From Acidobacteriota bacterium (GTDB lineage: Bacteria > Acidobacteriota > Terriglobia > Terriglobales > Acidobacteriaceae): a stretch of DNA of 64,000 nt. Under the pieces are notes generated by a model. The model was not told the DNA's origin and did not search any database. It saw only the letters and a program-made list of their open reading frames with translations. The stretch is taken from assembly GCA_016196065.1 (NCBI GenBank), contig JACPYL010000010.1:1798001-1862000 (forward strand). The letters are read 5' to 3'. Positions 1 to 64,000 of the stretch are shown here, one piece after another. The stretch's first letter is position 1, and every line of letters begins with the position of its first letter. The position numbers were made by a program, and so were the translations under genes.

Positions 1-102
1 ACAGCTTCTGGAGTACGAAGCCGTAGCCTTAATATTAGCCCACCCCATTTCGTTGCTTTTGGATCCAGACCATAGGGCGACTCCTATGCGCCGGAGCAAG
101 CT

Positions 103-993
103 ATGTTGTCTGCGGGAGTGGGTTTGCGTCAAATTCGAGACCAACTGGGTCTCACCATGCGTGATGTCGAGAGTGCGAGCGCTAGAATCTCGGCTCTGCA
201 CGGCAGTGAAGAATACCTGATTCCTCCCAGCAGACTTTCCGATATCGAGACCAAGGGAGTCGTTCCCAGCGTCTTTCGCTTCTACTCATTGGCAGCAATT
301 TACCGCCGGCCGATTCGCGATCTTCTTCTGATCTACGGGATTGATCTGAGCACGGTTACGAACGACTGGTCCTCCTCGCGCCCGGCAAACTCCCACATCA
401 GCGGCTTCGAAGAGGAAACTGCCGACTGCAACGTTCCAATCCGCTTTGATCCTGGTTTCGACTTGCGGGAGACTTCCGATTTGCGGCGCATGGTGCAGGA
501 GTGGGGGCCTGTCCCATTTACCTTCTTGAACAGCCTCGCCTCTCAAAAATACACCTACGCATTCGTGGGGACCGAAGACTATACGATGTACCCTTTGCTG
601 CAGCCCGGTTCATTTATTCAAGTGGATGAATCCAAACGGCGCGTGGTCAGCCGACCCTGGCGTTCCGAATATGAGCGTCCGATTTACTTTGTGGAAACGC
701 GGGAAGGGTTTGTCTGCTGCTGGTGCTCCCTGCGGCTCAATTCTCTGGTTCTTCAGCCTCATCCTCTGTCTTCAGCCCCGGTTCGCGTCTTGAAGCATCC
801 GCAAGAAGCGGAAGTGATCGGACAAGTAGTCGGCGTGGCGATGAAGATTGGCGACCCGCAGTCTTCGGAACTTCTAGAGCCCCGAGGGTTTGCAAGATCG
901 ACTGCAGATGGAGTCGTGCCCACGACGGCGAACCTGCGGGTAGCAGACGCTCCGGTGATTCCTTCAGCGACGACACGTAGGATTCTGGGCTGA
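103..993 (+). CDS. XRE-like helix-turn-helix regulator
   Basis: Predicted cytoplasmic DNA-binding protein of 296 residues. Residues about 7-60 look like an XRE-type helix-turn-helix: GLRQIRDQLGLTMRDVE forms the first helices, followed by SRLSDIETKGVVPSVFRFYSLA. Residues about 150-240 form a second, beta-rich segment (FVGTEDYTMYPLLQPGSF) that resembles the sensing or peptidase-like fold seen at the C-terminus of some regulators; I cannot name it securely. The last 60 residues are low in recognisable structure and are overlapped on the opposite strand by a convergent gene. No catalytic Ser-Lys pair for LexA-type self-cleavage is obvious. Target genes are unknown; the nearest candidates are the peptide and membrane genes just downstream. 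Confidence 0.75.
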   Translation: MLSAGVGLRQIRDQLGLTMRDVESASARISALHGSEEYLIPPSRLSDIETKGVVPSVFRFYSLAAIYRRPIRDLLLIYGIDLSTVTNDWSSSRPANSHISGFEEETADCNVPIRFDPGFDLRETSDLRRMVQEWGPVPFTFLNSLASQKYTYAFVGTEDYTMYPLLQPGSFIQVDESKRRVVSRPWRSEYERPIYFVETREGFVCCWCSLRLNSLVLQPHPLSSAPVRVLKHPQEAEVIGQVVGVAMKIGDPQSSELLEPRGFARSTADGVVPTTANLRVADAPVIPSATTRRILG

Positions 994-1255
994 CACCAGC
1001 CCCTTGGCTGGACTGTCGCAAGTCCTTGTCCAGGCTGCTGAGTTTGGTCCGCAGCACCTTTTCCATCAGTGCTTTGTGAACCTTGGCGAAGGTCGATTGC
1101 GCGACGGCCGCGCCGTGTACGCGTTCAAATCCCCAGTGTAGATACCGCCCGTCCCGGGACCGCAATTCCGCCACGTACTTCAACTGACCCCATGCTCCCT
1201 GAATCCTCGAGAGAGTCCTTCCCAGCAGGTCATCGTAGGCTGACTTCAACGCCAT
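737..1255 (-). CDS. Conserved hypothetical protein, convergent overlap with HTH gene
   Basis: 172-residue protein with a convincing helical N-terminal part, residues 1-130 (AYDDLLGRTLSRIQGAWGQ, then a YLHWGFERVHG segment). I recognise no named domain; it looks like a small soluble protein. The C-terminal 85 codons lie antisense to the end of the HTH gene (737-993). Both frames stay open across about 257 bases, which is long for a convergent overlap. The last 40 residues are Ser/Arg/Pro-rich and may be non-conserved read-through of the overlap. It is divergent from the small peptide gene at 1373, with 117 bases between the two starts. Function unknown. Confidence 0.6.
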   Translation of the reverse strand: MALKSAYDDLLGRTLSRIQGAWGQLKYVAELRSRDGRYLHWGFERVHGAAVAQSTFAKVHKALMEKVLRTKLSSLDKDLRQSSQGAGVSPESYVSSLKESPERLLPAGSPSWARLHLQSILQTLGALEVPKTAGRQSSSPRRLLVRSLPLLADASRREPGLKTEDEAEEPEN

Positions 1256-1265
1256 TTTGCGTTCC

Positions 1266-1282
1266 TTTACGTTTTCCGTAAA
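1266..1282. promoter_or_regulatory. Inverted repeat between divergent genes
   Basis: TTTACG and CGTAAA separated by 5 bases lie just upstream of the minus-strand start at 1255. A second, weaker pair, TGACG at 1302 and CGTCA at 1317, lies closer to the peptide gene. These could be operators for the neighbouring HTH regulator, but this is inference from symmetry and position only. Confidence 0.3.
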
Positions 1283-1372
1283 CGGCTTTTTCGCATTTCC
1301 CTGACGTAAGAGTGGGCGTCATGCCTCATCCTGCGGGAACTAAGTCCACCCCTTTTCAGGAGACTCAACACC

Positions 1373-1507
1373 GTGAACACTCTCAAGGCGAAGATTACCC
1401 TAATTCTACTTGTACTGACAACTCTGGCGGTCGTCCCTTCCCAACTACGTGCCGATGGCAATCCCGTGCCCTGCAACCGGAAGGTCTGTCTGCCAGTTAA
1501 TAACTAG
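1373..1507 (+). CDS. Small secreted peptide precursor, 44 aa
   Basis: GTG-started ORF of 44 codons, preceded by AGGAG at 1358-1362. The product has a textbook export signal: Lys at positions 5 and 7, then a hydrophobic core ITLILLVLTTLAVV and a likely cleavage near LRA. This leaves a mature peptide of about 17 residues, DGNPVPCNRKVCLPVNN, with two cysteines four residues apart (C-N-R-K-V-C). No family is known to me. The gene is followed by a strong hairpin and then a multi-pass membrane protein at 1576, so the peptide and membrane protein could be one functional unit. The ribosome site, signal peptide and clean stop together make a real gene more likely than chance, but expression is unproven. 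Confidence 0.6.
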   Translation: MNTLKAKITLILLVLTTLAVVPSQLRADGNPVPCNRKVCLPVNN

Positions 1508-1521
1508 CGGATTCACTTCCT

Positions 1522-1573
1522 GCTTGAGCGCTACCGGATTGGGATGATACATTCCCTCGGGTAGCGCTTAAGC
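1522..1573 (+). terminator. Strong hairpin between peptide gene and membrane gene
   Basis: GCTTGAGCGCTACC (1522-1535) pairs with GGTAGCGCTTAAGC (1560-1573), a 14-bp stem with one G-T pair and a 24-base loop. It ends two bases before the ATG at 1576, so it could limit read-through or occlude the ribosome site of the membrane gene. There is no U-tract, so it is not a typical intrinsic terminator. Confidence 0.5.
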
Positions 1574-1575
1574 AG

Positions 1576-2331
1576 ATGATTTCGAGCCACATACTGTCAC
1601 TTTATTTGTGGATCGCCCCGCACGCGCTGTTGATTGGCGTGATTATTGTGCTGCTCCGGAATGGGCGCTACCGGGAGTTTCCGTTCTTTTTCTCGTATGT
1701 TGTTTTCGAACTCTTCCAATTTTGTTTGTTGTTCGCCATGGGTCGTCTGGACTCCATCTCGCTTTCCACTTACACCCAGACGGACTTGTTTTGTCGCACC
1801 GGCAGTCTTGCGCTGCACTTTGGGATCATCAAAGAGCTTTTCGAAGCGCCTCTCGCTAATTCTCCCGTACTTCGAAAAAGCGTCGCGTTTCCTCTGCAAC
1901 TGGCCTCGGTGTTGTTTGTGGTTTTTGCTTCTGCATTCACCGCGCTCCTTTATATGGGAGAACGTACCGCCGCATTCGTTCAGCCTTACGTAATTGAACA
2001 GATCGTGGACACGGCGCAGTGCGGCTTGTTGGTGGTGGTCTTCATTTGGCATCGCTTCCTGGGAATTTGGATGAAGAATGCGTCATTCGGCATCGCGCTG
2101 GGACTAGGACTGGTCACTGGACTCAATCCCCTTCTCCATGCTTTGCGCAACTATGTCGATGTCAATTCCGGCTTCACGAACACGATCTCGGCTGTAGCGT
2201 TTCATGTTTCTGTTTTAATATGGCTCTACTTTGCTCTGGTTCAGGAGAAGGCGGCCCAGGTTCCAAACGCGTACCACCCCATTGACATTCGCGGGTGGAA
2301 TGCAGAACTGGCGAGGTTCTCTCAACTGTGA
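1576..2331 (+). CDS. Multi-pass integral membrane protein, unknown
   Basis: 251-residue protein with about seven hydrophobic segments, at roughly residues 8-28, 36-56, 70-88, 105-126, 138-160, 168-188 and 203-224. The N-terminus begins inside the first segment (LYLWIAPHALLIGVIIVLL), and the C-terminus ends in a short polar tail with YHPIDIRGWNAELARFSQL. I know of no family name; it looks like the uncharacterised seven-helix proteins common in acidobacteria. The ATG at 1576 abuts the hairpin at 1522-1573 and has no clear Shine-Dalgarno sequence. It shares four bases (GTGA) with the next gene, which suggests translational coupling. Confidence 0.7.
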   Translation: MISSHILSLYLWIAPHALLIGVIIVLLRNGRYREFPFFFSYVVFELFQFCLLFAMGRLDSISLSTYTQTDLFCRTGSLALHFGIIKELFEAPLANSPVLRKSVAFPLQLASVLFVVFASAFTALLYMGERTAAFVQPYVIEQIVDTAQCGLLVVVFIWHRFLGIWMKNASFGIALGLGLVTGLNPLLHALRNYVDVNSGFTNTISAVAFHVSVLIWLYFALVQEKAAQVPNAYHPIDIRGWNAELARFSQL

Positions 2332-2834
2332 TTCCGATTCTTGTACTCACTTTTGCAGCGGTGGCGTTCCTGTTGTTCCTGGTTTTGCAGGTGCGAAGCC
2401 GATACATTTCTGCGGCTGAAGGCGGTTCGGTAGAACCACTTGCGGAAGTAGATTTAGAAGCATTCCGGAACCTGATTGACCCGGAAGAAGAAGAATTTCT
2501 CCGCCTTCATCTATCTAGCAAGGATTTCCGTGATATCCAGCGATTGCGCCTGCGGGCGGCGATTCTCTACGTCTCTGCCCTCTCGCGAAACGTCAGCGGC
2601 CTGGTCCAAATCGGACAGAGAGTTCGGACTCACCCCAGCCCGAACATTGCGGCATTGGGAGAAGAGATTTTGCAGTCCGCGCTCCAACTCAAAGTGCGTT
2701 GCCTGGCCACGCATTGCAAACTGAAAGTCGCAGTGCTGTGTCCAACGCTGTTATCCCCTTCCGGCAGGCTTGCCGAGCGTTATTCCCATGTAGCCAGACT
2801 GGCTCGGGACTTACCACTCGAACTTGCCGCATAG
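2328..2834 (+). CDS. Membrane-anchored hypothetical protein
   Basis: 168-residue protein starting at a GTG that overlaps the TGA of the upstream membrane gene (GTGA). An ATG 33 bases earlier is possible, but the overlap start is the usual coupled arrangement. Residues 1-24 (VIPILVLTFAAVAFLLFLVLQ) form one N-terminal membrane anchor. The rest is a soluble, mainly helical domain with many Arg/Glu residues (FRDIQRLRLRAAILYVSALSRNV). No family is recognised. The genetic coupling implies it works with the seven-helix protein. It ends 47 bases before the convergent motB stop. Confidence 0.65.
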   Translation: MIPILVLTFAAVAFLLFLVLQVRSRYISAAEGGSVEPLAEVDLEAFRNLIDPEEEEFLRLHLSSKDFRDIQRLRLRAAILYVSALSRNVSGLVQIGQRVRTHPSPNIAALGEEILQSALQLKVRCLATHCKLKVAVLCPTLLSPSGRLAERYSHVARLARDLPLELAA

Positions 2835-2880
2835 GAAACTTGCGTCCCTCCGTACGACGCCTCAATAGAGTCCCTTCAAT

Positions 2881-3684
2881 TTATTTGTGCTCTGCCGGGA
2901 CAGCAGGTGGTGCTTCCGCTGGGGTAGTTGCTTGGGGAGGATCCGGCGGCGCGTCATCGTCGTTCTTCGCAAGATACTGGACAATCAGGGAGATCCGGCG
3001 ATTCGATGGCTCAAGCGGATTGGCTGGAATGCGCAGCCTTTGATCGGCGTATCCACGTACTTGGGAAACCTGTGCCGCGCCCAATCCCTTCGTCTGCATC
3101 AGGCGGCGCGCTGCATTCGCGCGATCGGAGGATAGCTCCCAGTTTGAATAGCTGACCTTCCCCGAGTAGGGCTTCGCGTCGGTGTGCCCCTCGATGGAAA
3201 CCTTGTTGGGCAACTGCCCGAGTTCCACCGCTAGAAGAGACAACAGTTCCCGGCCATCTCCACTCGGTGTGGCGCTACCGCTGTCAAAAAATGTACCCGA
3301 AGCGGTTTCCATCAGCTCGATGCGCAGACCCTCGGAGGTGACGGTCATTTCGATTTGATTCTTGAGCTTGTCGAAGTCGGAGAGTTGCTTCATGGCCTTT
3401 TGCAGCTGCTCTTTCAACTTCGGCATGTTGTCCTTGGTGATCGCGAAACTCTCGGCGGCACCCGCCATGTTCGTGCCGACTTTTTTCGCCGTACCGGTAG
3501 GATCGCGGAAATATCCTCCAACGGCTTCCTGTACCTGTTTGCTGCTATTGAGTAACCAGAGAACGATGAAGAGCGCCATCATGGCGGTGACAAAATCCGC
3601 ATAGGCGACCTTCCACGCTCCACCGTGATGTCCGCCGTGGCCACTCTTCTTCTTGATGACGATGATGGGTCGAGCCTGTGCCAT
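2881..3684 (-). CDS. motB: Flagellar-type motor protein MotB (OmpA-like)
   Basis: 267-residue stator subunit that anchors a MotA-type proton channel to peptidoglycan. The N-terminus carries the MotB plug and transmembrane signature AYADFVTAMMALFIVLWLL, with the conserved proton-accepting Asp in YADF. Residues about 140-240 are an OmpA/MotB domain with VSIEGHTDAKPY and ELSSDRANAARRLM peptidoglycan-binding motifs. A proline-rich tail closes the protein. It lies 12 bases downstream of motA, so they form an operon. No other flagellar genes are visible here, so the pair could power a flagellum encoded elsewhere or another motor. Confidence 0.92.
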   Translation of the reverse strand: MAQARPIIVIKKKSGHGGHHGGAWKVAYADFVTAMMALFIVLWLLNSSKQVQEAVGGYFRDPTGTAKKVGTNMAGAAESFAITKDNMPKLKEQLQKAMKQLSDFDKLKNQIEMTVTSEGLRIELMETASGTFFDSGSATPSGDGRELLSLLAVELGQLPNKVSIEGHTDAKPYSGKVSYSNWELSSDRANAARRLMQTKGLGAAQVSQVRGYADQRLRIPANPLEPSNRRISLIVQYLAKNDDDAPPDPPQATTPAEAPPAVPAEHK

Positions 3685-3696
3685 GTTTATAAATAC

Positions 3697-4578
3697 CTAT
3701 GCGGAAGCTGTGGCGGCGGCTGCAGCACCGTTCCCACGGCAGGTGCTTTCCAGTTCCTGGAAGGAAGGCCTGACATGTCCCGGAATCGCGCGCCGGGCGA
3801 CCTCCACGGCCATGATGGGAGCAGTTCCCTTCACGAATGCGACCATCAGGACTCGAAGCACGTAGAGGTAGGCATGTTCCTCGTCGGCGCGCTTGCCCAT
3901 GTTCGCTGCCAGGGGGCCCACCAATCCATAGCACAACAGGATTCCGAGGAATGTTCCCACAAGCGCGGCGGCAACATGCAGTCCAATTTCTTCAGGCGGC
4001 CCGCCGAGTGCGCCCATTGTGATCACCACTCCCAGGACTGCCGCGACGATGCCTAAGCCAGGAAGTGAGTCCGCCGTCGTGGAAAGAGCTGTCACCGGGG
4101 CATGGGCGTCGCGATGATGAACTTCCATATCCAGATCGAGCAACTGATCGACGTCGAATGCCTCAACGCCTCCGGTCATGACCATCCGTAGGGTGTCACA
4201 CACAAAATCTCGAACGTGATGGTTCTTCAGAAAATCGGGATATTTAGAAAAGAGCTGGCTTTTCTCCGGGTCCTCGATGTCGGATTCCAAGGCCACCAAT
4301 CCATCTTTGCGCGCTTTGGTCAGAAGTTCATACATCATCTTCAGCGATTCGAGATAGTAAGACTGGGAAAACGGTGATGATCCGAACACACCTGCCAAGC
4401 CACCCCCGATTCCTTTGAGAATGTACAGCGGGTTGGCAACGAGCACCGTACCCAAAGCGGCTCCGGCGATGATGACTAACTCCGACGGCTGAAGCAGGAC
4501 CTTCAGGTGGCCGTGTTCCATCAAGAACCCGCCGACCACCGCTCCGAAAACAATCAGAATTCCAATGATGGCAAACAT
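3697..4578 (-). CDS. motA: Motor stator protein MotA
   Basis: 293-residue membrane protein, close to the usual MotA length. It begins with IIGILIVFGAVVGGFLMEHG and contains the conserved segment ADSLPGLGIVAAVLGVVITM, with the functional proline, and the final helix pair VGTFLGILLCYGLVGPLAANM. With MotB it forms the ion-conducting stator. It starts at 4578, about 110 bases from the divergent EAL-HDOD gene start at 4688; that spacer probably holds both promoters. The Ala-rich C-terminal tail (GAAAAATASA) is not conserved in the family. Confidence 0.93.
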   Translation of the reverse strand: MFAIIGILIVFGAVVGGFLMEHGHLKVLLQPSELVIIAGAALGTVLVANPLYILKGIGGGLAGVFGSSPFSQSYYLESLKMMYELLTKARKDGLVALESDIEDPEKSQLFSKYPDFLKNHHVRDFVCDTLRMVMTGGVEAFDVDQLLDLDMEVHHRDAHAPVTALSTTADSLPGLGIVAAVLGVVITMGALGGPPEEIGLHVAAALVGTFLGILLCYGLVGPLAANMGKRADEEHAYLYVLRVLMVAFVKGTAPIMAVEVARRAIPGHVRPSFQELESTCRGNGAAAAATASA

Positions 4579-4687
4579 TTCTATCGAACTCCCGTTCCAC
4601 GGTCGTTACACCCTGGCCGGAACCAGGGACCAAGGCAGCCTCTTATCGGCTCAAATTGCGATTTTGCTTAGATACAAAGGCATTAAT

Positions 4688-6064
4688 ATGCCACCGGAAG
4701 TGTCGGGATTTGGCGGCGACGGCTGGTTAAGGATTAGCGGGAATTGTGCCGAAAAGGCGGGTGTGGATCCTAGCCCTCAGTCTGCAAGCGCAACCCCTAA
4801 GGCGAATCCCGTACTTTGGCAGCAGTTCGTCGCTCGCCAGCCGATCTTCGACCGTTCGCGAAAAGTCGTGGGCTACGAATTGCTCTTTCGGGATGGAGTC
4901 GAAAACTTCTTCCGCGGCGAAACAGAACACGCGACTCGCAGCACACTCGATACCTCGTTGGTGCTGGGTCTGGATACGCTGTGCGATGGACGCTTGGCGT
5001 TTATCAATTGCACAACAGCGGTCTTATTGAAGGAACTCGTAACCTTGCTCCCACCCAATCAAACGGTGGTCGAGGTCCTGGAAACAGTTGAGCCGGACGA
5101 GCGAGTGATCGAAGCACTGCGAAGTCTTCGGTCGCAGGGGTACCAGATCGCGCTTGACGATTTCGGTCTCGACGATCACCGCGCTGTACTAGCCGCAGAA
5201 GCTGACGTCATCAAGGTCGACGTGCGTGAAACGACCGCTGCGGAGCGACAGACGTTGGTCGACCGCAACCGCGACCAGTGCGAAATGCTAGCCGAAAAGG
5301 TAGAGACTCCGCAAGAATTTAACGAAGCGTTCGCAATGGGATTTTCGCAATTTCAAGGTTTCTTTTTTCAGCGTCCTGAAGTCGTCGCCGTCAAGAGCGT
5401 GCCCGCACACCGCCTGACCTTCCTTCGCTTGCTGGAAATGGTTTCACGCCCGACCCTGGACATGAAGGCCCTGGAAGCCGTTTTTAAGCAAGACGCTACT
5501 GCGTGTTACCGATTGCTGCGTTACCTGAATTCTCCAGCCTACGGATTTCGCAATGAAATCCGTAGTATTCGCCATGCCCTGGCGATCCTAGGTGACCGCG
5601 AATTACGGCGCTGGGTTCGTTTGCTTGTTACCTTGACGGCGAGCAGCGATAAGTCGCCTGAGTTGGTCATCTGTGCTCTGACACGAGCGCGCTTCTGTGA
5701 ACTCATGTCGCAACACCTGAACCGCGAAGGCGACCTGTTTCTGCTGGGACTCCTGTCGCTGATGGATGCGATTCTCGAAGTTTCAATCGAGACGATTCTC
5801 GAACAATTGCCCGTTGACCATGAAACGAAAGCTGTCCTGTCCGGCCAGTCGAGCAGTCTACGTCCGCTCTACCAACTCGTGCTGGCACAGGAAAGCGGTG
5901 AATGGGAGCAATGCGGGCAGCTAACGCAACAACTTCACGTTTCGCAGGAGAAGGTGAGCACAGCCTGGTGGCAGGCAGTGGAATGGGCGCAGCATATCGC
6001 ACGCGGAGCGCCTGCAGAAGAGGATCCCGGGACCAAGAGTGCCGCGGCCGGCAAGGTGCCTTAG
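4688..6064 (+). CDS. EAL-HDOD signalling protein
   Basis: 458 residues from an ATG with AAAGG seven bases upstream. An in-frame ATG at 4565 would overlap motA's 5' end and is less likely. Residues about 40-240 form an EAL-like domain: QPIFDRSRKVVGYELLFR has ELL in place of EAL, ALDDFG is kept and IKVDV follows. The catalytic set looks degenerate, so c-di-GMP hydrolysis is doubtful. Residues about 250-440 are HDOD: LNSPAYGF and IRHALAILGDRELRRWV. This YuxH-like architecture usually acts in signal transduction, often near motility genes, which fits its divergent arrangement with motAB. It ends about 100 bases before the convergent coiled-coil gene. Confidence 0.88.
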   Translation: MPPEVSGFGGDGWLRISGNCAEKAGVDPSPQSASATPKANPVLWQQFVARQPIFDRSRKVVGYELLFRDGVENFFRGETEHATRSTLDTSLVLGLDTLCDGRLAFINCTTAVLLKELVTLLPPNQTVVEVLETVEPDERVIEALRSLRSQGYQIALDDFGLDDHRAVLAAEADVIKVDVRETTAAERQTLVDRNRDQCEMLAEKVETPQEFNEAFAMGFSQFQGFFFQRPEVVAVKSVPAHRLTFLRLLEMVSRPTLDMKALEAVFKQDATACYRLLRYLNSPAYGFRNEIRSIRHALAILGDRELRRWVRLLVTLTASSDKSPELVICALTRARFCELMSQHLNREGDLFLLGLLSLMDAILEVSIETILEQLPVDHETKAVLSGQSSSLRPLYQLVLAQESGEWEQCGQLTQQLHVSQEKVSTAWWQAVEWAQHIARGAPAEEDPGTKSAAAGKVP

Positions 6065-6167
6065 AACAAATCCGGATCCATAAACCGCACGGATCCGGAT
6101 CGAATTAGCAGGACGCTACTTTCGCGACTTTCACATTTCAGGAGAACCGATCGCCACCTCCAGGAAG

Positions 6168-6779
6168 CTACGCTTGGAGGTCTGCCAGGATCACGTCGCG
6201 CTGTTGGGTGATGGCATCACGATCCTGCTGAATCGCATCGACATTTCCAGCTTTCACGTCGGCCGCAAGTTGCTGCCGCATCTCCCGCAGGTCTTTCACA
6301 GCATCGTGGACAGTCAGCAGTTTGTCGCGGTTATCCTTGAGCTGCAAGTTGAGATCGTCAATCGACTTCTGTGCGGCTGTAATCGCATCCTGATCGCCGG
6401 ACTGCTTGGCTGTCTTCAGGCTGTCCTGCGCAACCTTGAGTTGCGACACAAGATCGGCGTGTGCCGCATTCAGTGCCTCTCGGTAATCGTGGACGCGGAT
6501 TCCTAGTTGCTCGGTCTGCGCCGGTGGGCCCAGCGGGATGATGTCCTCAACGGGTGGTTTGTGTACTGGTGGGAGCGGTCCTCCCAAACGGCGCAGCAAT
6601 CCGCCGAACGAGGCCTCGACTAGAGTGGGTGGGGCTAGGACGGTCGTTTTCTTGGTTGGGCCGCCGTCGATTCCGGTGCCGAGGTTCGCAACCGAGGGAT
6701 CTTTCTGAGCGCTGGGCGGCCGGAAGATGGGCTGATCGTTCAACACGTGTAATGCGTTGAATGCCTGGCTGACTTGCAT
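6168..6779 (-). CDS. Hypothetical coiled-coil protein
   Basis: 203-residue protein with AAAGGAG eight bases upstream of its ATG. Residues 1-95 are Pro/Gly-rich and probably disordered. Residues about 96-203 are an almost uninterrupted helix with heptad character (LVSQLKVAQDSLKTAKQ, then DDLNLQLKDNRDKLL). There is no signal peptide and no membrane segment. I do not recognise a family. It could be a structural or adaptor protein; nothing in the neighbourhood decides this. Confidence 0.65.
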   Translation of the reverse strand: MQVSQAFNALHVLNDQPIFRPPSAQKDPSVANLGTGIDGGPTKKTTVLAPPTLVEASFGGLLRRLGGPLPPVHKPPVEDIIPLGPPAQTEQLGIRVHDYREALNAAHADLVSQLKVAQDSLKTAKQSGDQDAITAAQKSIDDLNLQLKDNRDKLLTVHDAVKDLREMRQQLAADVKAGNVDAIQQDRDAITQQRDVILADLQA

Positions 6780-7000
6780 TGCTGGTTCTCCTTTTGTGCC
6801 GATATCTCTAAAGCAGTCGGCGTCGGGAATAACAAAGCAACTGGCGTACCACTCGGAATATCAGCGCGCAGAGTCCCGCCCTTTCCTTCGTGAGTTTTGC
6901 TGATACCCCGTAGGCACAGGGACTTACGCAGAGCAGTGGCTTTGATCTGGAAGGCGGGCTTAACGATTTTGGAACTGTATTGACGGGTAGACAGGCGGAT

Positions 7001-7040
7001 GCGGCAAATGTTGCCTAGTTCGAACGCGGCAAATGTTGCC
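7001..7040. repeat. Paired 15-bp direct repeat, each palindromic
   Basis: GCGGCAAATGTTGCC occurs at 7001-7015 and again, identical, at 7026-7040. Each copy contains the inverted repeat GGCAA-ATG-TTGCC. The 25-base period places both copies on a similar helix face. They lie in the 284-base gap between the coiled-coil gene start and the receiver gene stop, so they may be a two-site operator for the minus-strand coiled-coil gene, about 220 bases upstream of its start. Confidence 0.6.
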
Positions 7041-7063
7041 CGCTTTCGTCAGCGTACTGCCCG

Positions 7064-7459
7064 TTAAGTGGCCGTACTAACGCTGGGCTTGGTGACAAGG
7101 CTGTTCACGATACGAAGCAGGGCTTGTCCACCCCCATGAAGATCCAGGTCCGTCTTCTTCATGTATCCATCTGCCCCTTCGCTTCTTAGTTTCGGCTCGT
7201 CGAGACGCGTGAGGCCCGTAAGGACGACGACTGGAATCGCGGCGGTGATTGCATTGTGCTTCAGCGTTTTCAGGACCGAAGTGCCCGGGACGCCGGGAAG
7301 CATGATGTCCAGCAAGATCAGATCCGGGCGTTTGTCGACCGCCAGTTTGATCGCCTGTTCGCCGTCCGCCGCCAGAATCGTACTGTGCCCCACCTGTTGC
7401 AGGACTTTTTGGATTCCGAGCTGTAGGAATCTACTGTCATCGACAATCAGGATATTCAT
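7064..7459 (-). CDS. Stand-alone response-regulator receiver protein
   Basis: 131-residue CheY-like protein with no output domain. It shows the acidic pair in ILIVDDSRF, the phospho-acceptor Asp in LILLDIMLPG at about residue 52, the conserved Thr in VVLTG at about residue 82 and a Lys in YMKKTD at about residue 101. All residues needed for phosphorylation are present. The partner kinase is unknown. It is downstream of, and on the same strand as, the kinase-TPR genes, but 142 bases separate it from the nearest, so a shared transcript is uncertain. Confidence 0.88.
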   Translation of the reverse strand: MNILIVDDSRFLQLGIQKVLQQVGHSTILAADGEQAIKLAVDKRPDLILLDIMLPGVPGTSVLKTLKHNAITAAIPVVVLTGLTRLDEPKLRSEGADGYMKKTDLDLHGGGQALLRIVNSLVTKPSVSTAT

Positions 7460-7601
7460 GTCCGCGTGTCCGGGCCCAATTACGTGTCGCCTCTTTATCG
7501 GTCACACTGGCTTCCTGCCGATAACACCAAAGTACTGCTATTTGTACGCTGACTTTTCCGCACTGCGTTGGTGCTCATCTATGCGGCGTGGGAATACGGT
7601 G

Positions 7602-10154
7602 TTATTGCGGCTTCGGCGCGTTGGCGCTGGCAAGTTTCTGTGCCTCACCAATCAAGGGTTCGAAATCTGGTTGGCCGCGAAGCGTCTTCCAGTCCGGACC
7701 TTTCTTGAGATCTTCCAATGACTCCTCGTCGAGACCGTGACTTACCGCATCGTGCAAGAAGGAAATCGCTTCGCGGGGCCTTCGTGTGAGGGCATAGAGT
7801 CGAGCCAGATGATAGACGGAATCGACGGTATCCGGATGTGCGGGGCCGAATACTCGGCGTTGGATGTCGACCGATTCCTGAAGAGCAACAACCGCTTCCG
7901 CGTAGCGATGTTCTTCGTAAAGGACATCGGCAATGTTGTAGAGGGATAGGGCGGTCGTTGGATGATTAGGACCCAACAGCCGGCGACACTTCGCAAGCAC
8001 TTCCCTTTGTAGCGTCTCTGATTCCGGATAGCGATGTTCCGCTTCCAACACCGTCGCCGAGTTGAGCAAAGTATTCAAAACCCGCTGAGCATCCGGCCCA
8101 AACACGCGAGTCTCAGCTTCCAGTGTTTGCGAGTACAACTTTTCGGCTTCAGGGTACTGACCTTCTTCGACGAGCACAGAGGCCAGGTCGTCCATGACTT
8201 CAAGGGTTTTCGGGGCATCGGGACCGAAGACACGCCGTCGAATCGCCAAGTTCGCGTGGAGAATTTTGTCTGACTCTTCAGAACGCCCTTGTTGCACGAG
8301 CACAATCGCGAGACGCCTCTGCGATTCAATCGTCTCGGAATCGTCCGGTCCCAGAACCCGTTGCTGTCGCTCGAACACTTTTCGGCCTAAGACTTCGGCT
8401 TCCGCGTAGCGGCCAGCTAATCCCAGGGTTCGGGACAAGTCCGATTCAGTTGCGAGTGTGATTGCGTGATCCGGTCCAAGCGTACGACTCGTGACGCCCA
8501 CCAGGTCCCGTTCCATCGTCTCGGCTTCGGCATAGCGGTGTTGTTCGGAAATGGCCCAGGCTAACTGCCTCGCAGATGCAAGCGTCGTCGGATGTTCCGG
8601 ACCGAGAACTCTCCTTTGAATTTCTACCGTTTGCAGCAACAAAGTCTCGGCCCGCGCGTGCAGTTCGAGTCCTTCGTACACCGATCCCATTACCTGCAAC
8701 ATCTGCGCCTTCAGCTCCGGATCTTTCGCCAGGCCGGAGTCGATCTCCTTCGCTGACTTGTCGAGGATCTCGCGCGCCGTAATACTGTTGCCGCGTGCTT
8801 CGCTGGGATCCGAGACCGCGAACATGTTGGTCATGAAGTCGGTGATTCGATCCGCGCGATCGCGTTCGCGTGTGATTCGCCGCAACTCAATCGACTGCAT
8901 CACGGCAAAGGCAACCAACAACGCGGCGGCGCCCGAAGTCACTGCCACAACCACGGCATGACGGCGCACATATTTTTGAAGTCGATAGAAGTTGCTGGCC
9001 GGCCGCGCTTCCACCGGACGATTGCCCAGATAGTTTTCGACATCCGCCGCCAACGCTGAGGGCGTACCGTACCGCCGGTCGCGCTCTTTTTCCAGTGTCT
9101 TCAGTGTGATCCAGTCGAGGTCTCCCCGCAGCAAACCTGCGAGTTGACTGGGTTCCGTACTGCGAGCGCCCGCCCGTCCCGTCGACGTGTCACGGTTCTC
9201 TCCCACCTTCGTACTCGGACGCTTCGGATCCGTCTCCCGCAACTGCCGCAGCACTTCATCGAGCCGCTGGGTCTTCCACTGGCTTGTGTCGAAGGGCAAA
9301 AGGCCCGTGAGCAGCTCGTAGAGCACGACTCCCAGCGAATACACATCCGTCCGCGTGTCGATGTCATGAATTGCCGGGTCGGCTTGTTCCGGACTCATGT
9401 AGCCCGGCGTCCCCACGAATCCTCCCACGTGTGTGTAGAGTGTTTCACCGGCTGCGTGGGGGACGGTCGCTTTGGCTAGCCCAAAGTCGATGATCCGCGA
9501 GGCCGGCTTGCCATCCACTTCCGTCACTAAAATATTGGAAGGCTTCAAGTCGCGATGGATGATCGCCTTCTGATGGGCATGCTGAACGCCGTCGCAGACT
9601 TGAACAAACAACTTCAGACGCTCTCGTATGCTGAGTTTCTTGCGATCACAGTAGTTCGTGATCGGCGGGCCATCGACATACTCCATCGCAAAATACGGTT
9701 GCCCGTCCGGCGTGGTGCCCGCGTCAAATACTTTCGCAATCGCTGGGTGCTCCATGATGGCCAGGGATTGCTGTTCGGATTGAAAGCGCTGCACCAGGGC
9801 ACTGTCGTATAGACCTGGGCGGATGAGTTTCAGGGCAACACGGCGGCGCACGGGTTCGGTTTGCTCCGCGAGCCAGACCTGTCCCATGCCACCCACCCCC
9901 AGGCGATGAATCAAGCGGTAAGGCCCAATGGTCTTGGTTTCGCCCGTCGGATCAGCTACGGTCGTCGCGACCCAGGGATTTCCGGAAAGCCCATCGGCAT
10001 CGACATAGGCGGCAAGCAAGGACTCAACTTCCGCGCGCAACTCTGCGTTCTGGCCGCACGCTTGACTGACAAACGACGGTCGATTCGCGGGTTCCTGTTC
10101 CAACGCTGCGCCGACAATCTCATTAATTCTTGGCCACCGCTTCGGCTTTTCCAC
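7602..10154 (-). CDS. Ser/Thr protein kinase with TPR sensor region
   Basis: 850-residue membrane kinase. Residues 1-75 are a helical lead-in. The kinase domain spans about 77-385, with GVGGMGQVW (P-loop), VALKLI (Lys), HRDLKPSN at about 200, DFGLAKA at about 222 and [10 protein letters not shown], so it should be catalytically active. One membrane segment follows at about 400-425. The C-terminal 420 residues contain about eight TPR-like units of 42 residues with the recurring [11 protein letters not shown] pattern. It lies 38 bases downstream of a close paralogue, and the two probably arose by tandem duplication. It is the last gene of the ECF sigma operon starting at 13676. Confidence 0.92.
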   Translation of the reverse strand: MEKPKRWPRINEIVGAALEQEPANRPSFVSQACGQNAELRAEVESLLAAYVDADGLSGNPWVATTVADPTGETKTIGPYRLIHRLGVGGMGQVWLAEQTEPVRRRVALKLIRPGLYDSALVQRFQSEQQSLAIMEHPAIAKVFDAGTTPDGQPYFAMEYVDGPPITNYCDRKKLSIRERLKLFVQVCDGVQHAHQKAIIHRDLKPSNILVTEVDGKPASRIIDFGLAKATVPHAAGETLYTHVGGFVGTPGYMSPEQADPAIHDIDTRTDVYSLGVVLYELLTGLLPFDTSQWKTQRLDEVLRQLRETDPKRPSTKVGENRDTSTGRAGARSTEPSQLAGLLRGDLDWITLKTLEKERDRRYGTPSALAADVENYLGNRPVEARPASNFYRLQKYVRRHAVVVAVTSGAAALLVAFAVMQSIELRRITRERDRADRITDFMTNMFAVSDPSEARGNSITAREILDKSAKEIDSGLAKDPELKAQMLQVMGSVYEGLELHARAETLLLQTVEIQRRVLGPEHPTTLASARQLAWAISEQHRYAEAETMERDLVGVTSRTLGPDHAITLATESDLSRTLGLAGRYAEAEVLGRKVFERQQRVLGPDDSETIESQRRLAIVLVQQGRSEESDKILHANLAIRRRVFGPDAPKTLEVMDDLASVLVEEGQYPEAEKLYSQTLEAETRVFGPDAQRVLNTLLNSATVLEAEHRYPESETLQREVLAKCRRLLGPNHPTTALSLYNIADVLYEEHRYAEAVVALQESVDIQRRVFGPAHPDTVDSVYHLARLYALTRRPREAISFLHDAVSHGLDEESLEDLKKGPDWKTLRGQPDFEPLIGEAQKLASANAPKPQ

Positions 10155-10192
10155 TTCAACCCTCGCCTTCGGCGGTAATTCACTCCCGCGAT

Positions 10193-13108
10193 CTAGTTAG
10201 CCTTTTGTGCCGTGGTTACCGGGTGCTTCTGTGTTTCGGCTATCAGGGTCTCAAGACGCGCGTCTCCCCGGAGAGCCTTCAGGTCGGGATCGCCTCTCAT
10301 CTGTTGGGTATCCGTGTTGCCATTCGCAATCGCCAGGCGGAGATGCGAGATTGCGTCTTCCTTTTTCCCCTCGATTGCGGCCGCGCAGGCAAGGCCGTAC
10401 CACAGAATCGCAAGGTGGGACCGATCCTGACTCTGGACAGCGCGGTCGATCGCGACTTTCAACATCGCTTCCGCTTCGGGATATCGCCGCTCGCAACTCA
10501 GAGTGCTGCCTAAACCGGTAAGGGCTTCCAGGGTGCCAGGATTATCCGCACCTCGCTCACGAGTTTCTGCGTCGAGCGCCTCACGAAACAGTTTTTCCGA
10601 TTCCGCGCACTGGCCGCGCACTCGAAGAGTGGTTGCCAGGTTCTCAATCGATTCCAGAGTGGTAGGACTGCTGGGTCCGAGGACGCGCCGATCGACAGCC
10701 AGCGTCTCGCGCAGGAGTGTTTCGGCTTCGATGTAACGACCTTCCTGGCGCAAAGTCTGGCCAAGGTTCCCAATGGTGTCGAGCGTGGTCGGACTTTCCG
10801 GCCCGAGGGCTTTCCTCTGAACTTCGACCGCCCCGCGCAACAGGCTCTCTGATTCCGCATAGTGGCCCTCTTCACGCAGCAATATCGCGAGGTCGGTCGT
10901 GGTCGACTGCGTGTCCGGATGTTCATTGCCCAGTACGCGACGCTGCAGTGTGAGCGCGTCGCGATAGTGTTTTTCTGCCTCGACGACATTGCCTTCCGAT
11001 TCGAAATTTACGCCCATGTTGCGCATGGTCCAGAGGGTTTCGGGATGTTCCGGGCCCAGCACGCGGCGCTGCACTTCCAGTAAATCTCGATACATGGCTT
11101 CCGCTTCGGTGTACTTACCTTCTTCATGCAGGTTGAACGCAAGGTTGTTGGTAGTGACGAGGACGAGAGGGTTTTCAGGACCAAGTACTCGACGTTCCGT
11201 GTCGAGCAGTTCCCGCTTCAGCCTTCCTGCTTCCGTGACGTGGCCTTGTTTGCCCAGGTTGCTGGCAAGATGATGCATCGACGAAAGCGTTTCGTGATCT
11301 TCTTTGCCTAGAACCTCCCTGTCGGTCTCGACTGCCTCGCGTAGAAGCCTGTCGGCATCTGCGTAGTGCCCTTGCTGCGAGATCGTCCAACCCAACGCGT
11401 TCATTGAGGCTAACGTCTCCCGGTGTTTTGCTCCGAGAACTCGACGCTGGCCATCGAGAGCTTTTCTGAGCAAGACCTCCGCTTCCGGGTAGTGGCCTTG
11501 CTGCATCAGCGTCCATGCGAGTAATCGCATCATCGTTAGAGTGGCGGGGTCATCGTCACCAAGAAGCCTGCGATCGGTTTCCAACGCGCGTTCGTAGAGG
11601 GCATGGGCGCGCGGATAAAGCCCTAGGCCTTGATAGGTCCGTGCCATGGCACCGGTAAGTTGAGCTTGCAGCAAAGGGTCTTTGGCGAGGCCGGAGTCAA
11701 TTTCTTTCGACGATTTGTCGAGAATTTCGCGAGCCGTAATGCTGTTGCCGCGTGCTTCGCTCGGGTCCGACACCTTGAACATGTTGGTCATGAACTCGGT
11801 GATGCGATCCGCTCGGTCGCGCTCGCGGGTAATGCGTCGCAGTTCAATTGACTGGGTGACGGCAAACGCAATCAGCAGGGCGGCCGATCCCGTCGCCACC
11901 GCTACGGCGATTCCGTGCCGCCGGATGTACTTGCGCAGTCGATATGTCGCGCTTGCCGGCCGCGCTTCAACGGGACGATTCTCGAGATAGTTTTCAACAT
12001 CCCCGGACAGCGCTGATGGCGTTCCGTATCTGCGATCGCGATCTTTTTCGAGAGCCCTCAACGTGATCCAGTCAAGATCTCCGCGCAAAGAACTGACGAG
12101 CTGACCGGGTTCTGTGCTTCGCGCTTCCGCGTGTGCAGTGGACGTGTCACGGTTCTGCCCAACTTTCGCACTGGGGCGTTCCGGGTCCGTTTCCTTTAGC
12201 TGGCGTAGCACTTCATCCAGCCTCTGATCCTTCCACTGGGTCGTATCGAACGGAAGAGAGCCAGTCAGCAGTTCATAAAGAATCACGCCCAGCGAATACA
12301 CATCCGTGCGCGTGTCGATATCGCGCACGTTCGGGTCGGCCTGCTCGGGACTCATATAACCCGGCGTCCCCAGAAATGCTCCCACTTGCGTAAAGAGCGT
12401 TTCACCCGGAACCGGCGTCATGGTTGCCTTGGCTAGGCCGAAGTCGATAATGCGCGGCGTGGGTTTGCCATCCACTTCTGTGATCAGAATGTTGGACGGT
12501 TTCAGGTCGCGATGGATGATCGCTTTCTGATGGGCGTGCTGCACGCCTTCACAGACCTGGGCGAAAAGCTTCAGCCGGTCGCGGATTCCTAGTTTCTTCT
12601 TATCGCAGTAGTCGGTGATCGGCGGGCCATCGACATACTCCATTGCAAAATAGGGCTGACCCTCGGGGGTAGCACCGGCATCGAACACTTTGGCAATCGC
12701 AGGATGTTCCATGATCGCCAGCGACTGCCGTTCCGACTGAAAGCGCTTGACCAGAGCTTCGTCATAGACGCCGGCTCGGATCAACTTCAGCGCAATGCGG
12801 CGCCGAACCGGTTCGCTCTGCTCAGCCAGCCAGACTTGTCCCATGCCACCCACGCCGAGTCGATGAATCAGGCGGTAGGGGCCAATCGTCTTGGTGTCGC
12901 CGACAGGATCAGCGACGGTTGCGGCCCAGGGATTTTCAGAAAGACCGTCCGCATCAGCGTGGGCAGCGATCAGGGATTCGACTTCGTTGCGCAGGCCCAC
13001 GTCCCCTGCGCAAGCCGCATCGAGAAACGCTGGGCGCTTTGCCGGCTCTTGTTCCAGTGCAGTGCCGACGATCTCCTTAATTTTTTCCCACTGCTCCGGC
13101 GTCGCCAC
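10193..13108 (-). CDS. Ser/Thr protein kinase with TPR sensor region
   Basis: 971-residue paralogue of the downstream kinase with the same plan. The N-terminal kinase has [21 protein letters not shown] at about 201, DFGLAKA and [11 protein letters not shown] membrane helix sits at about 395-420. The TPR tail has about ten units (for example [12 protein letters not shown] and [12 protein letters not shown]) and is longer than its neighbour's. The ORF starts 32 bases inside the upstream sigma factor gene, so the two are translationally coupled. That coupling suggests the kinase controls the ECF factor, as shown for some kinase-partnered ECF factors; here it is inference. Confidence 0.92.
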
Positions 13109-13676
13109 GATTCCCTTTCTTCATCTCCCGTGTTAGCCAGGCCTTGGCCACATTCCACTCCCGTTTGACGGTAGAGGCGGAAATGCCTAAGGCCTGTGCG
13201 ATCTCTTCCGTTGCAAGACCTCCGAAGAAACGCAATTCAACGACGCGCCCCTGCTGCTCGTCAAGCTGAAAAAGGGCACTCAGCGCGTCATCCAGGGCGA
13301 CGACGTCTGCGGTCCGGATCTGAGGGACAACCAGCGAGACGTCGAGTTCGACGCGCTGGTTAGCGCCGCGTTTCGCCGCACCGTGGGCACGGGCATGATC
13401 CACCAGAATCTGCCGCATCAGGCGCGACGCTACCGCCAGGAAGTGGGCTCGATTTTCGCTGTCAAACGGACGCTGGTCGAGCAGCCGCAGGTAGGCCTCG
13501 TTCACCAATGCCGCACTTTGCAGGGTATGGCCGGGCCGTTCGCGGCGGAGATGGGCTCGGGCGATATCGCGGAGCTCCTTATAAACCAATGGAACTAACG
13601 ATTCCAAAGCATCCTGGTCCCCGGCGCGCCAACGCACGAGGAGTTCTGTCACGGGATGGGAATGTTGTTGATTCAC
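13077..13676 (-). CDS. ECF sigma factor (TIGR02999-type)
   Basis: 199-residue sigma factor starting at GTG. The region 2 part contains [22 protein letters not shown] and [10 protein letters not shown]. Region 4 contains [35 protein letters not shown], a normal DNA-binding helix-turn-helix. No anti-sigma gene is adjacent. Instead the factor is followed, with a 32-base overlap, by two Ser/Thr kinases, the pattern of phosphorylation-controlled ECF groups. A good sigma70-like promoter lies just upstream at 13706-13734. It is divergent from a secreted-protein gene that carries a distinct promoter motif shared with two other genes in this window. Confidence 0.93.
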
Positions 13677-13705
13677 AGTAAGTTACGCCCAAGCGGGATT
13701 ACGTA

Positions 13706-13734
13706 AAGATAACTGTGCTCCTCTGTCTAGTCAA
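13706..13734 (-). promoter_or_regulatory. Sigma70-type promoter of the ECF-kinase operon
   Basis: Read on the minus strand: TTGACT (13734-13729), 17 bases, TATCTT (13711-13706), about 30 bases before the GTG at 13676. Spacing is ideal and the -35 box is 5/6 to consensus, so the operon is probably transcribed by the housekeeping sigma factor. Confidence 0.6.
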
Positions 13735-13796
13735 CGAGAACGCTTCTGCCGCTTTCTACGCCCGGGGGGAGCTTTCCTAACTATTTACGAACTCCG

Positions 13797-13827
13797 TGAC
13801 CCGATTTTTCCATTTGTTTCCGCAGTT
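13797..13827 (+). promoter_or_regulatory. Shared ECF-like promoter motif, copy A
   Basis: TGACCC, 14 bases, TTTCCGCAGTT, ending 103 bases before the ATG at 13931. Two further copies with exactly the same boxes and the same 14-base gap occur at 14673 and 18517. If the -35 is TGACCC and the -10 lies in CCGCAGTT, the spacer is 17, normal for ECF promoters. It faces away from the ECF gene at 13077-13676. Confidence 0.65.
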
Positions 13828-13930
13828 GTAAGTGAAGGCTAGAAATGGATGGCTGGCAGAGAGGTTGGATGATCTGCGGTCAGTTCCCTACATCCGGATT
13901 GGCCATGACTCATTCTCAGGAGGATTCACC

Positions 13931-14599
13931 ATGAAAAAGCAAATCATGTTCGCCATCCTGGCGATGTCCTTTTTCGCCAGCACCGCCCGTTTCGCCCTTG
14001 CGCAGGACTTGAATATCGACGACTTCACTACCGGAAAGTCTGCGATTCTCTCCTACAAGAGCGGAATTCACACGGTGACGCAAACCGGGGATCCAAACCA
14101 TCTGATCGGCGGAACCCGTGCAACCACCATCAACATTGCCAGTAATCCGCTGAACCAGATATCCACATTCCAGTTTCGCCCCGATGTGAAGAATCACCTC
14201 TCGGCGTTTGTGCAGAATCCAGCGTTCTACGTCAGCCATCGGATTGACATGCAGTACGGCAACGGCGCACCAATGCATGCGGACCTCAGCCCGTATTTCT
14301 CAAACGGATTCATCCGCTTGAATTTTCTGGGGCTGACCGAAAACCTGAACTTCAACATTCAGCTCTTCACAGGGACCGTATGGGCTCAGGGTGGCTGCAA
14401 TATTGGCTACTACCCAGGCTCGTTCAGCGTTGAGTTACCGCTGTCGAAGTTCGATGACAAAGGCATCAACTTCGCTGACGTCACCTATATGAACTTTATT
14501 TTCCAATCGGGCAGCGGAGTCGGAATTGTCAGCTCTGCAGTTACTTCGATTGAGGTTTCCAACGTAAGCAAACCGGGCGCTCTCTCCTGTCACTTCTAG
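13931..14599 (+). CDS. Secreted protein, unknown function
   Basis: 222 residues from an ATG with AGGAGG nine bases upstream; the longer frame from 13832 has no ribosome site and would precede the signal peptide. The N-terminus KKQIMFAILAMSFFASTARFALAQ is a signal peptide with likely cleavage after ALA. The mature part is beta-rich with no recognised domain (LNIDDFTTGKSAILSYKSG, then TSIEVSNVSKPG near the end). A single Cys pair is present, at GGCNIGY and LSCHF. It is the first gene after promoter copy A, and a 12-bp hairpin follows it. Probably an extracellular or periplasmic carbohydrate-binding-like protein, but that is a guess. Confidence 0.75.
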   Translation: MKKQIMFAILAMSFFASTARFALAQDLNIDDFTTGKSAILSYKSGIHTVTQTGDPNHLIGGTRATTINIASNPLNQISTFQFRPDVKNHLSAFVQNPAFYVSHRIDMQYGNGAPMHADLSPYFSNGFIRLNFLGLTENLNFNIQLFTGTVWAQGGCNIGYYPGSFSVELPLSKFDDKGINFADVTYMNFIFQSGSGVGIVSSAVTSIEVSNVSKPGALSCHF

Positions 14600-14612
14600 T
14601 CCGGGAAGGTCA

Positions 14613-14658
14613 AAGCGCGCTTCGTTAGCAATGCCATGGCGGCATCACGAAGCGCGCT
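14613..14658 (+). terminator. Long hairpin after the secreted-protein gene
   Basis: AGCGCGCTTCGT (14613-14624) pairs perfectly with ACGAAGCGCGCT (14647-14658). It lies 14 bases after the stop codon and just before promoter copy B, so it separates two independently promoted genes. The downstream tract is A/T-rich but has no clean U-run. Confidence 0.65.
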
Positions 14659-14672
14659 CATCGAAAATATTT

Positions 14673-14703
14673 TGACCCGATTCTCCCCTCGATTTCCGCA
14701 GTT
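14673..14703 (+). promoter_or_regulatory. Shared ECF-like promoter motif, copy B
   Basis: TGACCC, 14 bases, TTTCCGCAGTT, ending 89 bases before the ATG at 14793. Box sequence and spacing are identical to copies A (13797) and C (18517), while the spacer bases largely differ between copies. Confidence 0.65.
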
Positions 14704-14792
14704 GTTATTAAGCGGCAATTCTGTTCGATGCCGAACCAAGACTCAAATAGAAAAGGGCCCGGATTACTTCGACTTTCACCACTGGAGGCGTT

Positions 14793-16349
14793 ATGAACAT
14801 CAACCGAAGGCTGACCCGATACCTGGTAGTGACTTGCTCGCTTTTGATTACTCCATGGGCAGTCGCCCAGAAAGATCCCGGCGTTCGAGGCGGGATCGCC
14901 AACACGGGAGGAGGCTTGCAGCAGCAAGGGATTCCAATTCCACATCCGCCGCTCATGAGTCCGAACCCGACGACCGGCGCCACCGTTAACGAGAACGAAC
15001 GGGTGTCATTTGAAGAAGGGATTCTGCGTGCTGGACAACTCGAGTCCACTTGCGATGACTGCGCCGATGTCACCGACGGATCGCCGGTCGAAGGATTGGG
15101 AGAACTTGACCCGATGTTCCCTCAATTTCACACCAACTCGAATGGCCTTGGCGCGCGGCATAACGCCGATCAATGCTTCGCTTGCCATGCGCAGCCGCAA
15201 CTGGGAGGGTCGGGCGGATATATCGTTCCCAATCCGGGCGATCCCACTCCGCAGCAGGCGGAGAATCCGCAGTTCCGACTGGTCCCTCATCGCTACAGCC
15301 GGCAGAATAAAGTTCCTGCCTTCGAAACGCAGTACGGTCCGATCCGTGAAGTGCGCTTCAAGTATCATCCTGACGGAACGCGCGACGGTGGCGTTCATCA
15401 GCTCTGGACCGTACGGGGCAGCACCAATGACCCGACCATCCCCAATTGCGCGCTGACACAACCGGACTTTGCCGCCGAAGCGAAAGCGCACAACCTTGCG
15501 TTCCGCATTCCCCTGCAGATGACCGGGCTGGGACTGATTGAATCCATTCAGGACCGCGAGATCCTCGCCCAACACGATGCGACGGCAACTCTGCGCGCGC
15601 CGCTCGGAATCACCGGACATCCGAACCGCAGCGGCAACGATGGCACCATCACGCGTTTTGGATGGAAAGCGCAAAACAAGTCCATCACGATCTTCGCCGG
15701 GGAAGCCTACAACGTGGAAATGGGCATCACCAACGAAGCGTTTCCGACCGCGACCGAAGAGGATCCCAATTGCCAGGGTCCGAACAAGCCGGAGCCGAAC
15801 GATGTCGTTCGAACGGACTCGGATGAGCACAACAATCAGTATTTCAACAATCCCCTGCACATCTTGCCCGACTGGAACCAGTTTCAGATGCTGATGCGCT
15901 TTACAGACGGGCCGGCTCCCGACCCAAACCCGAGCGCGAGCGCGCAGCATGGACGCGACGTCTTCACTCAAATCGGTTGCTCCCTGTGCCATACGTCACA
16001 GATGCAAACGGCACCCGTGATGAATAGTCCTGTTCTTCAGAATCGGCCTGTCAACCTGTTCTCCGATCTGATGGTGCATCACATGGGCGGCAAACTCGCG
16101 GACGACATCATGCAGGGACAGGCCGGTCCCGATGAATTTCGTTCTACGCCACTGTGGGGCGTCGGCCAACGTATCTTCTTCCTTCATGATGGTCGAACCA
16201 GTGATCTTCTTGAAACGATCAAGGCTCATCACTCGCCAGCCGGCTACAAGGGATTTCCCGCGTCGGAGGCAAACGGTGTAGTCCAGAAGTTCAACGGCTT
16301 GTCGCCGCAGGACAAGCAGGCGATTCTGGATTTCCTGCGTTCCCTGTAA
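14793..16349 (+). CDS. Di-haem oxidoreductase family protein (DUF1111-like)
   Basis: 518-residue exported cytochrome. Residues 1-25 are a signal peptide ending in AVA-Q. Two haem c attachment motifs are visible: CFACH at about residue 128 and CSLCH at about residue 400. The C-terminal half ends with the family-typical FRSTPLWGVGQRIFFLHDGR and LSPQDKQAILDFLRSL. The family (putative thiol oxidoreductases) is poorly characterised and acts in the periplasm, probably passing electrons to or from a terminal acceptor. A clear GGAGG lies before the ATG, and promoter copy B lies 89 bases upstream. A 12-bp hairpin follows the gene. Confidence 0.88.
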   Translation: MNINRRLTRYLVVTCSLLITPWAVAQKDPGVRGGIANTGGGLQQQGIPIPHPPLMSPNPTTGATVNENERVSFEEGILRAGQLESTCDDCADVTDGSPVEGLGELDPMFPQFHTNSNGLGARHNADQCFACHAQPQLGGSGGYIVPNPGDPTPQQAENPQFRLVPHRYSRQNKVPAFETQYGPIREVRFKYHPDGTRDGGVHQLWTVRGSTNDPTIPNCALTQPDFAAEAKAHNLAFRIPLQMTGLGLIESIQDREILAQHDATATLRAPLGITGHPNRSGNDGTITRFGWKAQNKSITIFAGEAYNVEMGITNEAFPTATEEDPNCQGPNKPEPNDVVRTDSDEHNNQYFNNPLHILPDWNQFQMLMRFTDGPAPDPNPSASAQHGRDVFTQIGCSLCHTSQMQTAPVMNSPVLQNRPVNLFSDLMVHHMGGKLADDIMQGQAGPDEFRSTPLWGVGQRIFFLHDGRTSDLLETIKAHHSPAGYKGFPASEANGVVQKFNGLSPQDKQAILDFLRSL

Positions 16350-16364
16350 GCAACTACTCGCCAT

Positions 16365-16396
16365 CCGCCTGCTGCCTCTCCTCCGGCAGCAGGCGG
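16365..16396 (+). terminator. GC-rich hairpin after the di-haem gene
   Basis: CCGCCTGCTGCC (16365-16376) pairs perfectly with GGCAGCAGGCGG (16385-16396) across an 8-base loop. It lies 15 bases after the stop and 20 bases before the next ATG. No U-tract follows, so it could be an attenuator or an mRNA-stabilising stem as easily as a terminator. Confidence 0.55.
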
Positions 16397-16415
16397 GTAC
16401 TTTCGGAGCCTCGAT

Positions 16416-17495
16416 ATGAAACGCTTTCTTCTGACACGTGACGCGTGCAGCTGGGCCTGCGTACTGGTCTTGCTTTTTCTCCCGTCAGCGAGCGTAGCCT
16501 CCAGCGTAGTTGGGAGAGTCATCAATCGCAGCCAGAACCGGACGTCGGCAGGCGATGATGTTGTTTTGTACGGCATCGGTCAAACGATGTACGAGATCGC
16601 TCGGACCCGGACCGGACCTGACGGCTCCTTTCAATTTGAGAATCCAACTAATAGTTCCTACCTGGTCGCGGCTTTCCACCAAGGTGTTTCCTACCACACG
16701 AAAACGCTGCGGGGCGACGGGCCTGTAGAACTAACTGTCTACGATGCGGCGCAAAAGGTGGCCGACATCCTTGATGGCTCGCATACGCTCTTCGTGCGAC
16801 CGGCGGATCGTGATGTCAATATCACGGAATTCGTTTCGATTTCGAACCAGTCCAATCCGCCACGGACCTTGTCCGGCACGCAGACTTTCAAGCTCGTGCT
16901 TCCAGAACGGGCAATCCTGGACTCGACAGCCATGCAACCGCCTGGAACACTTCCCTTGCGAGTCAAGGCCTCGGCTTGCGGCCGGCAAAATCAATACTGC
17001 GTGAGCTACCCGATGCGCCCGGGAACGACTCGCCTCCGCGCGGTCTATCACCTGCAACAACCGTCTACCGCGTGGATTGCATTACCTCCGCGACTCGGCG
17101 CGGGGCGCGTAGCGGTAATGGTCGCGCATTCTCTCGAACTCACAGGCAAGCTGGCTGGAACCTTTGAGAAACAAGAGACCGAAGGCGGCATGTCGATGTA
17201 CGTGGCGAACAAAGGTGCGATCGGTGCCGTGCTCCTATTCCGATTGTCAAAAGCCGATCCCAACACGGTGGAACCGAAGCTCTCCAGCACTCCTGTTGTT
17301 TTCGGCACACCGTCCAGTTTCCGGGCGACTGAATTCACACTGCCTCCCGCGCGAGGTCGTGCACCATCACAGATCTCGATGGCCTCAATCAGCAAGGCGT
17401 CGCTCGCATTCCTAGTAAGCCTGGCATTGATCATGACGATCGGTGCGGGCGCGAATCGATACGCACGGAACTTCGCCGCCGGAGATAGAGCATGA
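16416..17495 (+). CDS. Exported membrane-anchored protein with carboxypeptidase-regulatory-like fold
   Basis: 359 residues. An N-terminal signal peptide (ACVLVLLFLPSASVASS) is followed by a transthyretin-like segment at about 30-110 (VVGRVINRSQNRTSAGDDVVLY, then TGPDGSFQFENP). The middle is beta-rich. One helix near the C-terminus, about 330-350 (SLAFLVSLALIMTIGAG), is followed by basic residues, so the bulk should face the periplasm. It overlaps the next gene by four bases (ATGA), so these two are a coupled pair and may follow the di-haem oxidoreductase on one transcript. Function is unknown; such proteins often assist export of redox or polysaccharide systems. Confidence 0.7.
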   Translation: MKRFLLTRDACSWACVLVLLFLPSASVASSVVGRVINRSQNRTSAGDDVVLYGIGQTMYEIARTRTGPDGSFQFENPTNSSYLVAAFHQGVSYHTKTLRGDGPVELTVYDAAQKVADILDGSHTLFVRPADRDVNITEFVSISNQSNPPRTLSGTQTFKLVLPERAILDSTAMQPPGTLPLRVKASACGRQNQYCVSYPMRPGTTRLRAVYHLQQPSTAWIALPPRLGAGRVAVMVAHSLELTGKLAGTFEKQETEGGMSMYVANKGAIGAVLLFRLSKADPNTVEPKLSSTPVVFGTPSSFRATEFTLPPARGRAPSQISMASISKASLAFLVSLALIMTIGAGANRYARNFAAGDRA

Positions 17496-18466
17496 TGAAA
17501 AGCGCTCTTATCAAGCAGTTCGCCCGGCGCATCACGGTGATGATCGGTGTCGCTGCCCTTGTCCAACCAGTGGGCGCGCAAGTGATCAACCACTATCACC
17601 GCACGCTGACGGTCGCGATGAACGATGCGGTGATGTTGGATGTCGACGTCCCGAAGGGCGAACTGCAGATTTTTTACAGCCACGAAGGCCAGCTATCCGT
17701 GACCGCTTCATCGCAGATTTCTTCCCGAGCAATGCAGGAAAGTGATCTCGAAGCAGCCATTTCAATCGTGCAGGACGGGAATCGGATCCGCCTGAGACAC
17801 GTTTCACCGTCCCCCGAAGATGCTGGCGTTGGAGTCTTGTATCGGCTTGACGTCCCGTATCGCACGGCGGTCACTGCAACCATTCACGAGGGCAAGCTGG
17901 CCATCAGTGGAATCCTGGGCCCGGTGCAGGCGACGACGGACCGCGGAAATATCACGGCGTCGTACATATCAAAGGAACTCGTTGCCAGGGCCGGGTCAGG
18001 GGACTTGGAGATTCAGGTCATCGGAGCCATGGTCGACGCATCGACCGGAAACGGGAACATCTCCTGCAGTCGTGCCGCGCAAGGCGTCACCGCTGAAACG
18101 CAAGCAGGCGACATTACGTTAATGGTGGTTGGACCATCGTCGGCGATCGTGAAGAGTGGCACGGGCAGAATTAATATCGGAGGCGCTCGGGGCGCCCTGC
18201 AGGGCACAACCGATGCAGGCGACCTCCGCGTCAAGGCAGTTCCCTATCAAGACTGGCATCTGCGGTCAGTGGCGGGAGCGGTACGAATCGAACTTCCTCC
18301 CAGTGCCAAGTTCAACGTGGAAGCCGCTTCTACCTCGGGTGAAGTAGCCGTGGAACGCGATGACATCCCGCGTGCCGACGATCACCACCACTTGAGTCAG
18401 TCTGTACGCGGCGGCGGCCCATTGATGGACGCCCGAACGGAAAGTGGCAGGATTGTGATCCAGTAA
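17492..18466 (+). CDS. Secreted DUF4097-like beta-helix protein
   Basis: 324 residues starting in the ATGA overlap with the upstream gene. A signal peptide covers about 1-29 (VMIGVAALVQPVGAQ). The body is made of repeated short beta units with Gly-Asn/Asp turns (TDRGNITASYISKELVARAGSGDLEIQ, then TGNGNISCSRAAQGVTAETQAGDITL), typical of the DUF4097 putative adhesin fold. The C-terminus holds a His cluster (DDHHHLSQ). Its role is probably at the cell envelope. It shares a transcript with the membrane-anchored protein before it. Confidence 0.75.
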   Translation: MMKSALIKQFARRITVMIGVAALVQPVGAQVINHYHRTLTVAMNDAVMLDVDVPKGELQIFYSHEGQLSVTASSQISSRAMQESDLEAAISIVQDGNRIRLRHVSPSPEDAGVGVLYRLDVPYRTAVTATIHEGKLAISGILGPVQATTDRGNITASYISKELVARAGSGDLEIQVIGAMVDASTGNGNISCSRAAQGVTAETQAGDITLMVVGPSSAIVKSGTGRINIGGARGALQGTTDAGDLRVKAVPYQDWHLRSVAGAVRIELPPSAKFNVEAASTSGEVAVERDDIPRADDHHHLSQSVRGGGPLMDARTESGRIVIQ

Positions 18467-18516
18467 CGAAGTCCCATCCCTCCCAGGCTAGAATCTTCCG
18501 CCTTGACGATTATTTC

Positions 18517-18547
18517 TGACCCATTTGGCCGGTCGCTTTCCGCAGTT
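18517..18547 (+). promoter_or_regulatory. Shared ECF-like promoter motif, copy C
   Basis: TGACCC, 14 bases, TTTCCGCAGTT, ending 43 bases before the ATG at 18591. As in copy A, the bases just after the motif contain AGTGAA. It lies 50 bases after the end of the DUF4097-like gene, giving the HAF-repeat gene its own start site. Confidence 0.65.
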
Positions 18548-18590
18548 ACTAGTGAAAGAGAAAACTGGCGCGTCCCGGGAGGAGTTCAAG

Positions 18591-19589
18591 ATGATCAAGA
18601 AATCGGAAGTCATACTATTTGCGACCCTGCTCTGCATTGCAGTTGTTGTAACCCCGTCCTTGCAGGCACAGAGCTTACACGAGGAACGCGGCAACCACAT
18701 GGGAGCCTCCCCCTTGATGAATCCCGATGAGCTTCGGACGGCGCCACCGGATATCGGCTCCGCAAACACGGTCACAGAAGCCAGCGTCAACAATCCTCAG
18801 CAGCCCGATGGCAAGGCAATCTCATTCACCACGATCGACTATCCCGGGGCCTCGTACTCGCTGGTGCTCGATACCAATGCCTCGACGGCTGTGGGCATGT
18901 TCTCCTTTGACGCCGGCAATACGGTGCACGCGTTCAGCATTAAGGGCACGAAGTACAAGACGCTCGCCATTCCCGGATCATCCGCAAGTTGGGCAGCTGG
19001 GATCAATACCGGCGGCCAGATCGTAGGCGTCTCAGTGGACATGTCGGGTACGTGGCACGGATTCGTTGAGAACGGCACCTCCATCACTCCCCTCGACTAT
19101 CCGGGCGCGCTGATGACGGCTGCCGATGACATCAACGACTCCGGTGAGATCGTCGGATTCCATGCTGACAGCAGCAACCAAGGCGGTTTCCTATATAAGG
19201 CCGGAACGTTCACGAACATCTCCTTCCCCGGCTCCGCGCGCACGCAGGCATTCGCAATCAATACCAATGGCGATATCGTTGGACGATGGAAAGATGTCGC
19301 CAACGTGTATCACGGCTATGTTCTGAAGAATGGTGTGTTCACTTCACTAGACTTCCCGCAGGCCGTTTACACGGATTCGTGGGGCATCAATGATGCCGGA
19401 ACAATTTCGGGAACCTACGACGATGCCGCCGGCCTGGAACATGGATACACCTATGCCAATGGCACCTTCACCAAAATCGATGTCGTCGGAGCCTCGTTCA
19501 CCGAGTTGTACCACATCAAAAACAACGGAACGATCGTGGGAAGTTTCGTTGACAGCCTGAGCGAGACACACGGGATCAAAGGACATTAA
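18591..19589 (+). CDS. Secreted HAF-repeat protein
   Basis: 332 residues from an ATG with GGGAGGAG upstream; the frame is open to 18525, but that segment contains promoter copy C. The signal peptide is EVILFATLLCIAVVVTPSLQAQ. The mature protein consists of about seven repeats of 40 residues with patterns such as FTTIDYPGASYS, GINTGGQIVGVSVD, DINDSGEIVGFHAD and AINTNGDIVGRW, characteristic of extracellular HAF-repeat proteins. Molecular function is unknown; the repeats probably form a beta-propeller-like shell. It ends before a convergent tRNA gene. Confidence 0.85.
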   Translation: MIKKSEVILFATLLCIAVVVTPSLQAQSLHEERGNHMGASPLMNPDELRTAPPDIGSANTVTEASVNNPQQPDGKAISFTTIDYPGASYSLVLDTNASTAVGMFSFDAGNTVHAFSIKGTKYKTLAIPGSSASWAAGINTGGQIVGVSVDMSGTWHGFVENGTSITPLDYPGALMTAADDINDSGEIVGFHADSSNQGGFLYKAGTFTNISFPGSARTQAFAINTNGDIVGRWKDVANVYHGYVLKNGVFTSLDFPQAVYTDSWGINDAGTISGTYDDAAGLEHGYTYANGTFTKIDVVGASFTELYHIKNNGTIVGSFVDSLSETHGIKGH

Positions 19590-19623
19590 AGGCTGGATGG
19601 GACGTCGAAAAGGTTGGAAAGTT

Positions 19624-19701
19624 TGGCGTCCCCGACGGGATTTGAACCCGTGTTACCGCCGTGAAAGGGCGATGTCCTAGGCCAGGCTAGACGACGGGGA
19701 C
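19624..19701 (-). tRNA. tRNA-Glu (UUC), CCA encoded
   Basis: Read on the minus strand the cloverleaf is complete. The acceptor stem GTCCCCG (19701-19695) pairs with CGGGGAC. The anticodon loop CTTTCAC contains TTC, and the T arm is CGGGTTCAAATCCCG. The 3' end GCCA is encoded, ending at 19624. The sequence closely follows bacterial tRNA-Glu, with a slightly enlarged D arm. Confidence 0.96.
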
Positions 19702-19873
19702 GCTTCTAATTACGGTGGATTTGAAACTGGCAGCATCAATTCTAACAGGCACCATTTTTTGCTGTCAAAGCGCGATCCGCGTGCACAACGATTGCACTCG
19801 CTTTGGTGTGTCGCCTTCCCGCTTTTACAATCGCAAGACGGCGTGCCCGAATTGTTTCCCTTAAAATAGAGAT

Positions 19874-20467
19874 ATGGCAGACTCTCTTTTTCTCAGCCTC
19901 TGGTTCGCGAGTTTTGACGAGCCGGAGATTTTGCCGCGCGCCGTGAGCGTGCTTCGACAATTTCCATTTTCAGCGCAACGACCCGGCGTCACTTACGTCG
20001 CCGTGCAGCCGGTTTCGTGGTCCGAACCGACGGTTCTGGAACAACGCTTCCCGGCAGGAATCACTCCGGAACAAGCGGCGGGTGTCACCATCGAACTCCT
20101 GCACGAAGACTACGCTTTCGTCTTTGAGGCGTATTGGGATCTCTGGGCGCCGTCGCCGCAGGGTGGCTCCTGGGTGCTGACACCAACACTGGTTCGCTTC
20201 GTCGCGCAGGGAGCGCTGTTTGAAGACGGCGCATCGGCCGACACAGGCAACATCCAGATCGATTTCGGATTGGACGCGCCTTTTCTCCACGAAGAAGTCG
20301 ACCTGACATCGGACGCCGAGGAGCATGTGAAGAGCAATGTCCACAAGCTCGTGCAGTTCACGGCGGCAGTGGAAAAGGAATCAGGCGCAACCGGACGGCT
20401 CTTGTGGTCGGAGTCGGAAGAAAACCTGGCGCAGAAACTGATCGCGCGACTTCAGAAAGTGAACTAG
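19874..20467 (+). CDS. Conserved hypothetical protein
   Basis: 197-residue soluble acidic protein with no signal peptide. The sequence mixes strands and helices (DYAFVFEAYWDLWAPSPQGGSW, then EEHVKSNVHKLVQFTAAVEKESG). No domain is recognised. Its N-terminus FLSLWFASFDEPEILPRAVSVL may pack as a helical start. It lies between tRNA-Glu and ppdK and ends just before a bidirectional hairpin. Function unknown. Confidence 0.7.
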   Translation: MADSLFLSLWFASFDEPEILPRAVSVLRQFPFSAQRPGVTYVAVQPVSWSEPTVLEQRFPAGITPEQAAGVTIELLHEDYAFVFEAYWDLWAPSPQGGSWVLTPTLVRFVAQGALFEDGASADTGNIQIDFGLDAPFLHEEVDLTSDAEEHVKSNVHKLVQFTAAVEKESGATGRLLWSESEENLAQKLIARLQKVN

Positions 20468-20485
20468 ACCGACTGATGAGGCAAA

Positions 20486-20526
20486 GGGCACGGTGGATTG
20501 TGAAATCCGCCGTGCCCAGTCTTTTT
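20486..20526 (+). terminator. Intrinsic terminator after the hypothetical gene
   Basis: GGGCACGGTGGATT (20486-20499) pairs with AATCCGCCGTGCCC (20504-20517), with one G-T pair, followed by TTTTT at 20522-20526. It sits between convergent genes and may also weakly stop ppdK transcripts in the other direction. Confidence 0.88.
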
Positions 20527-20540
20527 GCTCGGTCAAACGC

Positions 20541-23327
<2,787 letters not shown>

Positions 23328-23346
23328 ATGAGTCCTTTTCTTGTTC

Positions 23347-25497
23347 TTATTTCGTAGCTTCTTTGCCTTCCGTTACGATCTCGGAAAAATCGGCAATGGT
23401 GGAAAACTCTTTAACCAACGTTTGCAGCAGAGCCAGGCGATTCGCGCGCAGGTTGTCGTCCTCGACCATCACCATCACTTTGTCAAAAAACTTGTCGACC
23501 GCCGGCCTCAACTTTGCAATCTCCATGAGCGCGCCCTGGTAGTCCCGGGTCGCGCGCAGTTTCTCGACAGTCGCAGCCGCTTGCGGAATTTGCGCGGCCA
23601 GCTGTTTCTCGGAATCGTCCTGCAAGACGGTTACATCGACTCGGCTCGATACATTCCTTTTGTTTTCCTCTGCCTGCCGCAGAATATTCTTGCTCCGCTT
23701 GAAGGCCACGGAAATCGAGGCGAAGTCTGCTGAGCCGCGCACTTTCGACAGAGCTTCAGCGCGAGCGGATGCGTCCACAACATCTTCCGCATCAGCGGCC
23801 AAGACGGCGCTCACGACGTCGTAGGCGTAACCGTGAGCTTCTTTGAGATAGAACTCAAGGCGCTCGCGAAAGAAGGTTCGTATCGCGCCGGCATAGTCGG
23901 CGTTCGTAAACTTCTTCTCTGCCTCGGAGCCTTTGTACCGGCTGCGCGCATCGTTCATCACATCAGTGAGGCGGAACGGGAGCTTGCGTTCGGCAATCGT
24001 TTTGACGATGCCGTTCGCCTGACGACGCAATGCGAAAGGATCTTTAGATCCGCTGGGGACCAGGCCCAGAGCGAACATCCCGGCAATGGAATCGGCCTTA
24101 TCGGCGATCGAGAGCACAGCACCTTCAACACTGCGCGGAACATCATCTTCCATCGATTCTGGCTTGTACTGATCGTAGATGGCCTTGGCCACCTCGGCTT
24201 GCACTTCCGGTTTCAGATCATCGTCGAGTGGCTGGACTCGCGCGTAGAGCCCGCCCACAATTCCCTGCAGTTCGGTAAATTCCTTTACCAGTTCGGCGGT
24301 CAGGTCAGCTTTGGCAAGCAGAGCGGCTTTGTGAATAACACCCGGACGAATCGCCATGCCGTTTTGCTTGATCGTCTCGCATAGCCAACTGGCCAGGCGC
24401 TGCACACGAATCGTTTTTTCGTAGTAACTGCCCAGGTCTTTCTGGAAGGTGACGCTCTTTAGCAGCTCAACACGCTGGCGTAACGTCTGCTTCTGATCGG
24501 CCTGCCAGAAAAAGCGGGCATCCTTGAAGCGAGCACGCAAGACACGCTCGTTGCCATGACGGATCAGGCCCTGGCTGTCCGCTCCTGTATTCAACACCGC
24601 AAGGAAGTGGGGCAAGAGCTTGCCGGCAGCATCCTCGATTGCAAAATATTTCTGATGATCCCGCATCACCGTAACCAAAACCTCTTCAGGCAGTTCGAGG
24701 AATTCAGGATCGAAACTGCCGAGAATTGCGGTCGGGAACTCCGTGAGATTCACGACGGTCGCGAGAAGAGGATCGTCGTCGCGCCAGCGCGCACCGGGAA
24801 TCGTGCGGGTAGCGGCATCGAGCGCTTTGCGAATCACCTGCTCGCGCTCGGCGGCGCCTAGCACTTTGGCTCCACGCAACGCTTCTACATATGCACTGGG
24901 CTTCGAGATCGCGAAGGTTTCGCTGCCAATGATGCGGTGTCCGCGCGACGTTGCGCCTGCCGCGATGCCGAACAACTCCATCGGAACGATCTGCTCGTCG
25001 AGCATCGCAACCAGCCAGCGCACTGGACGCACAAACACTTCGCCGCGTTTGCGCCAGTACATATTTTTCGGCCAATAGAGCGATGCGATTTCTTTCGGCA
25101 GTGACTCAGCGAGAATCTCGCTGGTTGAGCGGCCTTTGCGAGTCACGGTGGCAGCTAGATATTCGCCTTTGGGAGTGCTGACTTTTTCCAAACGGCCCAC
25201 ATCGATGCCGACCTTCTTTGCAAAGGCGTTTGCCGCGGGTGTTGGCTGGCCATCCTTATATGCCACCTGCGTGGACGGTCCGGTTACCTGTTCGGTGACG
25301 TCGGCTTGCGAAGCCGGAAGCCCGGAGGCCATGACGGCGAGGCGTCGAGGGGTATCCAGAGACCGGATGTCGCCTGCGGGCGGAAGATGTTCGCGTTGCA
25401 GCAGCGTGTTAAGTCGTTCCCGCAGTTCTTGCGAGGCGGCGGCGATCATTCGCGCCGGGATTTCGTCGCAACCAATTTCGAGTAGAAAATCAGGCAT
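23347..25497 (-). CDS. glyS: Glycyl-tRNA synthetase beta subunit
   Basis: 716 residues, near the usual length of about 690. The start MPDFLLEIGCDEIPARMI and the motifs WPKNMYWRKRGEVFVRPVRWLVAM and GLVPSGSKDPFALRRQANGIVK are diagnostic of GlyS. It pairs with GlyQ to form the alpha2beta2 enzyme and carries the tRNA-binding and anticodon-binding regions. It lies 91 bases downstream of glyQ on the same strand, in the usual glyQ-glyS order. Confidence 0.96.
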   Translation of the reverse strand: MPDFLLEIGCDEIPARMIAAASQELRERLNTLLQREHLPPAGDIRSLDTPRRLAVMASGLPASQADVTEQVTGPSTQVAYKDGQPTPAANAFAKKVGIDVGRLEKVSTPKGEYLAATVTRKGRSTSEILAESLPKEIASLYWPKNMYWRKRGEVFVRPVRWLVAMLDEQIVPMELFGIAAGATSRGHRIIGSETFAISKPSAYVEALRGAKVLGAAEREQVIRKALDAATRTIPGARWRDDDPLLATVVNLTEFPTAILGSFDPEFLELPEEVLVTVMRDHQKYFAIEDAAGKLLPHFLAVLNTGADSQGLIRHGNERVLRARFKDARFFWQADQKQTLRQRVELLKSVTFQKDLGSYYEKTIRVQRLASWLCETIKQNGMAIRPGVIHKAALLAKADLTAELVKEFTELQGIVGGLYARVQPLDDDLKPEVQAEVAKAIYDQYKPESMEDDVPRSVEGAVLSIADKADSIAGMFALGLVPSGSKDPFALRRQANGIVKTIAERKLPFRLTDVMNDARSRYKGSEAEKKFTNADYAGAIRTFFRERLEFYLKEAHGYAYDVVSAVLAADAEDVVDASARAEALSKVRGSADFASISVAFKRSKNILRQAEENKRNVSSRVDVTVLQDDSEKQLAAQIPQAAATVEKLRATRDYQGALMEIAKLRPAVDKFFDKVMVMVEDDNLRANRLALLQTLVKEFSTIADFSEIVTEGKEATK

Positions 25498-25567
25498 CAG
25501 GCTTTCAATCTATCTATAGTCTCAGAGTTACACGATTGTGAATGTGAGCGCCATCACAGGGCCGCTC

Positions 25568-25591
25568 CGAGCTTCGTGCTGTGAGCTTCTA
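25568..25591 (-). repeat. AGC-TT-type repeat at the glyQ stop
   Basis: A short degenerate repeat (GAGCTTCGTGCTGTGAGCTTCTAG on the plus strand) begins exactly at the glyQ stop codon, which it supplies (TAG on the minus strand). Related AGCT-rich repeats also follow recO and the ferredoxin gene. Confidence 0.4.
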
Positions 25592-26866
25592 GCCCCCTAC
25601 TGGGGCCAACTTTTCCTTCTTTTCTTGCGTTGACGGCTTGGCAGCCTTTTCACTTCTCTCACTCTTTTTTTCGCTGCCGTATTGCTGGTCCATCCATGCT
25701 TTGGCAATGCCGACAGCCAAGGCGCGCACTCTAGCGATCACGCCCACACGCTCCGTCACTGAGATCGCGCCGCGCGCATCCAGAATATTGAAATAGTGAG
25801 AGCATTTCAGGCACAAGTCGTAAGCCCCTAGGAGTGGCCATTTGGGATTGCAAAGTGACGCCATTCCTGCTCCCCCACCGCCACCAGACCTCGTCGTCGC
25901 GACACTGAACGCCAAGTCCAAGTCCTCATATTCCGGGCTGATTTTTGAACCTTCTCGGGCTAGCTCGCACTCATGCAATATTGAATTCCTGTACAGGCGG
26001 AGGGAGTAGGGTGTGTGTGGTTGAAGTTCACGGGCCGTCGCCGTTCCAGGGTCTATCACCACCCAGTTTCCGGTCGCCAACCGCGCCCTAAGAGTATTCT
26101 GCCATTTCACTTGTATCTCTGAGGATGTGCTTGTGTATTCAAAAGGCGGGGGCAGCAGGGCCTTGCACTCGGCTTCGCACAATTCAAAATGCTTCCACGC
26201 GGAGGCCACGTCAGCGGCTTCGAAGTTGTATACGGAAAACTGCTGTTCGTCAGTCAGGCGGACGTCGCCGTACTTCACTTCCCTGCCAGTGACCGGATCG
26301 CGAGCCCAGACAATTTCGTAAATCGAATCAACATCCTGCAGAAACGCGCACAGGCGTTCCAGCCCGTAGGTAAGTTCGGCTGAAATTGGATCGAGGTCGA
26401 CGCCGCCGCACTGTTGGAAATAGGTGAACTGGGTGATCTCGAGCCCGTCGAGCATCACCTGCCATCCGATGCCCCATGCGCCCAGCGTGGGAGACTCCCA
26501 GTTATCCTCTTCAAACTTGATGTCGTGCTCGCGCAGGTCAATGCCAATCGCGGCCAGGGATTCAAGATAAAGTTCTTGCACGTTGTCTGGCGGCGGCTTC
26601 AGGATCACCTGCAATTGCATGTGCTTAAACAGGCGATTCGGATTCTCACCGTACCGTCCGTCCGCGGGACGGCGCGACGGTTGCACGTACGCGACTTTGT
26701 AAGGGTTCGGTCCGAGCACGCGCAGAAAGGTTTCCGGCGCCATCGTGCCGGCCCCGACTTCCACGTCGTAGGGCTGGTGCACGATTGCACCGCGCTCGGC
26801 GAAAAACGACTGCAGTTTGAGGATGAGTTCCTGAAAGGTCGGCGGATTGGGTTTGGATGAGGTCAT
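25589..26866 (-). CDS. glyQ: Glycyl-tRNA synthetase alpha subunit with large internal insertion
   Basis: 425 residues, while E. coli GlyQ has 303. The catalytic core is intact: [69 protein letters not shown] and LTYGLERL. After CEAECKALL, at about residue 240, comes a stretch of about 100 residues (positions 25835-26150) with no counterpart in the E. coli protein. The normal helical C-terminus ([26 protein letters not shown]) then resumes in frame. The insert contains a GGGGG run and looks less GC-rich than its flanks. A Lys/Glu tail ends the protein. Core function is very likely retained. Confidence 0.93.
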
Positions 26867-26926
26867 TGGCTACTAGCTACTAGAAAACTCTGCTGGAAAT
26901 ACCCACTCGACAAATCCTGGCCTGCT

Positions 26927-26954
26927 AGCAGCTAGAAGCCAGCAGCTAGAAGCC
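26927..26954. repeat. Two tandem 14-bp repeats at the recO 3' end
   Basis: AGCAGCTAGAAGCC occurs twice in direct tandem (26927-26940 and 26941-26954). The second copy contains the recO stop codon and codes for the last residues (GF). Further CTACTAG repeats lie at 26872-26884, next to the glyQ start. Confidence 0.75.
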
Positions 26955-27689
26955 AATCTTCTCCAGCATCCCTGCCGTCACCAGCTTCCTCTCGAGATGC
27001 CGCTCCAGAATCTGAAGGAGAAACTTTCGAAGGTCGGCGGCCACAACTTTCGGCCAATCGATCTCCGCAAAATCGGAAACTCTTGAGCGCAACATCTGGG
27101 CTGCGATCTTGCGCGACTCCGGCGAAATCTCCGACGACGCCAGCCGCTTGTCATCCCCACAAACCAGGCCATCGGCCAGAGCGTGATAAAAGGCCCGTTC
27201 CCCATCAAGAGATCGTCCGCAGACCACGCACTCGGACAACTCCGGCAAAAAGCCCATCAGCCGCGTCATCCACAGTTGAAAGTACGTGAGCGGCATCCAC
27301 AGGGTCGGGCCGCGCAACTCTCGCAAAACCGAGAGAGTTAACCGGAATACTGCGTCACTGGCCTCACGATCCGGCAGCAACTCTTCCAGCAATTCCGCTA
27401 CATGCCCCAGAGCAACAGCTCGCGAATAGCCTACTTCTGTCGCCATCGGCGACTCGATCACTTCGCAGGAATCGAGTCGTACTAGTTCCTGGCGTTCGCG
27501 CTCATCGTAAATCGCTCGTACGTAAGTGAGCGGCTCAAGAGCGCCTCCAAAGCGGCGTTTCGACTTCTTGGCCGCTCTGGCCACTCCTCTGACCTTGCCT
27601 TCCAGACGGGTGAACAGCGTGACCAGCAAATCGGACTCGCGCATCGGATAGGTGCGCAGAACGATTGCCTCCGACTCCTTCAGCGCCAT
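26946..27689 (-). CDS. recO: DNA repair protein RecO
   Basis: 247 residues, normal for RecO, which loads RecA together with RecR at single-strand gaps. The N-terminal OB-fold is clear (EAIVLRTYPMRESDLLVTLFT, then KVRGVARAAKKSKRRFGGALEP), followed by a helical domain. The zinc site usually has four Cys; here CVVC is present but the second half reads GLVCGDD, so the fourth Cys is replaced by Asp, which may alter or abolish metal binding. It lies 79 bases upstream of glyQ on the same strand. Confidence 0.94.
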   Translation of the reverse strand: MALKESEAIVLRTYPMRESDLLVTLFTRLEGKVRGVARAAKKSKRRFGGALEPLTYVRAIYDERERQELVRLDSCEVIESPMATEVGYSRAVALGHVAELLEELLPDREASDAVFRLTLSVLRELRGPTLWMPLTYFQLWMTRLMGFLPELSECVVCGRSLDGERAFYHALADGLVCGDDKRLASSEISPESRKIAAQMLRSRVSDFAEIDWPKVVAADLRKFLLQILERHLERKLVTAGMLEKIGF

Positions 27690-27753
27690 GGAAGCCCAGC
27701 AGAATTAAGCAATGATTGTAGCGGATGCTTGGGTGGATGAAAAGTTGGCGTAT

Positions 27754-27871
27754 GAGCTTCGAGCCGCGAACTGCGAGCAAACCTCGGCGTTTCTGAGGGT
27801 TTCCTCGGAGGTTTGTATAGATCGTGATGCAGTTAAGGTTGACTCGAAGCTCGAAGCCCGGAGCTCGCAGC
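27754..27871. repeat. Inverted AGCTTCGAGC-type repeats in the recO-ferredoxin gap
   Basis: The 186-base gap contains GAGCTTCGAGCCGCGAACTGCGAGC near 27754 and CGAAGCTCGAAGCCCGGAGCTCGCAGC near 27845, with AAACCTC/GAGGTTT between them. They resemble each other and the repeats after glyQ and recO. They could form a long stem in the transcript downstream of the ferredoxin gene. Confidence 0.5.
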
Positions 27872-27875
27872 GTCC

Positions 27876-28136
27876 TTATCGTCCGAAGTATTTCGCGTTG
27901 ATCTCGGTGTATTCTTTCCACTTTTCCGGAAGGTCGTCGAGCGCAAAGATCGCCGACACGGGGCAGACCGGCACGCAGGCGCCGCAATCGATGCATTCGA
28001 CCGGATCGATATACAGCATCTTTTCGGCAGCGTGCTTGTCGGAGTCTTTCTTGGGGTGAATGCAGTCCACCGGGCAGGCGTCAACACAGGCAGTGTCTTT
28101 AGTTCCGATGCAGGGCTCTGCAATTACGTATGCCAT
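27876..28136 (-). CDS. fdxA: Seven-iron or 2[4Fe-4S] ferredoxin
   Basis: 86-residue electron carrier. The first cluster has Cys residues in EPCIGTKDTACVDACPVDCI and the second has ECIDCGACVPVCPVSAIF. The wide spacing in the first set (C-x7-C-x3-C) is that of FdxA-type ferredoxins, in which one cluster may be [3Fe-4S]. The C-terminal extension (PEKWKEYTEINAKYF) is typical of the group. It is alone on its transcript side, with about 87 bases to the aconitase-family gene downstream. Confidence 0.93.
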   Translation of the reverse strand: MAYVIAEPCIGTKDTACVDACPVDCIHPKKDSDKHAAEKMLYIDPVECIDCGACVPVCPVSAIFALDDLPEKWKEYTEINAKYFGR

Positions 28137-28223
28137 AAAGTCAAAGGCTCCTAAGGGTCCGGGAGGGTTAACTGAACTTGTGATTCTAACAAGAATTCAG
28201 CGAACACGTACAAACATTCCCTT

Positions 28224-30275
28224 CTATTTCGCGGAAGCGAGCTCCCGTTCACGGCTTGCTTCGTACTCCACGATGTATCCCGCTACCGCACTGGCTGCGA
28301 CTGTCAACGGTGATGCCAAGTACATCTGTCCCGGACCGCTTCGCCCAGGAAAATTTCGATTCTGCGCGCTGATGACAATCTGATCCGAACGGGTTGACAC
28401 GCCCGGACCGGCATTGATGCAGGCGCCGCAACTGGGCTCGATGACGTGGGCGCCGGATTTTTCGAAAATCTCCAGATAGCCTTTGCGGTTGCAGTACTCG
28501 CGAGTTTCCTGCGAGCCGAACTGAATCCAGAAATGAACCTTCGGGGCGACACGCTTGCCGTTTTTCAATGCGTCAGCCAGGACTTCGGCATACATGTCCA
28601 TGTCTTCGTTCTTGCCGGCCGTGCAGGTTCCACCATAAGCAATTTCAATCGGAACCGGCGTGTTGAGGTCGCGAATGTACTTGCCGTTGCCGGGATCTCC
28701 CGGAGTGGCGACCATGGGCATGATTTCGGAGGCGTCAAGTTCGATAACCTGCGCGTACTCGGCGTTGGGATCGCTTTGCAAGCCCGCAATCATCTTCTCG
28801 GCGTCACCGCGCTTCATGCCTCGACGTTCCATCAGGAACTCAATCACCTTTTCATCCGGCGCCACGATGCCCGTAAAGCCTCCGATTTCGGCGGCCATGT
28901 TGGTCATGGTGGCCCGTTCATCCACGGAGAGCGCTTCTACTGCATCGCCCGCATATTCCATCACTTTCGCCAGAGCTTTTCCGCTGCGCACGTAATCCAG
29001 CGAAAGAATCTTGAGGATGAAATCTTTGGCGGTGACGTTTGGGTGCTTCTTACCACGGATCACGATCTTCACCGACTCGGGCACCTTGACGCGCACATCT
29101 TTAGTGATCCATGAATTGAAAACATCAGTCGTGCCGATGCCAAACGCCACGCAGCCGATTGCGCCCACGTGCGGAGTATGGGAATCGGAGCCGACATTGA
29201 CCTGCCCCGGCAGCGCGTAGGTCTCGAGCATCACCGCATGGCAGATACCCTCGGAGCCTTTACGGTCCGTGAGTTCACCGTGCAGTTTGATTCCCTGTTG
29301 CTTCGCGAAGTCGGCTTGCTTGAATTTGAGTTGGGTCGCGAGGTCAAGCAGGCCGATCTTCTTCTTCTCTTCCGAGATCACTTCATCGAGGAAAGTAAGG
29401 TGATCGCGGAAGAACCGGATGCTCGACGCATCATTCACCGGGACGTCCTTGCCGACATTCTGCTCGTAGAAAATCGCAGCCATAGGAGTGACGTATTCAT
29501 GACTGAACCGCAGGTCGACGCGAGTGAATCCGGTATCGCCCGGCTTGACCGTGTCGACCCCCACCGTGCCATCCGGCGTAGTCATATGGCGAGCAAATAT
29601 CTTCTCCGCCAGGGTCATCGCTCGTGTAGCGCGGGCGCCCCCGCCCGCGTTTTCTATGGCTGGCAAGAAAACACGCTTCTGCAATCGCGCAACGTTGAAT
29701 GGAAATAGCCCGCCGTACTCGATCACCTGTCGAGTAATTTCGTCCTCGCCGGCGGTGAATTCGCTGAGCGGAATTTCCTCTCCCGAGCGAATGCGGTCGA
29801 TCAAAGAGAAATTCGTCGATGTGAGCAGGCCCAGGTTCTGGCAGTTCTGCTTGTAGATGCGTTCGATGTTCTCGGCAATCGCCACTTGAATTCCGGCACA
29901 CATCTCCGCGTACGGAGACTGCTCGCGGCTTGACCCTTTGCCGCGTCGTTTCCCACTTACCGAACAAACGAAGCCGCCCTTCTTAACATCGGAGCGTTCA
30001 ATGGGTGTGACGTCGCCGCATTTCAGGCCCAGGTACGGGATCTCACCCAATGTCTGATCAAAGTAGAAACAGTAGTGCGCGGGCGTGATTTCGTCGGTCG
30101 AAATATCGTCGCGAAGTTTTGGATTCCCGGCGGGATTCCGGGTGTCCCACGGCATATCCCAACCGGCCAGCTGCTTTTTTATCAGCGCAGGATCTTCAGT
30201 AAGGAAGAGGATCCTTCCCTGAAGGCGTACTTTGTCGGGGCGCTTCTCGATTTTGCGTTCCAGAAGAGAGTTCAC
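28224..30275 (-). CDS. Aconitase-family hydratase, permuted swivel-first architecture
   Basis: 683 residues. The order is inverted compared with AcnA: the swivel (LeuD-like) domain comes first (DDISTDEITPAHYCF, then KGGFVCSVSGKRRGKGSSREQSPYAEM), followed by the catalytic aconitase/LeuC-like domain with HVGAIGC, GSDSHTPH and a Cys-rich SCGACINAGPG cluster motif. This is the domain order of AcnB but without its N-terminal HEAT domain. The substrate is therefore uncertain: citrate/isocitrate, homoaconitate or isopropylmalate are all possible. At about residues 207-218 a GC-palindromic repeat is read in frame as ENAGGGARATRA. The gene follows the ferredoxin gene on the same strand. Confidence 0.88.
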   Translation of the reverse strand: MNSLLERKIEKRPDKVRLQGRILFLTEDPALIKKQLAGWDMPWDTRNPAGNPKLRDDISTDEITPAHYCFYFDQTLGEIPYLGLKCGDVTPIERSDVKKGGFVCSVSGKRRGKGSSREQSPYAEMCAGIQVAIAENIERIYKQNCQNLGLLTSTNFSLIDRIRSGEEIPLSEFTAGEDEITRQVIEYGGLFPFNVARLQKRVFLPAIENAGGGARATRAMTLAEKIFARHMTTPDGTVGVDTVKPGDTGFTRVDLRFSHEYVTPMAAIFYEQNVGKDVPVNDASSIRFFRDHLTFLDEVISEEKKKIGLLDLATQLKFKQADFAKQQGIKLHGELTDRKGSEGICHAVMLETYALPGQVNVGSDSHTPHVGAIGCVAFGIGTTDVFNSWITKDVRVKVPESVKIVIRGKKHPNVTAKDFILKILSLDYVRSGKALAKVMEYAGDAVEALSVDERATMTNMAAEIGGFTGIVAPDEKVIEFLMERRGMKRGDAEKMIAGLQSDPNAEYAQVIELDASEIMPMVATPGDPGNGKYIRDLNTPVPIEIAYGGTCTAGKNEDMDMYAEVLADALKNGKRVAPKVHFWIQFGSQETREYCNRKGYLEIFEKSGAHVIEPSCGACINAGPGVSTRSDQIVISAQNRNFPGRSGPGQMYLASPLTVAASAVAGYIVEYEASRERELASAK
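29621..29656. repeat. GC-palindromic repeat inside the aconitase-family gene
   Basis: GCGGGCG-CCCC-CGCCCGC (29631-29648), flanked by GTGTA on one side and TTTTCTA on the other, resembles REP-like elements usually found between genes. Here it lies in an open reading frame and adds a Gly/Ala/Arg-rich segment to the protein. Confidence 0.5.
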
Positions 30276-30374
30276 TTTTATTCCGCTATCGATGAAATTC
30301 TTAACCGCACGGGCACAACGATCACAGAGGAAACCTGCCCCACTTCCCTTATTGTACTGCTTGTGGATGTCGAC

Positions 30375-31223
30375 TCACGGAGTGCGAGTCTTGGCGTACT
30401 CAACGGGGCTTGCCAATTCATCCAGGCCTCGACCAGCGAAGATTTCCTTGAATTCGTGCAGGAGCGCATCATGCACCAATCCATTCGTAGCCAGGGTTTC
30501 GCGACTGTTGAGTTGGAACGGCCCGCCCGAGAAGTCGGTGATGCGCGCACCGGCTTCTTCAGCGATTACAACTCCGGCCGCCGTGTCCCAGGGATTGAGA
30601 TTGAATTCCCAGAAGCCGTCAAATCGCCCCGCGGCAACATTGCATAGGTCGAGGGCGGCAGAGCCAGCGCGGCGCACCCCATGGCTCCGCAAAGTGAGCT
30701 GATGGTAGAAGTGGATGTTGGGATTCTTGTGACGCTTATGGCTGGGGAATCCGGTACCGATCAAACAATCCGCTAGACGCGACGTGGTCGATACTTCGAT
30801 CTTCTTGCCGTTTAAAGTTGCGCCACTCCCGGCTGCAGCCGCAAACATTTCATCGCGCGTTGGATCGTAAATCACGCCCGCGGCACTCTTGCCGCGAAAT
30901 TGCACGCCCAGCGAAACGCAAAATACCGGAAAGCCGTGGGCGAAGTTCGTGGTTCCGTCCAGAGGATCGATGTACCACTTGTAATCACTGCCGGTATCGA
31001 TGCGCGTTCCTTCTTCCCCCATCACGTCGTGGGTAGGAAACTGCGCGCGGAGTCGCTCCAGAATCAGCGCCTCAGACTTGCGGTCGGCGATGGTGACCAG
31101 GTCAGCGTCACCTTTGTATTCGATCTTGATATGGCGGTCAAAATAACTCATGAGCAGGCCGCCCGCTTCGCGAGCCATCGCCTGCATGGGCACAACTAGA
31201 GCCTGGAAATCATTGGACGTCAT
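30375..31223 (-). CDS. suhB: Inositol monophosphatase-family phosphatase
   Basis: 282 residues. All Mg2+-dependent phosphatase motifs are present: the GEEGT acidic site at about 70, IDPLDGTTNFAHGFPVFCVS at about 88-107 and the C-terminal NPWDTAAGVVIAEEAGA at about 210-226. The family dephosphorylates inositol monophosphates and related sugar or nucleotide phosphates; in bacteria a common member is SuhB. It lies 66 bases downstream of hfq on the same strand and 99 bases before the aconitase-family gene. Confidence 0.94.
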   Translation of the reverse strand: MTSNDFQALVVPMQAMAREAGGLLMSYFDRHIKIEYKGDADLVTIADRKSEALILERLRAQFPTHDVMGEEGTRIDTGSDYKWYIDPLDGTTNFAHGFPVFCVSLGVQFRGKSAAGVIYDPTRDEMFAAAAGSGATLNGKKIEVSTTSRLADCLIGTGFPSHKRHKNPNIHFYHQLTLRSHGVRRAGSAALDLCNVAAGRFDGFWEFNLNPWDTAAGVVIAEEAGARITDFSGGPFQLNSRETLATNGLVHDALLHEFKEIFAGRGLDELASPVEYAKTRTP

Positions 31224-31289
31224 AATCTTAATAATGTTGGATCAAACTACAGGGTGCCAAAATTCGCGTGGCAAGTTCCGGGCCGACTC

Positions 31290-31553
31290 TCACTTCTTCT
31301 TGCCGTCTTCGGCGATGTACATGATTTCATGTTTAAAGATGAAGAGGTTCGGGCCGTCTTCGCGGGTCAGGCGCACCATGTTCTTGTCGTAATATTCGAT
31401 CCATCCGCGGACCACTTCCCCGTCGGCCAGCTTCAGGCTCACTGCCTTCTGTTTTTCCCCAAGTGCCTTGAGGTATGTCGCCTCTTCGAATGTTTCGTCC
31501 GGAGGCGGAGTGCGTTTCTTGCCGAAGTTGGGACTGCCCGACTGGAAGGACAT
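31290..31553 (-). CDS. hfq: Hfq-like RNA chaperone
   Basis: 87 residues with an Sm core at about 25-85. KAVSLKLADGEVVRGWIEYYD matches Sm1, and the Sm2-like end reads NLFIFKHEIMYI, equivalent to the YKHAI motif of E. coli Hfq, which binds U-rich small-RNA ends. The N-terminal extension of about 25 residues is longer than in E. coli. The gene sits between the anti-sigma gene and suhB on the same strand with gaps under 70 bases, so all may be one operon. Confidence 0.8.
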   Translation of the reverse strand: MSFQSGSPNFGKKRTPPPDETFEEATYLKALGEKQKAVSLKLADGEVVRGWIEYYDKNMVRLTREDGPNLFIFKHEIMYIAEDGKKK

Positions 31554-31621
31554 AATGCATTTTACACGGGGCCGGAAGCGGGACAGGGGATATCCGACTG
31601 CTTCTGTTAACAGGAGAAGAA

Positions 31622-31900
31622 CTAGTGAACTCTCTTGTTGCCACGCCGTTTCGCGAGATGCGCATCGAGTTTCGTATAAAGACGCCGGCGGGCGCTCGCG
31701 GGGACATCAAATGCCTTGCCGTCGCCCACCAGTTTCACCACATTCCGGGTACCGTCGAGGATGGCCGTGCAGTGCTCGCAGCCTTTGAAATGTGACGTCA
31801 TCGCCATACGGAGTTCGGCGCTTACCTCGTCGTCGAGATAGTTTGAAACCTGCCGCCAGACTTCGAAGCAGTCAAGTTCCACGACTGGTTTCTTCGCCAA
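31622..31900 (-). CDS. Zinc-finger anti-sigma factor (ZAS type)
   Basis: 92 residues. The zinc-binding HxxxCxxC motif is visible as HFKGCEHC at about 37-44, with an upstream Cys in DCFEVW and a helix VSNYLDDEVS, as in ZAS proteins that bind ECF factors. There is no membrane segment, so it would be a cytoplasmic anti-sigma. It follows the ECF gene at 31971-32612 after 70 bases. Its signal is unknown; Cys-based ZAS proteins often respond to redox stress. Confidence 0.88.
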   Translation of the reverse strand: MAKKPVVELDCFEVWRQVSNYLDDEVSAELRMAMTSHFKGCEHCTAILDGTRNVVKLVGDGKAFDVPASARRRLYTKLDAHLAKRRGNKRVH

Positions 31901-31970
31901 AGCTTACGTCTCCCAAGCCAGCATGAAGCCTCTTTGATGCGCGTACTCACCGTTCGTTACAACACCTTCA

Positions 31971-32612
31971 TCAGAACGGTCGTACTTTTTCATATTCTCT
32001 GCCCTTACGCCACATGCCGTCAAAACCAGGCGCCAGCGCATCCCGCATCATCAGGCGGGCGCGCAACAGGCGCGTCTTGACGGTTGCTTCTGTAATCCCC
32101 ATGAGTTTCGCCGTGTCCGCAATACTCAGATGTTGAATGTCGCGCAAAATCAGTACCTGCTGGTACTTCGGGCCCAGGGTGGCCAAGCCTTTTTTCAAGG
32201 CCGCGCGCAACTGGGAACTCTCGAGTGCTTCGGATGGAATCTCGCGCCAGTCGGCAAAGTCCTTTGGGATGTAGTCACCCTCGTCGTCGCCTTTACGGGA
32301 CTCGTCCAGCGACTCGTAGAGATGGCGCCGGTCCTTGCGCAACTTCATACGCGCTTCGTTGATGGTGATCTGGATGAGCCAGGTACTGAATTTCGATTCC
32401 GCGCGAAATTTCCCGATCGCCTTGAACGCCTTGAGGATGGCCTCCTGTGCGACTTCTTCCGCATCCGCCTCGTTGTTGAGAATCGAAAGAGCGGTCATGA
32501 AGATGCTGCGTTCGTAAGGACGCACTAATTTGTAGAACGCTTCGTGGTGGCCGCCGCGGACCTGTTCAATCAGGTCGGCTTCGAGGTCGGGTTGGACGCT
32601 TGGAATCGCCAT
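31971..32612 (-). CDS. ECF sigma factor with cytoplasmic anti-sigma partner
   Basis: 213 residues, RpoE-like. Region 2 reads YKLVRPYERSIFMTALSILNNEADAEEVAQEAILKAFKAIGKF and region 4 reads LGPKYQQVLILRDIQHLSIADTAKLMGITEATVKTRLLRARLMM. A linker of about 25 residues rich in Asp/Arg lies between the two. The start codon directly abuts the stop of the NTF2-like gene (TGA-ATG), and the anti-sigma gene follows. Confidence 0.95.
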   Translation of the reverse strand: MAIPSVQPDLEADLIEQVRGGHHEAFYKLVRPYERSIFMTALSILNNEADAEEVAQEAILKAFKAIGKFRAESKFSTWLIQITINEARMKLRKDRRHLYESLDESRKGDDEGDYIPKDFADWREIPSEALESSQLRAALKKGLATLGPKYQQVLILRDIQHLSIADTAKLMGITEATVKTRLLRARLMMRDALAPGFDGMWRKGREYEKVRPF

Positions 32613-33161
32613 TCAGGATTTGACGGCCTTCGCCGCCGACCGGCGGCTTCGCGCTGGACGACGACCTGCTAGCGCTTCCAAAACTTCGCGCGGCGGCATA
32701 GCTGGTGGGCGATCCTGATTATCGATGAAGACCGAGATCTTCCATTGCCCCGCAGGGTTCTTCTGCCAGATCTCAAGGTAGCGAGTGCGGATCGTCTGCG
32801 ATCGTCCACCTTTCTTCGGCGTCAGGGTCAGTTTATGGCATCCGCGATCGAAGGCAATGGCGCCTTCAATTCGAATTGCATAGATGGTCACGGTCATCTG
32901 CGCGAGATAGCGATTGAAGAGCTTTTCCAAGCGGTACTTGAGGACTGCCTTTGCTTCTGATCCGTAAAACGATGCGGATGTGCCCGACAAATCAACATAT
33001 GCGTCGGCATAAACAGACAATACGCGGTCCACCGACCCTTTGTTGAAGCCCTCCCGGAGTTCAGTCTTCGCAAGGCGAATCGCGTGCACGTCGTCCATAG
33101 GAAAATTGAAGACCCTTTGAAGTGCCAATACTCTAGCAGAGTCCTCGCCGGTATTGCTCAC
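32613..33161 (-). CDS. NTF2-like (SnoaL-type) protein
   Basis: 182 residues. The core, about 25-155, shows the cone-shaped NTF2-like pattern: ELREGFNKGSVDRVLSVYADAYVDLSG at the helical start and TRYLEIWQKNPAGQWKISVFIDNQD at the strand end. The C-terminus is a basic tail (RRPARSRRSAAKAVKS). Such proteins bind small ligands or act in hydrolysis; no catalytic set is obvious. Its stop abuts the sigma factor start, so it is the first gene of the ECF operon. Confidence 0.8.
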   Translation of the reverse strand: MSNTGEDSARVLALQRVFNFPMDDVHAIRLAKTELREGFNKGSVDRVLSVYADAYVDLSGTSASFYGSEAKAVLKYRLEKLFNRYLAQMTVTIYAIRIEGAIAFDRGCHKLTLTPKKGGRSQTIRTRYLEIWQKNPAGQWKISVFIDNQDRPPAMPPREVLEALAGRRPARSRRSAAKAVKS

Positions 33162-33482
33162 CTACGGAAACCACGCCGGCAGCGCAGATTTACCGACCTT
33201 ACTTGCCACGAAGCGGTCCATCAAGGCTCACTAAGGTAACCGTGTCCCTCAATTCTCTTCGCTCGTCTTCGTGGGCAAGGCCCGATTAGTTCGATAGCGA
33301 AGTTTTCGTGCCACTTTCGGGCTGCCCAGGAATCAAACCGCTCAGTGCGGGAGGCCGGCACAGGTGGGATGTTCATATCCATCAACTGTGAACTGGAGCC
33401 TGCTGCCATGGTGCAAGCATTACAATTCGAGAATTGTCTGTACGGGCCGGTGCGGTGTTTGTGAGGTCGAGAAGAGGTCGCA
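33162..33482. other. 320-base divergent intergenic region
   Basis: It separates the NTF2-like gene (minus) from the GH63 gene (plus) and should hold both promoters. The only clear structure is the 16-base palindrome ACAATTC-GA-GAATTGT at 33422-33437, 46 bases before the GH63 start. A direct hit for a canonical promoter is not evident. Confidence 0.5.
33422..33437. promoter_or_regulatory. Perfect 7+7 palindrome upstream of GH63
   Basis: ACAATTC and GAATTGT separated by GA. It lies between likely promoter elements and the start codon and could be an operator for a sugar-responsive regulator; no regulator gene is adjacent. Confidence 0.45.
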
Positions 33483-36173
<2,691 letters not shown>

Positions 36174-36237
36174 TGCCGCCAGCTGGACCACGCCAGCGCA
36201 AAGCTCTGTCTTTGCGTTAGACTGATCGCCAGTTTTT

Positions 36238-37044
36238 ATGATCGGTCTCGTGTCTATCCTGGCGGTGGGTTTCTTTCTGGGGATGCGTCACGCCACCGAC
36301 CCAGACCACGTTATCGCCGTCTCCACGATCGTAAGCCGGCAACCAAAACTCTCGCGTGCTGCCCTGATTGGCGCCTTCTGGGGGTTGGGCCACACGGTCA
36401 CAATTTTCGTCGTTGGAACGGCCATCATTCTGTTCAACGTCAGCATCCCGCCACGAATTGGACTCAGCATGGAGCTGTCGGTTGGGGTGATGCTGATCTT
36501 GCTGGGACTTTTCAATGTGGCAAGCTTTTTTCGGGCACTCCCTGCAGCACCGCTGACCGGCAATTTGACGGCTACCGCCCACTCCCACCCTCACACGCAT
36601 GGTGACTACGTTCACAGCCATCAGCATGGGCACCAGCCTGAGACCCATCCACACTCTCAGGAGCAAACGCCACTGGCATTTCTAGATCGCCTGTTTGGTA
36701 AGTCTGGGATGTATCAGCACCTGCGTCCACTCGCTATCGGCGTTGTTCATGGACTGGCGGGGTCAGCCGCGGTGGCTCTCCTCGTGCTCGCGACCATCCG
36801 GAATGCGAACTGGGCGATTGCCTATCTGCTGGTGTTTGGTGTCGGGACGATCGCGGGAATGATGGTGATTACGATGAGCCTGGCAGCGGCCATCAAAGCG
36901 CTGGGATCGAGGAGTCAGACGATTTCACACAGGCTGGCAGTTGCTTCCGGCGCCCTGAGCCTGGCATTTGGGTGCCTAGTGGTGTACCAGATCGGATTCG
37001 TGAATGGCCTCTTTACGAATCACCCACTATGGACTCCAAGGTAA
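36238..37044 (+). CDS. Nickel/cobalt transporter (HupE/NicO-like)
   Basis: 268-residue membrane protein of about six to seven helices. The metal-binding signature HATDPDH at residues 18-24 is the HxxxxDH motif of NiCoT-type transporters. A His-rich loop at about 117-143 (HSHPHTHGDYVHSHQHGHQ) probably buffers Ni2+ or Co2+. The ATG at 36238 has a poor ribosome site, but the homologous sequence begins about there. No nickel enzyme gene is near. The 3' end is followed by the galM gene after about 150 bases. Confidence 0.88.
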   Translation: MIGLVSILAVGFFLGMRHATDPDHVIAVSTIVSRQPKLSRAALIGAFWGLGHTVTIFVVGTAIILFNVSIPPRIGLSMELSVGVMLILLGLFNVASFFRALPAAPLTGNLTATAHSHPHTHGDYVHSHQHGHQPETHPHSQEQTPLAFLDRLFGKSGMYQHLRPLAIGVVHGLAGSAAVALLVLATIRNANWAIAYLLVFGVGTIAGMMVITMSLAAAIKALGSRSQTISHRLAVASGALSLAFGCLVVYQIGFVNGLFTNHPLWTPR

Positions 37045-37191
37045 AGAAGACTTCGCTTACCCGACGACTCTAATCCAGTTTGCCTTTAATGTTTCCATGC
37101 GTAAGACGCTGGATAGTATGATCAGTCGACACGACGGCCTTTACAAACAGGCAGTCTCCCCACTGGGGAATTTGAAGCAGGTAAATTGCTT

Positions 37192-38337
37192 ATGAATTCG
37201 CGCTGCTCAGGAATCATAATTTCGATGTTGCTGGTTTGTTGTGCTCTGTTCCCCACCGGATCCCTTGCGGAGAAAACTCACTCTATGAAAAAGGAAGCGT
37301 TTGGCACGACCCCGCAGGGTAGCGCCATCGATCTGTACACCTTCGCCAATGCCCACGGCATGGAAGTCCGCGCCATGAACTACGGCGGAATTATTGTCTC
37401 TCTGCGCGTGCCGGACAAGAGCGGTCACCTCGACGACGTCGTGCTCGGCCTCAGCAATCTCCACGACTATCTGGACAACAAGGCGTACCTCGGCGCCATC
37501 ATTGGCCGCTATGGGAATCGCATTGCCAACGCCAAGTTCAAGCTCGATGGTGCCACTTATCCGCTCGCAGCCAACAACGGCCCGAATACCTTGCATGGCG
37601 GCAATGTTGGCTTCAACAAACTCATTTGGAATGCGGAACCGTTTGAGAACGAGCATGGCGTAGGTCTGATTTTCACGCACACCAGTCCCGACGGAGACGA
37701 AGGGTATCCGGGCAATCTGAAGGTGAAAGTTACCTATACCCTCACGGATCAGAATGAGTTAATTTTCGACTACGAAGCGACCACCGATAAAGCCACTCCC
37801 GTAAACCTGACCCAGCACACCTATTTCAACCTGGCGGGCGAAGGAAAGGGCGACATCCTCGGGCATCACATGATGCTCAATGCCGACCGTTTTACTCCAG
37901 TTGATGCGAACCTCATCCCTCTCGGAGAGTTGCGCCCGGTTAAGAACACGCCATTCGACTTCTCGCAACCAACCGCGATCGGAGCGCGCATCAACGATAA
38001 AGACGATCAGTTGACTCTGGGACATGGCTACGATCACAACTTCGTCATCCACCGGTCCGGCACCGGAGCCGAATTGACGGCGCGAGTCCACGAACCAGGC
38101 AGTGGCCGTGTGATGGAAGTATTCACTACCGAACCCGGCGTGCAGTTCTACACCGGAAATTTTCTCGATGGCGTTGCCGGCAAGAATGGACACGTCTACA
38201 AACAGCGTTTTGGCTTCTGTCTGGAAACCCAGCACTTCCCCGACTCGCCGAACCAGTCGGCATTTCCCTCGACCATTCTGCGGCCCGGTCAAACCTACCG
38301 GTCCCGGACGATGTACAAGTTTTCCGTGCAGAAATAA
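37192..38337 (+). CDS. galM: Exported aldose 1-epimerase (GalM)
   Basis: 381 residues. A signal peptide precedes the catalytic fold (IIISMLLVCCALFPTGSLAE), so the enzyme should be periplasmic. GalM motifs are clear: GRYGNRIANAKF, LHGGNVGFNKLIW, LTQHTYFNLAGEG with the active His, GHGYDHNFVI and VFTTEPGVQFYTGN. It converts alpha- and beta-anomers of galactose or glucose. It is convergent with galT-galK, which start from the other side, and completes the Leloir pathway with them. A GTG/TTG-based extension at 37186 is less likely. Confidence 0.93.
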   Translation: MNSRCSGIIISMLLVCCALFPTGSLAEKTHSMKKEAFGTTPQGSAIDLYTFANAHGMEVRAMNYGGIIVSLRVPDKSGHLDDVVLGLSNLHDYLDNKAYLGAIIGRYGNRIANAKFKLDGATYPLAANNGPNTLHGGNVGFNKLIWNAEPFENEHGVGLIFTHTSPDGDEGYPGNLKVKVTYTLTDQNELIFDYEATTDKATPVNLTQHTYFNLAGEGKGDILGHHMMLNADRFTPVDANLIPLGELRPVKNTPFDFSQPTAIGARINDKDDQLTLGHGYDHNFVIHRSGTGAELTARVHEPGSGRVMEVFTTEPGVQFYTGNFLDGVAGKNGHVYKQRFGFCLETQHFPDSPNQSAFPSTILRPGQTYRSRTMYKFSVQK

Positions 38338-38349
38338 TCGACGGAAGTC

Positions 38350-39402
38350 TTAGGGATTGCAATCCGCGTAGTGCACTTCGCTCTGCTCGCGGAGTCGCTC
38401 GGCTGCACTTTCCGGCGTGAGATCGCGCTGCGGTGCAGCCATCATTTCATACCCCACCATAAACTTCTGGACTGTAGCCGACCGCAATAGCGGAGGATAG
38501 AAGTGCGCGTGAAAGTGCCACTCCGGATGCTCCTGGTGATCGGTTGGACCCTGGTGGAATCCCATGGAATAGGGGAACGGCACCTCGAAGAGGTTGTCGT
38601 ACCGGGTCGTGACCTGCTTCAGAATTCCTGCGAGTAAGCCACGTTCCTCGGTCGTCAATTCGTCCATGGCTGCGAGGTGGCGTTTGCTGAGTACTAGAGT
38701 CTCGAAGGGCCATACGGCCCAGTACGGGACGACGACGGCGAAGGCATCGTTTTCACATACCAGGCGTTGGCGGCCTTTAAGTTCAAGTTGAAGATAGTCG
38801 CACAACAAGCACGAATCATTGCTCTTCGCGTACTCGCTAAACGAGGCGGATTCTTTGGCGGGCTGGTTGGGAACGCTCGCATTCGCCCATATCTGGCAGT
38901 GCGGATGTGGATTGCTCGCACCCATCATCGATCCGCAGTTTTCGAAAATTTGGATGTGACGCACCCACGGAGTTTTGGCGAGCGACTGAAATTGCTCTAC
39001 CCACGCATCAACGACCCGGCTGAGTTCCGCCAGGCTCATGCGGGAGATCGTCAGGTCATGTCGCGGCGAGAAGCAAAGTACTCGGCAGATCCCACGCTCT
39101 CCGCGAGCCACGATGAGTCCAGATTCATTGACTTCAATTTCCGGTGTCTGCGACAGCAGCGCCGGGTAGTCGTTGTCAAAAACATAAGTTCCGGCGTATG
39201 ACGGATTTCTAATACCGCCGGCGCGCGCGTTTCCCGGGCAGAGATAACAACCAGGGTCATACTCCAACCGGCGTTCTACTTCCCTTTTCTCAACCTTGCC
39301 GAGCCATGGGCGATCCGTTCGTTGGGGTGATACCAGCACCCACTCGCGCGTTAATGGATTGAGCCGCCGGTGCGGGATCTTTTCCAGTTCTTGCTGGTTC
39401 AT
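38350..39402 (-). CDS. galT: Galactose-1-phosphate uridylyltransferase
   Basis: 350 residues. The active-site motif GASNPHPHCQIW with HPH is present at about residues 178-189. Other signatures are SPQRTDRPW, YLCPGNARAGG with zinc-binding Cys and HFHAHFYPPLLRSATVQKFMVGYE. It transfers UMP between UDP-glucose and galactose-1-phosphate. Its ATG overlaps the stop of galK (ATGA), so the two are translationally coupled. Confidence 0.96.
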   Translation of the reverse strand: MNQQELEKIPHRRLNPLTREWVLVSPQRTDRPWLGKVEKREVERRLEYDPGCYLCPGNARAGGIRNPSYAGTYVFDNDYPALLSQTPEIEVNESGLIVARGERGICRVLCFSPRHDLTISRMSLAELSRVVDAWVEQFQSLAKTPWVRHIQIFENCGSMMGASNPHPHCQIWANASVPNQPAKESASFSEYAKSNDSCLLCDYLQLELKGRQRLVCENDAFAVVVPYWAVWPFETLVLSKRHLAAMDELTTEERGLLAGILKQVTTRYDNLFEVPFPYSMGFHQGPTDHQEHPEWHFHAHFYPPLLRSATVQKFMVGYEMMAAPQRDLTPESAAERLREQSEVHYADCNP

Positions 39403-40568
39403 CGAGCGTCCTGAACTGCCGGTTGCACTTCATGCACTCCAGATGATGCCTTGCAAATATAGATGTCCGGCAGGTAGCCGGTGGCGGAATGGTACTCCAC
39501 AGCGACGACGCGACGAAATTCAGAACTACATTCTTTGTCGACAAGGTTGATGGTGCATCCCCCAAAGCCTCCGCCAGTCATACGCGCACCGCGCACTCCG
39601 GGCTGACGGCTGGCGATTTCGACCATCGTGTCCAATTCCTCACAGCTGACCTGGTAGTCGTGGCGCAAACTGCGGTGGGAATCTGCCATAAGGTCACGCA
39701 GAGCATCCGCCTCGCCGCCTACCAGCGCCCGCGCCGCCGATTGCACACGATCGTTCTCGGTCACAATGTGCCGAGCCCGGCGGTAGAGCACTTCAGTCAG
39801 TAGCGGCCGAAGTTCCTCTAACTGCGGCAGAGTAACGTCTCGTAACGCACGAACGCCGGGCTGCACAGACGAGAGGCGCCGCACGACCTCTTCACATTCA
39901 CTCCGCCGTACGTTGTATTCGCCCGCCGCCAGTTGGTGCTTCACCATGGTGTTGCAAACGATGAGATCAACGTCCTCCGGCAACGGGAGTGCCCGGTACT
40001 CCAGCGAGCGGCAATCGAGCATGATGGCCTGGCCGGTACGGCCCTGGCAGGCGGTAAATTGATCCATGATGCCGCAGCGTGCCCCAACGAATTCATTTTC
40101 GGCGCCCTGGCAAAGCTTCGCGAGCTGCACGAGATCGACTTCATGCCCGGAGTTTCGCAGCAGAGCGTAGCCAATCGACACTTCAATCGCCGCCGATGAG
40201 CTCAGGCCTGCGCCGAGGGGAACATCACTCTCGATATAGAGGTTAGCTCCTCGCAGGGCATGGCCCGCCCGTTCCAGCATCACGGCAACGCCGATCGGGT
40301 AATCACTCCAGCCTCCGGACGCACGCACCCCGGTGTTGGCGAGGTCCGCATCTGCGGTTTCGTTCATGTTCTCGGAATAGAAGCTGACCGTGCGGTCGGC
40401 ACGCGGGGAAATAGCCACCGAACAGGAAAAATCAATGGCGGCAGGCATGACGAATCCTTCGTTGTAGTCCGTGTGCTCACCGATAAGGTTGACGCGGCCG
40501 GGAGCGCAAAATAGCCGTGGAGAGCCAGAAAAGTGCTCCCGAAATTTGCTGTACACGTCTTTCGGCAT
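39399..40568 (-). CDS. galK: Galactokinase
   Basis: 389 residues, the normal size. The GHMP kinase motifs are visible: GRVNLIGEHTDYNEGFVMPAAI near the N-terminus, PLGAGLSSSAAIEVS (ATP loop) at about 115-129 and GARMTGGGFGGCTINLV at about 335-351. It phosphorylates galactose with ATP. It is the first gene of a galK-galT operon; the galM on the other strand supplies the alpha-anomer. Confidence 0.96.
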   Translation of the reverse strand: MPKDVYSKFREHFSGSPRLFCAPGRVNLIGEHTDYNEGFVMPAAIDFSCSVAISPRADRTVSFYSENMNETADADLANTGVRASGGWSDYPIGVAVMLERAGHALRGANLYIESDVPLGAGLSSSAAIEVSIGYALLRNSGHEVDLVQLAKLCQGAENEFVGARCGIMDQFTACQGRTGQAIMLDCRSLEYRALPLPEDVDLIVCNTMVKHQLAAGEYNVRRSECEEVVRRLSSVQPGVRALRDVTLPQLEELRPLLTEVLYRRARHIVTENDRVQSAARALVGGEADALRDLMADSHRSLRHDYQVSCEELDTMVEIASRQPGVRGARMTGGGFGGCTINLVDKECSSEFRRVVAVEYHSATGYLPDIYICKASSGVHEVQPAVQDAR

Positions 40569-40696
40569 GAAATTCGGTGGTCAGTATTAATGGATCGTGG
40601 TCAGTAAACCCGCCGATCATAGCATTCTCAGAATCTCTCCCGAATCATGCCGGCGGATTGTTTTCCTATTTGGGGAAAAATCATGAAACGTTTTTT

Positions 40697-40798
40697 ATGG
40701 CGCCCGCACTATCTAGCCAAGTGGAAGTAATCACCGAAAAGGTGGTGCCGCCACAGTTTGGGATTTCATCTTGGAAACCCCCGGATGTGATCCATTAA
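40697..40798 (+). CDS. Possible 33-aa small protein or leader ORF
   Basis: 33-codon ORF (MAPALSSQVEVITEKVVPPQ...WKPPDVIH) whose stop codon TAA is immediately followed by an intrinsic terminator. The frame is open further upstream without a clear ribosome site, so the true start is unsure. The stop-terminator spacing is what one expects for a real short gene, or for a leader controlling the ECF operon 180 bases downstream. No homology known to me. It is not conserved-domain based, so the call is tentative. Confidence 0.4.
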   Translation: MAPALSSQVEVITEKVVPPQFGISSWKPPDVIH

Positions 40799-40837
40799 GT
40801 GCCGGAGTCGAAGGGGAAGCGGCTCCGGCACCTTTTT
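40799..40837 (+). terminator. Intrinsic terminator upstream of ECF operon
   Basis: GTGCCGGAG (40799-40807) pairs with CTCCGGCAC (40823-40831), followed by TTTTT at 40833-40837. No larger plus-strand gene precedes it: the nearest, galK, is on the minus strand. It therefore ends a short transcript, the small ORF or a leader RNA. Confidence 0.85.
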
Positions 40838-40981
40838 GCTTCCTTCTCCAAACCCAGGAGTTTTCACTTCCCGATGCGCCCGGCCCGATCCATCCCGCCC
40901 GCCATCCGCACACGCAGCAGCCACTCCCATGTCCAGCAAACCGCGAAACTCACCCTCGTGGAAAACGAGGCCGGGCGGCCC

Positions 40982-41608
40982 ATGCCGGTGCTACACTGTC
41001 TGCCACCTTCCGGCTTTCGGGGTAAGACATTGGAATTTCAGCCTTTTGACGAGGCCTATCTCGAGCGCTTGCGCCGAGCGGACGCGCACACCGAGCAGCA
41101 CTTTGTCGCCTATTTCAGTGCCCTGATTCAGATCAAATTGCGCTCCCGGCTCTCCACTCGGGAAGCTATTGAGGATGTTCGGCAGGAAATTTTTGCACGC
41201 TTTTTCGTGGCGCTGCGCCAGGGAAAAATCCTTCAACCCGATCGGCTGGGCGCGTTCGTGAATTCGATGTGCAACAACGTGCTGCTCGAACAATATCGCA
41301 GCGCTGCCCGCAATACTCCGCTGGATGACGATGAAGATCGCGATTTTCCCGCGCCCGGAGCCGACCAGCTTGATGTGTTGTCTTCCAAAGAGACGCAAGA
41401 GCAGGTACGCGAGATTCTGCAGGGACTGAGCGAACGCGACCGCAGACTGCTGCGCGAGGTCTTCATCGAAGAAAGAGACAAGGACGACGTCTGCCGTGAC
41501 TTTGGAGTCGACCGCGAATATTTACGAGTCTTGCTACACCGGGCCAAGCACTCATTTAAGTCTTTGTATTTGAAGAATATAGGAAACAACCCGCCGGAAT
41601 TCGCTTGA
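40982..41608 (+). CDS. ECF sigma factor of the CHAT operon
   Basis: 208 residues from the ATG at 40982; a TTG at 41030 (then EFQPFDEAYLERL) matches where relatives seem to start and may be the true one. Region 2 reads RSRLSTREAIEDVRQEIFARFFVALRQGKILQPDRLGAFVNSMCNNVLLEQYRS and region 4 reads QGLSERDRRLLREVFIEERDKDDVCRDFGVDREYLRVLLHRAKHSF. A Lys/Asp-rich linker (NTPLDDDEDRD) separates the two. It is followed by an anti-sigma gene, an unknown gene and a CHAT protein on the same strand. Confidence 0.9.
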   Translation: MPVLHCLPPSGFRGKTLEFQPFDEAYLERLRRADAHTEQHFVAYFSALIQIKLRSRLSTREAIEDVRQEIFARFFVALRQGKILQPDRLGAFVNSMCNNVLLEQYRSAARNTPLDDDEDRDFPAPGADQLDVLSSKETQEQVREILQGLSERDRRLLREVFIEERDKDDVCRDFGVDREYLRVLLHRAKHSFKSLYLKNIGNNPPEFA

Positions 41609-41670
41609 ACGGGTTTTTTGAAACGAAACAACGAAACGGCGCACTACTTGTAAGAGGGGAAAACCATCCA

Positions 41671-42369
41671 ATGGACCACGACGTGGTGGTTCTACAAAAA
41701 GTAACCGAAAGATATCTGCTTAACGAACTTGCGTCCGAAACCCGGAACGAGTTCGAAGAGCACTTCTTCGGCTGTCCGGAGTGCGCTCTTGATGTACGCG
41801 CGGGCGCTGCCTTCATCGACCAAAGCAAAGCTATTCTGGCCGAAGCGCCGCAAGGACAGAAAACCACTGCCTCCAGTACCGTACCGGTGCCCAAGTACCG
41901 AGGCTGGCAGCTCTGGCTCCGCCCGGCCTTCACGGCGCCTTTGCTGGCGTTATTGCTGGTCGTTGTGGGATACCAGAATCTAGTTACCTACCCGAAACTC
42001 AAACAAGCATCTGCCCCGCAGGTAATGGAATGGGCTTCAGTCAACATCGGGACCTATGGCGGAGGCGAACCGGATAGCGTGAGTGGGCCGCAGATTACTA
42101 CCGCGGCGGGAAAGGGTTTCTTGCTTTTTGTCAGGATTCCCCATCAGGCCGGCTACTCACGATACACAGCCGAGTTGTACAACCCAGCCGGCACGGTGGA
42201 GATGTCCGTGCCTATCCCCGCGGATGCGGGCCAGGACCGCTGGCCGATCGCGATCCCCGGAGCGAACCGTCCAGCCGGCACCTATTCGGTAGTCGTGCGC
42301 GGAACGACGACGACTGGCGAGACAGTGAAAGTGGGCCAGGGATCCTTCGAACTGCACATTCAGAATTGA
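41671..42369 (+). CDS. Membrane-bound zinc-finger anti-sigma factor
   Basis: 232 residues from the ATG with AGGGG upstream; the ORF also opens in a TTG overlapping the sigma stop. The N-terminal ZAS domain contains the HFFGCPECALDV zinc motif, and one transmembrane helix lies at about 92-112 (AFTAPLLALLLVVVGYQN). The C-terminal half (about 120 residues) is a beta-rich periplasmic part. This is a classical envelope-sensing anti-sigma: the cytosolic part binds the ECF factor and the outer part senses a signal. It immediately follows the sigma gene. Confidence 0.88.
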   Translation: MDHDVVVLQKVTERYLLNELASETRNEFEEHFFGCPECALDVRAGAAFIDQSKAILAEAPQGQKTTASSTVPVPKYRGWQLWLRPAFTAPLLALLLVVVGYQNLVTYPKLKQASAPQVMEWASVNIGTYGGGEPDSVSGPQITTAAGKGFLLFVRIPHQAGYSRYTAELYNPAGTVEMSVPIPADAGQDRWPIAIPGANRPAGTYSVVVRGTTTTGETVKVGQGSFELHIQN

Positions 42370-42395
42370 CTCGCTAATACAGGGGAGCGGATACT

Positions 42396-43340
42396 ATGGC
42401 AACCATGACGGAAACTCCCGCAGCAAACAGCGCCACGAAGAGTGCCCCTCCCTCTCACGAATATCATGCGGACGCGCACGTTCTCAGCGGACACCTCAAG
42501 CGTCCGATCGAGCAAACGATCGAACAGCATGCCCCGGTATCGCTGAAAGGCCGCCGCAGCGGCCATCTCACCCGTATGGCGGACGGCGTCAGTATCGAGG
42601 GCCTGGTTACCTTCGCCAAAGGCCACACTCGCGTATCTGGCAGCAAGAGCACAAAACCGGGTCACGGCTGGGTGACGCTCTCTACATCCGTCCTCGAAGG
42701 CCTGAACGTGTTTGAAATCATTACTGCGGACCGCTTGGTCTCGCAGGTCTCCACCGAGCACCCCGAAGAAGGCGGACATTTTCCGCATGTGACTTTTCTC
42801 GGGACGCAGTTCCACAATTTGAAAGTCAGCGGCATTCCTCTCAAACTCAAGCTGAACTACGGCATCTGCGGCGCCAAGCCAGCTGGCGACAACTCCTATC
42901 TCGACGATCTCGGCTTTCTCGGTCGTGTCAAGGACCAGACTGTACAAGTTCTGAGGGGCAACGGCCTTCCCAACGATGTGAAGGACTCGTACGATAAGAG
43001 GCTCACTGAGATCGAGAGGCTCATTAGCAATAAGGGCAGCAACTGCAGCGGCAAGCCAGACAGTCCCCCCAGTGTCATATGTTCGCTGATTTCAGAGATC
43101 GACAAGAACATCGAGAAGGAGATCGAGGGTGTGAAGGTGTTCGGACACGTCCTCTATATTCCCGACTTTGGCTCCGTGTCGTTGGGCGAAGTGACGGTGG
43201 GCGAGCGCTGGTACGAGCCCTCAGACAAGAAACCAGCCAATTATTTCGAACTGACGGTCATCAATATGAATCTGGGCTGCGTTGGCACCGGGAATTTGAA
43301 GGGTGGAACCGCCGCCAACAACGGACATCACAATCCCTAG
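42396..43340 (+). CDS. Hypothetical protein in ECF-CHAT operon
   Basis: 314 residues with a good GGGAG site. There is no signal peptide and no membrane helix. The N-terminal 30 residues are Thr/Ala/Pro-rich. The core has alternating strands with Lys/Gly-rich turns (GHTRVSGSKSTKPGHGWVTLSTSVLEGLNVFEI), a middle coiled helix (DSYDKRLTEIERLISNKG) and a strand-rich end (GSVSLGEVTVGERWYEPSDKKPANYFEL). The family is unknown. It lies between the anti-sigma and the CHAT gene, so it could be a partner or substrate of the CHAT protease; this is inference. Confidence 0.7.
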   Translation: MATMTETPAANSATKSAPPSHEYHADAHVLSGHLKRPIEQTIEQHAPVSLKGRRSGHLTRMADGVSIEGLVTFAKGHTRVSGSKSTKPGHGWVTLSTSVLEGLNVFEIITADRLVSQVSTEHPEEGGHFPHVTFLGTQFHNLKVSGIPLKLKLNYGICGAKPAGDNSYLDDLGFLGRVKDQTVQVLRGNGLPNDVKDSYDKRLTEIERLISNKGSNCSGKPDSPPSVICSLISEIDKNIEKEIEGVKVFGHVLYIPDFGSVSLGEVTVGERWYEPSDKKPANYFELTVINMNLGCVGTGNLKGGTAANNGHHNP

Positions 43341-43342
43341 GG

Positions 43343-45844
43343 CTGCTCGTACTGGTTCTTACCGTTGCCTGCGTTTCCTGCGCGCGGTGGAACCGAACGC
43401 CCCAGACGGTTTTCGAGCATGCAAACCAAGCGTTTCTGCGCGGTGACTTGAAACAAAGCCAGGACGAAGCCGCTCGAGGATATGAAGAATTTGCACAAAC
43501 AAGCCCCGAATGGGGCTTACAGTTGCGGATCCTGCAAGCCAAGGCTGCTCTCTGGCGGGGACTCTATGACCAGGTCCTCGAAATCCTCCGGCACATTCCA
43601 GCATCTTCCAATCGTCCCGACCTGGCAGTTCCCGTCCTCACCCTCACGGGAGTAGCTCACCTGAACACCCACAATTTTTCACAAGCAGAACAGTCCATTA
43701 CAGCGGCGAAAAAGATATGCGACTCCGTTGATTTGCCGAGTTGCGGCTACACTCTGCAGGCGCTTGGCCTGCTCGCCAGTGAACGATCCCAGTCGGCTGT
43801 CGCGGAAGCGTACTATCAGCAAACTTTTTCGTTTGCTCAATCCCATGGCGATCAATTTCTGGAGGCGGACGCCCTTCTGAACCTGGGAGCAGAATCGCTT
43901 TCTCAGGGACGATTCGATGAAGCCATCGACCAATCTGAAGCCGCCTACCAGATTGCGAAAACGACCAATGCCAAGATTCTGCAATTGGTAACGCAGGGCA
44001 ATATCGGTTGGGCCTATTACCGGCTTGGCGACTCGGAAAGAGCCTTGGATTTGTCTTTACAGGCAGAGAAATTGGCCGCTCAACTCGGAGATGTCTTCGA
44101 CCAGGAAAACGAACTCACGAACATCGGCTACATCTACTTGGACCAGGGCAAGTCCGACCTCGCCGCACAAACATTTCGAAAGGCGTTGGATTTGGCTGAA
44201 GGGATCAAAGCCAAGCGAGATATCTACAATGCTGTGCGCGTCCTGGCGCGCCTCTCTTTGCAGACCGGTGACATTGACAAGGCGTACCAATATGCAGGAC
44301 AGGCGCTCGCCATCGCGAAGAAGAGCAACAATCGGCTCGACGAACTTTACCCTCTCCTGATTCAGGGCCAGATTGCTGCGTATCGCGGCGACAGCTCGGG
44401 AGCTGAGCAGACGTTTCACGACGTGGAACTCGACCCGCAGTGCCCCGTATTTCTCAAGTGGGAAGCCCAACACTCGCTCGCGGGCCTCTACGAAAAAAAC
44501 AATCAGATGGACGCTGCCGACCACGAATACCGACTGGCTCTCGCGACCTTTGAGGCCGCGCGTTCGGACGTGCGGCATGAGGACTTTCATCTTTCGTTCC
44601 TGACCAACGGATGGCGGATCTACGACGACTACGTGCACTTCCTCGTCGCCCGGGGAAATACTGACGACGCGTTACGCTGGGCTGACTACAGCCGGGCACG
44701 TAGCTTGGCCGATGGGCTGGGGGTTCCCACGAAGGTTTCGGCGGGTGGTCCCCCGCCTCTGGATGCGACTGCGATCGCGCGCAACAGCCATGGGACCGTG
44801 CTCTTCTACTGGCTGGGCCAGAAGCAGTCGTATCTCTGGGCGATTGACGCTCAGAAGACGAACGTTTTCACGCTGCCTGCTGCCGCTGAGATCGATGCGG
44901 CGGTGCAACGCTATCGCGACGCTCTTGGCGGCCCACAGGACGTTGCGGAGTACGGCGATAGCGACGGTCGATGGCTCTTTCAGACGCTGCTTGGTCGGGT
45001 GCAGGCTTCCTTGCCCAAAGACGCTCCGGTCTTCGTGGTTCCCGACGGCGGCCTGAACAATTTGAACTTTGAGACACTTCTCGTGCCGGAACCGAAGCTG
45101 CACTATTGGATTGAAGACGCAACCGTCGCAAATGCAAACTCGCTGCGCATGCTGGGCGCATCCTACCGGCAGGACAAGAAGCCACGGAAGCTTTTACTCT
45201 TCGGCGATAATATCCCGCCGAATACTCGATACCCTGCTCTGCTCCGCGCATCTGCACAAATGGAGACGGTGGCTGCGCACTTTCCGGCCAGCTCTCGCCA
45301 GATATTTTCGCGGGAAGCCGCAACTCCGGCGGCCTATCTTGAAAGCCATCCCGAGCGTTTTTCGAATCTCCACTTCGTTGCCCATGGGACCGCCAGCCGC
45401 TTGAGTCCACTGGATTCCGCCATCATTCTTTCCCGCAGTTCTGCCGATCATGAGTCCTTCAAACTGTATGCACGCGATATCATCCAGCGGCCCCTATCCG
45501 CCGACCTTGTGGCTATTTCCTCCTGCTACGGAACCGGAGAGCGTACTTACAAGGGCGAGGGCCTAGTCGGGCTGTCATGGGCATTTCTCAGGGCAGGTGC
45601 GCACAACGTGATTGCCGCGTTATGGGAAGCGGCAGACGCGTCGACAGAAAAACTGATGGCGCGGTTCTACGACGAACTGGACCATGGAGCATCCCCTGGC
45701 AACGCCTTGCGTACGGCCAAAATCTCACTGCTGCAAAGCCACGACTTTCAGAGCCCGTTCTATTGGGCTCCTTTTCAGCTGTACGTACAGGGACAGGCGA
45801 GCAAGGCACATTCTGTTGCACCCTTGAGAGCCACTTCTCGCTGA
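43343..45844 (+). CDS. TPR-CHAT protein (caspase-like protease family)
   Basis: About 833 residues. The first part (LLVLVLTVACVSCARWNR) looks like a lipoprotein signal with a Cys. Residues about 30-460 contain TPR units (for example DLAAQTFRKALDLAEGIKAK and DKAYQYAGQALAIAKKSNN). The C-terminal CHAT domain, about 500-830, has the catalytic His in NLHFVAHGTASRL and the catalytic Cys in VAISSCYGTGERTYKGEGLVGLSWAFLRAGAHNVIAALW. The start is unclear: no ATG, GTG or TTG lies in frame between 43079 and 43448. The coordinate given here is a CTG at 43343. Starting at 43079 would overlap the upstream gene by 262 bases. The gene ends the ECF operon. Confidence 0.82.
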   Translation: MLVLVLTVACVSCARWNRTPQTVFEHANQAFLRGDLKQSQDEAARGYEEFAQTSPEWGLQLRILQAKAALWRGLYDQVLEILRHIPASSNRPDLAVPVLTLTGVAHLNTHNFSQAEQSITAAKKICDSVDLPSCGYTLQALGLLASERSQSAVAEAYYQQTFSFAQSHGDQFLEADALLNLGAESLSQGRFDEAIDQSEAAYQIAKTTNAKILQLVTQGNIGWAYYRLGDSERALDLSLQAEKLAAQLGDVFDQENELTNIGYIYLDQGKSDLAAQTFRKALDLAEGIKAKRDIYNAVRVLARLSLQTGDIDKAYQYAGQALAIAKKSNNRLDELYPLLIQGQIAAYRGDSSGAEQTFHDVELDPQCPVFLKWEAQHSLAGLYEKNNQMDAADHEYRLALATFEAARSDVRHEDFHLSFLTNGWRIYDDYVHFLVARGNTDDALRWADYSRARSLADGLGVPTKVSAGGPPPLDATAIARNSHGTVLFYWLGQKQSYLWAIDAQKTNVFTLPAAAEIDAAVQRYRDALGGPQDVAEYGDSDGRWLFQTLLGRVQASLPKDAPVFVVPDGGLNNLNFETLLVPEPKLHYWIEDATVANANSLRMLGASYRQDKKPRKLLLFGDNIPPNTRYPALLRASAQMETVAAHFPASSRQIFSREAATPAAYLESHPERFSNLHFVAHGTASRLSPLDSAIILSRSSADHESFKLYARDIIQRPLSADLVAISSCYGTGERTYKGEGLVGLSWAFLRAGAHNVIAALWEAADASTEKLMARFYDELDHGASPGNALRTAKISLLQSHDFQSPFYWAPFQLYVQGQASKAHSVAPLRATSR

Positions 45845-45885
45845 GATTGACTTCCGTTGAGAATCGACGTTTGAGGGCGTTGCAC

Positions 45886-46353
45886 TCACAATCCAAGATC
45901 GCTGAGTCCGGGATGATCATCCGGACGTCGACCCAGCGGCCAATAGTACTTGCGTTCGGAAACGGCAAGCGGCAGATCGTTGATGCTGGCCAGACGCAGG
46001 CTCATCAAGCCCTCATCGTTGAATTCCCAATTTTCATTGCCGTAGGAACGAAACCAGTTTCCGGAATCATCGTGCCATTCGTAGGCAAATCGAACTGCGA
46101 TCCGATTCTGGCTAAATGCCCACAGTTCCTTAACCAGGCGGTATTCAAGTTCCTTTGTCCACTTTCTTTGCAGGAACGCAACAATCTCCACTCGGCCATT
46201 TACGAACTCAGCCCGGTTGCGCCAGCCGGAATCGAGTGTGTAGGCGAGTGAAACCTTTTCAGGATCGCGTGAATTCCATCCGTCCTCGGCGAGGCGGACT
46301 TTTTGAATTGCAGTTTCCCGCGTAAATGGCGGTAACGGCGGGCGTGTAGTCAT
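45886..46353 (-). CDS. DUF1348 family protein (NTF2-like)
   Basis: 155 residues from an ATG with GAGAGG upstream. The start [50 protein letters not shown] and the end [22 protein letters not shown] are typical of DUF1348. This is a small NTF2-like soluble protein of unknown role. It is convergent with the CHAT gene and divergent from the oxidoreductase. The longer frame, to 46407, adds 18 residues and lacks a ribosome site. Confidence 0.88.
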
Positions 46354-46466
46354 CGCTGGTGGCCTCTCTCGAGAGTTTAGCGGCAAGAAGCAGTTCGCTG
46401 CTCGCAATCACGTGTAGAATCTCCGCTACCCTGGATGTTTAAAGCTCACGAGCGAGGGGAAGTCAG

Positions 46467-47606
46467 ATGACAGAACTGCGATCTGCATTGATTGGTGCGG
46501 GGTTTGTCGGGCGTGCTCACATCGATGCCATACGACGTCTTGGTGTTCCGATCACCGGGGTCTTGGGCAGCTCTGCGCAGCGGACCGAGGAAACCCGAGC
46601 ATCTCTTGGGCTGCCGAGAGCTTATGCCTCTCTGCAACAACTCGCAGCCGATCCCGATGTACATGTTGTTCACGTATGTACTCCAAATCATCTTCACTTC
46701 GAACAGGTCAGCACGCTCCTGCGGGCGGGCAAGCACGTGATGTGCGAAAAGCCCCTGGCCATGGACACGAAGCAGAGTGCTGCATTGATTGAACTGGCTA
46801 GAACTCTGGGCCGAGTTGGCGGAGTCACTTACAACCTGCGCTACTACCCGCTTTGCCAAGAGGCTCGATCCCTTATCGCAAGCGGTGCCATCGGAGAGCC
46901 TCGCTTAGTCTGCGGCGGTTTTCTGCAGGACTGGCTGTTTTATCCAACCGACTGGAACTGGCGTCTGGAAACGCAGCTCGGAGGCGATCTGCGCGCTGTC
47001 TCGGACATCGGCACGCACTGGCTTGATCTCACAACCTGGCTCACCGGCCGCCGCGTACAGGAAGTGTGCGCCGACCTGGCAACCGTGATTCCAGTGCGAC
47101 AACGTCCACGAGGCCGCATGGAAACATTTAAGTCCACTGCGGGCGCGACCGATCCCGTATCCATCGCCACGGACGACTACGCATCGGTCCTTTTGCATTT
47201 CGAAGGTGGCCTGCGCGGGGTGATGACAGTCTCCCAGGTTAGCGCCGGCCACAAGGCAATGCTCGAATTCGAGATCAATGGTTCGGAAGGCTCCCTCGCC
47301 TTCAATTCCGAATCGCCCAACGAACTATGGATCGGACGCCGCAACGAAGCCAATAGAATTCTGCTGAAAGATCCCTCTCTCATGCGCGCCGACAGCCGTA
47401 CCTATTCCAACTACCCGGGCGGCCATGCAGAAGGTTATCCCGACACTTTCTTTAACTTGTTTCGCGATTTCTACAGCTACATTCAGAAGGGCGAGTTCTC
47501 GCTTGCTCCATCCTTCCCAACTTTCCAAACGGGACATGACGAACTCGTTCTCTGCGAAGCGATTGGACAGAGCGCACGCAATCGGCTATGGGTGCGAGTG
47601 GACTAG
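46467..47606 (+). CDS. Gfo/Idh/MocA-family oxidoreductase
   Basis: 379 residues. The N-terminal Rossmann fold has the NAD(P)-binding motif IGAGFVGRAHIDAIRRLGVP at residues 8-27. The C-terminal part includes CEKPLAMD at about 92 and AVSDIGTHWLDLTTWLTG at about 177, with the EKP Lys and the His of the catalytic pair. The family oxidises or reduces sugars and inositols; the substrate here is unknown. A good GAGGGG ribosome site precedes the ATG. No sugar gene is adjacent. Confidence 0.92.
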   Translation: MTELRSALIGAGFVGRAHIDAIRRLGVPITGVLGSSAQRTEETRASLGLPRAYASLQQLAADPDVHVVHVCTPNHLHFEQVSTLLRAGKHVMCEKPLAMDTKQSAALIELARTLGRVGGVTYNLRYYPLCQEARSLIASGAIGEPRLVCGGFLQDWLFYPTDWNWRLETQLGGDLRAVSDIGTHWLDLTTWLTGRRVQEVCADLATVIPVRQRPRGRMETFKSTAGATDPVSIATDDYASVLLHFEGGLRGVMTVSQVSAGHKAMLEFEINGSEGSLAFNSESPNELWIGRRNEANRILLKDPSLMRADSRTYSNYPGGHAEGYPDTFFNLFRDFYSYIQKGEFSLAPSFPTFQTGHDELVLCEAIGQSARNRLWVRVD

Positions 47607-47733
47607 AATCGGCCCCGGCATCAGGTGGCGACCCTCCTTGAAACTTCTTGCTCCGTGAAGTCTCTAACTTGCCATGAGCCTGGCATTGTTCCGGATAGAG
47701 ACGGCTCAGGTTGCAGGAAGCCTCAAAGTAACG

Positions 47734-48198
47734 ATGAAAACGATCTTGTTTGGTTTCGTGCTCTCGATCGGCGCGCAAGTTGCGTTTGGGATCGACAATC
47801 TTAAGCTCAACGCAAAGCCCGACTACACCAGCGACAGCCATGACGGGCTTCTCATTACAGGCGACGACATTGGATCCGGCTTCGTTGCGAACAAGCCAAA
47901 CTACGTCATCATCTACGGCGAAGGCTGCTTCAATTCGAAACGGCAGGCACAGCGCACTGTTGACCTCTACGAAAAGTATCGTGGCCTAGTACATTTTGTG
48001 GTCGTGGATCTCGACGTAAGGCGTTCTCCCGAGCAGGAAAAACTGGTCCAACAGTACTATCAGGGCTACATTCCGCACGTGGTCGTCCTGGATGGAAATG
48101 CCAGGGCGATTTACAACTCCTCAGGCGAAGTGGAATCGAAAAAGATCGAGATTCTTTTCAGGCAGGCTTTGAGCGCGAGAGCGTCGGGCATGAAGTAG
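47734..48198 (+). CDS. Exported thioredoxin-fold protein lacking CxxC
   Basis: 154 residues from an ATG at 47734 with a signal peptide (TILFGFVLSIGAQVAFG). The mature part looks like a thioredoxin-like fold (NKPNYVIIYGEGCFNSKRQAQRTVDLYEKYRGLVHFVVVDLD, then YIPHVVVLDGNARAIYNSSGE). The CxxC catalytic pair is absent: only one Cys in GEGCFNS is found. So it is probably a structural or single-Cys relative and not a classical disulfide oxidoreductase. It lies between the Gfo/Idh gene and the convergent histidine kinase gene. Confidence 0.7.
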   Translation: MKTILFGFVLSIGAQVAFGIDNLKLNAKPDYTSDSHDGLLITGDDIGSGFVANKPNYVIIYGEGCFNSKRQAQRTVDLYEKYRGLVHFVVVDLDVRRSPEQEKLVQQYYQGYIPHVVVLDGNARAIYNSSGEVESKKIEILFRQALSARASGMK

Positions 48199-48233
48199 CT
48201 ACGCAACGAATCTCCAAGTATTCGCCGGACATG

Positions 48234-51200
48234 TTACTGCAAGCGGTATTCCAAGCGAGTCTTCTCCGCACGTTCCACATCCTCGGCGTCGAGCGGGAAT
48301 AGGAACGAGATTGTGGTGCCCTGACCATTGGACTGAATACTCATCTCGCCGCCCAAAGGCAGGACTCGTTCCCTCATCCCACGAATTCCCACGCCGGCGC
48401 CTCGCGATTGAATCTCCGCCAATTTCTCCGGTGAGATTCCCTTCCCTTCGTCCTGCACGTTCAGGACGACCGTGTCATTTTCGCAGCTCACCTCGATCAT
48501 CGCTTTCTTGCTTCCGCTATGCCGATGGATGTTGGTGAGGCATTCCTGCACCAGGCGGAACATGGCTAACTCCATTTCGCGCGGAAGCCGTCCAAGGTCC
48601 TCTGAAATTGTGAGCCCGATGTCGAGATTGCCACGATCCATGAGGCCGCGGATGTACCAATCCAGCGCGCCGGGAAGTCCCGCCTCATCCAGCAGCGGAG
48701 GGTGCAGCAGATAGGACATGGTTCGGATTTCCTGACTCAACTGCTGAACCAAACGCTCGCTATCCACAACGTCTTCGCTCCACGCAGCGGCGTCCTTCTT
48801 CGCATTCTGGACGATTCGCGCCAGGCTCATTGCCAGGGCCGTGAGAATCTGACCAGCACTATCGTGCAGTTCTCGCGCAATGCGGCGCCGCTCTTCGTCC
48901 TGCGCCTGCAACAAGCGGCGAGAAAGATGGCGAAGCTGTTCGGACTGCAGCAACACTTCAGTATTCCTGACTTCCAGCTCTCGAGTACGGCTTTGCACCG
49001 CGCCTTCTAGCGTTTCTGCGAGCACTCGATAATCTTCCTCGGCGCGTTTCAGGTCCGTGATGTCGATCCCTGTGGGATGCAGGAACAGAATGTTGCCTTC
49101 CGGATCTCGAATGGGATGCAGAGAAAAATCCACAAGGTGCTCGCTTCCATCCGCCCAGTAATAGGTGAGAGTCTCGCGATAGGGAGTGCCCTGGGCAGCC
49201 TGAATCGTGCCTTCCCTGATCTTCTGCATTGTCTTGTCTGACAAGCGCCACCACCCCGTTTGCCAGAAAGGGCGGCCGAGCACATCTTCCGGCCGATATC
49301 CGCATGCTTCCAGGGAGAGTCGATTGGCGTCGACGAGCTTGCCATCGAGCGCCATGATGCCGGCAAAAACAGGAGTCTGCTCGAAAATCGCACGGAATTT
49401 CGCGGTGGTGGCGACCGATTCTTCCCGCATGGCCCGTTCGCGATCTTCAATATGTCGGCGCTCGGTGACATCGAGGGTCACGCCATCGAAACGTGTGGGT
49501 TCGCCGGCAGCGTTGTAGAATGTGCGGCCCAGAGCGCGAATCCACTTCTCCCGGCCATCATCCGCAACGGTACGGTATTCAATATCGTATTTCGTGTCGT
49601 TGACATTACTCTCGGAAATCGCCAGCCGCGTGCGCTCCCGATCGTCGGGGTGCAGGCGCTCGTAAAATGTTTCGATCGTGACATCTTCATCAGGCGCCAG
49701 CCAGAAATGTTCCTTCACCCGGTTGTCCCAGATAAGCTTGTCGAAAGGGAGATCGCAGAACCAGAATCCTACCTGTGCCGCTTCTGCCACCAGGTCGAAA
49801 CGCTGCCGGTGAGCGCTCAACTCGCGCTCAGCCTCCTTATATTCCGTAATGTCGCGAACCATGCCCTTCAGTCCGCAAAGATTACCCTGTTCATCGACAT
49901 CCACAACGCCTTTCTTCCAAATCCAGCGCACGATATTGTCGGCGCGGCGAATGCGGCATTCAAAATGCCACTCGTGATTTCCCGCTATGGCGGCTTTGAA
50001 CGTTCTGTTAACTTCTTCGCGATCTTCCGGCAGGACATGCTCAAGAAAAATTTCAAACGACCAGTCGGGCCGTGGAGACTTGTAGCCGAAGATCTGGTCG
50101 TGTAAAGGCGAGCGCCACGCCTTCTGAGTATTGAGATCCCATTCCCAGGCACCCACGCCTCCGACATCGAGAGCGCGAATCAGACGCTGCTCCGATTCCG
50201 CAATCGCTTCGCGGGACTGCACCTGGCTTGAGATTTCCCGGAAATAACAGACCACTCCGTAGCCACCCTCCTGGAGTGAAATGCGGTTGATCTGCCACTC
50301 GTAGATCTCACGAGCTCTGCGATCGCGCCGTTGTGACACGCGCTCAGCGACGGCATAGGGCTCCCCGGTCGCGAGCGTCTGCCGAAATCTGGAGACGATC
50401 TCATCGGCATAGTCATCAGGCGCCAGAAGACCAGTGATTTCCTTAAAATCCTGGCCAATCAGGTTACGGACCTTGCCAAAGGCGTTCACCGCCAGCGGAT
50501 TTGCTTCGCGAATGTGAAGCTGTTCGTCCACCAGAAACACGCCGAGCGGAGCTTCATTCAGCAGCGTGGCAAATTGTGCGGTCCTCTGCCGTAAGGCATC
50601 TTCGGATTCCTGGCGCATGCGCGCCATTTCCAGGTGCGTCTGCACACGGGCCAGCAACTCGCGGGCGCTGAACGGCTTGATAAGATAATCATCCGCCCCG
50701 TGCTCCATTCCCTCCACGCGGGATTCCTCACCCGCCCGCGCCGACAGAAGAATGACGGGGAGCGTTTTCGTCCTCGGATCTGCGCGGAGTTCGCGCAGCA
50801 GGCCAAACCCATCGAGAATCGGCATCATCACGTCCGTCAGCACCAGGCCAGGAAGACGCTCGCGAGTTGCCTCCAAGGCGGCGCTTCCATCGGCGACCGC
50901 TTTAACCTCGTATCGCTCGGACAACAAACGGACAAGATACTGGCGCATATCGGCGTTATCGTCCGCCAGCAGGATGAAAGGGCGATCCGCCGAAGCTGCG
51001 CTCGGTGCCTCCGGTGGACATGGAACTGGAACCAGATCGTAGTCGGTGATGGTCTCTGCGTCTGCGTCCGATTCCCCAGCACCGGGAAGCCAACGAAGCG
51101 CTTCCTCCACAAACGGAGCAGCGCTGACCGAAGTAGACGCTGATAGGCGGACTCCCCCAATCCGGTCGGCGGGAAGATGCGCGCTCCCCCTCGGAACGCT

Positions 51201-53303
51201 GACAATGAACGTACTGCCCTTGTCCGGCGTGCTCTTCACGCGCACCGTCCCGCCATGCAACTTCACCAGTTCTTGCACCAATGCCAGACCGATCCCGCTT
51301 CCTTCGTGGGTTCGGCTGCGGACATTTTCAATGCGATGGAAACGGTCGAACAGATGTGGAATTTCTTCCGCCGGAATTCCGACTCCGGTATCGCGCACCC
51401 GCAGCTCGATGTTCTCTCCAACCGGCTTCAACCCAACCCGGATTGTTCCTTCAAATGTGAACTTGAACGCGTTGGAGATGAGATTGAGAACGATCTTCTC
51501 CCACATGTTGCGGTCGACATACACCGGCTCGCTCAACCGGGGCAGGTCCAATTCGAGTTTCAGGCCCGCCTTCTCGGTAGCGGATCGAAAGACGCTGGCC
51601 AGTTCGGCGGTGAACGCCGGAAGGTCCGTCGCCTGATACATCGCCTGCATGCGGCCCGCTTCGATACGCGAGAAATCCAGCAGCGTATTCACCAAACGCA
51701 GCAGCCGCGAGCCGTTGCGGTTCACAAGTTCGAGTTGAGTCTTGGCCGCCGGAGTCAGGTCGGTGTGGCTTCTTGCCAACAATTCCTCGACCGGACCCAA
51801 CATCAAAGTCAGGGGCGTGCGAAATTCATGGCTCACATTGCTGAAGAAAATGGTTTTGGCGCGATCAATCTCGGCGAGCGCTTCGATCCGTTTCTTCTCT
51901 TCTTCGGCAGTGCTTGCGTTCTGAACCGCCGTCGCGATCTGACCCGCAACAAGTTCGTAAAAGGTGAGGTATTCAGAATCCAGTTGCCGCGCTGGATTGA
52001 CTCCAGCAACCAATACGCCCAAGGGCCGCTCTTGCCCGCGCGTAGTTACCGGTAGAACAATAGCCTCGGACAGACGCTGTTGTGCCGGCCCTAACGGCAA
52101 TCCATCGAGAGCCTGGACGGGCACGACCCGTGATGCAACGGATTGGGCTACGCCGGCGATGGGCCAAACGACCTTCCCTGCGGCTTGATCCAACGGGACC
52201 ACGAGGGGAGTAAGAGTATCGATCCCTCTGGCAATGCCAGCCACTTGCTCCAGCCGTGCGGTCTTATTTTCGCTGTCGATCAGGTAAAGGGCGACAAACG
52301 GAACATCGTCTGCATTCTTGGCCAGCGTGGCGACCGCAGAGGCGCAGGCTCCGTCCGTCGTTCTTTGCATCAATGCGCGAGCAGAGAGTTCCGAAAGAGT
52401 ACGAAGGCGACGCGCGTTGATAACCTTTGGAGTAACTTCCGTCGAGGGGCAAAAGAGTCCCGCAATTTCTCCTGATTCGTCTCGGATAGGACTGTACGAA
52501 AATGAATAGTATGTTTCTTCCAGGAAGTTGCCACGGTTCATGAAGAGACGGACCTCGTCCACAAACGAGGCTTCCCCCATTTTGAAAACCTTGTCAGCGA
52601 GCGGTCCGCAGATATCCCAGATCTCGGCCCACACTTTGGCCGCCGGCAGTCCAAGCGCCCACGGATGTTTCGCCATGCTGAGCACATGGATATAGGCGTC
52701 GTTGTAGAGGAATGTCGCCTCGGGGCCCCATCCGATCCACATCGGGTGTTGGGAATTGAGGATAAGATTGACGGATGTCTTCAGACTCTGCGGCCAGCTG
52801 TCAATGGAGCCGAGTGGAGTCTTCGACCAATCATGGGTCAGAATCAGGTGCCCTAATTCGCCGCCTCCGGACAACCAGCCTGGAGCAGCGGGTTCTGATG
52901 GCCGGGATTCCGGCACACTTTCGTTTCCAACCGGAAAAGAGCCGATGATTCTCTCGATGGCCGGTATCAACTCTTTGGAAAGGAGACCCTTAGCCACGTA
53001 ACCGGCGGCATCCACCTCTCGAGCCTGTCGGAGCACTACAGTAGGGTCGTTTTGACTGACGATGATGACCTTGGTAGAGGGCAGTGCCTTGCGAATCTGT
53101 TGTGTGGCTTGCAGTCCGTCCATGCGCGGCATGGAAATGTCCATCAAGATAACGTCGGGTCGAAGAGCTTTCGCCTTTTCGATCGCTTCCAGGCCATCTC
53201 CCGCTTCGCCACAGACACTCCACTCAGGACGCACAGAAAGCAGCGTACGGATCGCTCGCCGCACCGCCTCGTGATCATCGACGATCAGTATCTGGCCCGC
53301 CAT
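48234..53303 (-). CDS. Giant hybrid histidine kinase with two kinase cores
   Basis: 1689 residues from ATG 53303 with AGGGA upstream; longer frames to 53354 (TTG) exist. Order by position: receiver (LMDISMPRMDGL, Asp about 53), PAS and GAF-like segments (about 140-470), HisKA core with FFSNVSHEFRTPL at about 489 and HATPase (N-box ISNAFKF), a second receiver (LLADDNADMRQ, LTDVMMPILDGF at about 824), four PAS segments (about 905-1425), then a NarL-type kinase with RELHDSAGQILTAL at about 1474 and HATPase with ECLTNIHRHSG. It lacks transmembrane segments and so senses internal signals. The adjacent NarL-type regulator may be its output. Confidence 0.9.
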   Translation of the reverse strand: MAGQILIVDDHEAVRRAIRTLLSVRPEWSVCGEAGDGLEAIEKAKALRPDVILMDISMPRMDGLQATQQIRKALPSTKVIIVSQNDPTVVLRQAREVDAAGYVAKGLLSKELIPAIERIIGSFPVGNESVPESRPSEPAAPGWLSGGGELGHLILTHDWSKTPLGSIDSWPQSLKTSVNLILNSQHPMWIGWGPEATFLYNDAYIHVLSMAKHPWALGLPAAKVWAEIWDICGPLADKVFKMGEASFVDEVRLFMNRGNFLEETYYSFSYSPIRDESGEIAGLFCPSTEVTPKVINARRLRTLSELSARALMQRTTDGACASAVATLAKNADDVPFVALYLIDSENKTARLEQVAGIARGIDTLTPLVVPLDQAAGKVVWPIAGVAQSVASRVVPVQALDGLPLGPAQQRLSEAIVLPVTTRGQERPLGVLVAGVNPARQLDSEYLTFYELVAGQIATAVQNASTAEEEKKRIEALAEIDRAKTIFFSNVSHEFRTPLTLMLGPVEELLARSHTDLTPAAKTQLELVNRNGSRLLRLVNTLLDFSRIEAGRMQAMYQATDLPAFTAELASVFRSATEKAGLKLELDLPRLSEPVYVDRNMWEKIVLNLISNAFKFTFEGTIRVGLKPVGENIELRVRDTGVGIPAEEIPHLFDRFHRIENVRSRTHEGSGIGLALVQELVKLHGGTVRVKSTPDKGSTFIVSVPRGSAHLPADRIGGVRLSASTSVSAAPFVEEALRWLPGAGESDADAETITDYDLVPVPCPPEAPSAASADRPFILLADDNADMRQYLVRLLSERYEVKAVADGSAALEATRERLPGLVLTDVMMPILDGFGLLRELRADPRTKTLPVILLSARAGEESRVEGMEHGADDYLIKPFSARELLARVQTHLEMARMRQESEDALRQRTAQFATLLNEAPLGVFLVDEQLHIREANPLAVNAFGKVRNLIGQDFKEITGLLAPDDYADEIVSRFRQTLATGEPYAVAERVSQRRDRRAREIYEWQINRISLQEGGYGVVCYFREISSQVQSREAIAESEQRLIRALDVGGVGAWEWDLNTQKAWRSPLHDQIFGYKSPRPDWSFEIFLEHVLPEDREEVNRTFKAAIAGNHEWHFECRIRRADNIVRWIWKKGVVDVDEQGNLCGLKGMVRDITEYKEAERELSAHRQRFDLVAEAAQVGFWFCDLPFDKLIWDNRVKEHFWLAPDEDVTIETFYERLHPDDRERTRLAISESNVNDTKYDIEYRTVADDGREKWIRALGRTFYNAAGEPTRFDGVTLDVTERRHIEDRERAMREESVATTAKFRAIFEQTPVFAGIMALDGKLVDANRLSLEACGYRPEDVLGRPFWQTGWWRLSDKTMQKIREGTIQAAQGTPYRETLTYYWADGSEHLVDFSLHPIRDPEGNILFLHPTGIDITDLKRAEEDYRVLAETLEGAVQSRTRELEVRNTEVLLQSEQLRHLSRRLLQAQDEERRRIARELHDSAGQILTALAMSLARIVQNAKKDAAAWSEDVVDSERLVQQLSQEIRTMSYLLHPPLLDEAGLPGALDWYIRGLMDRGNLDIGLTISEDLGRLPREMELAMFRLVQECLTNIHRHSGSKKAMIEVSCENDTVVLNVQDEGKGISPEKLAEIQSRGAGVGIRGMRERVLPLGGEMSIQSNGQGTTISFLFPLDAEDVERAEKTRLEYRLQ

Positions 53304-53569
53304 TGTTTCCCTGCTTTGGACCTGCCCTTGCAGGTTCATGCGTTCCGCGTGCAAGTGTGTGATGGTAACGGGAAATTCGCGTCTGACAACATACAGAACT
53401 TACTGTAGGCGCTCTCGCAACCACATTACTTCGACCAAGTCGCTTGCACGGTTGCAGCCCGAACGCGCTCCGGCATAGAACTGGGCGAGAGAACCCAGCA
53501 CGTGCGTGGATCCACTTCGCCCGCACTCACGGATAGGCTAGTGAGCGGCCATCGATGTTGCGATGACAA

Positions 53570-54283
53570 CTATGCTGGAGTTTCCACGGCGGGAGCGGCA
53601 ACCGGCTCCATCGTCCCCAAAGAGCCGGTCGCGACCTGAATAATGTTGTTGCGAACCGCGTAGAGCACTAGTTCGCTCACGGAATGAAGGCCTAACTTCC
53701 TCATAATGTTGCTGCGGTGAGTTTCCGCTGTCTTGACGCTGATATCCAGGTGAGACGCCACTTCCTTCGTGGACTTGCCCTCGGCCAGCAACTGGACGAC
53801 TTCACGCTCCCGCGGAGTGAGGTTGGGCAAAAGCAGATCCTTCTTCGGTACCCCTGAAATGCCGCGATAGCCGGAGAGGACCATCTCAGCAACCCGGGCG
53901 GTAAAGAAGGTCTTGTTGTATTGCAGCGCATCGATCGCCGACACCAGATCGCGAGCCGCATCGGATTTCAGCAGGAAGCCTCGCGCTCCTGCATCCAGAA
54001 CGGCGCGAACCGCCTGATCGGTATCGGTGATCGTAAGAATTAGCACTCGGACTTGAGGATTTTCGCGCAGAATCTGGCGGGTGGCTTCCAGGCCATTCAA
54101 GGTCGGCATGCCGATATCCAGAATCACGATTTGCGGCCGCAGTTGTTTCGCAAGTTCCACCGCTTGCCGGCCATTGTCGGCTTCTCCGCATATTTCCCAA
54201 TTAGGTTGGGTTTTAATAAGCGAAACCAATCCCCTGCGGACAATTTCGTGATCGTCGGCAACAAGAATGCGTAACTTATTCAT
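53570..54283 (-). CDS. NarL/LuxR-family response regulator
   Basis: 237 residues. The receiver has ILVADDHEIVRRG, LDIGMPTLNGLEATRQ with phospho-Asp at about 55, the Thr in LTITDTD and Lys in FLLKSDAA. The LuxR-type HTH at about 145-205 reads LTPREREVVQLLAEGKSTKEVASHLDISVKTAETHRSNIMRKLGLHSVSELV. It lies upstream of, and on the same strand as, the giant kinase; 266 bases separate them. It is the obvious target of the NarL-type (HisKA_3) kinase domain at that protein's C-terminus. Confidence 0.94.
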   Translation of the reverse strand: MNKLRILVADDHEIVRRGLVSLIKTQPNWEICGEADNGRQAVELAKQLRPQIVILDIGMPTLNGLEATRQILRENPQVRVLILTITDTDQAVRAVLDAGARGFLLKSDAARDLVSAIDALQYNKTFFTARVAEMVLSGYRGISGVPKKDLLLPNLTPREREVVQLLAEGKSTKEVASHLDISVKTAETHRSNIMRKLGLHSVSELVLYAVRNNIIQVATGSLGTMEPVAAPAVETPA

Positions 54284-54477
54284 GACACACTCCTTGATTT
54301 TACCGGAACTACAACCGGCTGGATTGGCACTGAGAGGAGAATCTCATTCTCTTCGCAGTCTTCACAACTGAGTGTAACTTTTATCGTCTGCGAGGGGTGT
54401 CGGGGGCAATACAGTAAATGCTGTAGCCGGCGGGCGGGATATGGCGGAAACTGCTCGATGGCGTCACAAATCGCAAC

Positions 54478-54517
54478 AAAAATACGGCTTGCCGGTGTTT
54501 CACTAGCCGGCAAGCCG
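54478..54517 (-). terminator. Intrinsic terminator of the YtxH gene
   Basis: On the minus strand: CGGCTTGCCGG (54517-54507), 11-base loop, CCGGCAAGCCG (54495-54485), then TATTTTT ending at 54478. The U-tract and 11-bp stem are both good. Confidence 0.88.
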
Positions 54518-54554
54518 CGTTGCAACTCTGGAATTTTGGTGAAATGTTAGAAAA

Positions 54555-54980
54555 CTACCCTTCCGTGCCGGTGGATCGCAGGTTGCTCACTGCGTGCCGC
54601 ATCGAACCGGCAGTTTCGGAAGCCGAGTCGACGACTCTGTTCTTCATTTCGACCGCTCTGCCGCGAATGGCGTCACGCGTCTCGGACCCTGCAGCCGGCG
54701 CGAACAGAATGCCAACGCCTGCTCCAACCCCGACCCCTAACAAGAAGCCCACCGTCGGAGAGAGCCAGCTGGCTCGGCCTCGCAGCGCATCGCCCGCGGC
54801 ATCCAGGCGATCAACCGCCTCGTCATAAGTGCTGCTGATGTTGTCGGCAGCCCGGCTCGCTCGCGAGTGCACTTCATCATTGATCGTCGCCCGCAGTTTC
54901 GGATCAGTGAGCACGAGGCCCACTTTCGCCGCCAGCCGGTACCAGTCCATCGCTCTCTTGCTGTACGAATTACGTCGCAT
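54555..54980 (-). CDS. YtxH-domain stress protein
   Basis: 141 residues. The YtxH-type membrane segment reads LSPTVGFLLGVGVGAGVGILFAPAAGSETR at about 67-96. It is flanked by amphipathic helices (EVHSRASRAADNISSTYDEAVDRLDAAGDAL before, MKNRVVDSASETAGSMRHAV after). Such proteins accumulate in general stress responses. A strong AAAGGAAAGGG lies before the ATG. It is divergent from the trehalose operon start. Confidence 0.85.
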   Translation of the reverse strand: MRRNSYSKRAMDWYRLAAKVGLVLTDPKLRATINDEVHSRASRAADNISSTYDEAVDRLDAAGDALRGRASWLSPTVGFLLGVGVGAGVGILFAPAAGSETRDAIRGRAVEMKNRVVDSASETAGSMRHAVSNLRSTGTEG

Positions 54981-55319
54981 GAATGTCCCTTTCCTTTATT
55001 CAGATCTGACTTGATTTTGAGGATAGACATTAGGGCGACGCGGAACTATCAGTGGACTCGTGTAGAACCGAGAAAATACTTTGGGTAGGTTTTGTCATGG
55101 GTTGTGATCTCACATGGCCATGAACAATTTTCCGGGCAATGGGGCAACTTTGCAGCCTGAACATCCATCTGAACGGCGTTCCCGTGAACTATTTCATTAA
55201 GTTAGCCCGTTGTGTCTTCTGGCAGAGAGCGTGCACTCAATTCGTTTGCGATTAGCCGCTGTTGGGTTCCCCTCTGTCCGAGAGAGTTGAGTTGAACGGT
55301 TTGCACTCGAGGCCTATGC
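54981..55319. other. 339-base divergent intergenic region
   Basis: It separates the YtxH gene (minus) from the otsA fusion (plus). It contains an AAAGGAAAGGG ribosome site for YtxH at its left end. The rest holds no ORF above background, no clear hairpin and no promoter I would vouch for. It must contain promoters for both genes if these are expressed. Confidence 0.6.
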
Positions 55320-57614
55320 ATGCGACTACTGAGTCTTCGTCTCATTGTCTCGCTGATCCTCGGGATCACTCTCGTTTCGACGGCTTTCTCCTACTATGAG
55401 GTCATCCGGAAAAAACAAAGCCTGCGTAGTGAAGTGCAGCGCCGGGCAGAAGAACTGAGCGAGAGTCTAGCCAGCGCCATCGAGCAATCATGGGACCCCG
55501 GAGATCCTCCTCGGGAGTTACAGCGATTAGTTAAGCGATTTGGTAGTCGTGAACATCTCTTGGGTATCGTTGTCTTGGATCACACCGGCAAGGTGCTGGC
55601 GATCAGTCCGGGCCTGAACACATTCCTTGCCAACGCTCCTCTTGATCTTCCGCTTAGTATGGCCAAGGGCGAGGTGCGGGGTCAGTTCCTCCGGCTCGCC
55701 GCAGAACCAGTTCACCTTATGTCGGTGCCCCTGCACGATAAGGGCGAGATCGTCGGTGGACTGGCAGTGGTGCACGATGTCGCATATATCCGCGCCGAGA
55801 GCATGCGTGTCTGGCGCGAGTCCTTCCTCCGCGTGCTTGCACAAGTCTTCTTCATCGTTCTGATCACTGTCGTGATTGTGCGCTGGAGTATCACTGGCCC
55901 CATCGCGCGGGCAGCCAAATGGATGCGCGCATTGCGCACGGACAAGGCTCACTCCCGTCACGAAATGCCGGACCTCGAGATTCTCAAGCCGTTGGCTCGC
56001 GAGTTCGAGACTCTTGCCAAAAGCCTGACCCAGGCTCGCACGGCTGCGGAACAAGAAGCCCGCCTTCGAGAGGCCGGGGCTCGGGTCTGGACGGCGGAAC
56101 GACTATCAGTGCAGGTTAGCAACCACCTTGAGGGTAGCCGGCTCTTCGTCGTGTCCAACCGTGAGCCCTATATGCACCAGCGCAACGGAAAATCAATCGA
56201 TGTCGTGGTACCGCCCAGCGGTCTGGTCACGGCTCTCGAGCCGATCCTCACAGCCTGCGACGGAACGTGGATCGCTCAGGGTAGCGGCGACGCTGACTTC
56301 GAAACTGTCGACTCCCACGATCGGTTACGGGTTCCTCCGGACGACCCGCATTACACCTTACGCAGGGTGTGGCTCAGCAAGGAAGAGGAGGAAGGCTATT
56401 ACTACGGCTTCGCCAATGAAGGACTGTGGCCTCTCTGTCACATTGCCCATACCCGGCCGATATTCCGTGCGCAGGACTGGAAGTACTACGAAGAGGTTAA
56501 TCAGAAATTTGCAGCCACCGTTCTTCAGGAAATTGAGCACGTTTCCAACCCCGTCATCCTCGTGCAGGACTATCATTTCGCGCTCCTGCCGCGGCTCATC
56601 AAAGAACGCCGTCCCGAAGCTCGGGTCGCCATCTTCTGGCATATCCCATGGCCGAATCCGGAAGCCTTCGCGATCTGTCCGTGGCAGCTTCAACTGATCG
56701 ACGGACTACTCGGTGCAGATCTGATCGGATTCCACATTCAGTCTCACTGCAACAATTTCCTGCAGACCGTGGACCGCGTGGTCGAATCGCGAGTCGATTG
56801 GGAGCACTTTTCTGTAATGCGGCGCGATCATTCGACCATTGTTCGTCCGTTCCCCATCAGCGTCAGTCTCTCTGCGGAAGAGGTGGAAGTGCCTCCCACA
56901 TGGGAAGAGTCGTCGATGGAGCGGGCTGCTCTGCTACGCAAGATCGGCGTGGAAGCAATCTACCTGGGAGTGGGTGTTGATCGTGTCGACTACACCAAGG
57001 GGATTCTCGAGCGCTTTCTTGCAGTCGAGCGATTCCTTGAGAAATGGCCGTCTTATCAGGGCAAATTCACTTTTGTCCAGATTGGAGCACCGAGCCGGAC
57101 GCACATCAAGCGCTATCACGACCTCCTTGTTGAGGTGGAAAGTGAAGCGCAGCGCATCAATCAGCGCTTTCAGTCGGCGAAATGGAAGCCGATTGTGTTT
57201 CTGAAAGGCCAGCACAGCCACAAGGAGATCATTCCCTTCTATAAAGCCGCGGATTTGTGTCTCGTGACCTCTTTGCACGACGGCATGAACCTGGTAGCAA
57301 AAGAATTTCTGGCTGCGCGAAACGATGAACGCGGAGTTCTCATCCTAAGTCAGTTCACGGGGGCTGCTCGCGAATTGCGCGATGCCCTGCTGATTAATCC
57401 TTATGACATCGATCAAACCGCCGATGCCATTCGAACCGCACTCGAAATGCAGCCGGAGGACAAGCAGATGAGGGTCCAGCGTATGCGCAAGACCATCGAG
57501 GAACACAATATCTACCGTTGGGCCGGCACATTGATTTCGGAGCTTTGCGAGCTTCGTCTGGACCAAACAGAAGAGTCTTCCGAAAGGAGCCGCGCCACCA
57601 GTGCAGTTTCCTGA
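55320..57614 (+). CDS. otsA: Trehalose-6-phosphate synthase fused to a membrane sensor module
   Basis: 764 residues; ordinary OtsA has about 470. N-terminal part: membrane helix at 7-27, a periplasmic segment of about 140 residues, a second helix at 171-193 (LRVLAQVFFIVLITVVIVRW), then a HAMP-like linker to about 250. The GT20 catalytic domain follows, about 275-745: FVVSNREPY, FWHIPWPNPEAF, GVDRVDYTKGILER and LHDGMNLVAKEF. It makes trehalose-6-phosphate (or a related glucosyl compound) from NDP-glucose and glucose-6-phosphate, here with enzyme activity coupled to a membrane sensor. It overlaps otsB by 14 bases. Confidence 0.92.
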   Translation: MRLLSLRLIVSLILGITLVSTAFSYYEVIRKKQSLRSEVQRRAEELSESLASAIEQSWDPGDPPRELQRLVKRFGSREHLLGIVVLDHTGKVLAISPGLNTFLANAPLDLPLSMAKGEVRGQFLRLAAEPVHLMSVPLHDKGEIVGGLAVVHDVAYIRAESMRVWRESFLRVLAQVFFIVLITVVIVRWSITGPIARAAKWMRALRTDKAHSRHEMPDLEILKPLAREFETLAKSLTQARTAAEQEARLREAGARVWTAERLSVQVSNHLEGSRLFVVSNREPYMHQRNGKSIDVVVPPSGLVTALEPILTACDGTWIAQGSGDADFETVDSHDRLRVPPDDPHYTLRRVWLSKEEEEGYYYGFANEGLWPLCHIAHTRPIFRAQDWKYYEEVNQKFAATVLQEIEHVSNPVILVQDYHFALLPRLIKERRPEARVAIFWHIPWPNPEAFAICPWQLQLIDGLLGADLIGFHIQSHCNNFLQTVDRVVESRVDWEHFSVMRRDHSTIVRPFPISVSLSAEEVEVPPTWEESSMERAALLRKIGVEAIYLGVGVDRVDYTKGILERFLAVERFLEKWPSYQGKFTFVQIGAPSRTHIKRYHDLLVEVESEAQRINQRFQSAKWKPIVFLKGQHSHKEIIPFYKAADLCLVTSLHDGMNLVAKEFLAARNDERGVLILSQFTGAARELRDALLINPYDIDQTADAIRTALEMQPEDKQMRVQRMRKTIEEHNIYRWAGTLISELCELRLDQTEESSERSRATSAVS

Positions 57615-58464
57615 ACAGCGAAAGGAAGTGCGATCCCTGCAACCGGAAGCCAGACTCCAGGTTGACTCATTCTTGCGGACGGTCGCTGCGTCTCCTGCGT
57701 CGTTGCTGATGATCGACTATGACGGCACTGTGGCGCCCTTCCAGGTAGACAAGTCTCTCGCTCTCCCCTATCCGGGCGTGACCGAACTCCTGCGCGAGAT
57801 CATGGACCAGGGGCATACCCGACTCGCGATCGTTTCTGGCCGCGATGCTTCTGACGTTGTCCCTCTGCTCCGGATTGATCCCGCACCCGACATTTGGGGA
57901 CTCCACGGCCTCCAACGTCGAACGCCTGACGGGAATATTCATACATACATTCCGGACGAGAAAACGGACATCGGGTTACGCGATGCACAACGGTGGATCG
58001 ACTACCAGCAACTCCAGCATGCGACCGAAGTAAAAGGAGCCAGCGTAGCGGTGCATTGGCGGGGACTGGACCCATCTGACGCGGAGGAACGCAGGGGACG
58101 CGTGTTGATGGGATGGAGTTCGATCGCACATCAATCCGGCCTTCGCCTGCTTGACTTCGATGGCGGTCTGGAAATCTGCGCAAGACACACGGATAAAGGG
58201 ATCGCGGTACGTGCCTTGCTGGAAGAAGTCGGACCTGACACGCCGGCAGCTTACCTTGGTGACGATGTCACGGATGAATGCGCGTTCCGCGCCCTAGCTG
58301 GTCGCGGACTGAGCGTACTGGTACGGCAGCGATACCGGAAGAGCTCCGCCCAAGTCTGGATTCATCCCCCCGAGGATCTGATTCTGTTCTTAACCCAGTG
58401 GCTCGCCGCGTCGTCAGCAAATACAGGTTTGGGCAGCGAGTCGAAAGCAGCGGCCAATTCATGA
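57601..58464 (+). CDS. otsB: Trehalose-6-phosphate phosphatase
   Basis: 287 residues, starting at a GTG inside the otsA end. HAD-family motifs are clear: LLMIDYDGTVAPF with the nucleophile DYDGT at about 39, AIVSGRDASD, GDDVTDECAFRAL with the acidic loop at about 219. It removes the phosphate from the product of OtsA, giving free trehalose. It ends in an ATGA overlap with the DUF5752 gene. The C-terminal 30 residues are less conserved. Confidence 0.94.
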   Translation: MQFPEQRKEVRSLQPEARLQVDSFLRTVAASPASLLMIDYDGTVAPFQVDKSLALPYPGVTELLREIMDQGHTRLAIVSGRDASDVVPLLRIDPAPDIWGLHGLQRRTPDGNIHTYIPDEKTDIGLRDAQRWIDYQQLQHATEVKGASVAVHWRGLDPSDAEERRGRVLMGWSSIAHQSGLRLLDFDGGLEICARHTDKGIAVRALLEEVGPDTPAAYLGDDVTDECAFRALAGRGLSVLVRQRYRKSSAQVWIHPPEDLILFLTQWLAASSANTGLGSESKAAANS

Positions 58465-59144
58465 GCGCAACATCCACCACGCCCATCAGCCAACACGCCC
58501 AGGTGAAACCTTTCTACTTCAATACATCGGCACATTTGCTGCGCATAACGCGCTACAAAGCGAATACGTTAAGTGATTTTCTTCAAGCTTTGCGCGAGTG
58601 TCCGGAAGATTCCATTTTTCAGCACACGTTCCGCACTTTGGAGGAGCATCACTTTATCCGAGAAGGCTTCTCCAACGACTTCGCGCATTGGGCATTCTCG
58701 GCATGCAACGAGCCTGGACTGGCAGAGCAGTTCGCCGGCGTGGACATCCGCGAATACACATCAGTTTCGCACCTTCGCGATCGTTTCGTTGAGATACTCA
58801 GCACCTTCCTGCAAAACGATCCTGCAGTTGCCGGCAAGCAGGCTGAAGACACGTTCTATTTCTGTGCGTCGGACATCATCGTTTTGCCGACGTCGGTCGT
58901 GGCCGGCACGTTGCAGGAATTTGCTGAAGGACTACGCTGCGCAAGCCTGCATTCCATTCACCACCATTTCATCGAGGCGCGCCTGCGAATCAAACTCATG
59001 TCCAATGATTTCTCGCAGTGGCTCTATGAAGATGTTGGACTCACCGATACTGCGCGGGCTTTGAATCGGATCGATATCTACACCGCGTCTCTGGAAGAAG
59101 TCCGTCTGAAGATCGTTCACATTGTCGAACGCGCATTAGCCTGA
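58461..59144 (+). CDS. DUF5752 family protein
   Basis: 227 residues starting in the ATGA overlap with otsB; an in-frame start at 58278 would run through otsB. The core reads PFYFNTSAHLLRITRYKANTLSDFLQALRECPEDSIFQHTFRTLEEHHFIREGFSNDFAHWAF and a second half ends with NRIDIYTASLEEVRLKIVHIVERAL. This fits DUF5752, a helical family of unknown function repeatedly found beside trehalose or glycosyltransferase genes. Here it lies between otsB and the TreT-like gene, 35 bases upstream of the latter. It probably modulates one of these enzymes. Confidence 0.85.
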   Translation: MSATSTTPISQHAQVKPFYFNTSAHLLRITRYKANTLSDFLQALRECPEDSIFQHTFRTLEEHHFIREGFSNDFAHWAFSACNEPGLAEQFAGVDIREYTSVSHLRDRFVEILSTFLQNDPAVAGKQAEDTFYFCASDIIVLPTSVVAGTLQEFAEGLRCASLHSIHHHFIEARLRIKLMSNDFSQWLYEDVGLTDTARALNRIDIYTASLEEVRLKIVHIVERALA

Positions 59145-59179
59145 TTCCAAAACCAAGCATTTCTGGAAAGTCTCTTAAT

Positions 59180-60532
59180 ATGGACCCGGTAAGGCAAGAA
59201 GAAGTCACGAACGAAACCGCAAACGAAAGTCAACGTGAGCAATCCGCGACGATGGCCGAAACCGTCTCCCGCCCGTCGGAACGGCGCAAGGCAGCTCGAA
59301 CATGGGAGGTGCCGCCGGCGCCGGCGCCGCCTCCTCATCTTGCCGACTACGCAGCCATCGTAGGGCAAGCCTCCATCGACGAACTCCAATACCTCGCGCG
59401 CGACCTGAAGCATCGAACCGTGAAAATGGTGAACTCCACGGCTGTAGGTGGCGGCGTCGCCGAAATGCTCAACCGCCTTGTTCCCTTGCTCACAGAGCTT
59501 CAAGTGGAGACTCACTGGGACGTGATCACAGGTGGGAACGATTTCTTCGAGGTTACGAAAGCATTCCACAATGCCCTGCACGGCGCGCCGTACGAACTCA
59601 CTCGGCAAGCACGGGAAATATTCCTGATGTACAACGAGCAGAATCGTGAGCGCATGCAGTTCAATGAGGACGTGGTCGTGATTCACGACCCGCAGCCCGC
59701 AGCCTTGATCCTGCCTCCCGAAAAGAGCGCGGCGCGCTGGGTCTGGCGTTGTCACATCGACCTGTCGAATCCCAATCCGCAAGTGTGGGGTCTTTTGCGG
59801 CCGTTCATCGAGCGTTACCACGCGGCTATTTTCTCGTCGCAATCCTTCGCGCGCCAGTTGCCGATTCCTCAATATCTTTTCTATCCGTGCATCGATCCGC
59901 TCTCGGAAAAGAACAAGCCGCTGGAGGAAAGCACCGTGCAGAGAGTCTGCGACGACTTCGGTGTCGATCGTTCCCGGCCCATCGTCACCCAGGTATCTCG
60001 TTTTGATCGCCTGAAAGATCCGGTCGGTGTGGTGCAGGCCTTTAAGCTGGCCCGAAAATATGTCGATTGCCAGTTGGTTCTGGCCGGAGGCGGAGCGAGC
60101 GACGACCCGGAGGGCGCGATCGTACTTCAGGAAGTCAGGGAGGTGGCGGGAAATGATCCGGACATTATTATTCTCGACCTGCCGCCCTGGTGCGCCTTGG
60201 AGATCAACGCGCTGCAGCAGGCGTCCACTATCGTTGTGCAGAAGTCTCTCCGCGAAGGTTTCGGCCTTACGGTGACGGAAGCACTCTGGAAGGGCAAACC
60301 CACGATCGGTGGGGCCGTGGGTGGAATACCGAACCAGATCATCCATCAGCTCACCGGCGCGCTGGTTCATTCGATAGAAGGCTGTGCCTATCAAATTCGG
60401 TACCTGCTGACGCATCCGGAATTTGCGGCGCGCCTCGGCAAGAACGGGCACGAGCATGTGAAAGAGAATTTCCTGATGACCACCAATGTGCGCAGGTGGC
60501 TGCTCTTGCTGCGCATTTTGTTAAAGGTCTAG
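59180..60532 (+). CDS. treT: TreT-like trehalose-forming glycosyltransferase (GT4)
   Basis: 450 residues. The N-terminal 45 residues are charged and not conserved. The GT-B fold begins with VKMVNSTAVGGGVAEMLNRLVPLL, as in trehalose glycosyltransferring synthases. Later motifs are VIHDPQPAALI, WRCHIDLSNPNPQVW, VTQVSRFDRLKDPVGVV and the GT4 E-x7-E block KSLREGFGLTVTEALW. TreT makes trehalose directly from NDP-glucose and glucose, a second route besides OtsA-OtsB. It lies 35 bases after the DUF5752 gene. It is followed by a convergent terminator and csbD. Confidence 0.87.
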   Translation: MDPVRQEEVTNETANESQREQSATMAETVSRPSERRKAARTWEVPPAPAPPPHLADYAAIVGQASIDELQYLARDLKHRTVKMVNSTAVGGGVAEMLNRLVPLLTELQVETHWDVITGGNDFFEVTKAFHNALHGAPYELTRQAREIFLMYNEQNRERMQFNEDVVVIHDPQPAALILPPEKSAARWVWRCHIDLSNPNPQVWGLLRPFIERYHAAIFSSQSFARQLPIPQYLFYPCIDPLSEKNKPLEESTVQRVCDDFGVDRSRPIVTQVSRFDRLKDPVGVVQAFKLARKYVDCQLVLAGGGASDDPEGAIVLQEVREVAGNDPDIIILDLPPWCALEINALQQASTIVVQKSLREGFGLTVTEALWKGKPTIGGAVGGIPNQIIHQLTGALVHSIEGCAYQIRYLLTHPEFAARLGKNGHEHVKENFLMTTNVRRWLLLLRILLKV

Positions 60533-60565
60533 GTGGAATCTGCCGAGCGTGACCATCCGCCAATC

Positions 60566-60590
60566 AAAAAAGGGGAGCCATTGGCTCCCC
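60566..60590 (-). terminator. Intrinsic terminator after csbD
   Basis: On the minus strand: GGGGAGCC (60590-60583), loop AAT, GGCTCCCC (60579-60572), then TTTTTT (60571-60566). It ends csbD transcripts and lies 34 bases after the stop of the convergent treT gene. Confidence 0.93.
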
Positions 60591-60619
60591 ACAGTGCTCA
60601 GTGAAAAACGATTTCAGAG

Positions 60620-60862
60620 CTAACTGGCGCGACGGCGTTTAAGCTCATCTGCGCTTTCCGATTCAGATCCAGAGCGCATCCAGTCATCCACCTGGCGCTG
60701 TGCCTCTTCTTTGGCGATGCCGTATCGTTCCTGGACCTTTCCAATCAGCTGTTCGCTTTGGCCGTTGACGACATCGACATCATCATCGGTCAATTTTCCC
60801 CAGCGCTCTTTCACAGTTCCTTTTACCTGTTTCCACTTTCCTTGCAGTTGATCCGAATTCAT
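60620..60862 (-). CDS. CsbD-family stress protein
   Basis: 80 residues. QLQGKWKQVKGTVKERWGKLTDDD is the typical CsbD start, followed by a second helix-rich half (QLIGKVQERYGIAKEEAQRQVDDW). These small hydrophilic proteins are induced in general stress responses. The ribosome site GGAGG lies 10 bases before the ATG. It has its own terminator. Confidence 0.94.
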   Translation of the reverse strand: MNSDQLQGKWKQVKGTVKERWGKLTDDDVDVVNGQSEQLIGKVQERYGIAKEEAQRQVDDWMRSGSESESADELKRRRAS

Positions 60863-60985
60863 GGCTTGTCCTCCAGATTCTGAAATTGCAACCAGTTGTG
60901 AAGCTATTCCGCGTGGCTGGATATTTCGATCCGGCGATCTCTGTACGTTCGCGTTGGAGAATCCCGCACACGGATCAAGATCGAA

Positions 60986-61417
60986 TCAATTCGTGGAAAC
61001 CGTGGATGATGTGCTCAAAAGCAATGCGGCATTTCTCGGCTTGCGAATCGATGGGATGGAAGATGAAGAGGGGCGTACATATCCCGCGACGTATTTCGTC
61101 GACCGCGCTTGCCCAGCCCGCACTGCGTGTGCACGAAAGGCAATCCTTGCGCCAGTATCCGCGCCGGACATCGGTTGCGGTGCACGCATGTCGCCTAACG
61201 AAGACTCAGTACCCGTGTCGAATATCACCGCCAGAATATCCGCTGTTGAAAAGTACGCGACCGACGCGCCACTCATGAATCCGATGACAGTAGAAGTGCC
61301 CCCGATGTATTTGCCTTGAAGCTGTCGCCCATTCCTGAGTTGGAGAGAATCAGCACCAGCGAAGCTGACGCAAATCAAGAGACCGAATATGACTTCGCCA
61401 ATGCAATGCAACTTCAT
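60986..61417 (-). CDS. Exported hypothetical protein
   Basis: 143 residues. A signal peptide (CIGEVIFGLLICVSFAGA) leads into a strand-rich segment, DSLQLRNGRQLQGKYIGGTSTVIGFMSGASVAYFSTADILAVIFD, which looks like a conserved short domain. The rest (about 70 residues) is Ser/Arg/Pro-rich with no pattern; another minus-strand frame across 60975-61150 looks more protein-like, so the C-terminus may be frameshifted. No function can be assigned. It lies between csbD and the ECF gene. Confidence 0.5.
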   Translation of the reverse strand: MKLHCIGEVIFGLLICVSFAGADSLQLRNGRQLQGKYIGGTSTVIGFMSGASVAYFSTADILAVIFDTGTESSLGDMRAPQPMSGADTGARIAFRAHAVRAGQARSTKYVAGYVRPSSSSIPSIRKPRNAALLLSTSSTVSTN

Positions 61418-61900
61418 GACTGTAACCCTCCGACGAAGTGGTCACGCGCCACCGCCCCAAAAGTAAATGGCTCGATTCCCACAGTCCATACCACATGCCC
61501 TGTAGATAGTGCGCTGAGTTCGACATCGAACACTCGGTCAGTTGCATTCATTCCAGCCCATATAAGGCGAGAGGCAAGTGCCAGCCCTTTTTCTGAGCGC
61601 CAGCACCTGCCTGGGGGGGTGGGTGTCGGAAGGAAAATATTCGACTTCCGCGAGCATAGGGGCGAGAAGGAACGCGGACAATCCCGGCAGCACTGTAGTC
61701 AGTTTCGTGATTTCCCCTACAGAACCCATGTCGCGGCGGTAGGGCGGTCATACAACATTTCCTCCCATGGTCCTTACAGCCCATTACCAGATCAGCTACG
61801 GGCATAACCGGATAGATTCATTCCGCCACGAACTCTACTGTGCATGGTGAAGAACGAAGCCAATGCATGCAGTCGGGAACGACTGAAAAGGAGCAACCTG
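61418..61900. other. 480-base gap before the ECF gene
   Basis: Several ORFs span this interval but none has a ribosome site with protein-like content. A GGCAAGTGCCAGCC stretch near 61572 pairs imperfectly with GCGCCAGCACCTGCC near 61597, around a CTTTTT tract, suggesting a small repeat or stem. The promoters of the ECF gene and of the exported-protein gene should lie here. No other feature is seen. Confidence 0.5.
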
Positions 61901-62563
61901 GTGAAAACCGATATCAATACCACCGGCCAACGTTTGGCAGACGCGCAACTCGTGCAACGCGCACGAGAGGGCGACGAAGCTTCCTTTGCTGAGATCTTTA
62001 ACGCCCACAAAACTAAGATCTACTCTTTGTGTCTCAGAATGACCAGCAATACCGCCGAGGCGGAAGATTTGACGCAGGACGCCTTCCTGCAGGTCTTTCG
62101 CAAGCTCGACACATTTCGTGGAGACTCCGCGCTATCGACTTGGCTATATCGCGTAGCGGTGAATACCGTTCTCATGCATTTTCGCAAGAAAGGATTGCGC
62201 CAGGTGTCGCTCGATGAACCAGCGAACCGTGAAACAGGAGCGCCCCAGCGCGAGTACGGAAAAATTGACGGCCGTCTCTCCACGTCCGTGGATCGAATTG
62301 CGCTGACCCGGGCTATCAAGGAACTCCCTGTCGGTTACCGCCGGATCTTCCTGCTTCATGAAGTCAAAGGCTACGAGCATCACGAGATTGCGGGCTTGTT
62401 GCGATGCTCGGTGGGAAACTCCAAGTCGCAACTGCACAAGGCAAAGATGAAAATGCGGGAATTGCTGGGCTTTCCGAAATCGGCAGGTACCCGCGGAGTC
62501 AGGGAAATGCCGGTCGAGTCCGCAACTCGTGTACCCCTTCAGGTCAGCGAAGCAATCGCATAA
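61901..62563 (+). CDS. ECF sigma factor (RpoE-like)
   Basis: 220 residues from a GTG with AAAGGAG (61887-61893) seven bases upstream; the ATG at 61844 has no such site. Region 2 reads FAEIFNAHKTKIYSLCLRMTSNTAEAEDLTQDAFLQVFRKLDTFRGDSALSTWLYRVAVNTVLMHFR. Region 4 reads LPVGYRRIFLLHEVKGYEHHEIAGLLRCSVGNSKSQLHKAKMKMRELL. No anti-sigma gene follows. Its neighbours, CsbD, SYLF and DUF3309 genes, suggest an envelope or general stress role. Confidence 0.93.
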   Translation: MKTDINTTGQRLADAQLVQRAREGDEASFAEIFNAHKTKIYSLCLRMTSNTAEAEDLTQDAFLQVFRKLDTFRGDSALSTWLYRVAVNTVLMHFRKKGLRQVSLDEPANRETGAPQREYGKIDGRLSTSVDRIALTRAIKELPVGYRRIFLLHEVKGYEHHEIAGLLRCSVGNSKSQLHKAKMKMRELLGFPKSAGTRGVREMPVESATRVPLQVSEAIA

Positions 62564-62777
62564 TTACTGGAAGCTACAGATGCGAGTCGGCAGCCGCCTC
62601 ACCGCGCTGCTGGCTCGCATTTCTCTTGTGGGACTACTGACAGAAATCCCCTTATTTCCCAAGCCGTGTAAGGAACAATCGCGCACCGCCTACAGGTTCC
62701 GCTTGATGGCGCCCCGCGCGGCCCCGCGCCAAGATGACTGCGAACACTATGTTTGATTCCGAGTAGAGAGGATTTTC

Positions 62778-63536
62778 ATGAAATCACTAAAGGCATTAAC
62801 ACTGATGGGAGCACTGATCATCGCGATGGGGAGCACCTCGTTCGCGAAGGATAAAGATGACGACAAAGAATCAGACCAGGTGAAGCGGATCGATGCGTCC
62901 GCCACCGTGCTCGACGAAATCATGGGTGCCCCGGACAAAGGGATCCCCCAGGAATTACTTGAGTCCGCAAAGTGCGTCGCCGTTGTGCCCTCGATGGTCA
63001 AAGCCGGTTTCATTGTCGGCGCAAGATATGGCAAGGGCGTTGCAACGTGCCGCACTGCAGCGGGCTGGAGTGCACCCGCCCCGTTTACGATTGCTGGTGG
63101 AAGCTGGGGACTTCAGATCGGCGGCGCGGCCGTTGACGTCGTCATGCTCGTGATGAACGACAAGGGTATGGAGCGCTTGCTTTCGAGCAAGTTCAAGTTG
63201 GGCGCCGAAGCCTCAGCCGCCGCAGGTCCGGTGGGACGCCAGAGCGAAGCCAACACCGATTGGAAGATGCGTGCTGAAGTTCTCACCTACTCGCGTGCGC
63301 GAGGCGTCTTTGCCGGCCTCGAGTTGAGCGGCGCGGTCGTGAAACAAGATGACGACGACACGCACATTCTCTACGGCAAGGAAGTTGCATTTCAGGACAT
63401 TCTTCGCGGCAAGGTAAGTCCTCCTGCCGGTTCCCAGCACTTCATGGCTACGGTACGTAAGTATGCCGCCGAAGCGAAACAGGAACGTGGTGCAGTAGAG
63501 CCTGCCACGAGCCCCAACACCGATTCCACTCGCTAG
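62778..63536 (+). CDS. SYLF-domain lipid-binding protein (Ysc84-like)
   Basis: 252 residues. A signal peptide covers about 1-24 (LTLMGALIIAMGSTSFAK). The SYLF domain follows: DEIMGAPDKGIPQELLESAKCVAVVPSMVKAGFIVGARYGKGVATCR, then WSAPAPFTIAGGSWGLQIGGAAVDVVMLVMNDKGMERLLSSKFKLGAEASAAAGPVGR. The family binds membrane lipids, often with a role at the envelope under stress. GAGAGGA precedes the ATG. It is followed by a hairpin. Confidence 0.93.
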   Translation: MKSLKALTLMGALIIAMGSTSFAKDKDDDKESDQVKRIDASATVLDEIMGAPDKGIPQELLESAKCVAVVPSMVKAGFIVGARYGKGVATCRTAAGWSAPAPFTIAGGSWGLQIGGAAVDVVMLVMNDKGMERLLSSKFKLGAEASAAAGPVGRQSEANTDWKMRAEVLTYSRARGVFAGLELSGAVVKQDDDDTHILYGKEVAFQDILRGKVSPPAGSQHFMATVRKYAAEAKQERGAVEPATSPNTDSTR

Positions 63537-63549
63537 CGTATACCGATGG

Positions 63550-63586
63550 AGCGGGCGGCCTGTTAAGGGCCAGCCCGTTTCTATTT
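63550..63586 (+). terminator. Probable terminator after the SYLF gene
   Basis: GCGGGC-G-GCC (from 63551) pairs with GGC-A-GCCCGT (to 63578) with one internal mismatch, followed by TTTCTATTT. It lies 14 bases after the stop and separates the SYLF and DUF3309 genes. Confidence 0.6.
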
Positions 63587-63666
63587 CAGGAACAGTTTCC
63601 TATACAGACGCTACCGCACAGAAAGCATCTGAAGTTCGTGCAAGTCCACACTTGAGGAGGAATTTC

Positions 63667-63819
63667 ATGTCAACCATTCTCATTATTATCCTGGTGCTGC
63701 TGTTGATCGGCGCCTTGCCGTCCTGGCCTTATAGCAGCGGGTGGGGATATTACCCAAGCGGCGGGCTAGGGCTCGTCGTCCTCGTGCTGGTTGTTCTACT
63801 TTTGACGGGACGCTTGTGA
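63667..63819 (+). CDS. DUF3309-like small membrane protein
   Basis: 50-residue protein, preceded by a perfect GAGGAGG. Two hydrophobic helices (TILIIILVLLLIGALPSW and GLGLVVLVLVVLLLTGRL) flank a short loop with SSGWGYYPSGG, the exact pattern of DUF3309. Its function is unknown; such proteins accompany stress genes. It is followed by a strong terminator. Confidence 0.9.
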   Translation: MSTILIIILVLLLIGALPSWPYSSGWGYYPSGGLGLVVLVLVVLLLTGRL

Positions 63820-63874
63820 ACCTCAGTTCCTCGACATGGTCGCAAGCATAGATGTAGTACTGCGGCCCTTCCCC

Positions 63875-63918
63875 AACCGACGGTGGACTCCCTCGATTTT
63901 GGGAGTCCATCGTCGGTT
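63875..63918 (+). terminator. Intrinsic terminator after the DUF3309 gene
   Basis: AACCGACGGTGGACTCCC (63875-63892) pairs with GGGAGTCCATCGTCGGTT (63901-63918), 18 bp with one G-T pair, 8-base loop. The following tract is CTTCT, so U-richness is moderate. Confidence 0.8.
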
Positions 63919-64000
63919 CTTCTAGTGTCAGGTTCTAGTCACGGGCCAGTACATCGCCCTCTGATTCAATCAAGGAGAAAACACCTGTGGAGGGTTAGCG

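Follow-up and report, generated by a model that had tools for sequence, protein, structure and literature searches.

The window, a 64,000-nucleotide stretch from the genome of a soil-dwelling member of the Acidobacteriota, carries an ECF sigma factor gene that forms an operon with two genes for Hanks-type kinases and, on the opposite strand, genes for exported proteins (Table 1). The sigma protein scored 214.2 bits against TIGR02999 (Sig-70_X6; curated cut-off 126.15) and 176.9 bits against PF07638 (cut-off 21.1) and thus met both cut-offs. No relative in the PDB was found for the ECF or the DHOR protein, and none in viral contigs for the secreted protein behind copy A. The first-pass annotation of this DNA had assigned the ECF gene a separate sigma70-like promoter, and this feature proved to be conserved, with TTGAC[ATG] at suitable spacing in 17 of 22 loci (the window included). 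Because it has this conserved promoter of its own, the ECF gene is probably not autoregulated, for which there are no expression data.

Table 1. Genes, predicted promoter and motif copies at the ECF-kinase locus of the window
Feature	Position	Strand	Remarks
Second, similar Hanks-type kinase-TM-TPR gene	7602..10154	-	
Hanks-type Ser/Thr kinase	10193..13108	-	One predicted transmembrane segment (from about residue 399), C-terminal TPR repeats; overlaps ECF gene
ECF sigma factor	13077..13676	-	199 aa; TIGR02999 / PF07638; QSAA (residues 53-56) at the sigma2.2 position of the ECF43 phospho-threonine
Sigma70-like promoter of ECF operon, TTGACT-N17-TATCTT	13706..13734	-	Similar in most motif-bearing relatives examined
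Motif copy A	13797..13827	+	Proposed -35/-10 of the gene at 13931; 37.6 bits (leave-one-out)
Exported protein, unknown family, 222 aa	13931..14599	+	Signal-peptide-like start; behind copy A
Motif copy B	14673..14703	+	Proposed promoter of the DHOR three-gene operon; 58.0 bits (leave-one-out)
Di-haem oxidoreductase (DHOR, PF06537)	14793..16349	+	Exported; two CxxCH sites; first gene of copy-B operon
Exported protein, unknown family	16416..17495	+	Second gene of copy-B operon
DUF4097 exported protein	17492..18466	+	Third gene of copy-B operon
Motif copy C	18517..18547	+	Proposed promoter of the HAF-repeat gene; 40.3 bits (leave-one-out)
Exported HAF-repeat protein	18591..19589	+	Behind copy C

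Motif copies in the window and its genome

Three exact copies of TGACCC-N14-TTTCCGCAGTT stand in the window, each 5' of a transcription unit for exported proteins. Our window scan confirmed the earlier description of three copies with identical boxes and a 14-base gap, and the distance from motif end to ATG, previously given as 43 to 103 bases, measured 103 (A), 89 (B) and 43 bases (C). Allowing up to 3 mismatches, the scan returned 4 matches, the three exact copies and one with 3 mismatches, while 100 shuffles of the window gave a mean of 0.15 matches and never more than 1. Across the genome (5.53 Mb) the exact 31-mer occurs 3 times and the core TGACCC-N14-TTTCCGCA 4 times, with 0 exact matches for a reversed-pattern control of the core in the same genome (G000). 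The fourth core copy (D) lies 24 bp 5' of another, distant exported-protein gene, and all four exact core copies of the genome precede exported-type genes. Copy D scored 29.0 bits with a matrix trained solely on other species, where one chance match per genome corresponds to 23.4 bits.

The first-pass annotation had suggested a genome-wide search with mismatches, and had held that a motif frequent at random positions would refute its reading. Exact copies are not frequent in this way and the search added copy D before an exported-type gene, but there was no excess for the core at up to 2 mismatches (40 against 40 in the control) and no useful excess for the 31-mer at up to 3 mismatches (20 against 17). 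Only near-perfect copies are therefore meaningful, and near-exact copies and profile scores were used instead of loose counting. Alignment of 11 close sites showed no variation in TGA, in TTTCCGCA or at a few single positions; GTTGTTAGT comes next in most of them, a tail that is absent from copy D.

The genes behind the motif also have counterparts in relatives. The protein behind copy A has a 44% identical relative behind the same motif in L063/L165, and the second protein of the copy-B operon a 45% identical one in the L062 operon. A copy-B-type site stands likewise before DHOR genes in L052, L062 and L064, and both the DHOR identity of the genes in relatives and the kinship of the secreted proteins held when tested by computation.

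Recurrence beside related sigma genes

The motif is likewise divergent from the ECF gene at the six nearest orthologous loci found (L061-L064, G093 (L225) and G200:C98), its first box differing by two bases at most. Within the genome, the two ECF-kinase loci that are the nearest paralogues of the window's have a dialect of it, TGAGCC-N13-TTYYCGCW, in the form TGAGCC-N13-TTYYCGCA before exported genes. Among 87 loci, exact TGASCC-N13/14-TTYYCGCW, a pattern picked after inspecting L061-L100, occurs at 13 on the divergent strand and at just 1 on the ECF gene's own strand, where the sigma70-like promoter is found instead (shuffle mean 0.01). De novo EM motif finding on 83 ECF-locus regions recovered the motif, as did training in both directions, and on the other strand it returned the reverse complement of the same motif. 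The 83-locus matrix scores loci on which it was fitted; the clean test is a held-out set of 36 loci, where the divergent strand exceeded a threshold fixed beforehand in 19 loci and the other strand in 1, with a shuffle rate of 0.9%. From this set only exact duplicates had been removed; it is largely of the same genus, draws in part on further loci of genomes that had been used before and includes the G093 orthologue.

Exported proteins were predicted behind the motif in 33 of 40 loci as against 9 of 34 loci without it (p=1.5e-6), and in the held-out matches 16 of 17 visible ORFs behind the motif were exported. Signal peptides were called by our own hydrophobicity rule, not SignalP, with a signal-like start preferred where several exist, and the same rule was applied to loci with and without the motif. 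The 40 loci include the window's own and an identical pair (L107/L112, both scored not exported).

A clear motif was absent in 39 of the 83 ECF loci, 17 of the 36 held-out loci remained below the preset threshold, and one of 7 cross-validated matches (L073) sits away from its motif. At L071, from the cultured Occallatibacter savannae AB23, the motif is a weak match. Five of the genome's eight TIGR02999 sigma genes lack a credible motif: scores are low at L142, L146, L147 and L148, and at L145 the match lies just 14 bases from the start and has no exported gene. When 200 family genomes were searched for exact copies, 14 matches turned up in 11 genomes, against 2 in the control; five of the 14 are real by context (copies A-D and L052). 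The other nine, with no visible exported gene behind them, were taken as chance, and 9 against 2 remains a slight unexplained excess. Requiring a TA after a TGAGCC pattern proved too strict (2 matches in 150 genomes, control 1). One pattern run over 15 related genomes found matches in 9; the site of G203 reads TGAGCT and was missed for that reason, and G207 has three near-identical copies that look like another repeat.

Motif dialects and relation to known ECF groups

The dialect changes together with the sigma region-4.2 helix in all 16 exact-site loci, a count that extends outside the window's clade. The residue before TVKR is Ser in 5/5 loci with TGACMC-N14 and Ala in 11/11 with TGAGCC-N13; L066 breaks the rule, having Ser with a 13-base gap. 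This covariation rests on few lineages.

According to the parts of PMC8999054 and PMC13147305 that were available, ECF43 sigma factors working with Hanks kinases include EcfP/PknT of Vibrio parahaemolyticus and EcfK/PknS of Xanthomonas citri. As in these pairs, of which PknS is described as a transmembrane kinase, the window sigma gene adjoins a Ser/Thr kinase, and the two kinase-TM-TPR genes of the operon meet the ECF43 criterion of an adjacent Hanks-type kinase gene. A kinase signature was found within 5 kb downstream at 70 of 88 loci (the window included), only upstream at 5 and not at all at 5, with too little sequence at 8. The acidic DAED residues of sigma2.2 are replaced by uncharged ones as in the ECF43 proteins of the same two partly available papers, by QSAA in the window sigma. 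Unlike ECF43 (QxTA/STTA), the window sigma has Ala55 at the known phospho-threonine position, which in the accessible portion of PMC13147305 is the third of the QTTA/STTA motif in 88% of members. With this feature not met we therefore call the window sigma ECF43-like and not a member, and the site at which a kinase would act on it is open. Thr occupies position 3 in 59 of 82 loci and changes 4 times on the tree, and no locus of the 82 lacks Ser/Thr at both positions 2 and 3. An independent-pair test of a phospho-acceptor shift had too few events for significance, and the shift stays a lead. The proposed targets also differ, being exported oxidoreductase, HAF and unknown proteins where the accessible accounts of EcfP and EcfK name a type VI secretion system and polymyxin resistance; these parts of the two papers yielded no target promoter sequence for either pair.

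Like the canonical anti-sigma-controlled ECFs (such as RpoE), the window sigma has two domains and its putative promoter two boxes. Classical ECF hallmarks are autoregulation and AAC/CGT boxes (PMC8103513, in the part available). Unlike in these canonical ECFs, a sigma70-like promoter precedes the sigma gene here, and the two boxes read TGASCC and YCGCW; AAC in the -35 and CGT in the -10 are not met by the window's TGACCC and CCGCA.

A putative promoter of kinase-partnered sigma factors

We observed a motif that is conserved, oriented, followed by exported targets and covarying with region 4.2. Our inference, to which we give a probability of about 0.86 in the absence of expression or binding data, is that it represents the -35/-10 promoter of TIGR02999 (ECF43-like) sigma factors that are partnered with Hanks kinases and switch on exported proteins. 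TGACCC would be the -35 and CCGCA the -10 box, with transcription starting some 5-12 bases beyond (box names and start sites are inferred), and RNA polymerase with the adjacent TIGR02999 ECF sigma would use them, direct recognition being likewise inferred. The ECF-kinase-kinase operon itself would be made from an ordinary sigma70-type promoter, and its transmembrane kinase-TPR proteins may sense a cue in the envelope or outside and turn the sigma on, although both activation and cue are inferences. The holoenzyme would then transcribe a very small exported regulon, consisting of the unknown secreted protein, the DHOR/unknown/DUF4097 operon, the HAF-repeat protein and one distant exported protein, and related sigmas across Acidobacteriota may act likewise from dialects of one promoter. 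The original proposal of a secreted-protein regulon under a kinase-partnered ECF factor thus gains support, as the motif tracks the ECF gene across species and paralogues, points into exported genes and has a dialect that follows region 4.2, without start sites, binding or mutant data. We counted against the promoter reading its non-canonical boxes, the conserved block of about 36 bases, Ala55, the motif-less loci and the missing expression and binding data.

The length of that block, which exceeds a bare -35/-10 pair, and the lack of a known start site would also fit an operator, bound by some ordinary transcription factor and merely inherited along with the ECF locus. We consider this unlikely since the boxes have no palindromic symmetry by eye, the ECF factor is the sole predicted DNA-binding protein in the window's operon (more distant genes were not covered at every locus), and the dialect shifts with sigma region 4.2, motif-bearing paralogous ECF loci having their own. 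A somewhat slimmer chance is left to a sigma promoter whose copies A-D are read mainly by another TIGR02999 sigma, or by several: eight paralogues in the genome exceed the family cut-off, dialects lie one base and one spacer position apart, and a near form, TGACCC-N14-TTTTCGCC, adjoins a 61% identical sigma in G147. However, TGACMC-N14-TTTCCGCA was seen beside an ECF gene only at close orthologues of the window sigma, no model match below E 0.05 was found in six same-genus genomes without a close orthologue, and the two nearest paralogues of the genome adjoin the TGAGCC-N13 form. That the copies, although within 4.8 kb of each other, represent just a short duplicated or mobile element lacking promoter function can be practically dismissed, as spacers and flanks differ among A-C, no tandem repeat was found, they share a single orientation before genes, are conserved across species and paralogues, and the held-out result speaks against it.

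Going beyond the promoter reading, we put forward at even odds that Acidobacteriota hold a family of kinase-ECF paralogues in which every module addresses exported-protein genes of its own through an insulated variant of a common promoter (TGACCC-N14, TGAGCC-N13, TGATAGG, TGTCCG, TGAGGGA). In at least two lineages a joint change of the -35 base, the spacer length and one region-4.2 residue (Ser/Ala before TVKR) would have kept the modules apart, and several lineages may have shifted the regulatory phospho-acceptor within the sigma2.2 motif, from a Thr at position 3 to a Ser/Thr at position 2. In the available part of PMC8103513, predictions of ECF target promoters derive mostly from autoregulated ECFs and from known pairs, so that kinase-controlled ECFs such as the window's are left out. 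A conserved divergent promoter would give direct, sequence-level targets for a sigma family that is large in Acidobacteriota, and the output of this kinase-linked family would be mostly exported proteins. The motif also offers reporter constructs and candidate orthogonal sigma-promoter pairs. The three exported-protein genes share a common switch that is most likely read by the neighbouring kinase-partnered sigma, and the related switches beside many related sigmas give an indication of the targets of this large and still poorly understood regulator class.

Repeated elements opposite a kinase-linked ECF operon

The first-pass annotation had described three promoter-like elements with identical boxes beside an ECF-kinase operon, and our scan confirmed them: TGACCC-N14-TTTCCGCAGTT occurs in three exact copies (A, B and C), and allowing up to 3 mismatches brings the window's total to 4, where shuffled sequences average 0.15. 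Each copy precedes a unit divergent from the ECF and kinase genes. Across the genome's 29 contigs (5.53 Mb) the full motif is confined to these three sites. Its core, TGACCC-N14-TTTCCGCA, matches perfectly once more, at C10:1672790, some 125 kb before the window begins; 24 bases further on is the ATG of a 185-aa protein whose N-terminus resembles a signal peptide. Under a matrix derived from other species' sites only, that fourth site reaches 29.0 bits, while one chance match per genome is expected at about 23.4 bits. In genomes of the family, nine other exact core matches (loci L051-L060 except L052) have no evident exported gene; compared with 2 control matches they form a small unexplained excess.

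Features of the ECF/kinase locus and its divergent units (window coordinates)
Feature	Position	Strand	Description
Second, similar kinase gene	7602-10154		After first kinase; catalytic motifs, one predicted TM segment near residue 400, TPR beyond
Kinase gene	10193-13108		Overlapped by ECF gene; catalytic motifs, one predicted TM segment near residue 400, then TPR repeats
ECF sigma gene	13077-13676	minus	TIGR02999/PF07638
ECF operon's own promoter-like site	13734-13706		TTGACT-N17-TATCTT
Copy A	start 13797	plus	103 bases to ATG; exported protein of unknown kind
Copy B	start 14673	plus	89 bases to ATG; operon of di-haem oxidoreductase (DHOR, two CxxCH sites), exported unknown and DUF4097 protein
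Copy C	start 18517	plus	43 bases to ATG; HAF-repeat protein

The separate sigma70-like site claimed for the ECF gene itself also held: at the corresponding position TTGAC[ATG] with suitable spacing is found in 17 of 22 loci (the window and 21 relatives), TTTACT in 3 and no good match in 2.

Conservation of the element at related ECF loci

Four orthologous loci (L061-L064; sigma 74-84% identical) carry the motif on the strand opposite the ECF gene, 118-150 bases upstream of that gene's start, with first-box variants TGACAC in L061 and TGAGCT in L064; it is also present at the orthologue in genome G093 and at a second orthologue in G200 (contig C98). Behind the L062 motif the window's three-gene operon recurs in order: a DHOR, a relative of the second operon gene at 45% identity, and a DUF4097 gene. 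The motif stands ahead of a DHOR in L064 and G093 (L052) as well, and in L063 the gene behind it is related, at 44% identity, to that of the window's first secreted protein. A profile built from 11 sites gave strong matches (E <=6.8e-10) in all six contributing genomes, as expected by construction, and no match below E 0.05 in the six other genomes of the same genus met in the exact-core search of the family, which is not by construction; the best sigma relatives there are <=61% identical, or absent. G200 and G210 are apparently one assembly under two handles; two of its ECF genes are close orthologues of the window's (83% and 81% identical; contigs C7 and C98; L061, L179, L216), and strong motif copies occur at both loci.

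No more than 300 bases from the start of the ECF gene, exact TGASCC-N13/14-TTYYCGCW was found on the divergent strand in 13 of 87 loci and on the gene's own strand in 1 (shuffles: mean 0.01, maximum 1); allowing one mismatch, the counts were 18 versus 1 (shuffle mean 0.15, maximum 2). These counts leave out the window's own locus, and the pattern was picked after part of the loci had been viewed. Unseeded expectation maximization over 83 upstream regions, including the window's, returned the same element as best motif; once refined, it exceeded the 99% shuffle level in 44 regions (in 30 of them 115-210 bases away from the start of the ECF gene) and not in the other 39. Trained on loci of QS-type sigma factors and tested on the other 51, it passed that level in 10 (3 on the other strand); training the other way round gave 7 of 32, with 1 of the 7 on the other strand and one at a different place, and the motif learnt solely from distant loci was again TG.C.G-TTTT...TTtcCGCAT. 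From 40 held-out upstream stretches of further ECF relatives, 36 were usable, and a preset threshold of 12.33 bits was passed by 19 on the divergent strand, by 1 on the opposite strand and by 0.94% of shuffles, with 17 falling below. Being kin to the training loci, these count as independent sequences but do not represent independent lineages.

By a simple signal-peptide rule, an exported-type protein follows the motif in 33 of the 40 motif loci with a divergent ORF (44 in all), compared with 9 of 34 motif-less loci (39 in all; Fisher p=1.5e-6) and 144 of 627 background ORFs (p=3e-14). Among the 19 held-out motif loci the figure is 16 of 17 with a visible ORF, 2 having none inside the stretch.

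Paralogues, inferred recognition and possible kinase control

Eight TIGR02999 sigma genes lie above cut-off in the genome. The two paralogues nearest the window sigma (L141, L143) have TGAGCC-N13-TTTCCGCA and TGAGCC-N13-TTCTCGCA, respectively, ahead of divergent exported-type genes; no credible motif was found at the other five. TGAGCC-N13-TTYYCGCW has five matches genome-wide against one in the reversed control: these two, two that show no plausible exported gene nearby, and C12:546433 (L161 1501-1527), where TGAGCC-N13-TTTCCGCA stands 218 bases upstream of a start that has, by eye, a Tat-like signal and perhaps belongs to a paralogue's regulon. The frame after that start resembles a GMC oxidoreductase, also by eye. 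Three near-identical TGACACCCGTAATTGAGTTTTTCCGCA-type copies in genome G207 (L163, L171, L182), and a similar sequence ahead of a cold-shock-like protein in G165 (L170), are apparently another repeat or leader element.

Two points favour reading the motif as a sigma promoter. Apart from the ECF factor, no protein of the operon is predicted to bind DNA, and the first box and gap vary with sigma region 4.2. At the 16 exact-site loci, the residue before TVKR in region 4.2 is Ser in 5/5 with TGACMC-N14 and Ala in 11/11 with TGAGCC-N13. Outside the window's clade, L071 and more distant sigmas of G147, G127 and G222 (L219, L220, L222) have STVKR with TGACCC, TGGCCC or TGAACC and a 14-base gap. Looser sites at L064 (TGAGCT-N14, Ser) and L065 (N13, Ala) fit the rule and L066 (N13, Ser) breaks it; a TGATAGG variant is paired with [VI]TVARDWSTAR in both cases seen. 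Such a correlation, drawn from sequence in few lineages, is what direct recognition would predict; the box names and start site are inferences.

ECF43 factors are activated when a threonine within QTTA/STTA, a motif of sigma2.2, is phosphorylated (PMC8999054, PMC13147305, PMC8103513), whereas the window sigma has QSAA (Ser54, Ala55). Position 3 is Thr in 59 of 82 loci; the other 23 have Ala or Gly there and all carry Ser or Thr at position 2, leaving no locus (0/82) without Ser/Thr at both. Possibly the regulatory phospho-acceptor moved to the preceding position in loci lacking the ECF43 threonine, which changed four times on the tree, too few for a test. Since an EcfK Thr->Ala variant reportedly remains functional in X. 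citri (PMC13147305), phosphorylation of the window sigma at linker sites or Ser54 is possible; how the kinase acts is open. The open-access titles, abstract starts and passages among the matches listed (the passages being from PMC13147305, PMC8999054, PMC8103513, PMC6653060 and PMC3174227) contain no description of target promoters of ECF43 or acidobacterial kinase-linked ECF factors; a predicted motif may exist in the ECF reclassification paper or the original EcfP paper, neither of them among those matches, or in their supplements.

In the absence of any transcription experiment, the proposal that this ECF factor drives a regulon of secreted proteins is supported by the divergent motif in relatives, the exported targets and the region 4.2 correlation, and the same reading can be widened beyond these three genes to cover a family of sigma factors. 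A TGTCCG-TTTT...TTTCCGCW-like variant was seen beside more distant ECF relatives (L087, L092 and L124, a Chthoniobacterales record), and with this one locus in Verrucomicrobia the promoter family may reach past Acidobacteriota.
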